Assembly (NCBI RefSeq): GCF_000500065.1
Contig: NZ_AYOU01000121.1
Span: 124,001-188,000 of the forward strand
Direction: 5' to 3'
Length of the DNA stretch: 64,000 nt
Origin: Borrelia hispanica CRI
Lineage (GTDB): Bacteria > Spirochaetota > Spirochaetia > Borreliales > Borreliaceae
Shown: in pieces, positions 1 to 64,000 of the stretch
Position numbering within the stretch: position 1 is the stretch's first letter
Layout: each line of letters starts with the position of its first letter
Made by a program: the position numbers and the translations under genes
The notes under the pieces: model-generated
Told to the model about the DNA's origin: nothing
Databases searched by the model: none
What the model saw: the letters and a program-made list of their open reading frames with translations, nothing else

Positions 1-279
1 GTTTTTTATGATTTTCTTAAAGTTTTTGACAAAAAGGCTTTAGAAAATATGTTTAATTATTATTATGAAAATTTTAATTTTGATAAAGGAATATATGATT
101 TTATTGATAAATTTATTCCAATGATTGATTTTTTGTCATTAGAAATTTTGGAGCATGAATTTAATTTTGATGAGAAAAGAATTATTTTAGATATTTTTGA
201 TGCATCTGCATGTACTATGAAATCTAATCAGTTAAGCGAGTTTGCAAAGGCTATCGTTTCTCTTGGTATTTTGGGTTGA
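1..279 (+). CDS. Conserved hypothetical protein, C-terminal part only
   Basis: The reading frame is open from the first base to a TGA at 277-279, giving 92 visible residues; the start lies outside the window. The first ATG inside (49) is probably internal because the frame continues upstream of it with protein-like composition. The fragment is rich in Phe, Asp, Ile and Glu and looks soluble and alpha-helical, with no membrane segment or motif I recognise. It runs toward the convergent cytidine deaminase gene, whose stop is only 33 bases away. The coding call is supported by the open frame; no function can be given. Confidence 0.7.
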   Translation, partial: VFYDFLKVFDKKALENMFNYYYENFNFDKGIYDFIDKFIPMIDFLSLEILEHEFNFDEKRIILDIFDASACTMKSNQLSEFAKAIVSLGILG

Positions 280-312
280 TATTGAGACTTGATTTTTATA
301 TAAGATTTTATG

Positions 313-768
313 TCATGTTGTTTGATTTGCTTTAAATATTTTTGATAGTTCTTCCTTATTGAATGGAAATTTAAGTAGATCGTTGAGTGTGTAAGTTTTA
401 AAAACTTTTTTGTTCATGTTAAATTGATTAGGATCTGTTATTAATATTTTAGTATCTTCTTCAAAAAATTCTGACATTACTTGACGACATATTGCGCATG
501 GGACACTTGCTGGGACTGTTGTGACTAATATGAAATCTATTTTTTGGATGCCAACAGATGATATCATGTTCATTATTGCAGCTTGTTCTGCACATCTAGT
601 TGCTCCAAAACTTGCATTTTCAACATTTGAACCTTGAAAAAATAAATTGTCTTTTGTTTTAATACAAGCTCCAACTTTAAAATTTGAATAAGGAGAATAT
701 GCATTATTTCGTGCAGTTTCAGCTAATTGAAATGCTTTTATAATTGTATCCTGTTCATTATCATTCAT
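313..768 (-). CDS. cdd: Cytidine deaminase
   Basis: A 151-residue protein of the usual size for the small tetrameric cytidine deaminases, which convert (deoxy)cytidine to (deoxy)uridine in pyrimidine salvage. The zinc site is visible: Cys59-Ala-Glu61 (catalytic Glu) and Pro90-Cys91-x-x-Cys94-Arg-Gln. The N-terminal AYSPYSNFKVGA and the SNVENASFG substrate-binding segment are also typical. The ATG at 768 follows an AAGGGG ribosome site. It is transcribed away from the neighbouring DHH gene across 133 bases of AT-rich DNA that must hold both promoters. Salvage makes sense in an organism without de novo pyrimidine synthesis. Confidence 0.93.
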   Translation of the reverse strand: MNDNEQDTIIKAFQLAETARNNAYSPYSNFKVGACIKTKDNLFFQGSNVENASFGATRCAEQAAIMNMISSVGIQKIDFILVTTVPASVPCAICRQVMSEFFEEDTKILITDPNQFNMNKKVFKTYTLNDLLKFPFNKEELSKIFKANQTT

Positions 769-901
769 TTATAAAACCCCTTGAATTTATAACGTATTCA
801 ATTATAACATAATGTTTATAATTTTCTATTAAAATATTGTAAAATGTTTAATTATAAGATGTGGTTATTGATTTATGTGAAAGGTTTGTTAATGTTTTTT
901 T

Positions 902-1861
902 ATGATTGATGTTATTGAATTTATTAAAAAGTATGACAATTTTATTATTGTTGGGCATAAGGATCCCGATTTTGATTGTATAGGTTCATCTTTGGCGTTG
1001 GCTTCTTTTTTGCGCAGAATAGGCAAAGGAATTATTCTGTTAAATGAAGGTCCATTTGTAAGGAAGGAAATAATTCCTTTTAGAGAGAAGTTTTTGTCTA
1101 GATGGCCAGATATTAATTTATCAGATTATGCTGTTATTATTTTGGATTGCTCCATATTTGATCGCATTGGAGATGAATTTGTTTTTTATGTAAAAGATAT
1201 GCCCATTCTTGTTATTGATCATCATTCTTCAGGAGATAAATTGGATACCCTTGGATATATTGATCCTGGTGCGCCTTCAACAACTTTTTTGATTGAAAAG
1301 TTAATTAGAGCATTTGGATATGAAGTTACTAAGGAAGAGGCATGGTATATTTTAGTGGGGTTTTGTACAGATACAGGATTTTTTAGATTTATTTCAAGCG
1401 ATGATCCTGCACCCTTTGAAATGGTATCTAGACTTGTATCTAAAGGCTTGATCCTTAAAGATATTTATAATTATATTGAATCTGTTAAAAGTTTAGCCTC
1501 AATAGATGTGCTTAGTATGATGCTAAATAATCTTAGGACGTATTTTGATGGGAAGGTATTGTTAACGATTTTACCCTTTAATGCTAAGAGAGACAATAAT
1601 ATTAGTGGAGTTAATGAACTATTTTATTCACTTCTTGCTAATGTAGAAAATAATGAAATACTAATTATTTTGAAAGAAACAGAAGATGGTTCTATTTTAG
1701 CAGGACTTCGTTCTAAGGAATATTTCGATGTGGGTGAACTTGCAAAATATTTTGGAGGAGGGGGACATAAACATGCTAGTGGATTTAAGATTAAAAGTAG
1801 TGCTTTAAACCTTTTAGAAAATCAAATAATTGCATATATTAAAGATGCTATTAATTCTTGA
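902..1861 (+). CDS. dhhP: DHH/DHHA1 phosphodiesterase (DhhP-type, cyclic di-AMP or nanoRNA hydrolase)
   Basis: A 319-residue DHH-family phosphoesterase. The N-terminal metal site is seen as Gly18-His19-x-x-Pro-Asp23-x-Asp25, Asp82 in LDCS, and the Asp106-His107-His108 triad. The C-terminal DHHA1 domain carries the glycine-rich [11 protein letters not shown] segment near residue 280. The architecture is that of NrnA/GdpP-C-like enzymes that cut short linear or cyclic dinucleotides. From memory, the B. burgdorferi homologue at this locus is DhhP, an essential c-di-AMP phosphodiesterase; the specific substrate is therefore knowledge plus inference. The 3' end overlaps the convergent glycosidase gene by 11 bases. 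The ribosome site (AAAGG) is weak and distant. Confidence 0.9.
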
Positions 1862-3506
1862 AATTCATTAAAGGTATTTGTCCTTTTGGATTAAAATCTT
1901 CTGTTAAAGTTAAAAATCCAGATTTAAATGATAGTGTTGTGGTGCCATATACTACTACTATGTTTTCTATCCAGTTAAGTTGTTTAATGTGTTGAGGAGT
2001 AAGAGACACAATGATGCTTATTTTATTTTTATATTCTTTTAAATTTTTTATGTACTCTAAACTAGCAGGTGTTGATACATTAAAAATAACTTGTTCATAT
2101 TTTTCAATTAAATTTTTTATTTCTTTTAATTGTATGGGATTCATGCTATTTAGTGGATAATAATTATAATAATAGCCATAACTATTTTGAAATATTTTTT
2201 TACCTTCTTTAATCATTGTGTTATAAGGTGATATTAATAGCGTTTTTTTTTGCTTTGATACCTTTTTTGATAATTTTATTTTTGTTATACTCCTTAATGT
2301 ATTTTGTTCAAAAAAAAATTCAGCTTCTTTAGTAGGTATTTCTTTAGCATTGTCATATTTTGGAAAAAGTTCTTCTCTGTTTCTTTTTTCTTTTAGATAT
2401 TCTAATTTTATTTTAAGTATTCTTTTATTGGATTTAATAATGTTTTCTCTTATTGTATTATCTTTTTGCATGAGGTTTAATAGTTGATTGTAAGCATTAT
2501 TTTGTATATCTTCATTTAATGATATTAATAAAATATCAGTTTCTGTTCTAATAATTCGTTCAATTGTGTCATAAATGCTCTCATTTTGATATTTTACTGC
2601 ATTCATTAGTAGGTCATCTGTTATTATTAAATTGTCGTATTTTAAGTCTTGCCTAAGAATTTCCTTGATAATTTTAGTTGATGAGGATGCAGGTATTTCT
2701 TTTCCGTTTGTAAGCATTGGATATGCTAAGTGTCCGCTCATAATCATTGGAATGTTTTCTTGTATTAGTATTTTATATGGTAACAACTCATTTGCTTTAA
2801 TTTCTTTTAAATCTGAATTTATTATTGGCATTTTTATATGAGAATCAATAACAGTATTGCCATGTCCGGGAAAATGTTTTGCTGTTGAGATTATGCCTGC
2901 TTGTTTTTGTCCTTTATAGAAAGCCAATGCAAATAGAGATACGATTTGTGGATTATTTGAATATGTTCTTGGTCCTATTATGAAATTTTCTTCATTACTG
3001 TAAATATCTGTTATTGGAGCAAAATTTATGTTAATTCCAAGTTGTTTTAATTCATTTGCTATGTGATATCCAGTAAAGTAGGCATCATTTGGTGATAGAG
3101 TTGCTGTTATGCCAAGATTTCCTATTGTTTTTGATGTTGTAAGTTTTATATGTTGTGTCCATCCACCTTCTTGATCTGTTGCTATAAATAAGGGAATTTT
3201 AAATCTATTGTTTTGAGAAGTTGTTTGTGCTTTATTTATACTTTCTATTAATTTGTATAAATTTTTTGCATTCCATCCAAAAATTTTGATTCCACCTAAA
3301 TTTTTTTCTTTGATGAAGTTTAAGGTAAAGTTTGTTATTTCTTCTTTTGGGTAACTTATCATAAACATTTGTCCCAATAATTCTTTGTCATTCATTTGAC
3401 TTACTATTTGTTCTATTAATTTTTCTTTATTTTCTGTACTCCAAAAGTCATAACAAAAACAATTATTATTAATTAAAAAAACAATTATATAAATAATTTT
3501 TTTCAT
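1851..3506 (-). CDS. Glycoside hydrolase family 3 protein, beta-N-acetylhexosaminidase (NagZ)-like, exported
   Basis: A 551-residue protein with an N-terminal hydrophobic signal segment ending around NNNCFC, then a GH3 (beta/alpha)8 domain. The family signature KHFPGHG followed by DSH lies near residue 212, and the nucleophile region IITDDLLM is near residue 297. ATDQEGG and FAPITDI are further GH3 blocks. Members with the KHFPGHG(x)4DSH loop are beta-N-acetylglucosaminidases acting on peptidoglycan or chitin fragments. After the barrel there is a second alpha/beta domain of about 180 residues, so the protein is longer than E. coli NagZ. Export implies periplasmic action. Substrate is inferred from the family; the GH3 assignment is secure. 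Confidence 0.88.
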
Positions 3507-3685
3507 TTGAAACCATACTAATCTTTTTTTGATTTATAAGTATATCATATTGTTTTAGGTTTACTTATTTCAAGTTCCTTATTATTTTAAAATTTTTTGA
3601 ATATATTGTTTATATTGTAATTGTAAATTAATTATTATTTCCAATTTATATTAAATGTTTTGTTTGTTTATCAGTACTATTTATA

Positions 3686-3714
3686 TTGACAAAATATCTT
3701 TGAATTTATACACT
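3686..3714 (+). promoter_or_regulatory. Probable sigma-70 promoter of the tRNA-Met(CAT)/DJ-1 unit
   Basis: A perfect -35 TTGACA (3686-3691) lies 36 bases before the tRNA. The -10 is weaker: TACACT at 3709-3714 gives a 17-base spacer, or TATACA at 3707-3712 gives 15. Transcription would begin just upstream of the mature tRNA and could continue into the DJ-1 family gene. Confidence 0.6.
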
Positions 3715-3727
3715 TTAATGGCTACAG

Positions 3728-3801
3728 GCTGATGTAGCTCAGTTGGTTAGAGCACTCGGCTCATATCCGGGATGTCGTGGGTTCAAGTCCCTCCATCAGC
3801 A
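3728..3801 (+). tRNA. tRNA with CAT anticodon (elongator Met, or Ile2 if lysidine-modified)
   Basis: A 74-base cloverleaf: acceptor GCTGATG pairs fully with CATCAGC, the D arm is GCTC/GAGC, and the anticodon stem CTCGG/CCGGG holds loop CTCATAT with anticodon CAT. The T arm GTGGG/CCCTC carries TTCAAGT. The discriminator is A and CCA is not encoded. The first pair is G-C, whereas initiator tRNA has an unpaired C-A, so this is not the initiator. A CAT tRNA can also be the minor isoleucine tRNA; sequence alone does not settle that. It ends 16 bases before the DJ-1 family gene. Confidence 0.95.
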
Positions 3802-3817
3802 TTAAGGAGTTTGTATT

Positions 3818-4363
3818 ATGAGAGTAGCAATTATACTTGCAGATGGTTTTGAAGAAATTGAAGCTGTAGTGCCTATGGATATTCTAAGGCGTGGTAATGT
3901 TGATTTGAAAGTTGTAAGTTTAAATGATAGTAAACTTGTTTCAAGTTCTATGGGTTTTGTTTTTGGAGCAGATGAGAAGATATCAGATTGCACAGCAGAT
4001 CATTTTGATTTAATAATACTTCCTGGGGGAATGCCAGGTGCTACGAATCTTTTTGAATCTAAGGATTTAGATGATATTTTGAGAAATATGAATTTACAGG
4101 GCAAGTTGATTGCAGCTATTTGTGCATCTCCAGTAGTTGTTCTGGCTGCAAAGGGACTTTTGGGTGAGAGTAAATTTACATGTTATCCAGGGCTTGAAAA
4201 TGATATTACTGATGGTGAGTTTGTTAATGAAGATGTTGTTATTAGTAATAATTTTATTACTTCTAAGGGTGTTGGCACGTCTTTTGAGTTTGCTTTTACT
4301 TTATTAAAGATTGTTAAGGGAGCGGATGTACTTGAGGATGTTAAAAATAAAGCCTTGCTTTAA
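3818..4363 (+). CDS. DJ-1/PfpI family protein (ThiJ/YajL-like)
   Basis: A 181-residue protein of DJ-1 size. It has the conserved early Glu in DGFEEIEA (about residue 15), LILPGGMPGA at residues 66-75, and the nucleophile elbow AICASP with Cys102. Closest in style to YajL/DJ-1, which protect proteins against oxidative and carbonyl stress; the old name ThiJ (thiamine) is a misnomer. The ATG at 3818 has a good AAGGAG site. It lies directly after tRNA-Met(CAT) and is probably co-transcribed with it. The biochemical activity (glyoxalase, deglycase or chaperone) cannot be decided from sequence. Confidence 0.88.
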   Translation: MRVAIILADGFEEIEAVVPMDILRRGNVDLKVVSLNDSKLVSSSMGFVFGADEKISDCTADHFDLIILPGGMPGATNLFESKDLDDILRNMNLQGKLIAAICASPVVVLAAKGLLGESKFTCYPGLENDITDGEFVNEDVVISNNFITSKGVGTSFEFAFTLLKIVKGADVLEDVKNKALL

Positions 4364-4462
4364 TGTGAGATATGCAATGAGTAATTGCTATTAATATTAT
4401 TTGTTTAATTTAAAAAAATGTTTTATGTTAAAGAGTCGTTTTTTGTATATTATATTTTGTGA

Positions 4463-5689
4463 TTAATTATTTTTTATTAGATTATAGGTATCTTCGACTA
4501 TAGTTAGTTCTTCATTTGTTGGGATGACAAGTATTTTTATCTTACTTTGATTACTTGATATGTCATATTCTGTGTTTTTATCTATTGCTAAATTATTTTT
4601 TTGAAGGTCAATTTTAATTCCAATTTTTTCAAATCCTTGAAGTGATAATTTTCTTATCTCATAATCGCTAGTACCAATTCCTGCTGTAAAGATTATTGCA
4701 TCAATATTAAAGTCTAAAGCCGCAAGGTAAGACCCAATATATTTTTTTATTCTATAAGTCATTATTTCAACCGCAAGTTTAGAATTATATTTATTATTGT
4801 TACTTTCTTTCCAAATATCTCTTAAGTCATTTGATTTGCACGATATACCAAGCATACCACTTTCTTTATTAAGAATGTCTTCAATTTGTTTTGGAGTTTT
4901 TTTTAGTATTTTGCTCATTAAGGGGATAATTGTAGGATCTATGTCTCCACTTCTTGTGCCCATTACAAGGCCTTCAAGTGGAGTTAGTCCCATACTTGTG
5001 TCATAAGATATTCCTTTTTGAACAGCATTAATACTTGCTCCATTGCCTAGGTGTAATATTATTAAATTTAGATCCTCTACATTCTTATTGAGTATTATTG
5101 CAGTTCTTTTTGTTATATATGCATATGAGAGACCATGAAATCCATATTTTCTAATATGATAATCTTTATACCAAGAATATGGTATGGCATATAAGAATGC
5201 CTTTTGATTCATGGTTTGGTGCCATGATGTGTCAAAACATGCGACTTGTTTTGCATTTGGAAATAATATAAACATTTGTTCTATTACTTTTATTGCAGTT
5301 GGATTGTGAAGAGGTGCAAGAAGAGATATTTTTTTTAGTTCATTTAATACATTTTTATTAATGATTACTGAGTTTTTAAATTTTGCACCCCCATGTACAA
5401 TTCTGTGTCCTATTCCTTGAATTTGGTCTAAATGATTAATAATGTTAGTTTTTTTATTTGTTAAAATTTTAATCAAATGTTTTAGTGCTTTTTTGTGAGA
5501 TTGAATGTTTAAATTCGTTAATTCTAAAAATTTGTTTTTGAACTTAATTTTGATTATTGCTTGGGTTGTTTTAATTTTTTCAATTATTCCTGATGCTAAT
5601 ATTTTTCCATTGTGATATTGATATTCATAAAGTGTAAATTTTAATGAGGAACTTCCTGTGTTTAGTACTAGTATTATCATATTTTTCAT
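4463..5689 (-). CDS. ackA: Acetate kinase
   Basis: A 408-residue ASKHA-fold kinase interconverting acetyl phosphate + ADP and acetate + ATP. The family blocks are present: [11 protein letters not shown] at the N-terminus, GHRIVHGG, the central FDTSWHQTM (active-site histidine region), HLGNGAS and TAGIGTSD. The start is either Met1 (5689) or Met4; neither has a clear ribosome site, and the gene begins 10 bases after the mfd stop, suggesting translational coupling. In Borrelia it supplies or consumes acetyl phosphate, which can feed the mevalonate route and phosphorylate response regulators; that role is from general knowledge. Confidence 0.95.
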
Positions 5690-5699
5690 TTAATTATTA

Positions 5700-8600
5700 T
5701 TATAATAATAGATACAAATTTTTGTATATCCAATTTATTTTATCTGTTTCTTGAATATTTCCTAAATGTAGGAAAATCGAATTTTTGTATTCTTGATTTA
5801 ATTTTAAAATATTAGGATTGTCTTTAATAATTTTCATGATTTTTTCTGCAGGGATGCTATTTATATCTAAATATTCAATTTCAAGTAGTCCATTTCTTTC
5901 TTTAAGGCTTGTAATATTGAGTTTTTGTGCAAGTAATTTTAGTTCCGATAAAATAAGTAGGGTATTTAGTTCGTTGGGAATTGGTCCAAATTGATCATAA
6001 ATTTCAGATCTTAGTTTGTTATTTTCTTCTTCACTTTGAATTGCTGAAATTTTTTTGTAGATTGATATTTTATGTTGTTCATTATTTATGTAACTATTAG
6101 GGATAAATCCATTGTAATTAATTTCAATGTTAATTTCATTTTTTTTTGAAGTTTTTCCCATGCGTTTTTCAATTGCTTTATTTAGCATTGTTAAGTAATA
6201 ATCTAGTCCAATAGATTCAATTTCTCCATGTTGTTCTCTTCCAAGTAAATTACCAACGCCTCTTATTTCCATGTCTTTCATTGCAATTTGAAATCCTGCT
6301 CCAAGTTCTGAAAATTCAGATATTGCTCTTAGTCTTTCAATAGCGCCTTCATTGAGATTTGAATTTTCTTTATATAAAAAATAAGCAAATGCTTTTTTTG
6401 AGCTTCTGCCAACTCTTCCTCTTAGTTGGTATAATTGTGCGAGCCCAAATCTATTTGCATTGTTGATTATTATTGTATTTGCATTTTCAATATCTATTCC
6501 ATTTTCAATGATTGTTGTTGCTAGTAGTACTTGATATGATTTATTTATAAAATCTTGCATGATGTTTTCAATTTGTTCCCCCGTAAGTTTTGCATGGATA
6601 GTGGCAATTCTTGCATAAGGGACTACTTTTTCTATCATTGCTTTTATTGAATCTAGTTCTTGAATATTATGATGTACGAAAAAAACTTGTCCATCTCTTG
6701 ATAGTTCATTTTCGATTGCATGTTTAATTAGTATTTCACTAAATTCTTCAACGTAAGTTTCTATTTTAATTCTGTTTTGGGGTGGAGTTTTTAAAACAGA
6801 AATGTCTCTTAGTTTGATTAATGACATGTGAAGAGAACGAGGAATTGGAGTCGCTGATAATGCAAGAGAATCAACAGAGACTTTTATTTCTTTTAGTTTT
6901 TCTTTTTCTTTAACACCAAACCTTTGTTCTTCATCAATAATAATGAGACCCAAATCTTTATATGTTATTTTTTTTGATAGTATTTTATGTGTTCCAATTA
7001 TTATGTCAATGCTTCCTGTTTCTAAATTGCTTAGAATTTCTTTTTCTTTTGATTTTTTTATAAATCTGCTAATCATTGCAATTTGAATTGGGAAATTTTT
7101 AAATCTTTTTTTAAATGTATTGAAGTGTTGTTCTGTAAGAATTGTTGTTGGAGATAGTATTGCTACTTGTTTTTTCCCCATAACGGCTTTAAATGCAGCT
7201 CTCATTGCAACTTCAGTTTTTCCAAATCCAACGTCTCCGCATAGAAGTCTGTCCATTACTTTTGAACTCATCATATCTTGTTTTATTTCTGATATTGCTG
7301 TTAATTGATCTGGAGTCTCATCATATGGAAATTCTGATTCAAATAATAATTGCCATTCATCATCTTGAGGATATTGAAATCCTTTAATATTTTCTCTTTC
7401 TGCATAAAGTGAAACAAGTTGATCCGCAATTTTATCAATTTTTTTTGTTGCATAAATTTTTTTCTTTTCCCAGGTTTTTGAACTGATTCTATCTAGTTTT
7501 ATATTTTGAGTTTCATTGCCAATGTATTTTTGAATAAGGTGTGTTTGTTCAATAGGAATAAATAATTTTTCATTATCAGCATATTCAATTTCAATATAGT
7601 CTTTTTCAAGAAGACTTGTTTTGATTCTCTTTATTTGTCTAAATATTCCGATTCCATGATTTATATGGACAATATGACTATTTTTTTCAACTTCAATAAA
7701 TGAATCTATAGGTTTTGTTTTTGATGATTCGAAAGTTTTATTTGTTTTTTGTTTTTTGTTAAAAATATCTGCTTCAGTAATAATAGCTATTTTTTCTTCG
7801 TTTATTATAAGAGAGCTTGATATTTTAATAACTTCAATTTTGATTTTAGGTATGTCTTGAAAAATATATTTTAATTTTTCTTTTTGTGAGTTGGATTCTG
7901 CTGTAATAATTACTTGAAATCCATTATCAATCCAATTTTGTATTTCTTGTTTTGCAAGCACGATATTTGAAAAAAATCTACGTTCGCTTTCAATTTTAAA
8001 TTCTATAACTTCTTCTGTAGGTTTTTCTGTTTGCTGATTTATAGGAGTTTTTATAAAATATATGTTGGTTTTTAATTTTAAATCATTGGGATTTATAAAG
8101 ATTTCTTTTGGTGATACTATTTTTATGTCTGATTCTATTGCTTGAGTGTAGAGCTTATCATATTCTTTATATATTTTTTTGATTTCTTCTTTTAAATTTG
8201 GTATTTCAAAATTTATAGTAAGTGTATTTTCATTTATTTCTTGGCTTAAGATAGTCTCTCCTAATAATGGATAAAATACTTCTTCTGTTCTTGCGTTGTA
8301 TTTTGTTTCAATTTGTTTGAAGAATTGTTTATATTCAGTTTCTTTGATGTAGTTTTTTAATTTATCTATGTTTTCTTTGCTCCAAATTATTTCTTTTTTT
8401 GGAATTATGTCAAATTCATCAATATTATTTTTTTGTTTTAATTGATTTAGGGGGTTGAAATAATTGATTTGCTTTATTTTATCGTTATTAAGAGAAATTC
8501 TTGTTGGTTCTTTGTGATTAAATGAATGTATATCTATTATTTTGTTCTTTATTGTAAATTCTCCGGGTAATGTAACCCTCATTGTTTTTTCATATCCCAT

Positions 8601-9080
8601 TTTTAGGAGTTTTTTTTCAAAATTTTCTATGTTAATTATTTTATCTATTTGGATTTTATATCTATTATTAAATAGATCCTTTTTTGTAGGAATTTTACTA
8701 AGTAGAGATTTTAATGAAACAATATATATGCCAGGATTATTTTCATAAAAGTTGATTAAAAATTTTACTCGATCACAGAAAACTTTACTTTTTGAGCCAA
8801 TTCCTTTGTATATAAGAGGACTGAAGTAATTAAGTTCGTATATTTGATCTGTAATTTGTGTTAAATCATTTTTAATTTCATCTGATATATTTTCATTTTT
8901 AACTATCAGTATAACTTTATTATTATTACTATATTTTTTGATTTTGTGAATTAAGAAAGCTTTAAAAAATTTTTCGTATCCTGTTAGTGTAAAATGTATA
9001 TTTTGTTCAATAAGTTTTTGCATTTTTTTTAAATTTTGATTGTTTTTTAGTTTGGTGGTCAATTCTTTTTCTATATTCAT
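5700..9080 (-). CDS. mfd: Transcription-repair coupling factor Mfd
   Basis: A 1126-residue protein, the usual Mfd length. An N-terminal UvrB-like half is followed by the RNA-polymerase-interaction domain (about residues 460-540, containing VHINHGIGIF). The RecG-like SF2 translocase comes next, with Walker A GDVGFGKTE near 616, DEEQRFG near 715, LSATPIPRS, and QLRGRVGRS. A C-terminal TRCF domain follows. It displaces RNA polymerase stalled at lesions and recruits UvrA. Like other minus-strand genes here it is Lys/Asn/Ile-rich. It heads an apparent two-gene unit with ackA, separated by 10 bases. Confidence 0.97.
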   Translation of the reverse strand: MNIEKELTTKLKNNQNLKKMQKLIEQNIHFTLTGYEKFFKAFLIHKIKKYSNNNKVILIVKNENISDEIKNDLTQITDQIYELNYFSPLIYKGIGSKSKVFCDRVKFLINFYENNPGIYIVSLKSLLSKIPTKKDLFNNRYKIQIDKIINIENFEKKLLKMGYEKTMRVTLPGEFTIKNKIIDIHSFNHKEPTRISLNNDKIKQINYFNPLNQLKQKNNIDEFDIIPKKEIIWSKENIDKLKNYIKETEYKQFFKQIETKYNARTEEVFYPLLGETILSQEINENTLTINFEIPNLKEEIKKIYKEYDKLYTQAIESDIKIVSPKEIFINPNDLKLKTNIYFIKTPINQQTEKPTEEVIEFKIESERRFFSNIVLAKQEIQNWIDNGFQVIITAESNSQKEKLKYIFQDIPKIKIEVIKISSSLIINEEKIAIITEADIFNKKQKTNKTFESSKTKPIDSFIEVEKNSHIVHINHGIGIFRQIKRIKTSLLEKDYIEIEYADNEKLFIPIEQTHLIQKYIGNETQNIKLDRISSKTWEKKKIYATKKIDKIADQLVSLYAERENIKGFQYPQDDEWQLLFESEFPYDETPDQLTAISEIKQDMMSSKVMDRLLCGDVGFGKTEVAMRAAFKAVMGKKQVAILSPTTILTEQHFNTFKKRFKNFPIQIAMISRFIKKSKEKEILSNLETGSIDIIIGTHKILSKKITYKDLGLIIIDEEQRFGVKEKEKLKEIKVSVDSLALSATPIPRSLHMSLIKLRDISVLKTPPQNRIKIETYVEEFSEILIKHAIENELSRDGQVFFVHHNIQELDSIKAMIEKVVPYARIATIHAKLTGEQIENIMQDFINKSYQVLLATTIIENGIDIENANTIIINNANRFGLAQLYQLRGRVGRSSKKAFAYFLYKENSNLNEGAIERLRAISEFSELGAGFQIAMKDMEIRGVGNLLGREQHGEIESIGLDYYLTMLNKAIEKRMGKTSKKNEINIEINYNGFIPNSYINNEQHKISIYKKISAIQSEEENNKLRSEIYDQFGPIPNELNTLLILSELKLLAQKLNITSLKERNGLLEIEYLDINSIPAEKIMKIIKDNPNILKLNQEYKNSIFLHLGNIQETDKINWIYKNLYLLL

Positions 9081-9178
9081 TTTTTACCTTTTTGTTTTTG
9101 TAGTTTAGTATAATATTATATATTAATAGATATGTTCTGTTTCGTTATGTATAATATTAGTTAGATTTTGAGGAGTTT

Positions 9179-10141
9179 ATGGAATTTAGAAAGTTATTGT
9201 TTGTTGTATTTCTTATGATTGTTCCTTCGATATTTTTTCCTAGGGATTATAAGGGTCTTGATTTTAAGATAAAATTTTTCAATCAATCAATTTATCGTGT
9301 GAATAGTAATGTTTCTATTGAAGTTTTACTTAGTAATTCATCTGATGATTTAATTACCCTTGAGGTAGGGGATGTTAATACTTTTGGTTTTGATTTTGAT
9401 GTTACAGATACTACTAATATAAAGGTTAAGAGATCACTTGAATATGTAAAAAATAGATCAAAAAATGTTGCGATTCCTGTTAGAACTTTAATTTTAAGAC
9501 CTAATGAGAGATTTTCTGTAGTAATGAGTTTAAATCAATTTGTACAATTTGATAAAGATGGTGTTTATTTTGTTAAAGGTGTATTTTTCCCAAATATTTC
9601 AGCTCCTCAAGAACGTGTGGAGTCTAATGTTATTACCTTATTTTTGAAACCTAAAATGGATAATATTGCAGAAAAATTTGACTTTTCTAATTTAGCTTCC
9701 AATCGTGAGGTACAAAATGTTTTAAAGCGAGAAAATTTATCTCCTGATAAGGTTATTGAATATTTATTTTCAGCATTGCGACTTGGAGAGAGAGAAAAAT
9801 TCTTTTTATATATTGATATTGAAAGTCTTATTTTAAATGATCAAAATAAGTCATATCTTTATAAACAAGAACTTAAATCGGGTTCTAACAATATGATTGA
9901 AGAATATAAGGAATATTTGTGGAATAATGGTAATTCTTATATTTCAAAAGTTCCAAGTAAATTTTCTATTGTTGAGACTTCTTATACAGATTCTACGGGT
10001 AGGGTTGTCTCTGATGTGTATTTTGAGGATGGTCATTTTTATGTTGCCAAGCGATATACCTTTTTTTTAAAAAAGTATGATTATTATTGGATCATTTATG
10101 ATTATACTGTTCAAAATACTGGAATTAAGGAGAAATACTAG
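9179..10141 (+). CDS. Exported protein of unknown function
   Basis: A 320-residue protein starting at an ATG preceded by GAGGAG. It has a signal peptide: Lys near the start, then a hydrophobic run LLFVVFLMIVPSIFF. The mature part reads like beta-sandwich sequence for the first 150 residues (alternating hydrophobics, NSNVSIEVLLSNSS), then an alpha/beta region. I recognise no catalytic motif. No lipobox Cys is present, so it is likely periplasmic. It sits directly upstream of the LysM amidase gene, with the stop only about ten bases before the amidase start, which suggests a shared transcript and a cell-wall or periplasmic role. The latter is inference only. Confidence 0.8.
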   Translation: MEFRKLLFVVFLMIVPSIFFPRDYKGLDFKIKFFNQSIYRVNSNVSIEVLLSNSSDDLITLEVGDVNTFGFDFDVTDTTNIKVKRSLEYVKNRSKNVAIPVRTLILRPNERFSVVMSLNQFVQFDKDGVYFVKGVFFPNISAPQERVESNVITLFLKPKMDNIAEKFDFSNLASNREVQNVLKRENLSPDKVIEYLFSALRLGEREKFFLYIDIESLILNDQNKSYLYKQELKSGSNNMIEEYKEYLWNNGNSYISKVPSKFSIVETSYTDSTGRVVSDVYFEDGHFYVAKRYTFFLKKYDYYWIIYDYTVQNTGIKEKY

Positions 10142-10151
10142 GCCTTTTATT

Positions 10152-12176
10152 TTGAAAATTAAAGGGTTTTGGAGTATTTTATATATAATAACTTTTATTG
10201 ATTTGTATGCTAATTTTAAGCATGAAGTTGTTAGAGGAGATACTTTGTATTCAATTTCTATTAAATATAAGGTATCAGTAAAGGAACTTAAAATTGCAAA
10301 CAATTTAAAATCGGAAAATATTAAGATTGGACGTATATTATTTATTCCAAATTCTTCTAAAGCTAAAAACAAGCTTAATACTAAGAAGGTTACTGCTAAA
10401 AAATATAGTCAGAAAGCAAAGGTTGCTCAATATGGCACTAGTAGTAAAATTTATATTGTTAAGGTTGGGGATACTATTGAAGATATATCAAAGAAATATG
10501 GCGTAAAAGAAAAAGAATTGATTGCTTGGAATAATTTAAATTCTAAAATTCTTAAGGTTGGGTCTAAGTTGAATTTAGATGAGCCTGATTTTTTAAAGCC
10601 ATATTTAGTTAAAAAAGGTGATTCACTTTCAAAACTTTCTGTTGATTTTGATATTAGTATTTCAGATATTATACGATTTAATTTTTTAGATAGTAAAAAT
10701 TTGGTAATTGGACAAAAATTATATTTAAAGAAAGCTTCTAGCAATGTGCATTTTCATTATGTAAAGCGGGGAGAGACACTTGGTAAGATAGCATATATTT
10801 ATGGTGTTACTGCAAAACATCTTGTTCGTTTAAATGGAAATAACGCAATAAATTTAAAGGCAGATTCGATTTTAGATGTTTCTGGAGTAATAGAATCAGA
10901 TTTTGCAACTCCTAGTGTTTTGCAATTGGAGGAAAAGGCTAAAAATAATGAAACTTTTATATCTCATAAAGTGTCTGTTGGTGAGACCTTATATAGTATT
11001 GCTCGTCAATATGGGATTTTGCTTGAAGATTTGAAAAGTTGGAATAATTTAAATGGAAATCATATTGTGTATAATCAGGAACTTAAAATTTATGATAAGA
11101 GCAAAAGATCAGTTGTTGGTGATAAAGTTTTAGATGACATTGTAGGTGATGATGATAATTCTAAGAGTAAAGTTAAAGCTATTGCAAATGTTATTTCTGC
11201 CAAGAATAAGAAGTTAAATTTGGATTTTTCTAATGTTTTAGAGCATAGAAATGCCTTTGATATTAGTGCTTTAGTTGTTCTTGAGCCTAAAATACCTATC
11301 TTTGAATTTAATGGAATTTTTTATTATTGGTATAAGCCTAAAAAAGTAAGTCAGCCAAGTGAATTTTATTCAGAGGATTGGCATTCTCCTCTTAATGCAT
11401 ATAAGAAAGCAAGTCAGCTTTTTAAAAGTTTTGAAAATCTTGTTCAATCTCGTCCGATTAAAAATAATAGTTTAAAAAATAAATTAATAATAATTGATCC
11501 TGGACATGGGGGACTTGATCCTGGTGCTATTGTTAAGGCTAAAGATGGACTTAATAATGAAATTTTTGTTGTTGAGGATGAATATGTTTATGATATTGCT
11601 TTAAGGCTTTATGTTTATCTTAAAGAATATGGAGCTAATGTTGAATTGACAATTTTATCTCCCGATCATTTAATTAGAGATAGTGTAGAGGCTAATAATA
11701 CTTTTGTTAATGTTAAGAATGAAGTTTATAATGATTATGATTTAAATAAGACAGATACGGTTGATTCTTGGATAAATGGTACTCTGGAAGGTTTGAAGAA
11801 AAGATTATCTGTTGTAAATAAATTTGTAAATAAATATAGAAATATTAAAAGAGAAGATATGCTTTATATTAGTTTGCATTCTGATAATAGTGTTGGTGCT
11901 CCTAGATGTATGGGATTTTATTATCATTCTGAGGATGAAGGAGGATTTGATACTCATTCAAAGAGTATTATTGAAAAAATGACAGCAGATTTTAAAAGAC
12001 CTCCTTATATTAAAGGACAAAATCTTTATATGTTGAAAAATAATGTTGTTAAGACTAAATTGTTGGTTGAAGTTAGAAATTTGGCGTTTGATGAAGAAGC
12101 TTGGGCAATTAGGTCTTCCAAGCTTAGAAATTTAGATTCTAAAATTCTTGCTGATGCTATTTTAAAAATTTTGTAG
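10152..12176 (+). CDS. LysM-repeat N-acetylmuramoyl-L-alanine amidase
   Basis: An exported peptidoglycan amidase. Five LysM repeats are visible, beginning HEVVRGDTL, YIVKVGDTI, YLVKKGDSL, HYVKRGETL and HKVSVGETL. After a linker comes an Amidase_3 zinc domain with IIIDPGHGGLDPGA (first His ligand), a Glu, SLHSDNS, and the C-terminal catalytic Glu in LLVEVRN. The open frame extends upstream to 10077 inside the previous gene. I prefer the TTG at 10152 because MKIKGFWSILYIITFIDLYA is then a clean signal peptide; an AAGGAG lies 18 bases upstream, rather far. LysM anchors the enzyme to septal or wall glycan. It probably acts in cell separation. The start is uncertain. Confidence 0.9.
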   Translation: MKIKGFWSILYIITFIDLYANFKHEVVRGDTLYSISIKYKVSVKELKIANNLKSENIKIGRILFIPNSSKAKNKLNTKKVTAKKYSQKAKVAQYGTSSKIYIVKVGDTIEDISKKYGVKEKELIAWNNLNSKILKVGSKLNLDEPDFLKPYLVKKGDSLSKLSVDFDISISDIIRFNFLDSKNLVIGQKLYLKKASSNVHFHYVKRGETLGKIAYIYGVTAKHLVRLNGNNAINLKADSILDVSGVIESDFATPSVLQLEEKAKNNETFISHKVSVGETLYSIARQYGILLEDLKSWNNLNGNHIVYNQELKIYDKSKRSVVGDKVLDDIVGDDDNSKSKVKAIANVISAKNKKLNLDFSNVLEHRNAFDISALVVLEPKIPIFEFNGIFYYWYKPKKVSQPSEFYSEDWHSPLNAYKKASQLFKSFENLVQSRPIKNNSLKNKLIIIDPGHGGLDPGAIVKAKDGLNNEIFVVEDEYVYDIALRLYVYLKEYGANVELTILSPDHLIRDSVEANNTFVNVKNEVYNDYDLNKTDTVDSWINGTLEGLKKRLSVVNKFVNKYRNIKREDMLYISLHSDNSVGAPRCMGFYYHSEDEGGFDTHSKSIIEKMTADFKRPPYIKGQNLYMLKNNVVKTKLLVEVRNLAFDEEAWAIRSSKLRNLDSKILADAILKIL

Positions 12177-12208
12177 ATTTGTTAATTTTTTGTTATTAAT
12201 TTGGCTAC

Positions 12209-12237
12209 TTGACAAAAGATTTTCAATTTATCATAAT
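12209..12237 (+). promoter_or_regulatory. Sigma-70 promoter of tRNA-Asn
   Basis: TTGACA (12209-12214), a 17-base spacer, and CATAAT (12232-12237, five of six matches to TATAAT). The tRNA begins 14 bases after the -10. Confidence 0.75.
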
Positions 12238-12251
12238 GTTTAGGTATCCAT

Positions 12252-12323
12252 TCCCCTATAGCTCAGCGGTAGAGCAGGTGGCTGTTAACCACTTGGTCGG
12301 AGGTTCAATTCCTTCTGGGGGAG
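12252..12323 (+). tRNA. tRNA-Asn (GTT)
   Basis: A 72-base cloverleaf. Acceptor TCCCCTA pairs with TGGGGGA with one T-G wobble; the D arm is GCTC/GAGC; anticodon stem GGTGG/CCACT surrounds loop CTGTTAA with anticodon GTT; the T arm GGAGG/CCTTC carries TTCAATT. Discriminator G, CCA not encoded. A run of seven T follows immediately (12324-12330). It ends 5 bases from the stop of the convergent RNase M5 gene. Confidence 0.96.
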
Positions 12324-12328
12324 TTTTT

Positions 12329-12862
12329 TTATTGTAAAATTATTTTTTCTATGTCTTTGCGTTTTATCTTAAAGTAATTGAGTCTTTCAAGTAATTTTTT
12401 GTTATTTCCATTTCCTAAGTTAAAATGCTTTTGTATTTGTTCTCTTTTCTTTTTTGATTGGGGTCCTGTTATCCCAAGTTCTATTAAATCGCTTAAACTT
12501 AAATTTTCTTTTTGTTTTTCATTATAAAAAGTGCTTATTTTTTGTAAAATTGCTTTTATTTCAGATTTAGAAGATATTTCAACTTCTTGATTTTGAGTTT
12601 TAAGATAAGCATGCTTAATTTTATTATTATCATTTAAATAACCTGTTCTTTTAAGTATTTGTTTTCTAATAATGTTTCCTGCTTTGTCGCTATCAGTAAA
12701 AATAATTATACCATTTGTTTCTATTGCTTTTTTTAAAACATTAATGGTTGATCTTTTTAGATATAACCCACCAGTTTCAATTATAGTACATTTAAATAGA
12801 GCTTTTATTTTCTTAGCATCGTCTTTACCTTCAACTACAATTATTTCTTTTATGTGTTTCAG
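12329..12862 (-). CDS. rnmV: Ribonuclease M5-like TOPRIM protein, non-standard CTG start proposed
   Basis: A 177-codon frame reading KEIIVVEGKDD at the N-terminus, then ETGG, then IIFTDSDKAGNIIRKQI: the TOPRIM Glu and Asp-x-Asp motifs as arranged in RNase M5, which matures 5S rRNA. The C-terminal half (LSLSDLIELGITGPQSKKKR) also resembles that family. No ATG, GTG or TTG precedes the first TOPRIM strand. The frame is that of the upstream aminopeptidase gene: its TAA (12866-12868), one AAT codon, then CTG (12860-12862). The CTG lies where RNase M5 proteins have their initiator. It could be initiated there after termination of the upstream gene. Product call good; start inferred. Confidence 0.78.
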   Translation of the reverse strand: MKHIKEIIVVEGKDDAKKIKALFKCTIIETGGLYLKRSTINVLKKAIETNGIIIFTDSDKAGNIIRKQILKRTGYLNDNNKIKHAYLKTQNQEVEISSKSEIKAILQKISTFYNEKQKENLSLSDLIELGITGPQSKKKREQIQKHFNLGNGNNKKLLERLNYFKIKRKDIEKIILQ

Positions 12863-12865
12863 ATT

Positions 12866-14134
12866 TTAATTCCAATTTTCAAAAAATGCTCTTAAAAGTT
12901 TAATTGCTTCTATGTGATCTGATATTGCAATAGTTTCTCTTAAAGAGTGCATTCCCCACATTGGAGTTCCAATATCTATTGTTTCAATACCTGTTTTTGA
13001 ATTTGCAATTGGACCAATTGTGCTTCCGGACTTTGTATCTGCTTTCATTAGTATTTCTTGAATTTTAATATTATTTTTTATAGCTAAAGCTTTAAGTTTT
13101 GCCCATCCATTTGCTGTTGTTGCATATTTAAAATTGGCATTGCTTTTGATAGTTACACCTTTTCCTAGACTTGTTTTGTAGTAAGGGTCATGTTTACATA
13201 TGTATCCTGGATGTATTCCATGTGCTCCATCCATTGAGATATTAAATGATTTTTGGAGTTTTATCATATGTTCTTCTTGTCCTAAATTTAAAACATAATC
13301 TATTCTTTCTAAAATTTCTGTTAGTAGTGTTGAATTAGCTCCTCTAGAAGTTAGAGATCCAATTTCTTCATTATCAAAGAATACAGCTACTTTGTTTTTT
13401 TTGTTATTTGTGTGAACAAATGCATTCATTATTGCATGACATCCTGATTTGTTGTCAAGATTTTTTGATGCTAAAAATTCACCTTCACTGCCTATAATTT
13501 TAGAAGGTTCAGATGCTGTGAATATTAAATCACATGATAAGAAATCTTGTTGGGATATTTGTAATTTTTCTAGGATAATTTCTTTAATACTTTTTTTAAG
13601 ACTTGTTATAACAACTATATTTTCATGAGTGTTGTATGTAAATCCTTCATTTGCTTTGTGGTTTAGGTGTATAGCTACATTTGGTATAATGCCGATATTT
13701 TCAATTGTGATTAATTGTGAATTAATTATTCCTTCTTTCATGAAATATACAATTCCTGCTAAGCTTAAGTCTCTGTCAGTCCAGGTTGAGATTATTGGAC
13801 CACCGTAAATTTCAATATGTTGAGAGAATACATTGCCTTCGTTCTTGCTAGATTCTATTTTAAGTTTTAATCCAGGACTGTCAGAATGGGCTGATGATAT
13901 TAGAAATGGTTCGTGTATTTTATTGGTATTAATATTGAATGCAATAAGACTTGTTCCTTCCTTTTTTATATAATAATATCCCGTTTCTAATTTCCATTTT
14001 TCATTAAGTTTAAGTTCCTTGGCATTAAGATAATATAATAATTTTTGTTCGATATAATTGATTAGATGGTATGGTGTTAAACTTTTATCTAATAAATTTT
14101 GAAAATGTGATATGTCTAATGTTGCATCATGCAT
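12866..14134 (-). CDS. apeB: M18 family aminopeptidase
   Basis: A 422-residue di-zinc aminopeptidase of the M18 (aspartyl aminopeptidase/aminopeptidase I) family, which removes N-terminal residues from peptides in the cytoplasm. Visible motifs: SSAHSDSPGLKLK (first metal His and Asp), the bridging-metal and catalytic region FFDNEEIGS, GSEGEFLASKNLDNKSG, and the C-terminal MDGAHGIHPGY and GMHSLRE blocks. Length matches the family. Only three bases separate its stop from the proposed CTG start of the RNase M5 gene, in the same frame. Borrelia cannot make most amino acids, so peptide breakdown is a plausible role. Confidence 0.93.
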   Translation of the reverse strand: MHDATLDISHFQNLLDKSLTPYHLINYIEQKLLYYLNAKELKLNEKWKLETGYYYIKKEGTSLIAFNINTNKIHEPFLISSAHSDSPGLKLKIESSKNEGNVFSQHIEIYGGPIISTWTDRDLSLAGIVYFMKEGIINSQLITIENIGIIPNVAIHLNHKANEGFTYNTHENIVVITSLKKSIKEIILEKLQISQQDFLSCDLIFTASEPSKIIGSEGEFLASKNLDNKSGCHAIMNAFVHTNNKKNKVAVFFDNEEIGSLTSRGANSTLLTEILERIDYVLNLGQEEHMIKLQKSFNISMDGAHGIHPGYICKHDPYYKTSLGKGVTIKSNANFKYATTANGWAKLKALAIKNNIKIQEILMKADTKSGSTIGPIANSKTGIETIDIGTPMWGMHSLRETIAISDHIEAIKLLRAFFENWN

Positions 14135-14240
14135 TTGTTCTTTCCCCTTTGGTTTTATTGTTTTAATAATATCTAATATTTTATTATAATAGCTTGTGCA
14201 TGTATATAGGTTTGTGTATATGTGCTAAGGAGATTGTTAA

Positions 14241-14966
14241 ATGGATAAATTTTATAAATTGATATTTTCCACTTTAATCTTTATTGCTTGTACAGCGTCT
14301 TCAGAAGTTAATTTACAAGATGATGCTAGCGGAACGATTTCGGTAGTGTTTAATGTTAATAAAGAATTTGAAAGGATCAGAAGAGAACTTGTTACAACTC
14401 TTGTAGGAAATGATGTTGCCAAGATGTCGCTTTTTCCTGTTAAAGAGATAAAGCAGTATTTTCGTGATGATGGGGAAAAAATAGGTTTAAGACTTTTAAA
14501 TATTAAATCAAATGGTGATTCTCTTAAATTGGTTGTTAAGTTTGATAGTTTGATAAAGGTTGCAAGAGATTATCTTGAAAAAGAAAATCTACCTTTGTTT
14601 AAGATAGAAAATAAAAATGGGAAGAATATTATTGATATTGATTTAAATTTGAAGAATGTTACTAAGGTGATTAATGAGAATAAAGAATATATAAATGATG
14701 CACTTGCGGCATTATTGCCTTCAGAAGAAATACCAATGTCTGAAAAAGAATATAGAGATGTATTAATGTATTTTTTATCAGATTTTACTGATAATGCAAG
14801 TGCTATGATTGATAATTCTAACCTTAAAATTAAAATTAAGACATCAAGAAAAATTCAAGAGCAGATTGGATTTAATCAAATTAATTCAAATACCTTAGAA
14901 CTTAATCTAGATATGATTAAGACTGTGAGTCTTCAAAAACCAATAAAGTTGAGACTAGTTTATTAA
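14241..14966 (+). CDS. Putative lipoprotein of unknown function
   Basis: A 241-residue protein with a short lipoprotein signal: basic start, hydrophobic run, lipobox FIAC with acylated Cys17, then Thr-Ala-Ser-Ser-Glu. The ATG has AAGGAG seven bases ahead. The mature part is charged and alpha/beta, with several stretches of regular amphipathic helix and no recognised domain. It is monocistronic: the aminopeptidase gene is divergent and fruA is convergent, with a shared hairpin at the 3' side. Surface versus periplasmic location cannot be judged from sequence alone. Confidence 0.83.
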   Translation: MDKFYKLIFSTLIFIACTASSEVNLQDDASGTISVVFNVNKEFERIRRELVTTLVGNDVAKMSLFPVKEIKQYFRDDGEKIGLRLLNIKSNGDSLKLVVKFDSLIKVARDYLEKENLPLFKIENKNGKNIIDIDLNLKNVTKVINENKEYINDALAALLPSEEIPMSEKEYRDVLMYFLSDFTDNASAMIDNSNLKIKIKTSRKIQEQIGFNQINSNTLELNLDMIKTVSLQKPIKLRLVY

Positions 14967-14998
14967 CTTTATTTAAATATTTATTTCAAATATAAATG

Positions 14999-15024
14999 AG
15001 AGATAAGAATTATTTCTTATCTCT
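14999..15024 (+). terminator. Hairpin terminator of the lipoprotein gene, overlapping the fruA 3' end
   Basis: AGAGATAAGAA (14999-15009), loop ttat, TTCTTATCTCT (15014-15024), then TTTC. An 11-bp perfect stem 32 bases after the lipoprotein stop. The right half of the hairpin encodes the last residues and stop of convergent fruA. Confidence 0.7.
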
Positions 15025-16869
15025 TTTCATAAATCCTATTAATAGTCCTGTTATTAAACTTCCAATTAGGATTGCTACTATCCACATTAATGGATGAGTT
15101 ATTATTGGTAGAATAAAAATACCTCCGTGTGGAGCCATAAGTTTTACTTGAAATAATGCAGATAAAAAGCCTCCAATAGATGAACCTATTATGCAAGCAG
15201 GTATTACTTTTAGAGGATCTGATGCTGCAAAAGGAATTACCGCTTCTGTTATAAAACATGCTCCTAAAACATAACAAACTTTACCAGCTTCATGTTCTTC
15301 TTGTGAAAACTTGTTTTTAAAAATGCTGGTTGCAAGTGCAATTCCTATTGGGGGAATCATTCCTCCTGCCATTACGCTTGCGTGAGGGATATAATTTTCT
15401 GAAGTTATCATTGCGATTCCGAATGCATAAGCTGCTTTGTTTACCGGTCCACCCATATCTATTGCCATCATTCCTCCAAGTAATGCACCTAGTAATGCCA
15501 TATTTGTTCCACTTAGTGAATTTAACATATTTGTTATAGATGAATTAAGATATGCAATTGGTGCTAATAATATATATGTTAAAAATCCAGCTATTAGTAC
15601 TGAGAAAAATGGATAAGTTAAGACAGGATTAATGCTGCTTATATTTTTTGGTATTATTTTTTGACTTATTGATTTTATTATTAAGGTAACGTATCCTGCA
15701 ATAAATCCTGCTAATATTCCCCCTAGAAATCCTGCATTTCCTTTACTCATCATTAGTCCTGTAATCATTCCAGGTGCAAGGCCAGGGCGTTCTGCTATAC
15801 TAAATGAAATGTAACCAGCAAGTATTGGAATCATTAAGAAGAAAGCATTGCCACCACCAATTTGCATTAAAATATCTGCTATTTTATTGTAATTTGGATC
15901 GTTTGGGTCAAAAGCTTTAATGCCAAACATAAATGATATTGCAATTATTATTCCTCCAGATACTACAAATGGAAGCATAAAAGATACACCATTCATTAAG
16001 TGTTTATATATCTCCGTATTACTTGTATTATTTGTTATTGTGTTTTCTGTTTTTTGTGATGTGTTGCTTCTATAGATTTCTGCTTTGTTATCAATGATAT
16101 CTTGAATGAGTTCTTTTGCCTTATGTATACCATCTTTAACCCCAACTTCAATTAATGGTTTGCCATTAAATCTTGTTTTATTAACAGTTTTGCCGGATGC
16201 AATAATTATTCCTTTTGCTTTTTTGATATCTTCTTCGTTTATTGGATTTTCAACTCCACTAGAGCCATTAGTTTCTATTTTAATTTCTACGTTTAATTCG
16301 TTTGCGGCTCTTTTTAAGCTGTCGGCTGCCATGTATGTATGGGCGATTCCTGTGGGACATGCAGTTACTGCTAAAATAAAATTTTCAAGATTCGTTTTGC
16401 TCATTATTGTATCGCTGTTGGGAGTATTTAAAATAATTTCTAAAAATCTATTTTTGTCGTTTGTATTCATAATCTCTTGTCTTAGAATGTCGTTATTAAA
16501 TATGTTATTAAGATAAGAAATTGTTTTAATATGGTCATTACCAGTTGTATTTTCAGGAACAGCTATCATAAAAAATAGTTTTGAAGGTTTTAAGTCAGAA
16601 GCACCAAAGTCAAATCCTTTGTCTTTAACTCTTAATATTGCTATTCCATGTTTTTCAACAAAATTACCTTTTGCATGGGGCATTGCAATATATTCTTCAA
16701 GACCCGTTCCACTTATTTCTTCTCGTTTTTTAATATCTTTTATAAAATTTTCTTTGTTCCTTAGGTATCCATTTTCATTTAGCATGTCGGCCATTTTTTC
16801 AATTACGTCATCTTTGCTTTTGGCTTCGTAATTCAATAATATTAATTTTTTAGAAAATAAATCTTGCAT
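15010..16869 (-). CDS. fruA: PTS fructose-type permease, EIIABC fused
   Basis: A 619-residue fused phosphotransferase permease. Order: EIIA of the fructose/mannitol type (residues 1-145, phosphorylated His65 in MPHAKG), EIIB (about 165-265, phosphocysteine near 172 in TACPTGIAHTYMAA), a short linker rich in Asn/Thr, and EIIC with eight or more membrane spans. It imports and phosphorylates fructose, or a related sugar, at C1. The ATG follows a GGAG site. It is divergent from fruK (1-phosphofructokinase), which supports fructose as substrate. The 157-base space between them contains a striking palindrome array, likely regulatory. Confidence 0.94.
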   Translation of the reverse strand: MQDLFSKKLILLNYEAKSKDDVIEKMADMLNENGYLRNKENFIKDIKKREEISGTGLEEYIAMPHAKGNFVEKHGIAILRVKDKGFDFGASDLKPSKLFFMIAVPENTTGNDHIKTISYLNNIFNNDILRQEIMNTNDKNRFLEIILNTPNSDTIMSKTNLENFILAVTACPTGIAHTYMAADSLKRAANELNVEIKIETNGSSGVENPINEEDIKKAKGIIIASGKTVNKTRFNGKPLIEVGVKDGIHKAKELIQDIIDNKAEIYRSNTSQKTENTITNNTSNTEIYKHLMNGVSFMLPFVVSGGIIIAISFMFGIKAFDPNDPNYNKIADILMQIGGGNAFFLMIPILAGYISFSIAERPGLAPGMITGLMMSKGNAGFLGGILAGFIAGYVTLIIKSISQKIIPKNISSINPVLTYPFFSVLIAGFLTYILLAPIAYLNSSITNMLNSLSGTNMALLGALLGGMMAIDMGGPVNKAAYAFGIAMITSENYIPHASVMAGGMIPPIGIALATSIFKNKFSQEEHEAGKVCYVLGACFITEAVIPFAASDPLKVIPACIIGSSIGGFLSALFQVKLMAPHGGIFILPIITHPLMWIVAILIGSLITGLLIGFMKRDKK

Positions 16870-16898
16870 AGGGAAGCTCCTTGATATAGTGTATAATT

Positions 16899-16912
16899 CC
16901 TATTATAATAGG
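16899..16912. repeat. 14-bp perfect palindrome in the fruA upstream region
   Basis: CCTATTATAATAGG reads the same on both strands. It lies 30 bases ahead of the fruA start and contains TATAAT-like sequence on both strands, so it could overlap the fruA -10 or be an operator half of the larger array beside it. Confidence 0.7.
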
Positions 16913-16916
16913 CATG

Positions 16917-16951
16917 ATATATTATAATTATATCATATAATTATAATATAT
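16917..16951. repeat. Inverted repeat with 16-bp arms and 3-base spacer
   Basis: The left arm ATATATTATAATTATA (16917-16932), spacer tca, and right arm (16936-16951) are exact reverse complements. The last three bases overlap the 60-bp palindrome that follows. Both arms contain TATAAT-like boxes, so promoter function and structure may overlap here. Confidence 0.85.
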
Positions 16952-17008
16952 TAAGTTGTTTAATTGTATTACTTAATTAATTAAGTAATACAATTAAACA
17001 ACTTAATA
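16949..17008. repeat. 60-bp perfect palindrome between fruA and fruK
   Basis: A perfect inverted repeat with 30-base arms and no spacer, centred between 16978 and 16979. The outer ends read TATTAAGTTG and CAACTTAATA; the centre is TTAATTAATTAA. It ends 6 bases before the fruK ribosome site AAGGAG. As DNA it could extrude a cruciform; as RNA in either leader it would form a near-30-bp hairpin. Function unknown. Confidence 0.95.
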
Positions 17009-17026
17009 ATAATAAAGGAGACTTAA

Positions 17027-17944
17027 TTGATATATACTCTTACGCTTAATCCTGCTATTGATTATAAGATAGTTGTGGAAGGGTTTCAGCAGGAGCATCT
17101 TAATCATGTTGTTAAGAGTAGTTTTCTTGCTGGAGGGAAGGGAATAAATGTAAGTAATGTGCTTAAAAATTTTCAAATGGAGAGTATTGCTTTTGGATTT
17201 TTGGGTGGTTTTACGGGTGATTATATAAAGAGCTATCTTAATTTAATGAAAATAAAGCATAATTTCGTTAATATATCTGATAATACTAGAATTAATATTA
17301 AAATGATGTCATATGGAAAAGAAACAGAAATTAATGGTAATTCACCTGTGATTCTTGAGAAAGATTTTGGATCTTTGATTGTGAAGTTGAAAGAGTTGGA
17401 TGTGGGTATTTTAGTTATGTCTGGGAGTATTCCAAGTTCACTTGGATGTCGAGCTTATAATGAGATAGTTGAGAATTTGTCAAGTAATTTGAGGGTTGTT
17501 GTTGATACTAGTGGTCCTGCATTACAAGAAATTATAAAAATTAAGCCTTTTTTGATAAAGCCAAATATTAATGAACTTAAAGAACTTTTGGGTATAAATT
17601 TGACTTCTGATAAAGATTTAATTAATGTTGGGCATAAACTTGTAGAAAGGGGTGTTCAAAATATCATAATCTCAATGGGAGATGACGGGGCTATTTTTAT
17701 AAATAATCAAAATGTTTATATAGCTAATGTTCCTAAAATTGATTCTTTGAGTACTATTGGTGCAGGAGATTCTGTTGTTGCTGGATTTGTATATGCTTAT
17801 CAAAAGGGACATTCTTTTGGTGATTCTTTTAAGTTTGCAGTTGCATCAGGTACCGCAACAGCATTTAAGGGACAACTTTGCAATTTAGATGATGTTAAGG
17901 GTATTTTAAGCAAAATAAACCTTGAAAAGGTTTTTTTAGATTAA
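17027..17944 (+). CDS. fruK: 1-phosphofructokinase
   Basis: A 305-residue PfkB-family sugar kinase converting fructose 1-phosphate to fructose 1,6-bisphosphate. Motifs: N-terminal YTLTLNPAID, the glycine-rich GGKGINVSNVL, and the C-terminal anion-hole/catalytic-base segment STIGAGDSVVAGF. The start is TTG at 17027, six bases after AAGGAG; the next residues match the usual family N-terminus, so this start is good. It is divergent from fruA, its substrate supplier. Its leader would include the second arm or all of the 60-bp palindrome, which suggests regulation at promoter or RNA level. A tagatose-6-phosphate kinase role is a less likely alternative. Confidence 0.93.
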   Translation: MIYTLTLNPAIDYKIVVEGFQQEHLNHVVKSSFLAGGKGINVSNVLKNFQMESIAFGFLGGFTGDYIKSYLNLMKIKHNFVNISDNTRINIKMMSYGKETEINGNSPVILEKDFGSLIVKLKELDVGILVMSGSIPSSLGCRAYNEIVENLSSNLRVVVDTSGPALQEIIKIKPFLIKPNINELKELLGINLTSDKDLINVGHKLVERGVQNIIISMGDDGAIFINNQNVYIANVPKIDSLSTIGAGDSVVAGFVYAYQKGHSFGDSFKFAVASGTATAFKGQLCNLDDVKGILSKINLEKVFLD

Positions 17945-18018
17945 TTTAAGCATTCATAAACATTGATTTGACTTTTAATGATCTTTGTTAAAGTTCTTGT
18001 GCTTTAGGAATTTATTAT

Positions 18019-18092
18019 CGGGAGCGACGGGACTCGAACCCGCGACCTCCTGCGTGACAGGCAGGCATTCTAACCAGCTGAACTACACCCCC
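18019..18092 (-). tRNA. tRNA-Asp (GTC)
   Basis: A 74-base cloverleaf on the minus strand. Acceptor GGGGGTG pairs with CGCTCCC with G-T wobbles; anticodon stem CCTGC/GCAGG holds loop CTGTCAC with anticodon GTC; the T arm GCGGG/CCCGT carries TTCGAGT. Discriminator G, CCA not encoded. A consensus promoter sits just upstream. Confidence 0.96.
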
Positions 18093-18109
18093 AAACGCAA
18101 TACCTTATG

Positions 18110-18138
18110 ATTATATTGTTTTTCTTTTTATTTGTCAA
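18110..18138 (-). promoter_or_regulatory. Perfect-consensus sigma-70 promoter for tRNA-Asp
   Basis: On the minus strand TTGACA (18138-18133), exactly 17 bases, then TATAAT (18115-18110), followed 17 bases later by the tRNA. Both boxes match consensus in all positions. The -35 begins immediately after the recD stop codon. Confidence 0.9.
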
Positions 18139-18139
18139 T

Positions 18140-19966
18140 TTATTTTAACGCGTTTATATATTCTGTAATTTTGGAATCTCTATTGATTTTTTTTAAACTG
18201 ACATTTTTAATTATCTCTTTGTTTGATATTATTTCTATACTTTCTCTAGCTCTTGTTATTGCGGTGTAGAGTAATTCTTTTGTTAAGAAAGGGTGATTTT
18301 CTATTATAATTTGTACGTTTTGGTATTCAGAGCCTTGGCTTTTATGTATGGTCGTTGCAAAGCTTAGTTCATATTTATTTATTAAGTTAAAGTTTATTTT
18401 TTTGTATTTTTCATTTTCTCTTTTAAAGAGAGCATAAATTTTAGAATTTTCTTTAAAAAGTATTCCCCTCTCTCCATTAAATAGATCATTTTTATAATCA
18501 TTTTGAGTAATTAAAATTATTTGTCCAATTAAATTTCCATATAATTTTTTTAAATATAATTTAATTATTTCATTTATTTTTTGTGTGCCAAATTTTCCAA
18601 AATTTTTTGAACATAAAATTATGTTACTAAGCAGTGTATGAATTATTGATTCAATTTCTTTGTCATTTAATGAGTTGAGATTGAAATTGGAAATGTTATT
18701 GTACAATTTTTTTGTGTGTTTTAGTAATTCATTTTCGATATTTATTTTATTGAGGTTTTTTAGGATTATGTTTTTGCTATTGTTAAATTGAGTCTCAATT
18801 AAGTCCATATCTTCTTTATATATTGCTTTAGCTAATAAATTTATTTCATCATTGCTTCTAAAATTTTGTTTCAGTATTTCTACACTATCATCATTTATTT
18901 CTTTTATTTTTGTAAGGCTGGAATACACATTTCCTCCAGCTATTGATGGAAGTTGGTTTTTATCTCCTGTGATTATAATTTTTGTATTTATCTTTAATGC
19001 TTTTAATAATCTTAAAAAGGTATTTGCATCTATCATAGATGCTTCATCGATTATAATTATTTCGAATTCTAAGGGATTATTCTCATCATATTTGTCGTCT
19101 TTATTTATGAATGACATTTTTAATAGTTTTTGTATTGTGCTATGTTGTGTTTCAAGGTTTTTAAATGATTCTTTAATACTTGATTTCAATTTTTGACTTG
19201 CTTTTCCGGTTGGTGCTACAAGAGCTACTTTTTGTTTACAATTTAAATGTATGTCAATTGCTTTGAGAATGTAATTAATTGTTGTTGTTTTGCCTGTGCC
19301 TGGTCCACCACTTAATATAAAAAAATTACTTTTTAAAGCTTTTTTTATTGCATTTATTTGTTCTTTACTTAAATTTTTAATATTTAAGTGATCCATGATA
19401 TTCTGTATTTTCTCATCACTTATTTCTGTTTTATTATTCTTAAGTCTTTTGTCGATTTGTTTTATTAATTCTTCTTCTTCTCTAAAATTTTTTTGCGTAT
19501 AAATGTAAATATTATTTTCTAATATTAAAGGAGTTGTGATTTTTTCATTTTGATTGTAATTTTTTATTATATTGTTTTTTTCTAAATGTAATATCATTTC
19601 TTTTATTTGAGTTTCTTTTGTGAATTTTGTAAGTTCTTGTAGTGTGTGTGTTGATTTTTGATATAGTTGATTTTCTTCTTCTAATTCGAATAATGCACAC
19701 TCAATTGTGTTTTGAATATCTTGTATTAGTAGATTAATATTGGCTCTTAAGTGTCCTTTAGAGAAGTAATTAAATATGAATATTAAAAAAATGGTAAGTT
19801 CTTCATATTTGTCATTTTGTATTTTGTTTGTGAGTAAATGTGATTTGTAATATTGTTCTACATTTATATTTAAAATTTCAATTATTTCATAAATTTTAAG
19901 TTCTGGGTTTAAGTAATTTTTTTGCTCTTCTTTTAGAAATTCTCTTAAGACTAAATAATTTCTCAT
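18140..19966 (-). CDS. recD: Exodeoxyribonuclease V alpha subunit RecD
   Basis: A 608-residue SF1 5'-3' helicase subunit of RecBCD. Walker A is SGGPGTGKTTTINY near residue 220; further motifs are EIIIIDEASMID (Walker B), TGDKNQLPS (motif III), and the C-terminal ELSFATTIHKSQGSEYQNV and LLYTAITRAR. The N-terminal 200 residues form the RecB-interacting region. It is last in the pncB-recC-recB-recD unit, nine bases after recB. It gives the complex its fast 5'-3' motor. Size and motifs match E. coli RecD well. Confidence 0.95.
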   Translation of the reverse strand: MRNYLVLREFLKEEQKNYLNPELKIYEIIEILNINVEQYYKSHLLTNKIQNDKYEELTIFLIFIFNYFSKGHLRANINLLIQDIQNTIECALFELEEENQLYQKSTHTLQELTKFTKETQIKEMILHLEKNNIIKNYNQNEKITTPLILENNIYIYTQKNFREEEELIKQIDKRLKNNKTEISDEKIQNIMDHLNIKNLSKEQINAIKKALKSNFFILSGGPGTGKTTTINYILKAIDIHLNCKQKVALVAPTGKASQKLKSSIKESFKNLETQHSTIQKLLKMSFINKDDKYDENNPLEFEIIIIDEASMIDANTFLRLLKALKINTKIIITGDKNQLPSIAGGNVYSSLTKIKEINDDSVEILKQNFRSNDEINLLAKAIYKEDMDLIETQFNNSKNIILKNLNKINIENELLKHTKKLYNNISNFNLNSLNDKEIESIIHTLLSNIILCSKNFGKFGTQKINEIIKLYLKKLYGNLIGQIILITQNDYKNDLFNGERGILFKENSKIYALFKRENEKYKKINFNLINKYELSFATTIHKSQGSEYQNVQIIIENHPFLTKELLYTAITRARESIEIISNKEIIKNVSLKKINRDSKITEYINALK

Positions 19967-19974
19967 ATGTTCCT

Positions 19975-22900
19975 TTAATGTTTTAGTTGTAAATATATTT
20001 GTTCTAATTCTAATTCTTGAAAATTTGGTATGGTGGAGTAAATTCCATTTTGTGTTTGATCTTGTGTTTGAATGTCTTCTTGAAATGCTCTTGTAAAGAG
20101 GTATATGACTCCCCCAAAATGTTTTTCATATTCTTCTTGATTTTTAAAGAGTATTTTTTTTATTCCTAATGTATAGATTTTATACTGTAAGTCATAATTT
20201 TCTTGTTTCATTTTTTTTGTTAAGTTGGATAATCGATAATCTTGCAGATCTTCTCCAAGATAGTTTGTTTTATAGTCTAAAATATATATTTTATTGTTTA
20301 TTTTAAATATCAGGTCAATAATTCCTTTTATATATCCGTCATTTAACATGAAATCTAATCTATTATATTGTTTGAATAGGGACATTTGTGTATAAATTTT
20401 TGTATTTATTTTAATTAAAAATTCCATTTCTTTTTGTAATTCTTGAATTTCACATAATTTTGCATCAATAAAATTAATTTTTGTATTTAGCATATTATAA
20501 ATCATCTTTATTAGTAGTTCTTGTATTGTAGGTGTATTTAGTTTTGAATTGAAATATTCTATTTTTTGTTGTATAAGCATACTATTGTTTTTTTTAAAAT
20601 TGATTAGACTGTCTTTTGCATCATTAAAATTTATATCTCTCATTATTTCATGTAAAATATTTCCAATATCTTTTCCCTTTGGAAGTGTGTTTTTATTGTT
20701 AATTGCGTCATTATCATAAGTCTCATCATCTGTTATATTTTGATTTATAGTATTATAGCTTGATGTAAGACTTGTATAGCTATGTATATATTCTTGTCTA
20801 AATAGATATTTATTTATTGGTGGTGGAGGGATTAATGTTATTGCTTTTTGTTGATCATTATTGATGTCTAATTGATTATATTGATGATAGTTGTTTAAGT
20901 TAGATATATTAAAATTTAGGTTTATTCCATCAATTGTATTTATTTCTGCTAATGCTAACATTTTATTTATTATTGTGCCTTGATTGATAATAAATAGTGC
21001 AAACTTTGATCTTGTTGTTCCTACATAAAAAATGTTTTTTTCTTCATTTAAAATTTTATTTTTAGCCAATTGTTGATTTTCTTTTAATTTTAAAAAATCA
21101 TATTTTATTTTATTGTCTAGGTAATATTTGTAAAATATGTCTGTTTTTTTTATTAGAGTATCGTTATTTTGAGTATCACCTATTAAAAATACGATATTAA
21201 AACCCAAACCTTTTGATTTGTGAATGGTTAAAATTTCTATGGATTGATTGTCATTATTAGTTTGTTCCTCATATTGTTCAATATTTTCAATATCTCTGCC
21301 AAGTATTAGATCTTCTAGAACACAAATTAATGATTCTATGTTTTTGTCTTTATAGTAAGTTTTTAAAATGAAATTTAGACTTGATTCATAGTTTTGAAGC
21401 TCTTCAAATTTATTTTCATTTATCAAATTTTCTTTGTAATTTTGTTTTGATTGTGCAAATTTAGTGAATTCCTCATTATTAAGCTCTTTTGCAAGATTGA
21501 GCCATAAATCTTGTTTTGATATGATTTCATCTATTGCTTGCATTAATGTTATTTCTTGATTTTCAAATAAATATATTATTTCACTAATTGCTTCTTCTAT
21601 ATTTTTTATTTCGTTATTTTTAATTAAATTTAGATGTAGTTCCCATGGTAAATTTATCATTTTGCTAGTTAAGACGTAATTTAAAGTTTTAAAATCTTGT
21701 TTTCTACTTAGACATTTGACTAGATAGAAAATTTCGTTGAATTCTTTTGTTTTAAAAAAAGGTTCTTTGGTTTTATGAGTTTTTATATTATTATTTTTAA
21801 GTTCTCTGTCTATGAAATTTATTTCTTTGCTTGTTCTGCATAGTACTTTTATATCTGATTTTTCAATTTGTCTTAGTTGATTATTATCATAAATTTTTCC
21901 GTTTAATAATAAATATTTTATTATTAATGCTGTCTTTTGGAATACATTATCATTTTCTTCAGCTTGTATTATATTTATTGCTTTTATTTCTTGATCATTT
22001 ATAAAAATTTTATTGTTGTCATTTTTAGGTTCAGTTTGCAATTGAACAAATTCTATTTGTTCAATTTTATCTGTGTGTGTTTTATTATAGATACGTTCAA
22101 ACATAATATTTAAAGGTTTGACTAACTTTTTATTTGATCTGTAATTTGTTAATAGAGTTATCCTTGCATCTTTTTTAATTTTATCTTTTATGCCTTGATT
22201 GTAAAATGATATATCAGCATTTCTAAATGTATAAATTATTTGTTTTGGATCAGCTATAAATACTATTTTGATTCCACAAGAGTTAAGCAATTCAAATATT
22301 TTTATTTGTGTTTGATCTAAATCTTGTGCTTCATCTATTAGTATGATTTTATGTCTATTTTTAATTGAAGTTAATAGTTTATGTTCAGAAGATTCTAAAT
22401 GTTTTTTAAAATTTGTCATTATATGTTTTTGGTCTATTACGTTTGTTGTATTAATAATGGTATTTTCAAGTTCTTTTTCTATATATTGAAGTATTTTGTA
22501 TTCAACTTTGAGAATAATAAATCTTTTTAGTGTGTTTTTATTTTCTTTATTTGTGTTTGTTTCATTGCTAAGTTGTATTAGAGAAGTTTGTATGCTTAAT
22601 TCTTTGGGTGATAGAGTAACATTTTTCTTTAAATTAGCCTCTATTATTTTGCATAAAAATTTATTGTTTGTAAGCATTTCTGTAATGTGTATTATATCCG
22701 TTGCGTGGCTATATTCTATTTCTGATATTTTTATTCCTTGATTATGTTTGTTGAGAAAAGTCCTTTTTTCTTCTGTGCTCATTTCTTCTAATTCATCTAT
22801 TATTGTATTGTAATTACAAAGTAATCTTTCTTTATTTTGAAGTATTTGTTTAAAAGTTATTTGAGCTTCTAACCAATCTCCAAGTTCTTGAGTCTTGTGT

Positions 22901-23421
22901 CTTTTATAACTTTGCCTTAAAGCTTGAATCATGTCTTTTGTATTTGTAAATTTAGATTTGAAAATTTCAAATTCATCATCTTTGATTTGTAATTCTTTTT
23001 TGAGTGAATTTTCTTTTCTTAAAAATTCATAAATTATTTCGTCTATTTCTGATGTAAAATTTTCTTTTACTGTGTATTTTGAAAAATTTTCTGTTTCTAT
23101 TTGAAAATTGTTTAGAGAGTATAATGCAAATTTATTTATGGTTGATATAAATATTTTGTTTGATTGTTCATAAATATTTTTTAATAAAATGTCTGTTTTT
23201 GCATTTTGATATATATGTTCAATTGATTTTAATATTCTAGTATGCATTTCTTCCGTTGCTTTTCTTGTAAATGTTAATACCAGAATTTCGTTTGGAGTAT
23301 ACATTGTAGTTGTAAGTAGATTTGTGATAATGTGTTCTAGTGTGTATGTTTTGCCAGTTCCTGCTGAAGCTTCAATTAATATTTTGTCGTTGTTTTTGAT
23401 TTTATCTATTATTTCTTTCAT
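19975..23421 (-). CDS. recB: Exodeoxyribonuclease V beta subunit RecB
   Basis: A 1148-residue UvrD-like helicase-nuclease. Walker A is EASAGTGKTYTL (residues 17-28, Lys24), followed by LTFTRKATEEM, ILIDEAQDLDQTQ, FIADPKQIIYTFRNAD, SIEILTIHKSKGLGFNIVFL and FYVGTTRSK. The C-terminal nuclease domain is visible with GNILHE and the catalytic block YILDYKTNYLG about 90 residues from the end. It unwinds 3'-5' and degrades DNA from double-strand ends. It lies between recC (6 bases upstream) and recD. Lys, Asn and Ile are very abundant, as in other minus-strand genes. Confidence 0.95.
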   Translation of the reverse strand: MKEIIDKIKNNDKILIEASAGTGKTYTLEHIITNLLTTTMYTPNEILVLTFTRKATEEMHTRILKSIEHIYQNAKTDILLKNIYEQSNKIFISTINKFALYSLNNFQIETENFSKYTVKENFTSEIDEIIYEFLRKENSLKKELQIKDDEFEIFKSKFTNTKDMIQALRQSYKRHKTQELGDWLEAQITFKQILQNKERLLCNYNTIIDELEEMSTEEKRTFLNKHNQGIKISEIEYSHATDIIHITEMLTNNKFLCKIIEANLKKNVTLSPKELSIQTSLIQLSNETNTNKENKNTLKRFIILKVEYKILQYIEKELENTIINTTNVIDQKHIMTNFKKHLESSEHKLLTSIKNRHKIILIDEAQDLDQTQIKIFELLNSCGIKIVFIADPKQIIYTFRNADISFYNQGIKDKIKKDARITLLTNYRSNKKLVKPLNIMFERIYNKTHTDKIEQIEFVQLQTEPKNDNNKIFINDQEIKAINIIQAEENDNVFQKTALIIKYLLLNGKIYDNNQLRQIEKSDIKVLCRTSKEINFIDRELKNNNIKTHKTKEPFFKTKEFNEIFYLVKCLSRKQDFKTLNYVLTSKMINLPWELHLNLIKNNEIKNIEEAISEIIYLFENQEITLMQAIDEIISKQDLWLNLAKELNNEEFTKFAQSKQNYKENLINENKFEELQNYESSLNFILKTYYKDKNIESLICVLEDLILGRDIENIEQYEEQTNNDNQSIEILTIHKSKGLGFNIVFLIGDTQNNDTLIKKTDIFYKYYLDNKIKYDFLKLKENQQLAKNKILNEEKNIFYVGTTRSKFALFIINQGTIINKMLALAEINTIDGINLNFNISNLNNYHQYNQLDINNDQQKAITLIPPPPINKYLFRQEYIHSYTSLTSSYNTINQNITDDETYDNDAINNKNTLPKGKDIGNILHEIMRDINFNDAKDSLINFKKNNSMLIQQKIEYFNSKLNTPTIQELLIKMIYNMLNTKINFIDAKLCEIQELQKEMEFLIKINTKIYTQMSLFKQYNRLDFMLNDGYIKGIIDLIFKINNKIYILDYKTNYLGEDLQDYRLSNLTKKMKQENYDLQYKIYTLGIKKILFKNQEEYEKHFGGVIYLFTRAFQEDIQTQDQTQNGIYSTIPNFQELELEQIYLQLKH

Positions 23422-23427
23422 ATTATT

Positions 23428-26400
23428 TTATACCTTAATAAATTTAGCATAAAAATTTTGCAGTAATGTTTCTAAATTAGCTTCTATATTTAAATCATGG
23501 GTGTCTCTAAAGCGATTGTAATATGGGCACCATGTAATGTCTTTATCTTTAAGAATGAATTCCATACTTTTGTTGATACTAATACTTTTTTGTTGATATT
23601 TTATTTGTGCTTTTAGTGCTATGGGTAATTCATTTATGTTTTCTATCTTAAGCAAACTTTTTTGTATTAAATCCTTATAAATAGGAGTAGGGTGGCTTGA
23701 AATATATGCTATTTGTTTTAGTAAATTTTCAATGTCTAGATGATTTATTTCTTCATTTGTGTATTGATTTTCAATTGATAATTTAGAAGTTTCGTAATTT
23801 ATTTTTATTTCTTTAATGGATTTTATATTTGTAATTGCAGTTTTTATCATTAATCCTAGCATGTATAGATTTATTTTTTTTATAATTTTGTCTTGCCCAT
23901 AGTCTTTTTTTTCTAGATAGATGTAAAAATATTGATTGTCTATTTTATATATATTTTTAAGTTTGCCATTTAATTTGAATTCTAGTGTTTTATCTTCAAA
24001 GTCAATAAATATATTTTTATTTAATGTAATAGCAGCCTTTTGCATTTTAAAAAAATCTTGAAAATTAATATTAATATTATTTTTGATTTGCAATAATTTT
24101 GTTATGAATTCTTCTTTTATTTTTGTTTTTTTTATGTTTATGGGAATTATTCCCTTTTGAATTTGGTTTTCGATTATATTATTTATCCTTTCTAATATAT
24201 GTTCTTTAGTTTTATCTTTGATATATTCATGTATTGGTATTATACTCATTAGTTTATAGTTGAAATTATCAATATCAATGATTCGTTCTTCTTGTTTTTC
24301 TTTAATATCATTAATATAACTTGTATCTTTAATTTGTACGTTTAGTATTTCTTCGTAAAAATATTTGTATGGATTAGTTATGGCTTTATTGATATTTTCT
24401 ATGTCAAGTGTAATTTGTTTGTTTAAGGCAAGTCTTTTTTGTTTGAAATTTGAAGATTTGCCTTTTTGTAGTGATTTTGCAATGTTAAAAGCTTCTGTGT
24501 CATAGTTAATTAGGTAATTGGCTTTGTTATATTTAAAATATTCAGGATCATAATTTTCATTTGGGTGTATTTCAATTTTTATATCTAATCCTGTATCTTT
24601 GATGTAATTTATTATTTTGTTTATTATTTTAGGATTATTGATATCTGGATTTAGATATTTGCTTTGTGAGTAATAGAGATACAATTTTTGTGCTGCTGCA
24701 AAAATTATTTTAATTAAGTGTGAAATATTATCTTGTTCCAGATTTATATAATCATAGTATTCATTTAATAAATCCATATTATCAAAATAAATATTTGAGT
24801 CTAATTCGTGAGTTCCTAAAAAATGAATTTCGGATTTTTGTAGATACTCAATTTTATCACAGCTTGCTACAAGTATACCTGTATTTTTATTATTTAATTG
24901 GTTTGTTTTTTGTGTTATGGAGTCTTCAAAAATTGCTTTAAATAATGAAAAATCAACTTTTTTTTCTTTGATTGTTATTATATAATCTTTATGAAGATTT
25001 TCATTGATATCTTTTGAAAAAGTTTTTAGGTATTGTATTTTTGCACTTATGTATGCATCAATTCTATTTTCGTCATCAAGCTTAATGTATTTGTCTATAA
25101 ATATATCTATTATTTCTGCCCATTCATGTATTGTATATTTTTGGTCTTTAAAATACATGATATCTTCATAGAGGCTTCTTATTATGCTTATTAATTTTAT
25201 TATTGATTCTGGATCTTGAAAGCTTATATTTTCATTACAATTGTTGCATTCATATTTATCATTAAAGATTGATGACATTAAAAATCTATTAAACCCATCT
25301 TCCCATGAGTTTAAAAAATTTTGGTCGTAGGATAATTTTTCTTTATGTGTATTGTTCATGCCAAAATTTATATTCATAGCATCGCTAAATTTGATTAAAT
25401 ATTCTAATTCATTTGTTGAAATATTAAATTTATTCATTACTTTTATGTTACTTAAAAATTCAATTATTTCTTTTCTGTTAAAATTACTAATAGTTCCTCT
25501 ATTTGAAATGAATAATTTCATTAATTGTTTTAATGCTATTATGCTTTTACTCTTTAAGATATCTTGAGAATCTAGAATAGTAAAAGCAAGTTCGTATTTA
25601 CTTAAAAGTTCTTCGATATATGGTAAATACATGTCCATATCTTTTGCAAGATAGGTTATCACTATATCATTTATTTTAATATTGTTATTTTGTGTTGAAT
25701 GTAAGATGTTGTTTATTAAAATTTCTACTTCTCGTTTTATTGTTTTTGCTTGTATGATTTTAAAACTATCGTCCAAATTTGATAGAGGTGTACCTTTGAC
25801 AATATTATTTTTTAAGCTTGATAAGAAGTTTATTTCGTTAAATGATTGAATATCAATTTCTTTTGTGATTTGTATGCTTGGTTGCAATTTGGTGATTTTT
25901 ATTGGTATTAGTTCATTTATAAGATTAGAGTGAATTTGTGTTATATCTTCGAGTACTAATTCATGTACTGCGATGTTGAAAATTTGTTGCAGACAGTGAA
26001 AGATTTTCCTGTCAATTTCTCTACTCTCTCCAATGATTATTATTCTTTTTGTTTCAATATCTTGTTTGATATTTGTTATTTCTTTTTCAATTTTTTCTTG
26101 TAAATCAAGAATATTGATTTGATTTACAAATAGTTTGTCAAATATTTCTTTTTGTATTGACTCGTAGTAATGTTTATTTTTATCTTCAAATAAAAAGTTA
26201 TTTGCTCTCCAAGTATCAATTAGATATGAAAATTTAGAATAGTATTTGTGAAATAGATTAATCATTTTTGATGCAAATGCATATCTGTTTTTTGTTGATT
26301 GAAATTGTGAGGTGTTTTGTGTTTGATTATCTTTTAATATATGGTATAACACTAATGTTTCTGTTTCTGTATAAAAAAGCAAAGTATTGTTTTCTAAAAA

Positions 26401-26640
26401 TTCTTTTATATTTGGATTTTCTATTGAAATATTATATATCGTTTTAATAGTGTTGTGTTTGATATTGAGATTATATGAAATCCCATTTATAGTTGCTAGA
26501 TATTTTTTGATTTCATCACTTAAAATGTTATTTTTGACAAGGATAATAGTTTCTTTTTTAAATAAATTGTCATTTCGAATTAGCTCGTTAACCTTATTGT
26601 AAATATTACTTATTTTGTTTGTTTTATATATCTTGTACAT
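23428..26640 (-). CDS. recC: Exodeoxyribonuclease V gamma subunit RecC
   Basis: About 1070 residues, the expected RecC size, with no Walker motifs, as usual for this inactive helicase/nuclease homologue that scans for Chi. The N-terminus MYKIYKTNKISNIYNK lines up with MLRVYHSNRL of E. coli RecC, so I take the ATG at 26640. The open frame can be extended to a TTG at 26670, but that would overlap pncB. The chosen start is four bases after the pncB stop, indicating translational coupling. Assignment rests on the N-terminal match, length and neighbours recB/recD; internal similarity is weak. Confidence 0.9.
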   Translation of the reverse strand: MYKIYKTNKISNIYNKVNELIRNDNLFKKETIILVKNNILSDEIKKYLATINGISYNLNIKHNTIKTIYNISIENPNIKEFLENNTLLFYTETETLVLYHILKDNQTQNTSQFQSTKNRYAFASKMINLFHKYYSKFSYLIDTWRANNFLFEDKNKHYYESIQKEIFDKLFVNQINILDLQEKIEKEITNIKQDIETKRIIIIGESREIDRKIFHCLQQIFNIAVHELVLEDITQIHSNLINELIPIKITKLQPSIQITKEIDIQSFNEINFLSSLKNNIVKGTPLSNLDDSFKIIQAKTIKREVEILINNILHSTQNNNIKINDIVITYLAKDMDMYLPYIEELLSKYELAFTILDSQDILKSKSIIALKQLMKLFISNRGTISNFNRKEIIEFLSNIKVMNKFNISTNELEYLIKFSDAMNINFGMNNTHKEKLSYDQNFLNSWEDGFNRFLMSSIFNDKYECNNCNENISFQDPESIIKLISIIRSLYEDIMYFKDQKYTIHEWAEIIDIFIDKYIKLDDENRIDAYISAKIQYLKTFSKDINENLHKDYIITIKEKKVDFSLFKAIFEDSITQKTNQLNNKNTGILVASCDKIEYLQKSEIHFLGTHELDSNIYFDNMDLLNEYYDYINLEQDNISHLIKIIFAAAQKLYLYYSQSKYLNPDINNPKIINKIINYIKDTGLDIKIEIHPNENYDPEYFKYNKANYLINYDTEAFNIAKSLQKGKSSNFKQKRLALNKQITLDIENINKAITNPYKYFYEEILNVQIKDTSYINDIKEKQEERIIDIDNFNYKLMSIIPIHEYIKDKTKEHILERINNIIENQIQKGIIPINIKKTKIKEEFITKLLQIKNNININFQDFFKMQKAAITLNKNIFIDFEDKTLEFKLNGKLKNIYKIDNQYFYIYLEKKDYGQDKIIKKINLYMLGLMIKTAITNIKSIKEIKINYETSKLSIENQYTNEEINHLDIENLLKQIAYISSHPTPIYKDLIQKSLLKIENINELPIALKAQIKYQQKSISINKSMEFILKDKDITWCPYYNRFRDTHDLNIEANLETLLQNFYAKFIKV

Positions 26641-26644
26641 GGAA

Positions 26645-28090
26645 TTATATTGTATTATTTGCTTTAGCAAGTGTATTTTTTAGATTTTTTAATTTTTCAG
26701 TAATACTTACTTTGTATATATGTGGGTTTATGAGTCTTTTATACGTATGGTCAATTTTTTTAAGATCATTTTGAACATTTACCCTTATATTTTCTAATTT
26801 TAATTCGTCGGGTTGGACTATATTACCGTTTTCAAAAATCGTATGTATTAAAAATTCGAAACTATCGTAAGTTTTTATTTCTTTAAAAGTATTATCTTGT
26901 GTAGGATGAAAGATTGTAAATTGCTTTTTTAAATTTAAAATTTTTTTTAGTTCTTCTTCTTCTTCTTGTAAAAAAATTAGGTCGAAAATCATTTGATTGT
27001 TTGAATATATTCTAACAACTCCTTTTTGAGAAGGTAGTGTTGCTTTATCAATGTTATTTGATATTTTCATTTTGGGGATAAATTTGCCATTTTGTTGAAT
27101 AGATATCATTTTATATACTCCTGAAAGATTAGATTCTCCTTTTGCTGTAACCAAATTTGTTCCAACTCCCCAACAGTCAATGGGCGCATGAATTGAATTT
27201 AGATACATAATAATTTCTTCATCAAGTTCATTTGATATGATAATCTTTACATCAAATAATTCATTTTCATTAAGTTTTCTTCTGACTTCTTTGCTTAAGT
27301 ATTCAAGATCGCCACTGTCAATTCTAACAGAAAAATTTTTTTTTCCTTGTTTTTGTAATTGTTTAAAAATTTTTATTGCGTTCTTAAGTCCGCTTTTGAG
27401 AGTATCATAGGTGTCAATTAATAAATTGACATTATTTGGATATGTTTTTGCATATTCCCAAAAGGCTTCTTCTTCGTTTGTGAAACTCATTACCCAACTA
27501 TGAGCCATTGTACCAATTATAGGAATATTATATTTATATCCTGCAAGCACATTACTTGTAAAATTAGCACCTCCTATATAAGCAGCTTTGCTTGCTGAGA
27601 GTGCGCCATTAATTCCTTGTGCTCTTCTAAGTCCAAGTTCTGCTAGATTTTGAGCACCAGCTTCTTTAATTCTTGCTGTTTTTGTTGCAATTAGACTTTC
27701 AAAGTTTATTGTGTTTAATACTAGTCCTTCTATTAATAAGAGTTCAATTAAGTTTCCTTCAATTATTAGTATGGGTTCATGAGGAAAAACAATTCTTCCT
27801 TCTGTGATTGAATGTATTTTTATATTTAATTTAAATGTTTTTAGATATTCTAAGAATTTTTTATCAAAATAGTTAAGGCTTTCTAGATATTCAAGTTCTT
27901 CTTTGTTAAAATGTAATTCTTTTAAGATATTAATTAGTGTGTGAATTCCTGCTAAGATTATATATCCATTATTAAATGGTGTTTTTCTGAAAAACATTTC
28001 AAATTTGGCTTTTGGATTAATGTTTTTTGTAAAGTAAGCATTCATCATTGATAGCTCATAAAAGTCTGTAAAGAGTGATAAATTATTCAT
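26645..28090 (-). CDS. pncB: Nicotinate phosphoribosyltransferase
   Basis: A 481-residue enzyme joining nicotinate to PRPP in the Preiss-Handler NAD salvage pathway. Seen: N-terminal DFYELSMMNAYF, FRKTPFNNGY, the GTMAHSWVMSF block (the active-site His region), LIDTYDTLKSG, and RIDSGDLEYLSKEV. Length fits the bacterial type. It heads the pncB-recCBD string. On the minus strand a TATAAT lies at 28104-28099, only eight bases before the ATG, and no ribosome site is visible, so the message could have little or no leader. Confidence 0.95.
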   Translation of the reverse strand: MNNLSLFTDFYELSMMNAYFTKNINPKAKFEMFFRKTPFNNGYIILAGIHTLINILKELHFNKEELEYLESLNYFDKKFLEYLKTFKLNIKIHSITEGRIVFPHEPILIIEGNLIELLLIEGLVLNTINFESLIATKTARIKEAGAQNLAELGLRRAQGINGALSASKAAYIGGANFTSNVLAGYKYNIPIIGTMAHSWVMSFTNEEEAFWEYAKTYPNNVNLLIDTYDTLKSGLKNAIKIFKQLQKQGKKNFSVRIDSGDLEYLSKEVRRKLNENELFDVKIIISNELDEEIIMYLNSIHAPIDCWGVGTNLVTAKGESNLSGVYKMISIQQNGKFIPKMKISNNIDKATLPSQKGVVRIYSNNQMIFDLIFLQEEEEELKKILNLKKQFTIFHPTQDNTFKEIKTYDSFEFLIHTIFENGNIVQPDELKLENIRVNVQNDLKKIDHTYKRLINPHIYKVSITEKLKNLKNTLAKANNTI

Positions 28091-28264
28091 TGTTTTACAT
28101 TATACACCAAGAGGTATTTGATTTGTGTGTTTTATGCTGTCTATTTTAATCAACTTTTTGGTTAGATTAACGATAAGTATAACAACTATTAGTATTTAAA
28201 ATGGGATTATTGAAATGGTTTTTAATATAGCAATAATAGTATAATTATTTGTTGGAGATATTTT

Positions 28265-29698
28265 ATGAGTGGAAAGAATGTATCTAATTTTGATGTTGTA
28301 ATTTTTGGTGTTACTGGCAATTTGGCTAGAAAAAAACTTATTCCTTCGCTTTTTAATTTATATAAAGATGGTTATATTAGCAATTTTAGAATTATTGGAT
28401 TTGCACGCAAAAATTTTACTGATGAGGAACTTAAAAATTATATTAAGGACTCGTTGTGGCAAGAAGAGTTTACTGCTTTGGTTGATAATTTTTTACAATT
28501 TGTTATTTATTTATCAGGAGATTTTAGAGATAAAAATGCTTATTTAAAATTGTTATCTCTTTTGAGTAATAGAGAGAAAATATATTATCTTGCAACATCT
28601 CCTGAATTTTATGAATCAATAATTGAAAATTTAGAGTTGTATTTATGTGATGATACTTCATATTTATCTAAAATTATTCTTGAGAAACCTTTTGGCAGCG
28701 ATCTTGATACTTCTAGGTTTTTAAATTCTCTTTTATATTCTGTGTTTAAAGAAGAGCAAATTTATAGAATAGATCATTATTTAGGGAAAGAAACGGTTCA
28801 AAATATTTTTACATTTAGATTTGGGAATTCTATTTTTGAGAATATTTGGAATAATCGTTATGTAGATTTTGTGCAAATTACAGTAGCAGAAGAAGTTGGT
28901 ATTGATGGTAGGGCTGAATATTATGATTCTGTTGGAGCATTAAGGGATATGGTTCAAAATCATATTTTGCAGCTCTTAAGTCTTATTGCTATGGAACCTC
29001 CTATTGGGTTTAATGCTGATTTTATTCATGATGAGAAGGTTAAAGTTTTAAAAAGTTTAAGAAAGTTTAATCAAGATACTATGAAAGATAATATTATTAA
29101 AGGTCAATATGTGTGTTCTCAAGTACAGGGTGTTTCTAGGAAGGGATATAGGAAAGAAGCTAATTTTTTGTGTAATTCAAATACGGAAACCTATTTGGCT
29201 ATGAAATTATTTATTGATAATTGGCGTTGGTCTGGTGTTCCTTTTTATATTAGAACAGGAAAAGCACTTGTTAGGAAATTTTCAGAGATATATATTCAGT
29301 TTAAAAAGCCTGATTTTACTATTTTTAATACTGGACTAACTAATCTTTCAAATGCTTTGGTTTTTAGAATACAACCAAGAGATGGAATTGAAATTAAATT
29401 TAATACTAAAAAACCAGGATATAATTATGAGATTCAAGAAGCTAATATGGAATTTTCTTATCATGCTTCATTTAATAAATTTTTTGGTGAATCTTATGAG
29501 AGATTACTTTTTGATGCTTTTTTAGGTGATAGAACTTTGTACGCTCGTAATGATGAAATTGATAGTTCTTGGGAATTTGTATCAGATATTCTTGATAAAT
29601 GGGGAAATATAGAGAATAGAAATTATTTTTATGGATCTGAAGGGCCAATTGAAGCCAATTTAATATTGGAAAGGGATCATTTTTGGCGTAAAATGTAA
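28265..29698 (+). CDS. zwf: Glucose-6-phosphate 1-dehydrogenase
   Basis: A 477-residue enzyme making 6-phosphogluconolactone and NADPH, the entry to the oxidative pentose phosphate route. The N-terminal Rossmann motif is VIFGVTGNLARKKL, the active-site signature RIDHYLGKE is near residues 165-173, and ILEKPFG and RPRDGIEI-like segments (IQPRDGIEI) follow. The ATG has a GGAG site. It is divergent from pncB. With pncB making NAD(P) precursors and rpiA also in this window, it fits a simple redox and pentose supply set. The stop is followed by a 786-base stretch without a gene. Confidence 0.96.
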   Translation: MSGKNVSNFDVVIFGVTGNLARKKLIPSLFNLYKDGYISNFRIIGFARKNFTDEELKNYIKDSLWQEEFTALVDNFLQFVIYLSGDFRDKNAYLKLLSLLSNREKIYYLATSPEFYESIIENLELYLCDDTSYLSKIILEKPFGSDLDTSRFLNSLLYSVFKEEQIYRIDHYLGKETVQNIFTFRFGNSIFENIWNNRYVDFVQITVAEEVGIDGRAEYYDSVGALRDMVQNHILQLLSLIAMEPPIGFNADFIHDEKVKVLKSLRKFNQDTMKDNIIKGQYVCSQVQGVSRKGYRKEANFLCNSNTETYLAMKLFIDNWRWSGVPFYIRTGKALVRKFSEIYIQFKKPDFTIFNTGLTNLSNALVFRIQPRDGIEIKFNTKKPGYNYEIQEANMEFSYHASFNKFFGESYERLLFDAFLGDRTLYARNDEIDSSWEFVSDILDKWGNIENRNYFYGSEGPIEANLILERDHFWRKM

Positions 29699-30484
29699 TT
29701 GTATATAGTATTTAATTTTATTTCAAATAATAATTTTATATATAATTTAATTTATTCTATTTTTTGCATTAAGTTTTTAGATTTAATATGAATTTTTTAA
29801 TTAAAGCCCATTAATATTTTGTTTTATGCTATAATATTGGAAATATATATCTAAAGTTTGTTATTTGTTTTACTTTTTCTTGGATGGGAGATGTTGCAAG
29901 GAAATATTTATAGATATATTGAAAATTTAGTATAGATTTGTGATCCTTTATATCTTATGCAAGCTTATGCAAATTAGCCAGAGGAAATATTGTAAGTCTG
30001 GGTTATAATCTAGATATTATTGAATGGCAAATTTTTATTATGATGAGTAAATAAGTGGTTAGGATAAATTGTTAAGATTGAGGATTGAGTATGGGATGAT
30101 GACTTGACAAGATTTGTATAATTATCAGTTTGTTTTGTTATAGTGAAATAATATCTTCTTATTTGTTAATGTGTTTGTATACTGTGGTTCGTAGTAAGAA
30201 GACAAGGTAATATTTATTGATAATATTTATTGATATGAGTTCTTCTGTCTAAAAAGTGTTTATTTGTATTTTACAGGTCTCAAATTTTTATTAGGTAATT
30301 GTAGTTTCAATTTATTAATTGTTTTTATGATTTTACTTATAGTTTATTTTGAGATAGATAAAGGTATTTTTTGATTTTTATTAAAAATTAAATTTATTGA
30401 GATTTCTTAAAATTAAAAAAGAAAGAGATCCAAATAGATCTAGATAGTAATTTCACCAATTTGTGAATTATATAGGGGGTTAAA
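29699..30484 (+). other. 786-bp stretch without a convincing gene, between zwf and nhaC
   Basis: The longest gene-free stretch in the window. All six frames are broken by frequent stops; the longest hydrophobic piece (30236-30370, LLIVFMILLIVYFEIDKGIF-like, no start codon) could be the relic of a membrane protein. Also present are a 10-base near-tandem repeat (29954-29973), a 13-base tandem duplication (30208-30233), and an inverted repeat TTCAC-6-GTGAA (30452-30467) just ahead of nhaC. In Lyme Borrelia I recall two nhaC genes in tandem here, so this may be the eroded site of the first. That is inference: no NhaC motif survives that I can see. Confidence 0.5.
30208..30233. repeat. 13-bp tandem duplication
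   Basis: TAATATTTATTGA occurs twice head to tail (30208-30220 and 30221-30233) in the gene-free stretch. No function evident; it looks like slippage in neutral DNA. Confidence 0.85.
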
Positions 30485-31810
30485 ATGAATACAGATAGTC
30501 ATATAAAACCAAATTTTTTTGGGCTTGTTCCTTTTCTTGTTTTTATTGTTGTTTATGTAGGAACGGGAATAGTTTTAGAGATTCAAGGTGTAGAGATGGC
30601 TTTTTATCAAATGCCACCAATAATTGCTATGTTATTAGCTGTGGTCACGGCATTTCTTTTATTTAAAGGTTCATTTATAAATAAATTGAATGAATTTGTT
30701 GAAGGGTGTGCACAGAATGATATTATATTTATATCTTTTATCTTTATGATTTCAGGTGCTTTTTCTGCTGTTTGTAAAGAAATAGGTAGCGTTGAAACCG
30801 TAGCAAATATTGGTCTTAAATATATACCTGCCAATTTATTAGTAGCTGGAATATTTTTAATATGCCTTTTCCTCTCTACAGCAACTGGTAGTTTTCTTGG
30901 AACTGTTGTTGCTATTACCCCAATTGGGTTTGAGATAGCGGATAAGAGCGGCATTCCATTGCCAGTGGTTGCAGGAGCTGTTCTTGGAGGTGGTGCTTTT
31001 GGTGATAGTATGTCTTTAATATCAGATACAACTATTATTGCAAGTCGTACCCAGGGAGTTAAAATTATAGATGTTTTTAGAAATGGTGCTTTTTTTACAT
31101 TTCCTGCATCTATTTTATCAACCGTAGCATTTGCTATTTTAGGTTCTTATATGGGTGGTATTGGGGCTGAAATTGAACTTGGTGATATAAATTATTTTAA
31201 AGTAATTCCTTATCTTTTTGTTATGATTTTTGCATTCTTAGGAGTAGATGTTTTTTTAGTTTTATTTTTTGGAATATTGATTGCTGGATTTATTGGTATT
31301 TTTAATGGTGATTTAACTTTGCTTTTAATGGCTCAAAAGATTAATGAGGGACTTTTGGACTTAAGTGAAATGCTTATTATTGTTATTTTTACAGGTGGAA
31401 TTTCTTATATGACTATTAATCATGGAGGTTTTGAGTGGATTTTAACCAAACTAAAATATTTAGCTAAATGTAGGAGAAGTGCTGAATTTACAATTACTTT
31501 TTTAATAATTATGGTAACAGGGTTTTTATCAAATAGTGGTCTTGCAATTTTAGTTAATGGGAGTGTTACTAAGGGAATATCTGAGGCCAATTCTGTTTGT
31601 CCTAAACGTTGTGCAGCATTGCTTTCAATTTCTTCTTGTGCTTTAATTGGTGCGTTGCCATATGGAATGCATATGATAAGTGTGATGAATATTGCAAAGG
31701 GAGCCATATCTCCACTTGATATTATGCCATTTTTGTTTTATCAAGTGTTTTTAGGTGTTATTATTATTTTTTCTATAGCCTTTTTTAAATTGAAAAAAAT
31801 CAGTTTTTAA
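30485..31810 (+). CDS. nhaC: NhaC family Na+/H+ antiporter
   Basis: A 441-residue inner-membrane protein with about eleven hydrophobic spans. The family block VVAGAVLGGGAFGDSMSLISDTTIIAS and the later FLSNSGLAILVNGSV are the conserved discontinuous helices of NhaC/IT-superfamily antiporters. The N-terminus is short and cytoplasmic. The start has a very strong AGGGGG site five bases ahead. It exchanges Na+ for H+ or a similar cation or organic ion; some family members are malate/lactate exchangers, so substrate is not certain. It converges on potD with a shared hairpin at the end. Confidence 0.9.
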   Translation: MNTDSHIKPNFFGLVPFLVFIVVYVGTGIVLEIQGVEMAFYQMPPIIAMLLAVVTAFLLFKGSFINKLNEFVEGCAQNDIIFISFIFMISGAFSAVCKEIGSVETVANIGLKYIPANLLVAGIFLICLFLSTATGSFLGTVVAITPIGFEIADKSGIPLPVVAGAVLGGGAFGDSMSLISDTTIIASRTQGVKIIDVFRNGAFFTFPASILSTVAFAILGSYMGGIGAEIELGDINYFKVIPYLFVMIFAFLGVDVFLVLFFGILIAGFIGIFNGDLTLLLMAQKINEGLLDLSEMLIIVIFTGGISYMTINHGGFEWILTKLKYLAKCRRSAEFTITFLIIMVTGFLSNSGLAILVNGSVTKGISEANSVCPKRCAALLSISSCALIGALPYGMHMISVMNIAKGAISPLDIMPFLFYQVFLGVIIIFSIAFFKLKKISF

Positions 31811-31815
31811 ATTTA

Positions 31816-31840
31816 ATAGGCACTTTTTTAAAGTGCCTAT
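31816..31840. terminator. Bidirectional hairpin between nhaC and potD
   Basis: ATAGGCACTTT (31816-31826), loop ttt, AAAGTGCCTAT (31830-31840): an 11-bp perfect stem. It begins six bases after the nhaC stop and ends one base before the potD stop. T-tracts on either side are short, so it may act mainly as a shared 3' end structure. Confidence 0.75.
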
Positions 31841-31841
31841 G

Positions 31842-32891
31842 TTAAGATGATATTTCTATATATATTCTCATTTGTTCTTCTTTCACTTTTTTAGGTATTC
31901 TTTTAAATACTTCATGTTTTGAAAAATTTTTTGGAACAAATCTATCATCCAAATATAGCTTCATTTCAGGGTTATTTGTTGCTTCTGATTTTAATCGTGT
32001 AAGAACATTTTTGTTTGGAGAATTATATTTTGTTTCTTTAAAGTTAGCATAAGATGCTTCGTTTTCATAAAGAAAATTTATAAATTTATAAGCAAGCTCT
32101 TTATTGGGTGCGTCTGATGGGATTGCAAGGACATCAAACCATAGATTTGTACTATTAGGTATGTAAAAATCTAAATTTGGGTCTTTAAGCATAGCGTCTA
32201 TGGCTTCTCCGCTCCATGTTAGTTGAATAGATGCTTCACCGTTTAGCATTAGTGATTTTGCAGCAATATCTGAGAAATAGCCTACTACTAAGGAGACTTG
32301 GTTTTTTAGTAGTTTTTCAGCTTCTTTTATGATAGGTATGTTGTGCTCATTTAATGAATAACCAAGCTTTTTAAGTGCAACCCCGATATTTTCTTTTGGA
32401 GAATCTAACATTGCAATTTCTTTTTTATATTTTTCATTAAATAATATATCAAATTCGTTCATGTCATTTATATCAATTTTGTTTTTATGATAAAGTATTC
32501 CTAGTACTCCCCAAAAAAGAGGTACAGAATAAAGGTTTCCAGGGTCATATTCTAGGTTTTTTAATTCATCCAATATATTTTTTGTTACATTTGGTAGTTT
32601 TGAATGATCTAAAAGTTCAATTTTGTTTTCATCTTTTAAATCGCCAATGAGATATTCTGATGGAACTATGATATCATAATAATTTTTTGTGCTATTAAAT
32701 TTTGCCATCATTTCTTCTGTATTGTTGAAACAATCATAATTTATTTTTACATTATGTTCTTTTTCAAATTGAGCTAGTAAATTTTCATCAATATATTCTG
32801 CCCAGTTAAGGATATTCAGAACATTTTGTTTTTTTTGTGAAGAACAAGACACAATCATTAAAATTATTATAAGTATTAAAGTTTTTTTCAA
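31842..32891 (-). CDS. potD: Spermidine/putrescine-binding lipoprotein PotD
   Basis: A 349-residue periplasmic-type solute-binding protein. Its signal ends in the lipobox IVSC with acylated Cys16, so it is tethered to the inner membrane. The mature start VLNILNWAEYIDENLLAQFEKE is the PotD/PotF signature, with YDIIVPSEYLI and later LTWSGEA also matching. It captures polyamines and delivers them to PotBC. It is last in the potABCD operon, 17 bases after potC. Spirochaetes with tiny genomes import rather than synthesise polyamines; that is general knowledge. Confidence 0.94.
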   Translation of the reverse strand: MKKTLILIIILMIVSCSSQKKQNVLNILNWAEYIDENLLAQFEKEHNVKINYDCFNNTEEMMAKFNSTKNYYDIIVPSEYLIGDLKDENKIELLDHSKLPNVTKNILDELKNLEYDPGNLYSVPLFWGVLGILYHKNKIDINDMNEFDILFNEKYKKEIAMLDSPKENIGVALKKLGYSLNEHNIPIIKEAEKLLKNQVSLVVGYFSDIAAKSLMLNGEASIQLTWSGEAIDAMLKDPNLDFYIPNSTNLWFDVLAIPSDAPNKELAYKFINFLYENEASYANFKETKYNSPNKNVLTRLKSEATNNPEMKLYLDDRFVPKNFSKHEVFKRIPKKVKEEQMRIYIEISS

Positions 32892-32908
32892 AATTAAACT
32901 CCTTTTAA

Positions 32909-33700
32909 TTAAATTTCTGTATCTACCGTTAATTTTTTAATTCCTACGCATTTGTTGATAATGAATAAAAGACTAAGTATTACGAAAAATAGTATTGAGG
33001 AAATGGCATTAATTATGGGTTTTATTCCTCTTTTAGTTAAAGAATTGATTAATATTGATAAATTATTAAATCCTTGCCCTGTTGTGAAAAATGATATTAA
33101 AAAATCATCAACCGATAACGTAAATGCAATAAGTCCCCCTGTTGCTATACTTCCAATTATTTCTGGGAGTATTATGTTTGTAAAAATTTGGGTTTCTGAT
33201 GCTCCTAAATCACGAGCTGCATCAATAATATTGTCTGAGAGAGAATATAGCTTGGGTAGAATTATTATTATTATATAAGGTGTTGAAAAGATGATGTGTG
33301 ACATTAACATTGTAGAGAATCCTAATTGTATTTTGATTAAAGAATAAAATGTCATTAGGCTAATTCCTGTTACAATGTCCGGATTAATTATTGGTATTTT
33401 GTTAATTGATAAGAGTATGGTTTTTATTTTTTTATTTTTGATTTTGTAGATACTGTAAGCTCCTAAAATTCCAATTATAATAGAAATTAAAGATGATATT
33501 ATTGCTACCAGTAAGGTATTATATATGACAATTTTTATTTGTTTTGATGCAAATACCTCTTTGTACCATTTTAAGCTAAATCCTTGAAAAAAAAATCCAT
33601 TGTCTCCTGAGTTGAAAGAATAAATTATTAAAATTATTATGGGAGCATAAATAAAACTAAGTGTCCAAAATAAAAAAGTATTTTTTAGTATTTTCAGCAT
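32909..33700 (-). CDS. potC: Spermidine/putrescine ABC permease PotC
   Basis: A 263-residue permease with six predicted membrane spans and the ABC EAA loop, here AARDLGASETQIFTNIILPEI near residue 165, which contacts the PotA ATPase. FNSGDNGFFFQGFSLKWYKE in the first periplasmic loop is typical of PotC. It pairs with PotB to form the channel. It starts 16 bases after potB ends and precedes potD in the same operon. Specific substrate is taken from operon context and PotD. Confidence 0.93.
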   Translation of the reverse strand: MLKILKNTFLFWTLSFIYAPIIILIIYSFNSGDNGFFFQGFSLKWYKEVFASKQIKIVIYNTLLVAIISSLISIIIGILGAYSIYKIKNKKIKTILLSINKIPIINPDIVTGISLMTFYSLIKIQLGFSTMLMSHIIFSTPYIIIIILPKLYSLSDNIIDAARDLGASETQIFTNIILPEIIGSIATGGLIAFTLSVDDFLISFFTTGQGFNNLSILINSLTKRGIKPIINAISSILFFVILSLLFIINKCVGIKKLTVDTEI

Positions 33701-33716
33701 GTTAATACCTCATATT

Positions 33717-34514
33717 TTATTCTGTTTTTTGCATTAATTTAATTATTGTTAAATTAAATATTACTATGACTATCATTAAAATAAATGATATAGCAGATCC
33801 TGTGTTCCAGTCTGGTACAAATAAAAATTGTTTTTCAATTAAATTTCCAATTAAAATTTGTTTAGAACCTCCTAGAAGATCTGAGATAATGAACACTGTG
33901 ATTGAGGGAATAAATACCATTATTATTCCTGTAGCAAGATGTGATAATGTTAATGGTATTTTGATGTAGATTAATATTTGCCACATTTTAGCTCCAAGGT
34001 CTCTTGCTGCTTCGATGTATTCATATTTTATTTTTGAGAGTCCTATATATATTGGTAAGATCATAAATGGTAAAAAATTATATATCATACCAATTATTAC
34101 AGCTTTTTCATTGTAAAGTAAATCCATGGGTTTAAATCCCATTGCTATAAATAAATTATTGATAATTCCGTTTTTTCCAAGTATTCTAATCCAAGCATAA
34201 CTTCTAAGGAGGGTATTAATCCACATAGGGAGTATTATCATTATTATTAAATTGTTTTGAGTACTTTTTTTTGACATAGATATAAACCATGCCGTAGGAT
34301 ATCCAATTAATATGCAAAAAATTGTTGTAATTAATGCAAAATTGATACTTCTTGAAAAAATTCTTAAGTAACTTGGTTCTAATAATCTTATAAAATTTGC
34401 AAATGTAAATTCGTTTCTTTCATTAAGAAATCCTAAAGTTATTATTATGAGTAAAGGGAAGATAATGAAGATTAATAAGAAGAGACTATATAATGTTAAC
34501 ATTATTTTATTCAT
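33717..34514 (-). CDS. potB: Spermidine/putrescine ABC permease PotB
   Basis: A 265-residue inner-membrane permease with six hydrophobic spans. The EAA loop AARDLGAKMWQILIYIKIPLT lies near residue 170. WINTLLRSYAWIRILGKNG is a PotB-characteristic segment. The ATG at 34514 follows AAGGAAT and is six bases beyond the potA stop, so translation is probably coupled. It forms the heterodimeric channel with PotC. Confidence 0.93.
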   Translation of the reverse strand: MNKIMLTLYSLFLLIFIIFPLLIIITLGFLNERNEFTFANFIRLLEPSYLRIFSRSINFALITTIFCILIGYPTAWFISMSKKSTQNNLIIMIILPMWINTLLRSYAWIRILGKNGIINNLFIAMGFKPMDLLYNEKAVIIGMIYNFLPFMILPIYIGLSKIKYEYIEAARDLGAKMWQILIYIKIPLTLSHLATGIIMVFIPSITVFIISDLLGGSKQILIGNLIEKQFLFVPDWNTGSAISFILMIVIVIFNLTIIKLMQKTE

Positions 34515-34519
34515 ACTTA

Positions 34520-35563
34520 TTATTCCTTACACATTACATGAATGTCATCGGGGCCTAGTGAAATGTCAACTTCTTCACCAATTTTTGTCAATTTTGTACT
34601 TTGGACTAACCAATTAGACTTTTGAATTTCTAATGTCATTTCGTAGTGTACACCCTGAAATATTGCGGAAGTTATTACACCACTTAAATGCCCTTGACCT
34701 TTTGGTAATATTTTTACATCTTCTGGTCTGATTACAAGGTCAACAGATTCATTATTTTTAAATCCTTTATCAAGACATTGAAAATTTTTTCCAAACATTT
34801 TCACTACAAATTCTTTTTCATAAATTCCTTCAAAAATATTGCTTTCACCAATGAAGCTGGCTACAAATTTTGTTTTAGGTTCGTTGTAAATCTCTTCAGG
34901 TGTTCCAATTTGAAGAATTATTCCTTCATTCATTACTACTATTCTGTCGCTCATTGTTAATGCTTCTTCTTGATCGTGTGTCACATAGATAAATGTTATT
35001 CCGAGTTTTCTTTGAATTTTTTTAAGTTCTCTTTGCATTTCTTGTCTCATCTTTAAGTCTAGAGCTGAGAGAGGTTCATCTAATAATAAAAGTTTTGGTT
35101 CCATAATTATTGCTCTTGCTATTGCAACTCTTTGTTTTTGTCCGCCTGATAATTCATTAATATTTCTATATGCGTATTTTTGCATGCCGATTAATGAGAG
35201 TACTGTTTTGACTTTTTCTTTGATTAAATTTTTATTTAATTTTTTTATTCGCAGTCCAAATGAAATATTGTCAAAGACATTCATGTGTGGAAAGAGAGCA
35301 TAGTTTTGAAATACTGTGTTGATCTCTCTTTTATTAGGTGTGATTTTTGAAATCTCTTTTGATAAAAAATAAATTTCTCCTTCTTTTTGATTTAAAAAAC
35401 CACCTATTATTTTTATTAACGTTGTCTTTCCGCATCCTGATGGACCAAGTAAGGTAATAAATTCATTTTTTTTTATTTTTAAATTAATTGAATCTAGAGT
35501 TTTATTATTACTATCTGTGTAATAATGTTTTAAATTTTTAATCTCTAGGATGTAATTATCCAA
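34520..35563 (-). CDS. potA: Spermidine/putrescine ABC transporter ATPase PotA
   Basis: A 347-residue ABC ATPase. Walker A is GPSGCGKTT (around residue 40), the Q loop [11 protein letters not shown], signature [14 protein letters not shown], Walker [13 protein letters not shown] and the switch His in [11 protein letters not shown]-terminal TOBE-type regulatory domain follows. The start codon is TTG, nine bases after a strong AAGGAGGG. It is the first gene of potABCD. The Pot assignment comes from its permeases and PotD; by itself it would only be called a sugar/polyamine-type importer ATPase. Confidence 0.95.
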
Positions 35564-35649
35564 CTAATGGGACCCTCCTTTTTGTATGAGCCTATTATAA
35601 GCCACATGAGACTAGATTATACTTTATATTAATGTTTATGTAAATGATT

Positions 35650-36501
35650 TTATTTATTGCTATTATCAGGTCTTAGGTCAAGTATAATTTTTCCAAATTT
35701 TCCTTCTCTGTATTCTTTTATAAGTATTTTTGATGCACTCTCAATATCCATTCCATATTTTTTATTAATAAATCCTCTTATTTTTGCAAATTCTTCTAAA
35801 ATTTTGAGTGCGTCTGTTGATATTATATTATATTTTCCTATCAATTTGGTTTTATTTTTTGTATGCATTTCTTTAAGTAGATATAAGGCAAGTTCTGTAT
35901 TATCTATAATTTCATTTTTGATCATGTCTAATATTGCTAATTTTTTTGCTGTTTCTTGATTTTCTAGGTTGTGCCATAATATTCCTGGCATGTCAAAGAG
36001 ATTAATATCTTCATTTACTTTGAGTATTTGTATATTTTTTGTGTGTCCTGGTTTGTTTGCAACACTGGTACTTTTTTTGCCTACTAATAGATTAATTATT
36101 GATGATTTTCCGACGTTTGGAACTCCAATTACTAAGACTTTTATTTTTTCTTTATAAGTTTTAATTTTTTTTATGTTAGCTATTTTTCTTATATTGTTTA
36201 TTATTTGTTTTTTTATTCCTTTTTTATATATGTTTGTGATTAGTACATTATTACCAAGAGTTTCAAAATATTTTTTCCATTTTAGAATTTCTCCTTCTTG
36301 GACAAGATCTGATTTATTTAAAAGTATTATTTTATCTTTATTTGAGTTTTTGATTATTGCTTCTATTAGTGGGTTTTTGCTGCTAAATGGAGCCCTAGCA
36401 TCAAGTATTTCTAATACAATGTTTGTTTTTTTGATATTTATCTTTATTAACTCTAAGGCCCGTTTCATATGACCTGGAAACCAGTTGATTTTATTTGACA
36501 T
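35650..36501 (-). CDS. rbgA: Ribosome biogenesis GTPase RbgA/YlqF
   Basis: A 283-residue circularly permuted GTPase. The motif order is G4 (LLNKSDLV, near residue 61), then G1 (GVPNVGKSS, near 125), then G3 (DMPGILW). The N-terminus INWFPGHMKRAL is the RbgA signature. A C-terminal ANTAR-like helical domain follows. It acts late in assembly of the 50S subunit. The gene stands alone between potA and the divergent nanE. Assignment is firm from motif order and N-terminus. Confidence 0.94.
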   Translation of the reverse strand: MSNKINWFPGHMKRALELIKINIKKTNIVLEILDARAPFSSKNPLIEAIIKNSNKDKIILLNKSDLVQEGEILKWKKYFETLGNNVLITNIYKKGIKKQIINNIRKIANIKKIKTYKEKIKVLVIGVPNVGKSSIINLLVGKKSTSVANKPGHTKNIQILKVNEDINLFDMPGILWHNLENQETAKKLAILDMIKNEIIDNTELALYLLKEMHTKNKTKLIGKYNIISTDALKILEEFAKIRGFINKKYGMDIESASKILIKEYREGKFGKIILDLRPDNSNK

Positions 36502-36643
36502 TGTTAAATTATATCCTAATTTAATTGTATGTAAAATATATGTTTTTTTTATGTTAATTTGTTGATTAATTGTATCTTTTGTAAAAATATTATAAATTTA
36601 TATCCTTAAGCTTTTTTAGATGATTGTGTTTTAGGAGGTTTGT

Positions 36644-37330
36644 ATTATTAAAAGAGGTCTTATTGTGTCTTGTCAAGCACTTGAAGGAGAGCCATTGCAT
36701 AGTAGTTTTATTATGTCTAAGATGGCTTTGGCGGCAAAAATGGGAGGAGCTATTGGAATTAGAGCTAATGGTGTTCTTGATATTCGTCAAATAAAATCAG
36801 AAGTTGATTTGCCCATTATAGGTATTATTAAGAGAGTTTATCACAATTCTTCTGTTTTTATTACGCCTACTCTTAAAGAAGTTGATGAACTTTGTGATGA
36901 AGGGGTTGAAGTGATTGCTCTTGATGCTACTTTTAGGAATCGTCCCGATGGGCTTTTGTTATCTGAATTTGTGAATAAAATTAAGGAAAAATATCCTAGT
37001 CAATTATTAATGGCAGATATTGGGTCTTTAGATGAGGCTTTAAATGCAGATCATCTTGGTTTTGACTTTATTGGTACAACTTTGCATGGATATACAGAAG
37101 ATACTAAGGGATTTAATATTGCTGATAATGATTTTGCCTTTTTAAAAAGTTTACTTAAATGTAATTTGAAAGCAAAATTGATAGTTGAAGGCAAAATTGA
37201 TACTCCTCTTAAGGCTAAGAGAAGTTTTGAGTTGGGAGTTTCTTTGGTTGTTGTAGGTGGAGCTATTACACGACCTATGGAAATTACCAAAAGTTTTGTT
37301 GATAAAATAAATGAGGTTACAACAATTTAA
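36644..37330 (+). CDS. nanE: N-acetylmannosamine-6-phosphate 2-epimerase, ATT start proposed
   Basis: A TIM-barrel epimerase (about 228 residues) converting ManNAc-6-P to GlcNAc-6-P. The N-terminal strand and loop [32 protein letters not shown] and the phosphate-binding VVGGAITRP are visible. The first standard start is GTG at 36665, but that would delete the first barrel strand (KRGLI) and lies 27 bases from the strong AGGAGG at 36633-36638. ATT codons at 36644 and 36647 lie 5 and 8 bases from it and restore the family N-terminus. I propose ATT initiation at 36644. It is followed 46 bases later by ptsG, likely one unit. Confidence 0.87.
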
Positions 37331-37376
37331 TAGTATTTTTAATATTTAGATTTTTTAGGTATATAGGAGGGTTTTT

Positions 37377-38936
37377 ATGGGGAAATTTTTTCAGAATGCC
37401 CAAAAATTTGGTCGTTCTTTTATGTTGCCTATTGCCATTCTTCCTGCGGCAGGATTATTTTTAGGGATTGGAGGTGCTTTTTCCAATCCGGCAACTATTA
37501 GTGCTTATACATTTTTAAATGTATTTTTTCTTCAATCAGTATTTAACATTATGCGTACCGCAGGTGCTATTATTTTTGTTAATTTGCCACCAATATTTGC
37601 AATTGGAGTTGCTGTTGGGCTTGCAAAATCGGATAAGGGAACAGCAGGGCTTGCGGCTTTTATTGGGTATCTTGTTTTAAATTCTACAATTGGTATTTTA
37701 GTTGAGATGTTTGGTAAAGTTGAAGATTTCTCAAATGGAGCTGTTGGATTAATCCTTGGTATTAAGACTTTAGAAACAGGTGTTTTTGGTGGCATTATTG
37801 TTGGTATTATGACTTATTGTCTTCATAATAAATTTAATAAAGTTGAATTTCCAAGAGTACTTGGATTTTTTTCAGGATCTAGATTTATACCGATAATAGT
37901 TTCTCTCTCAAGTATTTTTCTTGCTGTATTGATGTTTATATTTTGGCCATTTATGCAGTCTGGAATTAGTATGGTGGGTTTATTAGTGGATGCAACAGGA
38001 TATATTGGTACTCTTATTTATGGTATTTTTTTACGAATGCTTGGTCCTTTTGGGCTTCATCATATATTTTATTTGCCTTTTTGGACAACCGGTATTGGTG
38101 GTTCTGAAATTATTAATGGTAAACTGGTAGAAGGAACTCAGAACATTTTTTTTGCAGAACTTTCATCTCATAGTTCTGATAAATTTTTTATTGGAACTAG
38201 TCGTTTTATGAGCGGAAGATTTATTACTATGATGTTTGGATTGCCTGGAGCTGCTCTTGCACTTTATAGACTTGCAAAACCTAATCAGAAGGATAAAATT
38301 TTTGGTCTTTTGTTGTCATCAGCTTTAACTTCCTTTTTAACAGGAATTACAGAGCCTCTTGAATTTTCTTTTCTCTTTGTTGCACCGGTGCTTTATGTAG
38401 TTCATGCTGTGTTTGATGGGTGTGCATTTATGGTTGCTCATATTTTACAGATTACAATAGGTCAGACTTTTTCTGGAGGATTTATTGATTTTGTTCTTTT
38501 TGGGATTTTACAAGGAAATGCAAGAACAAATTGGGTTTTAGTTCCAATGGTAGGTTTTTTTTGGTTTTGGCTGTATTATTTTAGTTTTGTTTTTTTAATA
38601 TCTAAATTTGATTATAAGACCCCTGGTAGAGAAGATGTTATTAATGCTCATGATTCGTTTTCTTCAAGTAAAAATGGAGTTGTAGGGGGAAGTGATATTA
38701 GTGTGCAAGTAGTTATGGGTCTTGGAGGACGTGATAATATTATTGAACTTGATTGTTGTGCTACACGACTTAGAGTTACTGTAAAAGATTCTATGAAGGT
38801 TTCAAAGAGTATTTTGGAAGATACTGGAGCTAAGGGAATTATTATCAAGGATAATGGTGTTCAAGTGGTTTATGGGCCTGGAGTTAGTGTTCTTAAAAAT
38901 GAAATTGAAGAGTATCTTGATAATGAAGGAAATTAA
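37377..38936 (+). CDS. ptsG: PTS glucose-family permease, EIICB
   Basis: A 519-residue permease. The EIIC domain (residues 1-410, about ten spans) starts FGRSFMLPIAILPAAGLFLG and contains GPFGLHHIFY and GITEPLEFSFLF, the sugar-binding Glu loop. The C-terminal EIIB domain has the phosphocysteine in ELDCCATRLRV (near residue 459). No EIIA is attached, so a separate EIIA-Glc protein is needed. The ATG follows AGGAGG. Position after nanE raises the chance that it carries N-acetylglucosamine or another amino sugar, although the B. burgdorferi counterpart is called a glucose permease. Confidence 0.92.
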   Translation: MGKFFQNAQKFGRSFMLPIAILPAAGLFLGIGGAFSNPATISAYTFLNVFFLQSVFNIMRTAGAIIFVNLPPIFAIGVAVGLAKSDKGTAGLAAFIGYLVLNSTIGILVEMFGKVEDFSNGAVGLILGIKTLETGVFGGIIVGIMTYCLHNKFNKVEFPRVLGFFSGSRFIPIIVSLSSIFLAVLMFIFWPFMQSGISMVGLLVDATGYIGTLIYGIFLRMLGPFGLHHIFYLPFWTTGIGGSEIINGKLVEGTQNIFFAELSSHSSDKFFIGTSRFMSGRFITMMFGLPGAALALYRLAKPNQKDKIFGLLLSSALTSFLTGITEPLEFSFLFVAPVLYVVHAVFDGCAFMVAHILQITIGQTFSGGFIDFVLFGILQGNARTNWVLVPMVGFFWFWLYYFSFVFLISKFDYKTPGREDVINAHDSFSSSKNGVVGGSDISVQVVMGLGGRDNIIELDCCATRLRVTVKDSMKVSKSILEDTGAKGIIIKDNGVQVVYGPGVSVLKNEIEEYLDNEGN

Positions 38937-38942
38937 AATTTT

Positions 38943-38979
38943 AAGCAAGTGTATGTTTTTATATCACTTGCTTTTTTTT
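38943..38979 (+). terminator. Intrinsic terminator after ptsG, inside the 3' end of the convergent hydrolase
   Basis: AAGCAAGTG (38943-38951), 13-base loop, CACTTGCTT (38965-38973), then T through 38979. The stem's right arm encodes the last codons and stop of the hydrolase gene on the other strand. Confidence 0.85.
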
Positions 38980-39950
38980 ATGTTTTGAATAAAATCGACA
39001 GCATATTTTGTTAAATAAGATGTATTTTGTGCACTTCTATAACTGTGGTTTCCTACAGGAACATGAGAATGAGGACTTTCAACAAGAATTATTGGAATCG
39101 ATTGTTTGTGCCCTCCATAATTATTTATAAAATTATTTATTTCCTTAGAATCGACTGTAGGATCATTTGGGGAATAAGCTATTGTGAGTGGAGTTTTAAT
39201 TTCTTTAAAACCATTAATATTAATTAATTTAACAAGACCCATCATTGCAATTATTGAATCAATTTGTCGTATTGGCGAATGAAATACGTTGACCTTTGAG
39301 TATTCTATTCTTTTATTTTGTCTTATCTCAGGTTCATTATACCCTCCTGTTATTAAATAAGCAATTTGACGTCCCCAAGGGTAATAAATTAAATTTGTTC
39401 TTTTATCTTTAGGATAGATATTAGGTGATATTAAAACGGCAGAATGTATTTTGTCTTGATAGTTTTTTAATGCCCAAATGACACAAGCACCTCCGTTTGA
39501 AGTTCCAATAAGTATTAGTTTTTCTCCTATTGATTGGCCAATTTGGATGGCTTCATCGATGTCTCGTAACCAGTCTTTAGTATTAACCCCTTTAAATGCA
39601 TTTTTATTGTCGATGCCGTGGCCTTTAAGCCTTGTAAAGAAAATATTTGCTTTTAATACTTTAGCTATATTGTTAGGAATAGGATAAATTTCATTTTTTG
39701 ATGCTCCAAACCCATGAATATATACCACTGCATATTGTGTTTTTTCCTTTTCTTTATTCCATATAATTTCTTTTTTTGTGTTTTCTACCAAATTGAATTT
39801 AGACTCTTCGATGAGTAGGTATTGATCAATTTCTTCAAGTTTGCTTGGAATTTGAGTTTTATCAAATTCATTTCTAAATTTTATTTTTGGTCCTACTATT
39901 ATTAATAAAAATAAAAAAATAAAAATAAAAATGGCGTTTTTAATGTTCAT
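38964..39950 (-). CDS. Membrane-anchored alpha/beta-hydrolase (esterase/lipase-like)
   Basis: A 328-residue protein with one N-terminal hydrophobic segment (IKNAIFIFIFLFLLIIVGP), then an alpha/beta hydrolase fold. VVYIHGFGASKNE is the oxyanion strand-loop, IGTSNGGACVIWAL holds the nucleophile Ser, YSPNDPTVDSKE the acid Asp, and ESPHSHVPVG the catalytic His. The whole triad is therefore visible. The substrate is unknown; lipid esters or peptides are both possible. It is 12 bases downstream of bosR and probably shares its transcript. No lipobox is present, so it should be anchored by the uncleaved N-terminal helix. Confidence 0.85.
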   Translation of the reverse strand: MNIKNAIFIFIFLFLLIIVGPKIKFRNEFDKTQIPSKLEEIDQYLLIEESKFNLVENTKKEIIWNKEKEKTQYAVVYIHGFGASKNEIYPIPNNIAKVLKANIFFTRLKGHGIDNKNAFKGVNTKDWLRDIDEAIQIGQSIGEKLILIGTSNGGACVIWALKNYQDKIHSAVLISPNIYPKDKRTNLIYYPWGRQIAYLITGGYNEPEIRQNKRIEYSKVNVFHSPIRQIDSIIAMMGLVKLININGFKEIKTPLTIAYSPNDPTVDSKEINNFINNYGGHKQSIPIILVESPHSHVPVGNHSYRSAQNTSYLTKYAVDFIQNIKKSK

Positions 39951-39962
39951 ATATTTTTTCCT

Positions 39963-40487
39963 TTAATGATTGTCATCATTTGTGTTGTATTGTTCTTGTT
40001 CTTGTTGAGATTCTTGATGACAATTATTACATGATCCTGAATAAATAATTTCAATGGATTTTGTTTTCCATTCTTCTCCAAGTTTGTCTTTCAGAATATC
40101 TTTAATGTCATCAAGTTGTATTGGATAAACTTGATTGCATTTGTTGCATTTAAAGTGCGCTATTGTAGAAGTCAAACTTAGATAAAATCTTGTTTCTTTT
40201 TGGTCTGTTGTTTTTATATCTTTAAGAATGTTGCGTTCTTTTAAGATATTTAATGTATTGTATACTGTTGCTTTTGATAAGCTTGGTATTTCTTTTATGA
40301 GTTTGTTATAAATTTCTTTTGCTGTAAAATATTCTCGTGGATTTGATGCAATATGTAAAATTATTCTATTTCTTGAATGTGAGGCTTTCATGCCCAACTC
40401 TGTTGTTAATGATTTTAGCAAGATAGGGTCATTAGTAATTCCGACTTTTTCTAAAGTAGAATGTACCTCTATTGTATTGTTGTTCAT
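39963..40487 (-). CDS. bosR: Fur/PerR-family regulator BosR
   Basis: A 174-residue Fur-family repressor/activator. The N-terminal winged helix includes the recognition helix SLSKATVYNTLNIL. The dimer domain carries HFKCNKC and SGSCNNC, two CxxC pairs expected to bind structural zinc, and ends in a Gln/Asn/Asp-rich tail with His. In Borrelia the single Fur homologue at this position is BosR, which controls oxidative-stress genes and, with RpoN, the RpoS virulence pathway (established knowledge). The ATG at 40487 is preceded by AAGGG. The alpha/beta-hydrolase gene follows closely. Confidence 0.93.
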   Translation of the reverse strand: MNNNTIEVHSTLEKVGITNDPILLKSLTTELGMKASHSRNRIILHIASNPREYFTAKEIYNKLIKEIPSLSKATVYNTLNILKERNILKDIKTTDQKETRFYLSLTSTIAHFKCNKCNQVYPIQLDDIKDILKDKLGEEWKTKSIEIIYSGSCNNCHQESQQEQEQYNTNDDNH

Positions 40488-40578
40488 ATATAATACCCTT
40501 TATTATTTAAGATTAAGTACTTTAATGTCCTTATAAAAATAATTTTATAACGGTTTATTAATATTTTGCTACTGATAG

Positions 40579-42273
40579 CTATTTATTTTCATTTTTTTTT
40601 ATATTTGGATAAAAAAGTAAAGTTTTTATTTTTGAGTTTATTTTTATTTTATTATCAAAATTATTATTATTTGGTAATAAGAGTAAATTTAAACTCAAAG
40701 AATAATTTTTCAAATCCTCAATTTTTACTTTATTATAAGATCCTCCTATATTTAGGATAAACCACCTTTTAAAGCCTTTTTTTGAGATTTTGTAATTTAT
40801 TGTATATATAACACATTTTTCAATGTTTAAAAAACTTATGAAAAAATTGCTGTTTTGATCGCTTCCTTTAGATATTAGGAATTCTGTTCCATTAATATAT
40901 CCTTGAATATCTTTTTTTGTTTCAATGATTTTTTCATAAGTGTCAAGATCATTGTATCTTGCAGTAATTTTTAAGTTTGTCCCTCTTTCAATTTCAAATA
41001 TGGGTATTTCTAGACTTGAATATTCAGTTAAGTAATTTGTATTATTTGTCTTTAGCTTTTTATTGTTACAAGTTATAACAGTAGTAGGCCATACTAGTTT
41101 GAGAGATATAAAAAAGCTTGCAAGATTTTCATCCAAAAAGAAATCGATTATTGATTTTTCTTTTGCGTTGAAATTTAAATATTGTCTAATACCTATAATT
41201 TTTTCATTTGAGAATGAAAATGAACTTTCAATAATTGGTTCTATAATGATTTCTTTTTTAGATAGAATTTTAATATAGGTTCTACAGGAATCTAGAAATT
41301 CAGCGTTTTTTTCTTTATATTTGATCCTATTTAATTTGCCTTCTTTAAATTTTACATAATATTTTTCATGGGCTAATGTAAAATTACCCTCCATATTATA
41401 TTCTAGATTTTTGCTTGTAATAGGTTCTGGATTTTGTGATTGGTTTTCAAAATTTTTGTTAGTTAAAAATTCTTTTAAAGAAGCTTCATTTATTTGATAT
41501 TCTTTGAGTCTTTTATTTTGAAATTGTAGTACCAATGCTTGTTCTTTTAATGAATTAAATTCTGGAATTTCTAATAGTTCTGTGTTTATTTTTTTACCCT
41601 CTAGATTTTGTATCTTAATGCTATAAAAATTTGTGTCTAATTCTTTTAAAGAGAGCAAGAAATTTTTTAATACTTGATTATCATAGATGTCTTTAATTTC
41701 ATGGAAATAAATTAGTGAGTCTGTATTTTGTTTTCTTATATCAGGTTCTTGTATTTCTGATAAAAATTGACAGTTGTTTTTATAGAAAACCAAATATTTT
41801 TTGTTATTTTTTGCAATCCTTATTCCTTCTATATAATTAAAATTAAGTTTTCTGTATAATTCAAGTACTCTTTTTCTTAGTTTTTCCATATTATAGAGAT
41901 AAAATGTATTAGGATTATCTTGAAATAAATCTTTGTATCCGCTTTTGAATGGGTTTTTTAAGGCCCAGTACATATCTACATGTATTTCATCATGTAGCAT
42001 GTATTCATGAGGACTTCCACTATATGTGCTTGGAATGTATATATCTTCGTTATTTTTAAGTCTTTTAAAAAACCATTCATTTAATTCAGAATTTAGTTTT
42101 AAAATTTCAAAAAAATATGTTGGGAATGTCCAATGTATTTTATAGGTTAGTTTTTGACTTTCAATTAAGTATTTGGCATTTGATAAAATGGAATATAATT
42201 TGCTCTCAGCAAATGAAGTTATTGAGACAATAATAATATAAGTTTTTGAATTTCTAGCTTTTCTAAACATCAT
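40579..42273 (-). CDS. Large protein of unknown function
   Basis: A 564-residue protein. The N-terminal 150 residues read as an alpha/beta fold with a run of conserved-looking polar residues (WTFPTYFFE, STYSGSPHEYMLHDEIHVDMYWALKNPF). This is vaguely like glycoside hydrolase/deacetylase barrels, but I cannot assign a family. The rest looks beta-rich. From memory it was once labelled a serine/threonine kinase in Borrelia; no glycine loop, HRD or DFG motif is visible, so I do not repeat that. There is no convincing signal peptide: the hydrophobic stretch after KTY is short. It ends 91 bases from bosR, upstream on the same strand. Confidence 0.75.
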   Translation of the reverse strand: MMFRKARNSKTYIIIVSITSFAESKLYSILSNAKYLIESQKLTYKIHWTFPTYFFEILKLNSELNEWFFKRLKNNEDIYIPSTYSGSPHEYMLHDEIHVDMYWALKNPFKSGYKDLFQDNPNTFYLYNMEKLRKRVLELYRKLNFNYIEGIRIAKNNKKYLVFYKNNCQFLSEIQEPDIRKQNTDSLIYFHEIKDIYDNQVLKNFLLSLKELDTNFYSIKIQNLEGKKINTELLEIPEFNSLKEQALVLQFQNKRLKEYQINEASLKEFLTNKNFENQSQNPEPITSKNLEYNMEGNFTLAHEKYYVKFKEGKLNRIKYKEKNAEFLDSCRTYIKILSKKEIIIEPIIESSFSFSNEKIIGIRQYLNFNAKEKSIIDFFLDENLASFFISLKLVWPTTVITCNNKKLKTNNTNYLTEYSSLEIPIFEIERGTNLKITARYNDLDTYEKIIETKKDIQGYINGTEFLISKGSDQNSNFFISFLNIEKCVIYTINYKISKKGFKRWFILNIGGSYNKVKIEDLKNYSLSLNLLLLPNNNNFDNKIKINSKIKTLLFYPNIKKNENK

Positions 42274-42466
42274 AAAAAATCTTTACATAAGTATATATTA
42301 AATTAGTATAAATGGTATTGTTTTTACAGTAAATTACTATAGATAGGTTTCTTTATTTTTTATTATTTTGGCTTGATTAATGAAACAAAAAAAATTATAT
42401 TTTTATAGTGATTATGTATGAAGTTCATGTTAACTTTATAATGTGCTATTTATTATTTAACTTTAA

Positions 42467-44128
<1,662 letters not shown>

Positions 44129-44187
44129 GTTAATCCTTTTTCAGATTTCTCTTTTGTTAGAGTTTCTATTGTTATAAGGAGCAAAAT

Positions 44188-44484
44188 TTGAGTGAGAATG
44201 AATTTGTATTTTGTATAGGTTATGATGGGATTAGGGCTATAATAGATAAAGAGCTTTTAGGTCAACATAAAGATAAAAGTGTGGAAGAGCTTTTTAATCT
44301 TGGATTTTATAGAAGCGCTTTTAGTAAAGCGCTTTATAGGAAAGATGATGCTCTTATTGATTATTTGATTAAAAGATATAATAACATTAGTAACTCTGCT
44401 TATAGTAGAAAAGAGGAGCTTGAGCTCCTCTTTGGGGTAATTTATCCGGATGATATTGCTAATATAAAAGTTACTTATGTTTAA
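44188..44484 (+). CDS. Small conserved hypothetical protein upstream of yajC
   Basis: 98 residues starting at TTG six bases after AAGGAG; no ATG is near. Charged and helical, no membrane segment: GYDGIRAIIDKELLG, then SVEELFNLGFYRSAFSKALYR. I recognise no domain. It lies between groEL and yajC, 15 bases ahead of the latter, and is probably co-transcribed with the Sec genes. The tight spacing and a good ribosome site make it a believable gene. Confidence 0.75.
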   Translation: MSENEFVFCIGYDGIRAIIDKELLGQHKDKSVEELFNLGFYRSAFSKALYRKDDALIDYLIKRYNNISNSAYSRKEELELLFGVIYPDDIANIKVTYV

Positions 44485-44499
44485 AAATTAGGAAATTTT

Positions 44500-44823
44500 A
44501 TGTTTTTATTACAAGATTTTAGTCATAGTAGTAGCTTCTTTAGAAGCTTATTAGTTTTTGTCCCCGTAATAGCTATATTTTGGTTTTTGGTAATATCTCC
44601 TCAACGTAAAGAAGAGAAAAAAAAGAAGGAAATGCTGAAAAGCCTTAAAAAGGGTGATAAAGTTTTAACCATAGGTGGAATTTTTGGAGTTGTTAAGAGG
44701 GTTGATGATTCTGAAGTTTTGCTTGAGCTTAGTGAAACTTCAGAGGCAAAATTTGTAAAAAGTTCAATTGAGAAGGTTGTTTTTGACGAAATTAAGGATA
44801 AAAAATTAAAAAATGAGAAGTAA
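44500..44823 (+). CDS. yajC: Preprotein translocase accessory protein YajC
   Basis: 107 residues: one N-terminal membrane span (LLVFVPVIAIFWFLVISPQRKEEKK) followed by a basic helix and the small beta domain LKKGDKVLTIGGIFGVVKRVDD, which is diagnostic for YajC. It associates with SecDF in the inner membrane. The next genes are secD and secF, the classical order. Between it and secD lies an 80-base region with a repeated 17-mer. Confidence 0.94.
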   Translation: MFLLQDFSHSSSFFRSLLVFVPVIAIFWFLVISPQRKEEKKKKEMLKSLKKGDKVLTIGGIFGVVKRVDDSEVLLELSETSEAKFVKSSIEKVVFDEIKDKKLKNEK

Positions 44824-44845
44824 TTTGCAATTTTAATATATAATG

Positions 44846-44886
44846 TTAACTTGACATAATAATTTAATTTTAACTTGACATAATAA
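44846..44886 (+). repeat. 17-bp direct repeat upstream of secD
   Basis: TTAACTTGACATAATAA occurs at 44846-44862 and again at 44870-44886, 24 bases apart. Each copy holds a TTGACA -35-like box. No good -10 lies at 17 bases from either. The second copy ends 17 bases before the secD ATG. Confidence 0.9.
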
Positions 44887-44903
44887 GGATAAGGGTATTA
44901 TTT

Positions 44904-46667
44904 ATGAATAAAGTCTCTAAATTGATATTAATACTGTTTGTAACTTCTTTTGCTTATTTTTTAATATTTCCTACTCTAAAGTGGTATTTTTTTACTAAAG
45001 AGAAGGATAAACAAATTAGTTCATATTCAAAAGAGGCTTTAAGAGATTATTCTAAATCGCAAGCTTTAAGTTCTCTTGTTAAACTTAAGGAATTGTATCG
45101 AAGAAATCCTAAGGATCAAATTCCAGATGATTTGAAGTATTTAATTCCAGTTGCAAAAAATAATTATAAGACTTATGGAAGAGAATTTCCCAAATCGTTT
45201 CATGATATAGAAGCATTAAGGGGTGGTTTTTTAACTGATTCTGATATTGAAGAACTTAGTCTTGAAATTTATAGATATTATGAAGATATCAAGCGAAATA
45301 AAAGCAAAATAATACAATTGGGACTTGATTTATCTGGAGGAGTAAGTGTTACTATTTCTCTTGATTATTTAGAACTTGAACAAAGATTAGGAAGAACTTT
45401 AAGTGTTCTAGAAAAGGAAGAAGCTATTGGTCGTACGATGCAAATACTTAAGGAAAGAGTAGATACTTTTGGACTTACAGAACCTAAAATTACAAGAGAA
45501 GTAGGTGGAAATAGAATTTTTTTAGATATTCCAGGAGAGAAAGATGAGAAGCGTGTTGATTCTCTTTTGGGTGGTAAAGGAAATTTGATTTTTTATGTTG
45601 TTGATAGTGATGCCACTTCTGTTCTTAATTCTAAGATATTAGAAGCCGGTCCCCTTTATTCTATACATGATATTAAAAATAGCATGAAGCTTGATGATAG
45701 TAAAAAAATTTTTCCCTGGTATATAAAGGATGCTTATGGAGTTGATGATGAGGCTAGAGTTCGTTATTATGTTGTTGATTTTGGTATTGACAATTCTTTT
45801 GATGGATCTCATATTCAAGATGCTGGAATTTTAAGTGATCCTAAAACGGGAAAGGATATGGTTACATTTAATTTGGATAATGAGGGTAGTGAGAAGTTTT
45901 TTGCTTTTACTCAAAAAAATGTTGGAAAAACTTTAGCTGTAGTTATGGAAGGTAAAATTAAGTCAGTAGCCAATATTAATCATGCTATTGCTGGTGGAAA
46001 TGTATCAATTCAAGGAGATTCTTTTGATAAAAAGGAAGCACAGGAGCTTGCATTTGTTTTTAAAACAGCAGCTTTTCCTGTTGAGATAAAAATAGATGAT
46101 TTAAGGATTATTGGTCCTACTATTGGAGAAAAAACAATTGAACTTGGCATAAAGGCTTCGCTTCTTGCTCTTGTGTTGGTCTTTTTATTTATGTTTGTAT
46201 ATTATAAAACAAGTGGTTTTGTTGCAGGATTTTCATTAGTTATTTATAATTTATTTTTAATATTGGCAATTCTTTCTGCGTTTAATTTTACTTTAACTCT
46301 TACAAGTATTGCAGGTTTGGTGTTAACAATGGGTATGGCTGTTGATATTAATATAATTATTTATGAGAGAATTAAAGAAGAGATTAGAAATGGTAGAAAA
46401 TTTGAAAGAGCATTTGAAGATGGATTTAAAAAAGCCTTTTGGGCAATAATGGATTCAAATGTTACAACATTTATAGCTGTGCTTTTCTTAACTCTTCTTG
46501 GAACAGGGACTATTCAAGGTTTTGCTTGGTCTTTGTCTATAGGGATTGTGGCATCACTTTTTAGTAGTTTAGTCTTTTCAAGGTTTATTTTGGAATTGAT
46601 TATATCTTTTAATAGAAACAAATGTGTAAGTATTTCTTGGAGTTCAAATTATGCAAAAGGTGTTTAA
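44904..46667 (+). CDS. secD: Protein translocase subunit SecD
   Basis: A 587-residue RND-type inner-membrane protein with one N-terminal span, a large periplasmic part and five C-terminal spans. QLGLDLSGGVSVTISLD is the SecD D1 motif; GKTLAVVMEGKIKSVANI, INHAIAGGNVSIQG and the membrane block GLVLTMGMAVDINIIIYERIKEE are also typical. With SecF it uses the proton motive force to pull exported proteins through SecYEG. The 3' end overlaps secF by 17 bases, so the two are translationally coupled. Confidence 0.97.
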   Translation: MNKVSKLILILFVTSFAYFLIFPTLKWYFFTKEKDKQISSYSKEALRDYSKSQALSSLVKLKELYRRNPKDQIPDDLKYLIPVAKNNYKTYGREFPKSFHDIEALRGGFLTDSDIEELSLEIYRYYEDIKRNKSKIIQLGLDLSGGVSVTISLDYLELEQRLGRTLSVLEKEEAIGRTMQILKERVDTFGLTEPKITREVGGNRIFLDIPGEKDEKRVDSLLGGKGNLIFYVVDSDATSVLNSKILEAGPLYSIHDIKNSMKLDDSKKIFPWYIKDAYGVDDEARVRYYVVDFGIDNSFDGSHIQDAGILSDPKTGKDMVTFNLDNEGSEKFFAFTQKNVGKTLAVVMEGKIKSVANINHAIAGGNVSIQGDSFDKKEAQELAFVFKTAAFPVEIKIDDLRIIGPTIGEKTIELGIKASLLALVLVFLFMFVYYKTSGFVAGFSLVIYNLFLILAILSAFNFTLTLTSIAGLVLTMGMAVDINIIIYERIKEEIRNGRKFERAFEDGFKKAFWAIMDSNVTTFIAVLFLTLLGTGTIQGFAWSLSIGIVASLFSSLVFSRFILELIISFNRNKCVSISWSSNYAKGV

Positions 46668-47547
46668 TTTTTTAAAATATGGAAATAAAGCTATTATAGC
46701 TAGTTTTTGTATGATTTTTTTAGGTTTTATTTACACCTTTATGTATCATGGTGGTTATAATTGGGGAGTAGATTTTTCTTCGGGTGTAAATATTAATTTT
46801 GTGATAGATAAAGCAGGTATTAAGGATTCTGATATAAAAAGAGTGCTCTCTCCATTTTATAAAACATTTGATGTTAATGAAATTATTGCAAATGACTTTA
46901 AGAGTCATTTTGATATTATAATAAAGTCAGAGGTTACTGATTATTCTTTGAAAAAAGAAATTCATAGTATTTTGCTAGATAAACTAGGTACTGAGTTTGA
47001 TGCTAATGTTGAAATTCTTGATTCTTATTTTATTGATTCAAGATTTTCATCTGTTTTAAGGACAAAGTCTGTTTTGTTGGTTTGTTTAACATTTGCCCTT
47101 ATTTTAGTTTATGTAGCGTTACGATTTAGGTTAAGTTATGCTGTATCATCAATATTTGCAACTATGCATGATATACTTTTTGTGATTGCTTTTTTAGGTT
47201 TATTTAGAATAGAAATAAATAGTTCAATAATTGTTTCTATATTAACAATTATTGGGTATTCTTTAAATGATACGATCATTATTTTTGATAGAATTAGAGA
47301 AAATTCTAGGAATATGACAGACAGTTCATTTTTAAATGTTTTAAATATAAGTATTAATCAAACTTTATCAAGGACCATTTTAACATCTATTACCACATTT
47401 GTTGCTGTATTTTCTATATACATATTTACTGAAGGTGCTATTAAGGATTTTTCTTTGATATTTATGGTAGGTGTTGTTGTTGGTACTTTTTCTTCGGTTT
47501 TTGTAGCTTCTCCTATTCTTTTAAGTTGTTATAAAAAAATCAAATAG
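46651..47547 (+). CDS. secF: Protein translocase subunit SecF
   Basis: A 298-residue partner of SecD, with six spans. GGYNWGVDFSSGVNINFVI is the first-loop motif, and IVSILTIIGYSLNDTIIIFDRIREN the conserved fourth-span region with its Asp and Arg. The start overlaps the end of secD. The next gene, an unknown 383-residue protein, begins 23 bases later and might share the transcript. Confidence 0.97.
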   Translation: MQKVFNFLKYGNKAIIASFCMIFLGFIYTFMYHGGYNWGVDFSSGVNINFVIDKAGIKDSDIKRVLSPFYKTFDVNEIIANDFKSHFDIIIKSEVTDYSLKKEIHSILLDKLGTEFDANVEILDSYFIDSRFSSVLRTKSVLLVCLTFALILVYVALRFRLSYAVSSIFATMHDILFVIAFLGLFRIEINSSIIVSILTIIGYSLNDTIIIFDRIRENSRNMTDSSFLNVLNISINQTLSRTILTSITTFVAVFSIYIFTEGAIKDFSLIFMVGVVVGTFSSVFVASPILLSCYKKIK

Positions 47548-47570
47548 ATATTTTGTTATAATATTATGAT

Positions 47571-48722
47571 ATGAAGTTTTTTGATTTTGGTTCATTAGGA
47601 TTTTATAGGTTTTTTGATTTTCAAAAGCATCTCAATTTTAGTATTTTTAGATATAGTTTAATAAATTACTATTCTTACAAAGAACAATCAACTCTTATTA
47701 ATGATGCTAATTTGTTTAAAAATAAAATTGTTTTTTTAGATAAAATTCGTAAAGATATCACAAATATTACCTACATTTCTTCAAAAGAAAATGATAATTT
47801 AAGTGTTAATAAGACAATATTTTGTGATACTTTGAATGACATTAAAAATTTAATCAAAAAATATTATCCAGAATCAGAATTTTTAGATTTTGAATGTGAT
47901 GTCCTTTTGGATGATGAGGATACTTTTGATAAATTTTTAGATAGGCTTAGATATTTAAATTTTAAGGTGGATCTTAAAAAGAAGATTGAAGAATTTGATA
48001 GACATAATAAAACACCATATTCTTGTATTAAGATTGCAACTTATTTTATTAAAGAAGAATTTTTAGAGAGACTTGAACATTCAATTGATTTTTTTGTTAA
48101 TGAAGCTAATAATAGTAGTTTAGATTTAATTAATAAAGAAATTGATGAGTATTGTGAAAAGGTAGAGCAGGTCAAAGTAAGTGAATATATTAAAGATACG
48201 CATAAAAAATTTGTTATGGAGTATGCAAAAGAAAGAATATCAAAAATTATGAAAGAGCATAGTCTTGATATATCTAAATTGCTTGTTAAAATTTCTTTGT
48301 TGGATATTATTATTAATTGTTTTGAAAGCTATTATTTAAATTTATTAGAGGTTCTTAATATGCTCTTGTCAATAAGTAACATCATTGAGATTGGCTTGGA
48401 TGAGTTACCTGATGCCATTTTTAATGAATGGAATGAACTTATCTATTTACGTAGAAAGGAATTTCAAAAACTTGTTTTGATATCAGATTATGTTTTTCAA
48501 AAAAGAATAATATCTACTATAAATTCTGGAGCTTGGAAATTTACTTTCTTTAGCCTTTCACCTCGTCAAGGTGATGTTATTCAGTTCACAGTTGATATTA
48601 ATAAAAGTTTTAGTAATCTTGAAGAAGGTATTAAGGAATATGAACTTAAAATAGATAAACTTAATAGCCTAAAGCTTGATTGGGAGAAAAGTTTAAAAAA
48701 TTTTGAACAATTATTTGTTTAA
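47571..48722 (+). CDS. Conserved hypothetical protein after secF
   Basis: A 383-residue soluble protein, strongly helical, Lys/Asp/Glu/Leu-rich, with coiled-coil-like stretches at the C-terminus ([24 protein letters not shown]). No signal peptide, membrane span or motif that I know. The N-terminus [21 protein letters not shown] is unusually aromatic. The ribosome site is poor: no clear purine run before the ATG. Downstream of secF and convergent with the dnaJ-like gene, overlapping it by four bases. Function cannot be proposed. Confidence 0.8.
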
Positions 48723-49567
48723 AATTTTTTATTATATATTTCTTTTAGCTTTTCATATATTATTTTAACTTCATCATTAATAATTGGTGGTACATCTACT
48801 ATTAATTTAACCTTAAGATCTCCTTTAATGGCATTTCCAAGAGCAGGCATTCCAAGACCTTTTAAGTTAAGTATTTCTCCATTTTTTGTGTTTTTTGGAA
48901 TTTTTATTTTTATTTTTTTACCCTCGATTGTCTCAAAGATTTTTTCACTGCCTAAAGCTATTTCCCATGGATATACGTTAATTTGTGTTTCTAAATTTCG
49001 TTCCTTTAGTGTAAAGTTTTTATAACTTGATATTTCAAATTTAATAATTAAGTTACTTCTTTTGCCGGAAATTGGATTGATATTTCCCTTGCCATTGAAT
49101 TTTAATTTGGTTGTATCAATTGTGCCTTTTGGTATATTAATTTCGATTTTTTCATTATTTATTAATATAAATTTTTTGCTTCCCATATAAGCATCATATA
49201 AAGAAATTTTAATAGTTATCTCTTTATCTTGAATTTTTCCTTTTGTAAATTCTCCAAAAATATCAGAAAACAAATCAAAATTGTCAAAGTGTTGAAACCC
49301 AGAATTCTTAAATCCTTTAGTAAATGAGTCTGTATTAAAGTTATTGTGAAAATCTGCATTTCCAAAATTGTCATAATTGGATTTTTTTTGAGGAGATGAT
49401 AAAACTTCGTAAGCTTCATTTATTTCTTTAAATTTTTCTTCTGCAAATTTGTTTTCTTTATTTTTATCAGGGTGATATTTAATTGCTAATTTTTTGTAGG
49501 CTTTTTTTATTTCTTCTGTTGTAGCGTTTTTATTTACTCCAAGTATGTTGTAGTAATCTTTAGACAT
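48719..49567 (-). CDS. DnaJ-type co-chaperone without zinc finger (CbpA-like)
   Basis: A 282-residue J-domain protein. The J domain (residues 1-66) has [33 protein letters not shown], including the HPD tripeptide needed to stimulate DnaK ATPase. A Gly/Phe-rich-like linker ([13 protein letters not shown]) follows, then two C-terminal beta domains. The four CxxCxGxG zinc motifs of true DnaJ are absent, so it is a class II J protein like CbpA. It likely helps DnaK with a subset of substrates. The gene stands alone and converges on the unknown gene after secF. Confidence 0.93.
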
Positions 49568-49689
49568 TTAAACCTCTTGTTTTTATTTCCTATTTTATAT
49601 TGCAGTTAGTTAAATTCATTATACTTAATGCTATGATTATATATATATTATAATTAAACTTAAATTTTTTAAAGGTTATTTATATAGTA

Positions 49690-50829
49690 TTGAATTTTTT
49701 GTCTTTGAAAGAGATAAGTATTTATATTGATTTTGGTAAGTGTTTTAGTTATATTTTTTATGAAAAAGTACTTCGTGAGTTGTCTTATTATTTAGAAGTT
49801 TTGGGATTTCCAAAAGTTAAGACTCTTTATATTAAATATAATGATTTAAGATTGGTTGATGTTTTTGAATTAGAATCTTTTTTAACATCTTTGTCTGAAA
49901 AGTTGAATTTTGTTGATTTGGATGAATTTACTTTTGAATTGCATTCTGGAAATATTACAACGTCTGTTTTAACAGTTCTAGATAATTTTTTTGTCAGTAG
50001 AATTAGTCTTGACGTCAAAAGTTTTTCTTCAAAATTCTTAGAAAAGATAGGTATTTTTGGAGTATCTATTGATAAAGTTAATGCTGCTATTGAAAATATT
50101 CATCAATTTAATTTTGATTTGAATATTGATTTTGATATTAATATTTTGTATCACAACAAAACAAATCTTAAGAGTGATTTAGTAAAAATAATATCATATG
50201 CTCCTGAACATATTTCTCTTTCAGAAATTTTGATTGATAAGAGTAATTGTATTGTTGATTCTATTAGTGATGCTTATAGTAATTATGATGATATTAGGGG
50301 TGAAGATTTATGGTTTTATGCTTTTGATTTTTTGGAGTCTAATGGTTATTTAAATTATGAAATTTCAAATTTTGCCTTAAAAGGATATGAGAGTAAACAT
50401 AATTTGCGATATTGGGAACTCAGTCCATATTTAGGCCTTGGCTTACAAGCTGTTAGTTTGCTTTTTGTTTCTGAGAATAATGGTCTTAGGGCTGTAATTA
50501 GGAAGGATGATAATTTTTTGTATGGTATAGAATCTTCTGCTACTTTTGAAAATTTAAGTGATTTAGATTTTTTTATTTATCATTTCATTACAAATCTTGG
50601 TACCAAGCGAGGTCTTGATATATCTATTTTGAAACGTAGATTTATATATCATCAGGAGGATTTTTATAAATTTATTGATTACCTTTTAAGTTTAAATAAA
50701 TCAGTTATTTTGAGTAATGATATTCTTTATTTGGAGCAATGTGAGAGGTTTAAATTGAATTTTTATTTGCGATTGATAGAAGAATATTTAATTGTTAATT
50801 CTTTTAAAGTGAGCTTTAAGTTTCTTTAA
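49690..50829 (+). CDS. HemW/HemN-like protein lacking the radical-SAM cysteines
   Basis: A 379-residue protein clearly related to HemW (the CPO-like radical SAM heme chaperone): SIYIDF at the N-terminus replaces [26 protein letters not shown] matches the NRISLGVQSF block, and [21 protein letters not shown] with LGLGLQAVS matches the C-terminal signature. The CxxxCxxC cluster motif is missing. Only Cys18 lies in the region and no such triplet occurs elsewhere. It therefore cannot bind a canonical [4Fe-4S] cluster. Start is TTG (49690) with AAAGG about 15 bases before. The 3' end overlaps rpiA by 14 bases. Function unknown; coproporphyrinogen oxidase is unlikely. Confidence 0.85.
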
Positions 50830-51502
50830 TTTGTCCATTTTGATAGTATATGATTTTAGTATTTTGATGATTAAAAATACCAATTTCAAGTATTCCAGGG
50901 AGTAATTTAAAATATTTTTCAGTTCCTTTAGGATTTTCAATATTCATTTTTATGTCTAAGATATAATTATTATTGTCAGTAATTAGTGGTCCTGCTTTAG
51001 ATTTACATGTTCTTAGAACAGGATTAAAGTTCATTTTTTCTAATTTGGCTTTAATAAATGCAAGGGAATTTGGGGCAATTTCTATTGGTATTAGTGTTTT
51101 TTCTCCTAATTTTTTTACTATTTTAGTTTCATCTGCAATGATCAATAACTGATGAGAATTATATGCTACTACCTTTTCCATTAAGTGAGCTGCACCACCA
51201 CCTTTAATTAAGGCTTTTTTATCTAATAGAACCTCGTCAGCTCCGTCAATTGTAATATCTATATTTTTGTTAAGTTTTGTGAATTTAGATTCGTAAGCAA
51301 TATTTTCTTTTGCAAGTAAACATTTTGTGTCACTACTTGTTGGATAAAATGTGAGATTTTTTAAAGCACCCGATTTTATTTTGTAACTTAAATATTTAAT
51401 TGCGTAAAAAACAGTTGTTCCTGTTCCAATTCCGATGAACATGTTGCTTGTTACATAATTATCAATTGCATATTTCGAGATCAATTCTTTTTGTTTTTCC
51501 AT
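50816..51502 (-). CDS. rpiA: Ribose-5-phosphate isomerase A
   Basis: A 228-residue isomerase interconverting ribose 5-phosphate and ribulose 5-phosphate. [12 protein letters not shown] is the phosphate-binding loop, [10 protein letters not shown] carries the catalytic Asp region, and [16 protein letters not shown] the active-site Lys and Glu. Length fits RpiA. The ATG follows AAAGGA. It converges on the HemW-like gene. It joins zwf in the pentose phosphate route, supplying pentose for nucleotides. Confidence 0.95.
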
Positions 51503-51719
51503 TTTTAATAATCCTTTTAGTTACTAAATGTCAAATATGAACTTTAAGGTAAATTATATCATTAATAATTCAGTAAATAACAGTGTTTTATTTTGAGTAA
51601 AATAGTTTGATAATTTATTGTGTTTAAGGAATGTTTGAGTATTAACATTAATTAGATTTTGTGTTAATTTAATTGATAAAATGTTATTGAGGTAATCAAA
51701 ATATTTCTTAGGAGATTTT

Positions 51720-52472
51720 ATGTATAAGTTAGTTTTAGTGAGGCATGGTGAGAGTGAATGGAATAAAGAAAATCTTTTTACAGGATGGACTGATGTTAAA
51801 CTTTCTGAGAAGGGTGTTTCTGAAGCTTTAGAGGGTGGTAGAATACTGAAAGAGGAAGGCTATTCTTTTGATATTGCTTTTAGCTCAATGTTAGTAAGAG
51901 CTAATGATACTTTAAATATTATTTTATGTAAATTGGGTCAGTCGTATATTGATGTAGAAAAATCTTGGCGACTTAATGAGAGACATTATGGGGCATTGCA
52001 AGGATTAAATAAGGCTGAAACGGCTGAAAAGTATGGAGAAGATAAGGTTCTCATTTGGAGACGTAGTTATGATGTTCCTCCTATGCCTTTGGATGAGTCT
52101 GATAAGCGTCATCCAATTCATGATTCAAGATATAAAAATATTCCTAAAAGTGAACTTCCTTCAACCGAATGTTTAAAAGATACTGTTGCAAGAGTTATAC
52201 CATATTGGACAGATAAAATTGCTAAATCTATTATTGAAGGAAAAAGAGTTATTGTTGCTGCTCATGGTAATTCTTTAAGAGCACTTGTTAAATATCTTGA
52301 TAGTATGAGTGAGGAGGATATTTTAAAGCTCAATATTCCAACGGGTATTCCTTTAGTTTATGAGCTTGATAAAGATTTAAAACCCGTTAAACATTATTAT
52401 TTAGGTGATGAGGATAAAATTAGGGCAGCTATGGAATCTGTTGCTAATCAAGGTAAAAAAATAGGTAGATAA
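51720..52472 (+). CDS. gpmA: 2,3-bisphosphoglycerate-dependent phosphoglycerate mutase
   Basis: A 250-residue dPGM converting 3- to 2-phosphoglycerate in glycolysis. The phospho-acceptor His9 is in [10 protein letters not shown], followed by [27 protein letters not shown] with the catalytic Glu, and the second His in [13 protein letters not shown]. Length is standard. The ATG has AGGAG. It is monocistronic, flanked by rpiA on the divergent side and a hairpin on the 3' side. Confidence 0.97.
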
Positions 52473-52491
52473 AAACAGAGCAAACGTTAAC

Positions 52492-52525
52492 AAGAAGAGA
52501 TTATTACTAAACATGATCTCTTCTT
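52492..52525. terminator. Hairpin between gpmA and lysS
   Basis: AAGAAGAGAT (52492-52501), 14-base loop, ATCTCTTCTT (52516-52525): a 10-bp perfect stem 20 bases past the gpmA stop, in the convergent gap with lysS. No strong T-tract follows directly on the + strand. Confidence 0.7.
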
Positions 52526-52556
52526 AAGATAAATTTCAAATATTTTTTTATTAAAA

Positions 52557-54122
52557 TTAAATGTAATGTTTTACAATTTCTTCAAATTTTTCAATACCAA
52601 TTGTTTTAATAAATCCTGCTAATTTTGGGCCTTTGTCCTTAGTAATTAATATGTTGTAGAGTTGTTTAAAGAATAATGGTGGTTCAATATTGTTTTTTCT
52701 TGCAATATTATAAATTTCATCTTGAATTTCTTTTTCAGTAATATTATTAAAATTTTTTTTTAAGAAGTTTAGTAATTGTGTTACTGCTTGTTTATTGTTA
52801 TCTTGAAGTACTTCAATGTTATCAAATGTTGATCTTAGTGAAAATTTAAAATCTTCAGGTGCGAATTTTTTAATCCAGTTGATGGCACATTCAATTTTAT
52901 TTATTAGTTTTGTTTTTTGATGTTCTTTTATATTATTTAAAAGTGTAAAGATTTTATCTTTGTCTCCTTCAAAAATTTGACATATTACACTTAAATGTCT
53001 AAATCCAATTTGATAAGGAATTTCTTTGTCTGGTGCTTTTGGTTGTGAGAGTTCATAAATTCTTTTGAAAGTTTCTTTTTTCTTTTCTTGAATTTCATCA
53101 ATTCCATAATACACCCTTTCAAATTTATCGTAATCTTCATAAATTTTTATTACATCAAGGTCAAATGATATTGAAAACTCTGTATTGGGTTTTGTTGATG
53201 CAAATAAAAATCTTGTAACTTCAGGTGTATATATTTCAAGGACATCTTTCAATGAAACAACATCTCCAGATGATGAGGATATTTTTCCACCATGTCCTTT
53301 AATGGATATAAAATCGTATTGAAATGTTATGGGAGGAGTTCCTCCAAAAATTTTTACTATTTCTTTTGCTGTGTCAAAACTTCCTCCACTGCTGTGGTGA
53401 TCTTTGCCAGCAGGTTCAAAATCAACATTTTCATATTTCCATCGCATTGGCCAATCTATTCTCCATGGAAGTTTGCAAGCCCATGTTTTTCTTAGGTCTA
53501 GTGATTCTTTGTTTCCACATTCGCAATAGTATTCAATAGAATAGCAATGATTATAATTTTTTATTGTTGTAGTATCTCTGTTACATTTGGTACAAAAAAT
53601 ACTAATAGGATACCAATCGTCTGCAAGTTGTGTTGTTCTGTATTTGTTGAGTATTGTTGCGATTTCATCTTTATGGTCTAGTGCAAATTTCATTTGATTT
53701 GCATAATCACTTGACATATATTTTAAGCTTTGATCTATAAATTCTGGTTCAATGCCTACAGTAGGTAAATGTTGTTCAAATTCTATTTCATTTGCTCTTG
53801 CATAACTGGATTTATTAGTTTTTGTGTCAGGAACTCTTGTTATTGCTTGCCTTAAATATGTTGTTAATAATTCTTGATCAGGCATGTTTTTAGGTACTTT
53901 TCTAAATACATCATAGTTATCCCATGAATAAATAAATCTTACTTGTTTTCCCTGGTCTTGTAGTGCTCTTGCTACTAGGTCAACAGAAATTACTTCTCTA
54001 AAATTGCCAATGTGAACGGTTCCTGATGGAGTAATTCCTGATGAAACTGTGTATTGTTTTTTTTCACCTTTTTCTGTTATTATTTTTTTTGCATAAAAAT
54101 CTGCCCAGTGTGCTGTTTTCAT
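52557..54122 (-). CDS. lysS: Class I lysyl-tRNA synthetase
   Basis: A 521-residue class I (archaeal-type) LysRS, an established oddity of Borrelia and other spirochaetes. HIGN in [12 protein letters not shown] is the HIGH motif, and KISSSSGD near the middle is the KMSKS counterpart. FCTKCNRD and YCECGNKE look like a zinc site. I choose the ATG at 54122 ([10 protein letters not shown]), which has AGAGG just upstream, over an in-frame ATG 33 bases earlier without one. There is no class II LysRS in the window. The archaeal affinity implies ancient gene transfer. Confidence 0.95.
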
Positions 54123-54204
54123 AATATTTCCTCTATTAAAATTTAATTTTATCATGCTATTTTTGTTATTTCAATATTAAGAAGTGTTGAAAAATGTTAT
54201 CATA

Positions 54205-55077
54205 TTAGTTTATCAAATTTTTAATTAATTTAGTGTTTTTATTCCAATTTTTTCTTAATTTTACTTGTAAGAATAAGTTGCATTTTTTTTCAAGTATTTT
54301 TGATATTATTTTTCTAGATTCTTCACCAATAGATTTAATTCCTTTTCCTCCTTTGCCAACTATTATTCCCTTTTGACTCTCTCCAGCTACAATAATATTT
54401 GCTTTAATAAAAAATTTGTTTTCTCTATCTTCTAAGATCTCGATTTCTGTGTATATAGAATATGGTAATTCTTCTTTAAGTTTTTTAATAGTTACTCCTC
54501 TAATTATTTCACTAATTCGTAGATTTATTTTTTGATCTGTATAATATTCTTCTGGATAATAAAGAGGTCCTTCATTAAGATTTTCATAAATTTTATCTTT
54601 CATTGTCTCAATATTTATTTGCTTCTCTGCGGAGATTTTTATAATTTTGTTTTTTTGTATTTTTTTTTCTTCTAAAAATGTCATTATTTCTTTTTCTTTT
54701 GTTTTGTGAATATCAATTTTATTTATGACCACTATAAAATTAATTTTGGATTTTTGTATGATTGTTAATATTTCATTTTCTTCAATTCCAGGTTGATCTT
54801 GAATGTCTATGACATAGATAATTAATTCTGTTTCTGTGATTGCAGAGTATACGTTATTCATTAATGCTATATTGAAATTTTTTTTGCTTAAATGGAATCC
54901 TGGTGTGTCTATAAAAATGATTTGTCCTCTTTTGTCTGTAAATATTCCTTTTATTTTATTTCTAGTTGTTTGTGGTTTGGAAGAAGTGATTGATATTTGA
55001 TATCCACATATTGAATTTAAAAGTGTAGATTTTCCTGTTGAAGGTCTACCTATGATTGATACAAATCCTGATTTCAT
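54205..55077 (-). CDS. era: GTPase Era
   Basis: A 290-residue GTPase with a C-terminal KH RNA-binding domain. P-loop GRPSTGKST (residues 10-18), IDTPGFH (G3), VVINKID (G4), then KH residues [15 protein letters not shown]. It binds the 3' end of 16S rRNA during 30S maturation. The ATG follows AGGAAAT. It stands alone, upstream of lysS on the same strand with 82 bases between. Confidence 0.96.
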
Positions 55078-55173
55078 TTTAATTTCCTATTACAATGTAT
55101 TAATATTATTAATATATTTTATATGGTAATTAATGTATACTATCTTTAAATATTGTGTTACAAGGATTAAGGT

Positions 55174-55521
55174 TTGAGAAAAGTCAATTTTGAGGTTTTT
55201 TGTGAGAGATGTGGTGAGAGAGTTGAACTTGATAAGGCAATATGTTTGAATTGTCATTCTAAGTTAGGCGATCTTGAATGTCCAAGTTGTGGATATGTAG
55301 GTATTATTTCTGCATTTGAGAATGGTTGTCCAAGATGTAATTATAGTCCTTTTGAAAAACAGTTAAAAAAACGCTCTATGAAAAGAGGATTTAAAAGACT
55401 TTGGAATGGTGATAGCTTTTTAAGGAAAAGATTTTATTTTGGATTTTATGTTAATGTTATGCTTTATTTGTTTGCTAATTTTTTGATAATTTTGCTTTTT
55501 GTTTATATTCTTTTTTTCTAA
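55174..55521 (+). CDS. Small membrane protein with double zinc ribbon
   Basis: 115 residues. The first 60 carry three CxxC pairs (CERCGE, CLNCHS, CPSCGY) and a fourth CPRCNY: two zinc-ribbon modules. A basic linker (KRSMKRGFKRLW) follows, then a C-terminal membrane span (YLFANFLIILLFVYILFF). The start is TTG at 55174, with AAGG nearby; no ATG fits. It resembles small membrane-tethered zinc-ribbon proteins of unknown role. It begins a run of four same-strand or nearby envelope genes. Confidence 0.82.
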   Translation: MRKVNFEVFCERCGERVELDKAICLNCHSKLGDLECPSCGYVGIISAFENGCPRCNYSPFEKQLKKRSMKRGFKRLWNGDSFLRKRFYFGFYVNVMLYLFANFLIILLFVYILFF

Positions 55522-55533
55522 GGATGAATCTAT

Positions 55534-55941
55534 ATGGGAATTACGGTTTTTTATTTATTTTCTATTTTCTTATCTTTTAAGTTAGGAGATAATGTTAAGA
55601 CTGTTGAAGATAATATGAAACGTAATTCTATTTTTTATTATGATATTGAAGAAGTTGAAATAGCTTCTGTTAATACACAAATTTTAAGTTTTAGAGGTAA
55701 AATTTGTGTAAAAAATGCTTACTTTAGTTTTGATAAGTATAATCTTTATTCATATACTTTTGTTTTTGATAAGAAATTGGTTTCTCAATATTCTATTGTT
55801 TTGAGTGTTAAAGAAAAATTTGGTGATGCTACTGTTGTAACTCCTTTTAATTATGTTTGGGATATTGGTGATTCAATTATTGTGTTAAATGATAATATCT
55901 TAAGAATGACATTAAAGTCTTATATTAATGGAGAAAATTGA
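55534..55941 (+). CDS. Small exported or membrane-anchored hypothetical protein
   Basis: 135 residues with an N-terminal hydrophobic segment (TVFYLFSIFLSFKLG), then a beta-rich domain of alternating hydrophobics (YTFVFDKKLVSQYSIVLSVKEKFGD). No motif recognised. It starts 12 bases after the zinc-ribbon gene and its TGA overlaps the TTG of the next gene, so the three are almost certainly one transcript. Confidence 0.75.
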   Translation: MGITVFYLFSIFLSFKLGDNVKTVEDNMKRNSIFYYDIEEVEIASVNTQILSFRGKICVKNAYFSFDKYNLYSYTFVFDKKLVSQYSIVLSVKEKFGDATVVTPFNYVWDIGDSIIVLNDNILRMTLKSYINGEN

Positions 55942-56372
55942 ACCTGAAAATTTTGTTTGCATTAATTTGTTGTGTCTCTTGTGTTAGGCATATATATGAT
56001 AAAGAAATCATTATTAATGATACTAAGTTTTTTGTTACGCTTGCAATTGATGAGGTTACTAGAGCTAAAGGTTATATGGGAACTAGACATATCGATATAA
56101 ATAATGGCATGCTTTTTATTTTTAATAAGGAAAAAAATTTATCTTTTTGGATGAGGGATACTTCTATACCACTTGAAATTGCTTATATTAATGCTGCAGG
56201 TATTATTAAAGAGATTTATAGTTTAATTCCTTTCTCAGAAGTGAGTGTCAATTCTAAATATAAGGTGAAATATGCTCTTGAGGTTCCAGAGGGTACTTTT
56301 TCTAAATTTAAAATTAAAGTGGGTGATAGGGTCAAATTTAATTTTGATGTTAATTCTTTAAATGTAGAGTAA
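55938..56372 (+). CDS. DUF192 family lipoprotein
   Basis: 144 residues. The TTG start at 55938 overlaps the previous stop and has GGAG upstream. The N-terminus MNLKILFALICCVSCVRH is a lipoprotein-type signal; which of Cys11, 12 or 15 is acylated is unclear. The mature domain matches DUF192: TRAKGYMGTRHIDINNGMLF, SFWMRDTSIPLEIAYINAAG and VKYALEVPEG. The family is widespread, periplasmic and of unknown function. It converges on the next gene with one base between stops. Confidence 0.85.
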   Translation: MNLKILFALICCVSCVRHIYDKEIIINDTKFFVTLAIDEVTRAKGYMGTRHIDINNGMLFIFNKEKNLSFWMRDTSIPLEIAYINAAGIIKEIYSLIPFSEVSVNSKYKVKYALEVPEGTFSKFKIKVGDRVKFNFDVNSLNVE

Positions 56373-56373
56373 A

Positions 56374-57033
56374 TTATTCAGCTTTTATTTTTTGAAGTTC
56401 TTCTTCCTCATGATCGTTGATTTTGTCTTCATTTTGTAATGTGTCATTAGGAATTTTATTGAAGGTTTCATGAGATTGATCTTTAATATTGACGTTTGTT
56501 TTATCTTCTCTTATTACTTTTTTAAAGATAGATATTGTTGCTGCTATTTCTTCAAAGGCATCAAGTAAGAATATTTCTTTTGCATTTTCTTCAGCTTTAA
56601 CGATGTATACTAAAGAATTATTGCCTCTTTCTGGATCATGGATTATTTCCCATGATCCTAAGACGCGATTGTTGTAACTGTCGCTCATTAAAGATTCTGA
56701 TATTTCTTGAATTTTATCCGAATTAACGTCAAATGTTTCTACGATTCCAAATATTTCTCTTATTTTTGAATTTTGATATGAATTTAGTTTTGACCTGACT
56801 ATTATTTCTATGTTTGCATTGTTAATGGTTTGTGATATGATGAAATCATTTTCTTTGTCTATTCTATATTCTAATTTATTATTATCAAGTATTTTTTTAA
56901 TTCTCTTGTCATAAGTTACGTTTTTATCTTTACAACTTATGAATGTTATTAGTGTTAAAACAGCAATAACTATGCTATATTTTAATTGTTCAATGTTTAA
57001 AATACTTGTTTTTAACATGTTATTGCTTACCAT
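56374..57033 (-). CDS. Putative lipoprotein of unknown function
   Basis: 219 residues; after a long N-region a hydrophobic stretch ends in LITFISCKDK, a good lipobox. Met6 (57018) is an equally possible start and gives a tighter signal. The mature part is alpha/beta with a highly charged Glu/Lys/Asp C-terminus (NEDKINDHEEEELQKIK). No ribosome site precedes Met1. A TATAAT box (57046-57041) lies seven bases before that ATG, so the message may be nearly leaderless. No domain recognised. Confidence 0.75.
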   Translation of the reverse strand: MVSNNMLKTSILNIEQLKYSIVIAVLTLITFISCKDKNVTYDKRIKKILDNNKLEYRIDKENDFIISQTINNANIEIIVRSKLNSYQNSKIREIFGIVETFDVNSDKIQEISESLMSDSYNNRVLGSWEIIHDPERGNNSLVYIVKAEENAKEIFLLDAFEEIAATISIFKKVIREDKTNVNIKDQSHETFNKIPNDTLQNEDKINDHEEEELQKIKAE

Positions 57034-57078
57034 GTAATTTATTATAGTTTAATTATAAGGATTTTTGAAGTAAGTTAT

Positions 57079-58038
57079 ATGTATTTTAGGAGTAATGATT
57101 ATTCTTATACAGTTATTCAGTCTAAAAATAGTTATGTACAAAAGTCAACTTTTGGAATATCTTTTGTCATTTTAAATAGAGGCACAAAAATTTTTAGGGA
57201 GGATTTATTTGAATTCCTTTCTAATTTTGACTTCATTAGAGAAATTATTTCTATTGAAAAACAAAGTAATAGGACTTCTCTTCAGTTTATTTCAGAGAAT
57301 TATGATAAATTGAAGTTTATTTTACTTTCTGGAGATTTAAATTCTGGAGAGAAAGTTAATTTAGCTATGAAAGAGTCCATTTGTAGTTTTGTTTTTGTAT
57401 TGCAAAGTGATATGTATTTGTTAAATCCTTTTTGGATTCCTAATATATTTGATGAAATTGTTAAAAAAAATGTACTTCTTGTTGGTGGTGAATTTTTTGA
57501 TAAAGAAGAAGAAGTTGTTCCATCAATTTTTCTGCCCACTATTGATAAATATCAAAGATTAAAAGTAATTTTAATAAATTCTGAACGGGATTATGAGAAA
57601 ACTTTAATTACTATGGATTATTGTGGTCTTTATTCTAAGGAGAAGTTTATTCAGTTAGGAGGTTTTGATAAAAGGATCAAAAACGAATATTTTCAAAGAT
57701 TAGATTTTGGACTTAGAGCTATTTATTTTGGAGAGAGTATTCATATTTATAGAAAATTACGTATACAATATACAGTTTTAAATGTTCCAGAAGATTTAAC
57801 TAAAAATAAAAGTTTTTTGATATTTTTACTTAAAAATTATGTTCCTATTTTTATTGGAAATGGAGTAAAATTTTCATTTTTACGATTTATAAGATTATGC
57901 TTAAGATATGGTGTTAATCCTTTTAGGTTTGGCAGAGAATTTAAAGAAATTAAATATGAAACCATCAAAAATAGCTTAAGGTTTAAAGGTGATTTAAAGA
58001 GTGCAATTGAACTTTGGGAAAATAATATTATTGATTAA
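57079..58038 (+). CDS. Glycosyltransferase, GT2/GT-A-like
   Basis: A 319-residue cytoplasmic or membrane-associated protein. ISFVILNRGT resembles the first strand of GT-A folds; FVFVLQSDMYLLNPFWIPN occupies the place of the DxD loop, with QSD rather than DxD. GGFDKRIKNEYFQRLDFGLRA matches the ED/acceptor region of family 2 enzymes. No transmembrane spans except weak hydrophobicity near the C-terminus. Sugar and acceptor unknown; the neighbours suggest a surface glycan or glycolipid. The gene overlaps the following amidase start by about 30 bases. Confidence 0.72.
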   Translation: MYFRSNDYSYTVIQSKNSYVQKSTFGISFVILNRGTKIFREDLFEFLSNFDFIREIISIEKQSNRTSLQFISENYDKLKFILLSGDLNSGEKVNLAMKESICSFVFVLQSDMYLLNPFWIPNIFDEIVKKNVLLVGGEFFDKEEEVVPSIFLPTIDKYQRLKVILINSERDYEKTLITMDYCGLYSKEKFIQLGGFDKRIKNEYFQRLDFGLRAIYFGESIHIYRKLRIQYTVLNVPEDLTKNKSFLIFLLKNYVPIFIGNGVKFSFLRFIRLCLRYGVNPFRFGREFKEIKYETIKNSLRFKGDLKSAIELWENNIID

Positions 58039-59026
58039 TTTAATCTTTGTTTTTTTATTTGTGCATGCAGATGAATTTGATTATGTCAATATTCTTGATT
58101 CATTTGATAGCAACTTTTTTAAGTTCAATTTTAATATTGAGAGAGATATTCTTACAATTGAGCATGAGAAAGGCCATCTTAAGCTTAAAGTGGGTTTTGA
58201 ATATGGGTTATCATCTATTGGTTATTATATTTATGTAGATCCTATCCTTTTAAGAGATGGGGAAATTTTAATAACTAAGAAAGCTTTGATGCAGATTGAA
58301 AATTATTTTCGATCTTTGCAAAGTTATAATAAACCACGAATAACATCAATTGTTATTGATCCTGGGCATGGTGGTCATGATAGGGGAGCTGTTGTAACAC
58401 ATAAATTAAGAGAACATGATATTACTCTTTTTGAAAAAGATTTTACTTTGACTTATTCTATGCATTTATATAAAATCCTTAGTAATTATTTTTTAGATAG
58501 AAATATTTTATTAACGCGTGTGGATGATATTTTTGTGTCATTGCAAGATAGAGCCGAATTTGCAAATGCAATTAAACCAGATTTTCCCAATAATGTTATA
58601 TTTTTGTCGATACATGCAAATAATGCCCCAAATCCTGATGCTAGAGGAGTTGAATTTTGGTATCTTCCTCAAAATTCAAAAAGAGAGGTTATAAGAAATT
58701 TGAAAGGATATGATATTAGAGGTAATAGATACTTAAGGGAGCTTAATGATATACTAGATATTAAGTATAAATATGAATCAAAAAAATTAGCGGAAATTTT
58801 ATATGAAACTTTTAGTGATGTTTTATACGAGACTAAAATTAGAACAATTAGGGAAGAGCAGTGGTTTGTGATTAAAAATAGTAGTATGCCCGCTGTATTA
58901 ATTGAAATTGGGTTTTTATCGAATATTGATGATGCGATTTTAATTTTGGATTACAATTATATGATCAAAATCAATATTTTAGTACTTGAGTCTTTAATTA
59001 AGTTTATTGAATTTTATGAGAAATAG
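58001..59026 (+). CDS. Exported N-acetylmuramoyl-L-alanine amidase (second Amidase_3 gene)
   Basis: A 341-residue amidase. Signal peptide ILLINLIFVFLFVHADE; a 100-residue N-terminal domain; then Amidase_3 with IVIDPGHGGHDRGAV, a Glu in HDITLFEKDF, FLSIHANNAPNP and the C-terminal Glu in PAVLIEIGFLSN. It lacks the LysM repeats of the amidase at 10152. The start is GTG at 58001 or TTG at 58007; both overlap the glycosyltransferase end. It cuts the stem peptide from MurNAc during wall growth or separation. Confidence 0.9.
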   Translation: MQLNFGKIILLINLIFVFLFVHADEFDYVNILDSFDSNFFKFNFNIERDILTIEHEKGHLKLKVGFEYGLSSIGYYIYVDPILLRDGEILITKKALMQIENYFRSLQSYNKPRITSIVIDPGHGGHDRGAVVTHKLREHDITLFEKDFTLTYSMHLYKILSNYFLDRNILLTRVDDIFVSLQDRAEFANAIKPDFPNNVIFLSIHANNAPNPDARGVEFWYLPQNSKREVIRNLKGYDIRGNRYLRELNDILDIKYKYESKKLAEILYETFSDVLYETKIRTIREEQWFVIKNSSMPAVLIEIGFLSNIDDAILILDYNYMIKINILVLESLIKFIEFYEK

Positions 59027-59036
59027 TGGTTTTAAT

Positions 59037-59555
59037 ATGTTTATGAAAAATATTTGTGTTTATTATGATTTTCTTGGTCGTAATTGCTCGAAATATTTAC
59101 TTGAGATATTTATTATTCTTTTATTATTAAGTTTTTTGTTTTCTTCATATATGATATTTTTTAATTATGATAATCTTTTCTTTAGAAAAGTATTTTATTT
59201 CTATTCTGAGCATGAATTAATTTCTGATTTACGTTATTTAAAAGAGAAAAAAACTCTTAAAGAAAATTTGGATTTGTTAGTTAAAGATTTTTTATTGGGT
59301 AATAGTAAAGGTTTTTATTTGCAATTTGGAACTAGGAATGTAAAGCTTTTATATTCTTTTATGAGTAATGATGTATATTTTATAAATCTTTCCAAAGAGT
59401 TTTATGATTCTTTTGAAAATGGTGGTTATAAGGATTCTGAGGAATTGAGGGTAAGTTTGTTTGTTAAATCTTTAAAAGAAACAATTAATTTTAACTATCC
59501 TAGAGATGTTAAAGAAATTTTTATTTTCATTGAGGGGTATATTTTGAATGTTTAA
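59037..59555 (+). CDS. Membrane-anchored hypothetical protein
   Basis: About 172 residues: a short cytoplasmic N-terminus, one membrane span (YLLEIFIILLLLSFLFSSYMIFF), then a periplasmic domain rich in Lys, Leu and Asp. In-frame starts exist at 59007 (TTG), 59016, 59037 and 59043; I chose 59037 because a weak GTGG site precedes it. It follows the amidase closely and may be an accessory. No family recognised. Confidence 0.7.
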   Translation: MFMKNICVYYDFLGRNCSKYLLEIFIILLLLSFLFSSYMIFFNYDNLFFRKVFYFYSEHELISDLRYLKEKKTLKENLDLLVKDFLLGNSKGFYLQFGTRNVKLLYSFMSNDVYFINLSKEFYDSFENGGYKDSEELRVSLFVKSLKETINFNYPRDVKEIFIFIEGYILNV

Positions 59556-59634
59556 GATGTTTTTAAGTATTATTGGATATATCAAAAAATTGACAAATAA
59601 AAAATTAAATTATTTTATAAGAGGAGTTAATTTT

Positions 59635-60681
59635 ATGGATAAAATGAAGAAAATTGTTTTTGTTTTATTTTTTATTATTTTCTTGGTTCCTGTTTTTGGG
59701 CAAGAAGCATCTCGAACATCGTCAGGTGATGGTTCTTCTGATGGTGAACCTGGTGAATTGGTTCTTGATTTTGCAGAACTTGCAAAAGATCCAAGTTCTA
59801 CTGAACTTGATCTTTCAGATTATATTGATCGTGTATATTCTGGAGCTTCAAGCATTATGAAGCCAGAAGATATGGTATTAAATCTTGGAATAAATAATTG
59901 GAGTGTCCTTTTAACACCTTCAGCTAGAATGCAAGCATATGTAAAAAATTCTATTGTTGTGCCGGCTGTTGTTAAGAGTGATTCTAAAAAATATGCAGGA
60001 GAGACAATTTTGGGAGTTAGAGTGTTATTTCCAAGTTATATTCAGTCTTCTGCAATGGTATTGCCCCCATTTAAAATTCCGTTTTATGCTGGAGCAGATG
60101 GTAATCAATTTGTAGGCAGAGGTCTTATTGATAATGTTAGAATTATAAAAGAAGTCAAGGTTACAGTTTACAGTTTGGGACATGATGTTGATCTTGAAGT
60201 TTTATTTGAAGATATGAGTGGTATGGAATATGTTTATCCTTTAGGTTCGTTAAAATTTAAGGGTTGGGCAGATTTAGTGTGGGCAAATCCTACTTACCTT
60301 CCGGGGATAAGTTCTCGAACAGTTGATAATAGTGTTCCCAATTATCCTCTTCCTTCAAGCAAAATGAGGTTTAAGGCATTTAGGGTTTCAAAATTTCATA
60401 GTTCAAGAGAACAAAATCTGATTTTTTATATCAAAGATTTAAGGGTTATTTATGATAAATTAAGTGTTTCTTTAGATTCTGATGTTGATAATGAATCTAT
60501 ATTTAAAATTTATGAGACACGTGGAGTTGAGTCACTTAGAAAATTGAAGTCCCAGGAAGCTCTGAAGAAAGTTTTAAAGGTTAGAGAGAGTATATCAATG
60601 CCAGATGAATCTTTTCAAAATTTATTTGAAAAAGGTGAAAAAAGTATTAATGATAAATCTGGGGTACGTACTGAGAAATGA
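59635..60681 (+). CDS. flaA: Flagellar filament outer layer protein FlaA
   Basis: A 348-residue exported protein that sheaths the periplasmic flagella of spirochaetes. MKKIVFVLFFIIFLVPVFGQ is the signal peptide, cleaved before Gln/Glu. The mature part has the FlaA pattern of aromatic-rich blocks (INNWSVLLTPSARMQAYVKN, GWADLVWANPTYLP). I chose ATG 59635 after AAGAGGAG; the frame is open upstream but has no better site. It heads the flaA-cheA-cheW unit, as in B. burgdorferi. Confidence 0.95.
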   Translation: MDKMKKIVFVLFFIIFLVPVFGQEASRTSSGDGSSDGEPGELVLDFAELAKDPSSTELDLSDYIDRVYSGASSIMKPEDMVLNLGINNWSVLLTPSARMQAYVKNSIVVPAVVKSDSKKYAGETILGVRVLFPSYIQSSAMVLPPFKIPFYAGADGNQFVGRGLIDNVRIIKEVKVTVYSLGHDVDLEVLFEDMSGMEYVYPLGSLKFKGWADLVWANPTYLPGISSRTVDNSVPNYPLPSSKMRFKAFRVSKFHSSREQNLIFYIKDLRVIYDKLSVSLDSDVDNESIFKIYETRGVESLRKLKSQEALKKVLKVRESISMPDESFQNLFEKGEKSINDKSGVRTEK

Positions 60682-60694
60682 TAAATTTAATTAT

Positions 60695-60730
60695 GATAGC
60701 AGGATCAATTTTTAATTTGTTCCTGTTATC
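60695..60730 (+). other. Intercistronic hairpin between flaA and cheA
   Basis: GATAGCAGGA (60695-60704), 16-base loop, TCCTGTTATC (60721-60730): a 10-bp stem with one G-U pair, not followed by a T run. It could attenuate readthrough or protect the 3' end of the more abundant flaA message. Confidence 0.6.
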
Positions 60731-60752
60731 CTTAAAATAGGAAAACGGGTTA

Positions 60753-63347
60753 ATGATAGATGCAGATAATAAAGAGCTTTTAGAAATTTTTTTTGAAGAG
60801 GCTCAAAATCTTGTAGATACTCTTGAAGAGAATATTATTTCATTAGAAGATGACCCTCATAATATGGAAACTATTGATGAAATATTCAGGGCTGCACATA
60901 CTATTAAGGGCAGTTCAGCTTCTGTTGATATGATGGAACTTTCAAGTTTTACGCATGTTGTTGAGGATGTATTTGATGCTATTAGAGATAATAAATTAAA
61001 AATATGTAATGATCTTATTGATTTACTTTTAAATGCGCTTGATGTAATAAAAAGTATGCTTGATGCACGTCTTAATGGAGATGTTTATTTGCAGGATGTA
61101 AGTGGACTTAAGAGTAAATTAAGAGGATTTTTGGAATATGATCATCAGACAACTTCTATTGCGGTTTTAGAAAATAAAGATAATGATGAATTTTTACTCT
61201 CTTCTTCTGATATTAATGATATGCGTGAAGCTGTAGGGCTTGGTCAAAAAATTTTAAAAGTTAGTATTGATTTTGATAAAGATGATCCCATGGCTACAAT
61301 TGCTGGGATACAGATGTTTCAAGCTTTAAAGGATTTAGGTCCAATTCTTCACACAGTTCCAAGTTATGACCAATTGATTGCTAATCAATTTTTAAGAAGA
61401 GTGGATTATTACTTGATATATTTAAATATTCATAATATTGAAGAAAAGATAAATTTATCTGATGTTGCGACAGATTATTCAATTAATGAATTTGATATTG
61501 ATAATGAATTGGCAAAAGCAAGCTTAAGAGAGCAAAATTTAGTTATTAATAATACTCTCTCTCAGGATAATGCAGCATCTAATAAGGATAGTTTGCAACT
61601 CTCTCATGATGAGATTATTAATTTAAGAGATAATATTGGAGATTCTAAGTTATTTGAAGTTAAATTGTATTTCAATAAAAATAATCCTATGTCAACTATT
61701 TCTGGCTTTCAAATGTTACAGGCTTTGAAAAGTTTGGGGGAGATTTATAAATCTATTCCTGATAGTGAAGATTTACTGGCAGATAAATTTTTTGATTTGA
61801 TTGTTTATTATTTAATATCAAAAACTTCAATAGAGAGTATTTCTAAAAAGGTAGATTTATCAGATGTTGTTGTTAGTTTTGATATTAGCGAAGTTGATTT
61901 GAAAAATATTAAAGGTATGGATGTAAGTGCTGAAGTTGATGCTTATGCTCCTGTTAAAGAATCTAAGAAATCAGCTTTAAATGTTAATTTAATTAGAATT
62001 GATAGTAAAAGAATAGATTCTATATTAAATCTTGTAAGTGAAGCTGTCATTAGTAAGTCGTCCTATAATCAAATAAATTCTGATATGACATCTTTTATTT
62101 ATGGTTTTAATTATTTTTATGATTATCAAGAAAATTTTCGTAATAGTTTTTTGTCAGATTTAAAGATGATTTTTAAAGATTTCGGTTTAGATTTGGAAAA
62201 TTCTATTGAGACACGGATAGTAGAGTTATTGGAACATAAATTTGATAGAAGTTTGCAAGATATGATGAATCTAAAAGATTTATTATTTAAGATTCACCAA
62301 GATTCTAGATTTGCATCTAGTAGACTCTCTAGGATAATTACTGATTTGCATGAGAGTGTTTTAAAAACACGGATGTTGCCGGTTGCTAGTATTTTTTCAA
62401 GGTTTACAAGAGTAATAAGAGATCTTTCAAAGAAATTGGGTAAGGTTGTAGAACTGAGTACGCAAGGAGAAGATACTGAAGTTGATAAATCTGTTATAGA
62501 TGACCTTGTAGATCCTTTAATGCATTGTATTAGAAATTCTATGGATCATGGAATTGAAACTATAGATGAAAGGATTAGTAAGGGAAAAGATAAAACCGGT
62601 CATATAATTTTGCGTGCCAAAAATGAAGGTAATGTGATATCAATTGAAATTGAAGATGATGGGAAAGGTATAGATCCAAATGTCATTAGGAAAAAATCAA
62701 TTGAAAAAGGTTTAATAAATGAAAATACAGTTCTTTCAGAGAGTGAAATGCTTAATTTGATTTTTGAGCCTGGGTTTTCGACAGCTAGTCAAATTACAGA
62801 TGTTTCTGGTAGGGGTGTAGGGCTTGATGTTGTTAAAAATAATGTTAAAAAATTAAATGGAACTATCATTATAGATTCAAAAATTAATGTTGGTACTACT
62901 TTTAAAATTAAACTTCCTTTAACATTGGTAATTGTTCAAGGACTTCTTGTAAAATCAGGTAATGAGATTTATGTTATTCCTTTAAATAGTGTTCTTGAAA
63001 CTCATAGAATTAATGAAGATGATATTAAGCTTCTTGAAAATGATCATGAAGTATATAATTTAAGGGAAGAAGTTATATCTGTGCTTAGGCTTGATGAGCT
63101 TTTTAATATAAAAAATGATCATCAAGATTTGTATGAAAAATTTTTGATAGTGATTAGCATTAATGGTAAAAAAGCAGGTATAGTTGTTGATTCTATTCTT
63201 GGAGAGGAAGATTTTGTTGTAAAACCTATTAAAGATAAGTATGCTTCGAGCCCTGGAATAGTTGGAGCTACTACACTTGGTAATGGTAAGGTTGTTCTGA
63301 TTATTGATGTGTTTAGGTTGTTTGACTTAAGGGATATGCAGGGATAG
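60753..63347 (+). CDS. cheA: Chemotaxis histidine kinase CheA
   Basis: An 864-residue CheA. Hpt domain with phosphorylated His49 in FRAAHTIKGSSAS; two copies of a CheY-binding-like domain (about 168-253 and 302-385, each with NPM/DPM-x-TI-x-G-x-QM-x-QALK-x-LG); dimerisation region; HATPase with MHCIRNSMDHGIE, EDDGKGID, GRGVGLDVVK; and a C-terminal CheW-like regulatory domain (VQGLLVKSGNEIYVIPLNS). It phosphorylates CheY and controls both flagellar bundles. This is the cheA2-type gene of the flaA operon, the one needed for chemotaxis in B. burgdorferi (established knowledge). Confidence 0.96.
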   Translation: MIDADNKELLEIFFEEAQNLVDTLEENIISLEDDPHNMETIDEIFRAAHTIKGSSASVDMMELSSFTHVVEDVFDAIRDNKLKICNDLIDLLLNALDVIKSMLDARLNGDVYLQDVSGLKSKLRGFLEYDHQTTSIAVLENKDNDEFLLSSSDINDMREAVGLGQKILKVSIDFDKDDPMATIAGIQMFQALKDLGPILHTVPSYDQLIANQFLRRVDYYLIYLNIHNIEEKINLSDVATDYSINEFDIDNELAKASLREQNLVINNTLSQDNAASNKDSLQLSHDEIINLRDNIGDSKLFEVKLYFNKNNPMSTISGFQMLQALKSLGEIYKSIPDSEDLLADKFFDLIVYYLISKTSIESISKKVDLSDVVVSFDISEVDLKNIKGMDVSAEVDAYAPVKESKKSALNVNLIRIDSKRIDSILNLVSEAVISKSSYNQINSDMTSFIYGFNYFYDYQENFRNSFLSDLKMIFKDFGLDLENSIETRIVELLEHKFDRSLQDMMNLKDLLFKIHQDSRFASSRLSRIITDLHESVLKTRMLPVASIFSRFTRVIRDLSKKLGKVVELSTQGEDTEVDKSVIDDLVDPLMHCIRNSMDHGIETIDERISKGKDKTGHIILRAKNEGNVISIEIEDDGKGIDPNVIRKKSIEKGLINENTVLSESEMLNLIFEPGFSTASQITDVSGRGVGLDVVKNNVKKLNGTIIIDSKINVGTTFKIKLPLTLVIVQGLLVKSGNEIYVIPLNSVLETHRINEDDIKLLENDHEVYNLREEVISVLRLDELFNIKNDHQDLYEKFLIVISINGKKAGIVVDSILGEEDFVVKPIKDKYASSPGIVGATTLGNGKVVLIIDVFRLFDLRDMQG

Positions 63348-63352
63348 TCTTA

Positions 63353-64000
63353 TGATGGAAATAAAAGAGATATATTTAGATGAACATAATGTTGGTAGTC
63401 GTCTTAAAGGAAAGGATTCTGTTAATTTAGATTTTAAAGTGGTATCTTTCAACATTGGGGATGATAGTTATTTGGTAGATATCATGCAAGTTAAAGAGAT
63501 TAGAAAGTCTAATAATTTTACATATGTTCCTAATGCTAAAAAATATGTGGTTGGTCTTGACAATTTAAGAGGGGAAATAATTTCTATTATTGATTTGAGA
63601 ATAATGTTTAATTTGAAAATCGTTAAAAAAGAGTTTGAAGATGTTATGGTGCTTAGAAATAACGATCTATTAATAGGAGTTATTGTTGATAAGGTTAATA
63701 ATGTTTTTTCAATTGATTCTTCTTTGATTCAAGATCCTCATCCTGTTTTATTTCAAGAAACATTGATACATTATATGAGGGGTGTAGTTGAATATGGTTC
63801 AAAATTGTACATTGTTCTTGATGTTGGTAAAATTTTTAATTATGATAATGATATAGAAGAGAAAGAATTTTTATTGGAAGAGAGTAAAAATACATGTGAT
63901 AAGATAGGTACTTCTGGGCATGAAGAGCAGTCGATATCTTCTGATAATAATTATTTGGAGTTATCAGGAGCATCTGCTAGTAATCATGTGTTATCTTCTA
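63353..64000 (+). CDS. cheW: CheW-domain chemotaxis coupling protein, 3' end outside window
   Basis: 216 codons to the window edge, still open. ATG at 63353 (or 63356) follows AGGGAT, five bases after the cheA stop. After a 25-residue lead the CheW SH3-like domain is seen: VSFNIGDDSYLVDIMQVKEI, YVVGLDNLRGEIISIIDLR, LIGVIVDKVNNVF, LIHYMRGVVEYGSKLYIVLD. It is followed by an acidic, Ser-rich stretch (EEKEFLLEESKN) running off the window, so the protein is longer than an ordinary CheW (about 160) and probably has a second region. Corresponds to cheW3 in the Borrelia flaA operon. Confidence 0.92.

Follow-up and report, generated by a model that had tools for sequence, protein, structure and literature searches.

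The gap between the divergent genes fruA and fruK of Borrelia hispanica CRI contains a perfect palindrome of 60 bases, whose right arm was probably created by a replication template switch and which, transcribed from the predicted start, would place a hairpin at the 5' end of the fruK mRNA. We assign to this explanation as a whole a probability of about 0.6. Unless a contig is named, coordinates refer to the window, i.e. the whole stretch of 64,000 nucleotides that was analysed.

Structure and distribution of the palindrome

Letter-by-letter comparison of positions 16949-16978 with 16979-17008 revealed exact reverse complements (30/30 bases, 0 mismatches, 0 nt spacer) which together form a palindrome of 60 bases (30+30) at 16949-17008 with 13% G+C in its arms. 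The palindrome is located in the 157-nt divergent gap extending from the ATG of fruA (16869, minus strand) to the TTG of fruK (17027, plus strand), and the AAGGAG motif (17015-17020) begins after a gap of 6 nt on its 3' side. A preliminary description of this DNA had reported a 60-bp perfect palindrome between fruA and fruK which ends six bases before the fruK ribosome site, and both statements are confirmed. The gene names fruA (fructose PTS EIIABC) and fruK (1-phosphofructokinase) were upheld by family profiles (Table 1). A -35-like ATGATA is found at 16914, upstream of the candidate -10 element of fruK, and a second palindrome at 16917-16951, imperfect in the loci L002-L004, shares 3 nt with the main one.

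Table 1. Features of the fruA-fruK region in window coordinates
Feature	Position	Strand	Basis or remark
fruA, fructose PTS EIIABC	15010..16869	-	TIGR01427, TIGR00848 and TIGR00829 above their cut-offs
Second palindrome, 17+1+17, arms of A+T only	16917..16951	.	spans the promoter region
Best candidate fruK -10 element, TATAAT	16936..16941	+	position kept; predicted start ~16948-16949
Second TATAAT, alternative -10 element	16942..16947	+	common to L002-L004 only; predicted start ~16954
Left arm, ancestral fruK leader sequence	16949..16978	+	direct alignment with outgroup leaders
TTTAAT within the left arm, rival -10 element	16959..16964	+	widely kept
Four-base loop of the predicted hairpin	16977..16980	+	T to G at 16977 in B. 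duttonii, the sole near-axis change
Right arm, left arm duplicated in inverted orientation (30 nt) in the common ancestor of the three carriers	16979..17008	+	exact reverse complement; outgroups without counterpart
fruK ribosome binding site, AAGGAG	17015..17020	+	6 nt past the palindrome
fruK, 1-phosphofructokinase, TTG start	17027..17944	+	TIGR03828 above its cut-off

A palindrome of 60 bases is far beyond chance expectation: when the 408 kb contig was simulated 30 times with an order-4 Markov model, zero-spacer arms did not exceed 14 bases, and the maximum was 13 bases in 2000 random gaps matched in composition to the fruA-fruK gap. The census of palindromes covered this contig (C121), 240 kb of genome G008 and, for B. 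duttonii, the entire chromosome. The palindrome is longer than any other perfect one in the 408 kb contig, and so is its orthologue, with perfect arms of 26 bases around a 4-base centre, in the complete 931,674-bp chromosome of B. duttonii. A dispersed palindromic or plasmid element was rejected, as the arm occurs at one locus only in this genome with up to 3 mismatches allowed and the plasmid collection contained no match.

The fruK leaders of 17 Borrelia and 13 Borreliella, those for which loci were returned, were compared. Three genomes carry the palindrome at the same place, namely that of the window (G000), B. duttonii Ly (G003) and B. recurrentis A1, and the loci L003 and L018 agree on its presence. 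None of the remaining 14 Borrelia and none of the 13 Borreliella in the comparison has it, and with up to 2 mismatches the arm sequence was found in no Borrelia genome beyond the three carriers. An assembly artefact, which the preliminary description had wished to exclude by re-sequencing, is ruled out because B. duttonii and B. recurrentis share the same palindrome at the same position.

Some further observations concern the fruK loci of the family. The gene was matched in 35 of 36 Borreliaceae genomes; the sole genome without a match, G010, is 96% complete, which leaves gene loss or a missing contig. According to the search, the fruK frames of L005 (G005) and L111 (G034) contain one in-frame stop each (TAG and TGA, respectively). 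In L008 (G002), a (TA)n tract with self-complementary arms of 38 bases fills the fruA-fruK gap.

In Borrelia, replicated telomeres consist of inverted repeats around an axis of dyad symmetry (PMC4499125), and the palindrome resembles the telomeres resolved by ResT (PMC4499125, PMC6945570) in being a perfect inverted repeat of the same genus. That it represents an internal or fused telomere with a ResT site is nevertheless hardly credible: box 3 (WTWGTATA, from position 14; PMC6945570) scores 3/8 at that position of the arm, for which reason a replicated telomere was rejected, and at best 5/8 anywhere in the arm. Moreover, the arm derives from the fruK leader rather than from the end of a chromosome, the palindrome is traversed without a break by the contig and by two complete chromosomes, and the plasmid collection is without a match.

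Origin by inverted duplication

The leaders of the nearest outgroup and of other relapsing-fever species present the state without the right arm. In L004-L010, the leader reads ...TTATTTAAT..(T)TTACTTAATT followed directly by (A)TAAAGGAG or a close variant; TTACTTAATT is directly joined to ATAAAGGAG or a close variant of it, with no right-arm counterpart. This includes the nearest outgroup, L004, whose FruK is 80% identical and whose leader is empty of the right arm. In B. recurrentis, exactly 30 nt are added between TTACTTAATT and ATAAAGGAG, namely AATTAAGTAATACAATTAAACAACTTAATA. If the 30 nt before it are read in the window's version, this segment is their exact reverse complement; one additional 3-nt repeat is present in the window.

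Alignments of each arm to the outgroup leaders, judged against shuffles of the arm, distinguish the two arms. The left arm aligned to the L004 leader with a score of 20, as compared to 12 for the right arm and a shuffle maximum of 16. Scores for the leaders of L006, L007, L009 and L010 were 20 for the left arm against 10 for the right arm, with shuffle maxima of 16-19, and the left arm scored 14-15, within the shuffle range, in L005 and L008. The right arm scored 7-12 throughout, near or under the shuffle mean. As the left arm aligns to outgroup leaders and the right arm equals an inserted reverse complement, a single inverted duplication in the lineage ancestral to these three genomes would account for the palindrome, an origin that is well supported by these comparisons. 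The palindrome is not an old, selected operator.

The preliminary description had also proposed a double operator. In such a reading, a dimeric regulator serving both divergent genes, fruA and fruK, would bind each arm or the centre of the palindrome. The position of the palindrome in the divergent gap and its dyad symmetry would suit this role, which is nonetheless very improbable, and unlikely as an origin because the ancestor had no right arm. In addition, the 14 other Borrelia retain the fruA-fruK pair without the palindrome, 60 bp of unbroken symmetry exceed what an operator requires, the palindrome has the likely fruA promoter on its left, and there is no other copy in the genome.

The inverted duplication bears the marks of a template switch: L004-L010 keep the ancestral state without the right arm, the added segment matches the neighbouring sequence in reverse complement at 30/30 positions, and the source arm still occupies its original place, with scores above the shuffles in L004, L006, L007, L009 and L010. 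Template switching is a documented source of perfect RNA stems (Monttinen and Loytynoja 2022, PMC8794818). In those cases, as here, one event sets a reverse-complement copy beside its source, the stem is perfect and outgroups are ancestral; they concern microRNA and rRNA genes, whereas the present case is a bacterial mRNA leader with a stem longer than typical RNA helices. Mutations by template switching associated with quasipalindromes are documented in E. coli (PMC7202029), where short inverted repeats likewise steer the polymerase to its own or the opposite strand. The E. coli events mostly perfect an existing quasipalindrome, whereas here a weak ancestral stem (about -2 kcal/mol) was apparently joined by a whole new arm.

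Replication probably switched template where the fruK leader ends in A+T-rich sequence, copying the preceding 30 nt as their reverse complement, before the polymerase moved back onto the original template; in this way the leader would have gained a perfect inverted copy of itself just 5' of the ribosome site. The junctions suggest either fold-back or strand switching as the enzymatic mechanism, and ACTTAAT, with which the new arm ends and which is also found at the switch point, hints at the route by which the polymerase may have returned. Short A+T repeats make the precise switch points ambiguous, and the outgroups vary just before the ribosome site. Separately, the Borreliella locus L108 has a small hairpin in its fruK leader about 35 nt 5' of fruK, with AATT longer on both arms and 14 predicted pairs, perhaps another product of template switching at the same place.

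Divergence and stability of the arms

Within the palindrome, the window and B. duttonii differ by 2 substitutions in 57 aligned positions and by a 3-nt indel. The substitutions affect palindrome positions 2 (outer pair) and 29 (loop), and B. recurrentis differs from the window by the outer change only. Intergenic divergence from B. duttonii is 4.8%, so that two changes are about the median of 60-nt intergenic windows. Selection as deduced from the identity of the arms was therefore rejected as unproven once this divergence had been measured, and the persistence of the palindrome needs no selection. It had been attributed beforehand to either selection or recent origin; recent origin is correct, as the relatives point to one inverted duplication, and with ordinary divergence selection is unproven.

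These values also fit a serious rival to a functional leader hairpin, less probable than the latter but possible, in which the same inverted duplication is a neutral by-product with no effect on fruK and the arms are identical as the event is recent, perhaps aided by template-switch correction between them. A comparison of the arms with other Borrelia, recommended earlier as a search for compensatory changes, yielded no paired changes among the three genomes, which offer little divergence to work with; other hairpins of the same genome do have paired changes relative to B. duttonii. Against neutrality, both substitutions fall outside the core stem, of which about 52 positions are unchanged (P ~0.08 at 4.8% divergence by our own arithmetic), a sign of constraint that is suggestive only, and some effect is to be expected of a 28-bp 5'-terminal hairpin if it is transcribed.

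Two hairpins elsewhere in the genome illustrate paired changes. In the hairpin at G000:C121:54570-54611, the stem differs on both sides from that of B. duttonii in a compensatory manner (CAGACTCATGTGTCTG vs CATACTCATGAGTATG). The hairpin at G000:C121:366524-366570, with arms of 22 bp and sbcCD genes a few kb away, has one pair changed from A-T to G-C relative to B. duttonii, likewise compensatory, and B. duttonii has an extra one-sided change.

Long perfect palindromes had been regarded as normally unstable in bacteria, a rule that holds for far greater lengths. At 60 bp, stability is no puzzle: studies of lethal cleavage in E. coli employ palindromes of 246-460 bp (PMC4245961), although 60 bp lies above the lower limit of 20-36 bp for hairpin cleavage by SbcCD in vitro (PMC4245961). 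The genome encodes SbcD and an SbcC-like gene. A literature search directed at the length limit of palindromes returned nothing direct. The palindrome of B. recurrentis is intact, and recA and mutS of this species are reported to be impaired (PMC2525819).

The putative hairpin in the fruK leader

Relative to fruK, a TATAAT element occupies -58/-59 in L005-L009. Its position in the window is -91, which corresponds to the ancestral place plus a 33-nt insertion. Transcription of fruK is thus predicted to start at about 16948-16949, on the first base of the palindrome. Among the three options offered by the preliminary description (cruciform, double operator and RNase III-type hairpin in the fruK leader), the leader hairpin is preferred because this conserved -10 element puts the start at the palindrome; the lack of compensatory changes counts against it. 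The alternative -10 element at 16942-16947 would shorten the stem by about 6 bp. If TTTAAT (16959-16964) served as -10 element, most of the left arm would lie outside the mRNA and the hairpin would be removed from the RNA. We found no mapped fruK start, the main text of the transcriptome paper being silent on bb0629, bb0630 and fruK, and no literature dealing directly with fruK promoters in Borrelia.

From the preferred start, the fruK mRNA would open with a hairpin of 28 bp and a 4-nt loop instead of a leader with little structure. The predicted folding energy of the leader is -32.5 kcal/mol, as compared to about -2 kcal/mol in L004-L010, and the fold z-score is -9.3 for 16940-17060; such z-scores are a trivial consequence of the palindrome and cannot be taken as evidence for a function. 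The hairpin would end 6 nt 5' of AAGGAG and leave initiation about as open as before, in line with a computed accessibility of the Shine-Dalgarno sequence of 0.38-0.40 with the palindrome vs 0.28-0.43 without it.

Bacterial mRNAs can carry stabilising hairpins at their 5' terminus, e.g. ompA of E. coli. The putative fruK hairpin would resemble these in lying at or near the first base (the start here being predicted) with the ribosome site free; unlike them, its perfect 28-bp predicted stem may be cut by RNase III. It is the fate of the RNA that would probably be affected, through blocking of the 5' end and through a stem of sufficient length for RNase III. The genome contains an RNase III gene, and according to works cited in PMC10319736 RNase III of B. 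burgdorferi acts on rRNA and transcripts. The hairpin is therefore a plausible, putative RNase III substrate, blocking of the 5' end or cutting by RNase III would be its likeliest effect, and a function as leader hairpin is plausible but unproven.

Two other assignments were rejected for this region: no intrinsic terminator (a stem containing G+C with a T run after it) was predicted in 16600-17300, and no known Rfam family reached its gathering score, all matches (an insect element and microRNAs) being sub-threshold.

The zero spacer, the arms of 13% G+C, the A+T-rich flank and a single-strand DNA fold of -24.1 kcal/mol would also be compatible with a cruciform in the DNA which senses supercoiling and tunes the neighbouring promoters. 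We consider this marginally less probable even than the double operator, as the RNA hairpin would form without superhelicity and conservation is limited to three genomes.

A template-switch origin combined with a leader hairpin, our preferred reading, would constitute a clean bacterial case of before and after, in which one copying error gave rise to a predicted perfect 28-bp hairpin in an mRNA leader while sister species preserve the ancestral leader. The finding also illustrates that a long perfect palindrome does not necessarily imply selection, and the system lends itself to testing directly how a newly acquired 5' hairpin affects an mRNA. It is conceivable, if rather doubtful, that this one template switch gave fruK a new 5'-terminal hairpin, sensitive to RNase III or protecting the 5' end, which altered the expression of fructose-1-phosphate metabolism in this relapsing-fever clade. 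If true, one mutation would have brought a bacterial mRNA control element into being at a point that can be dated.
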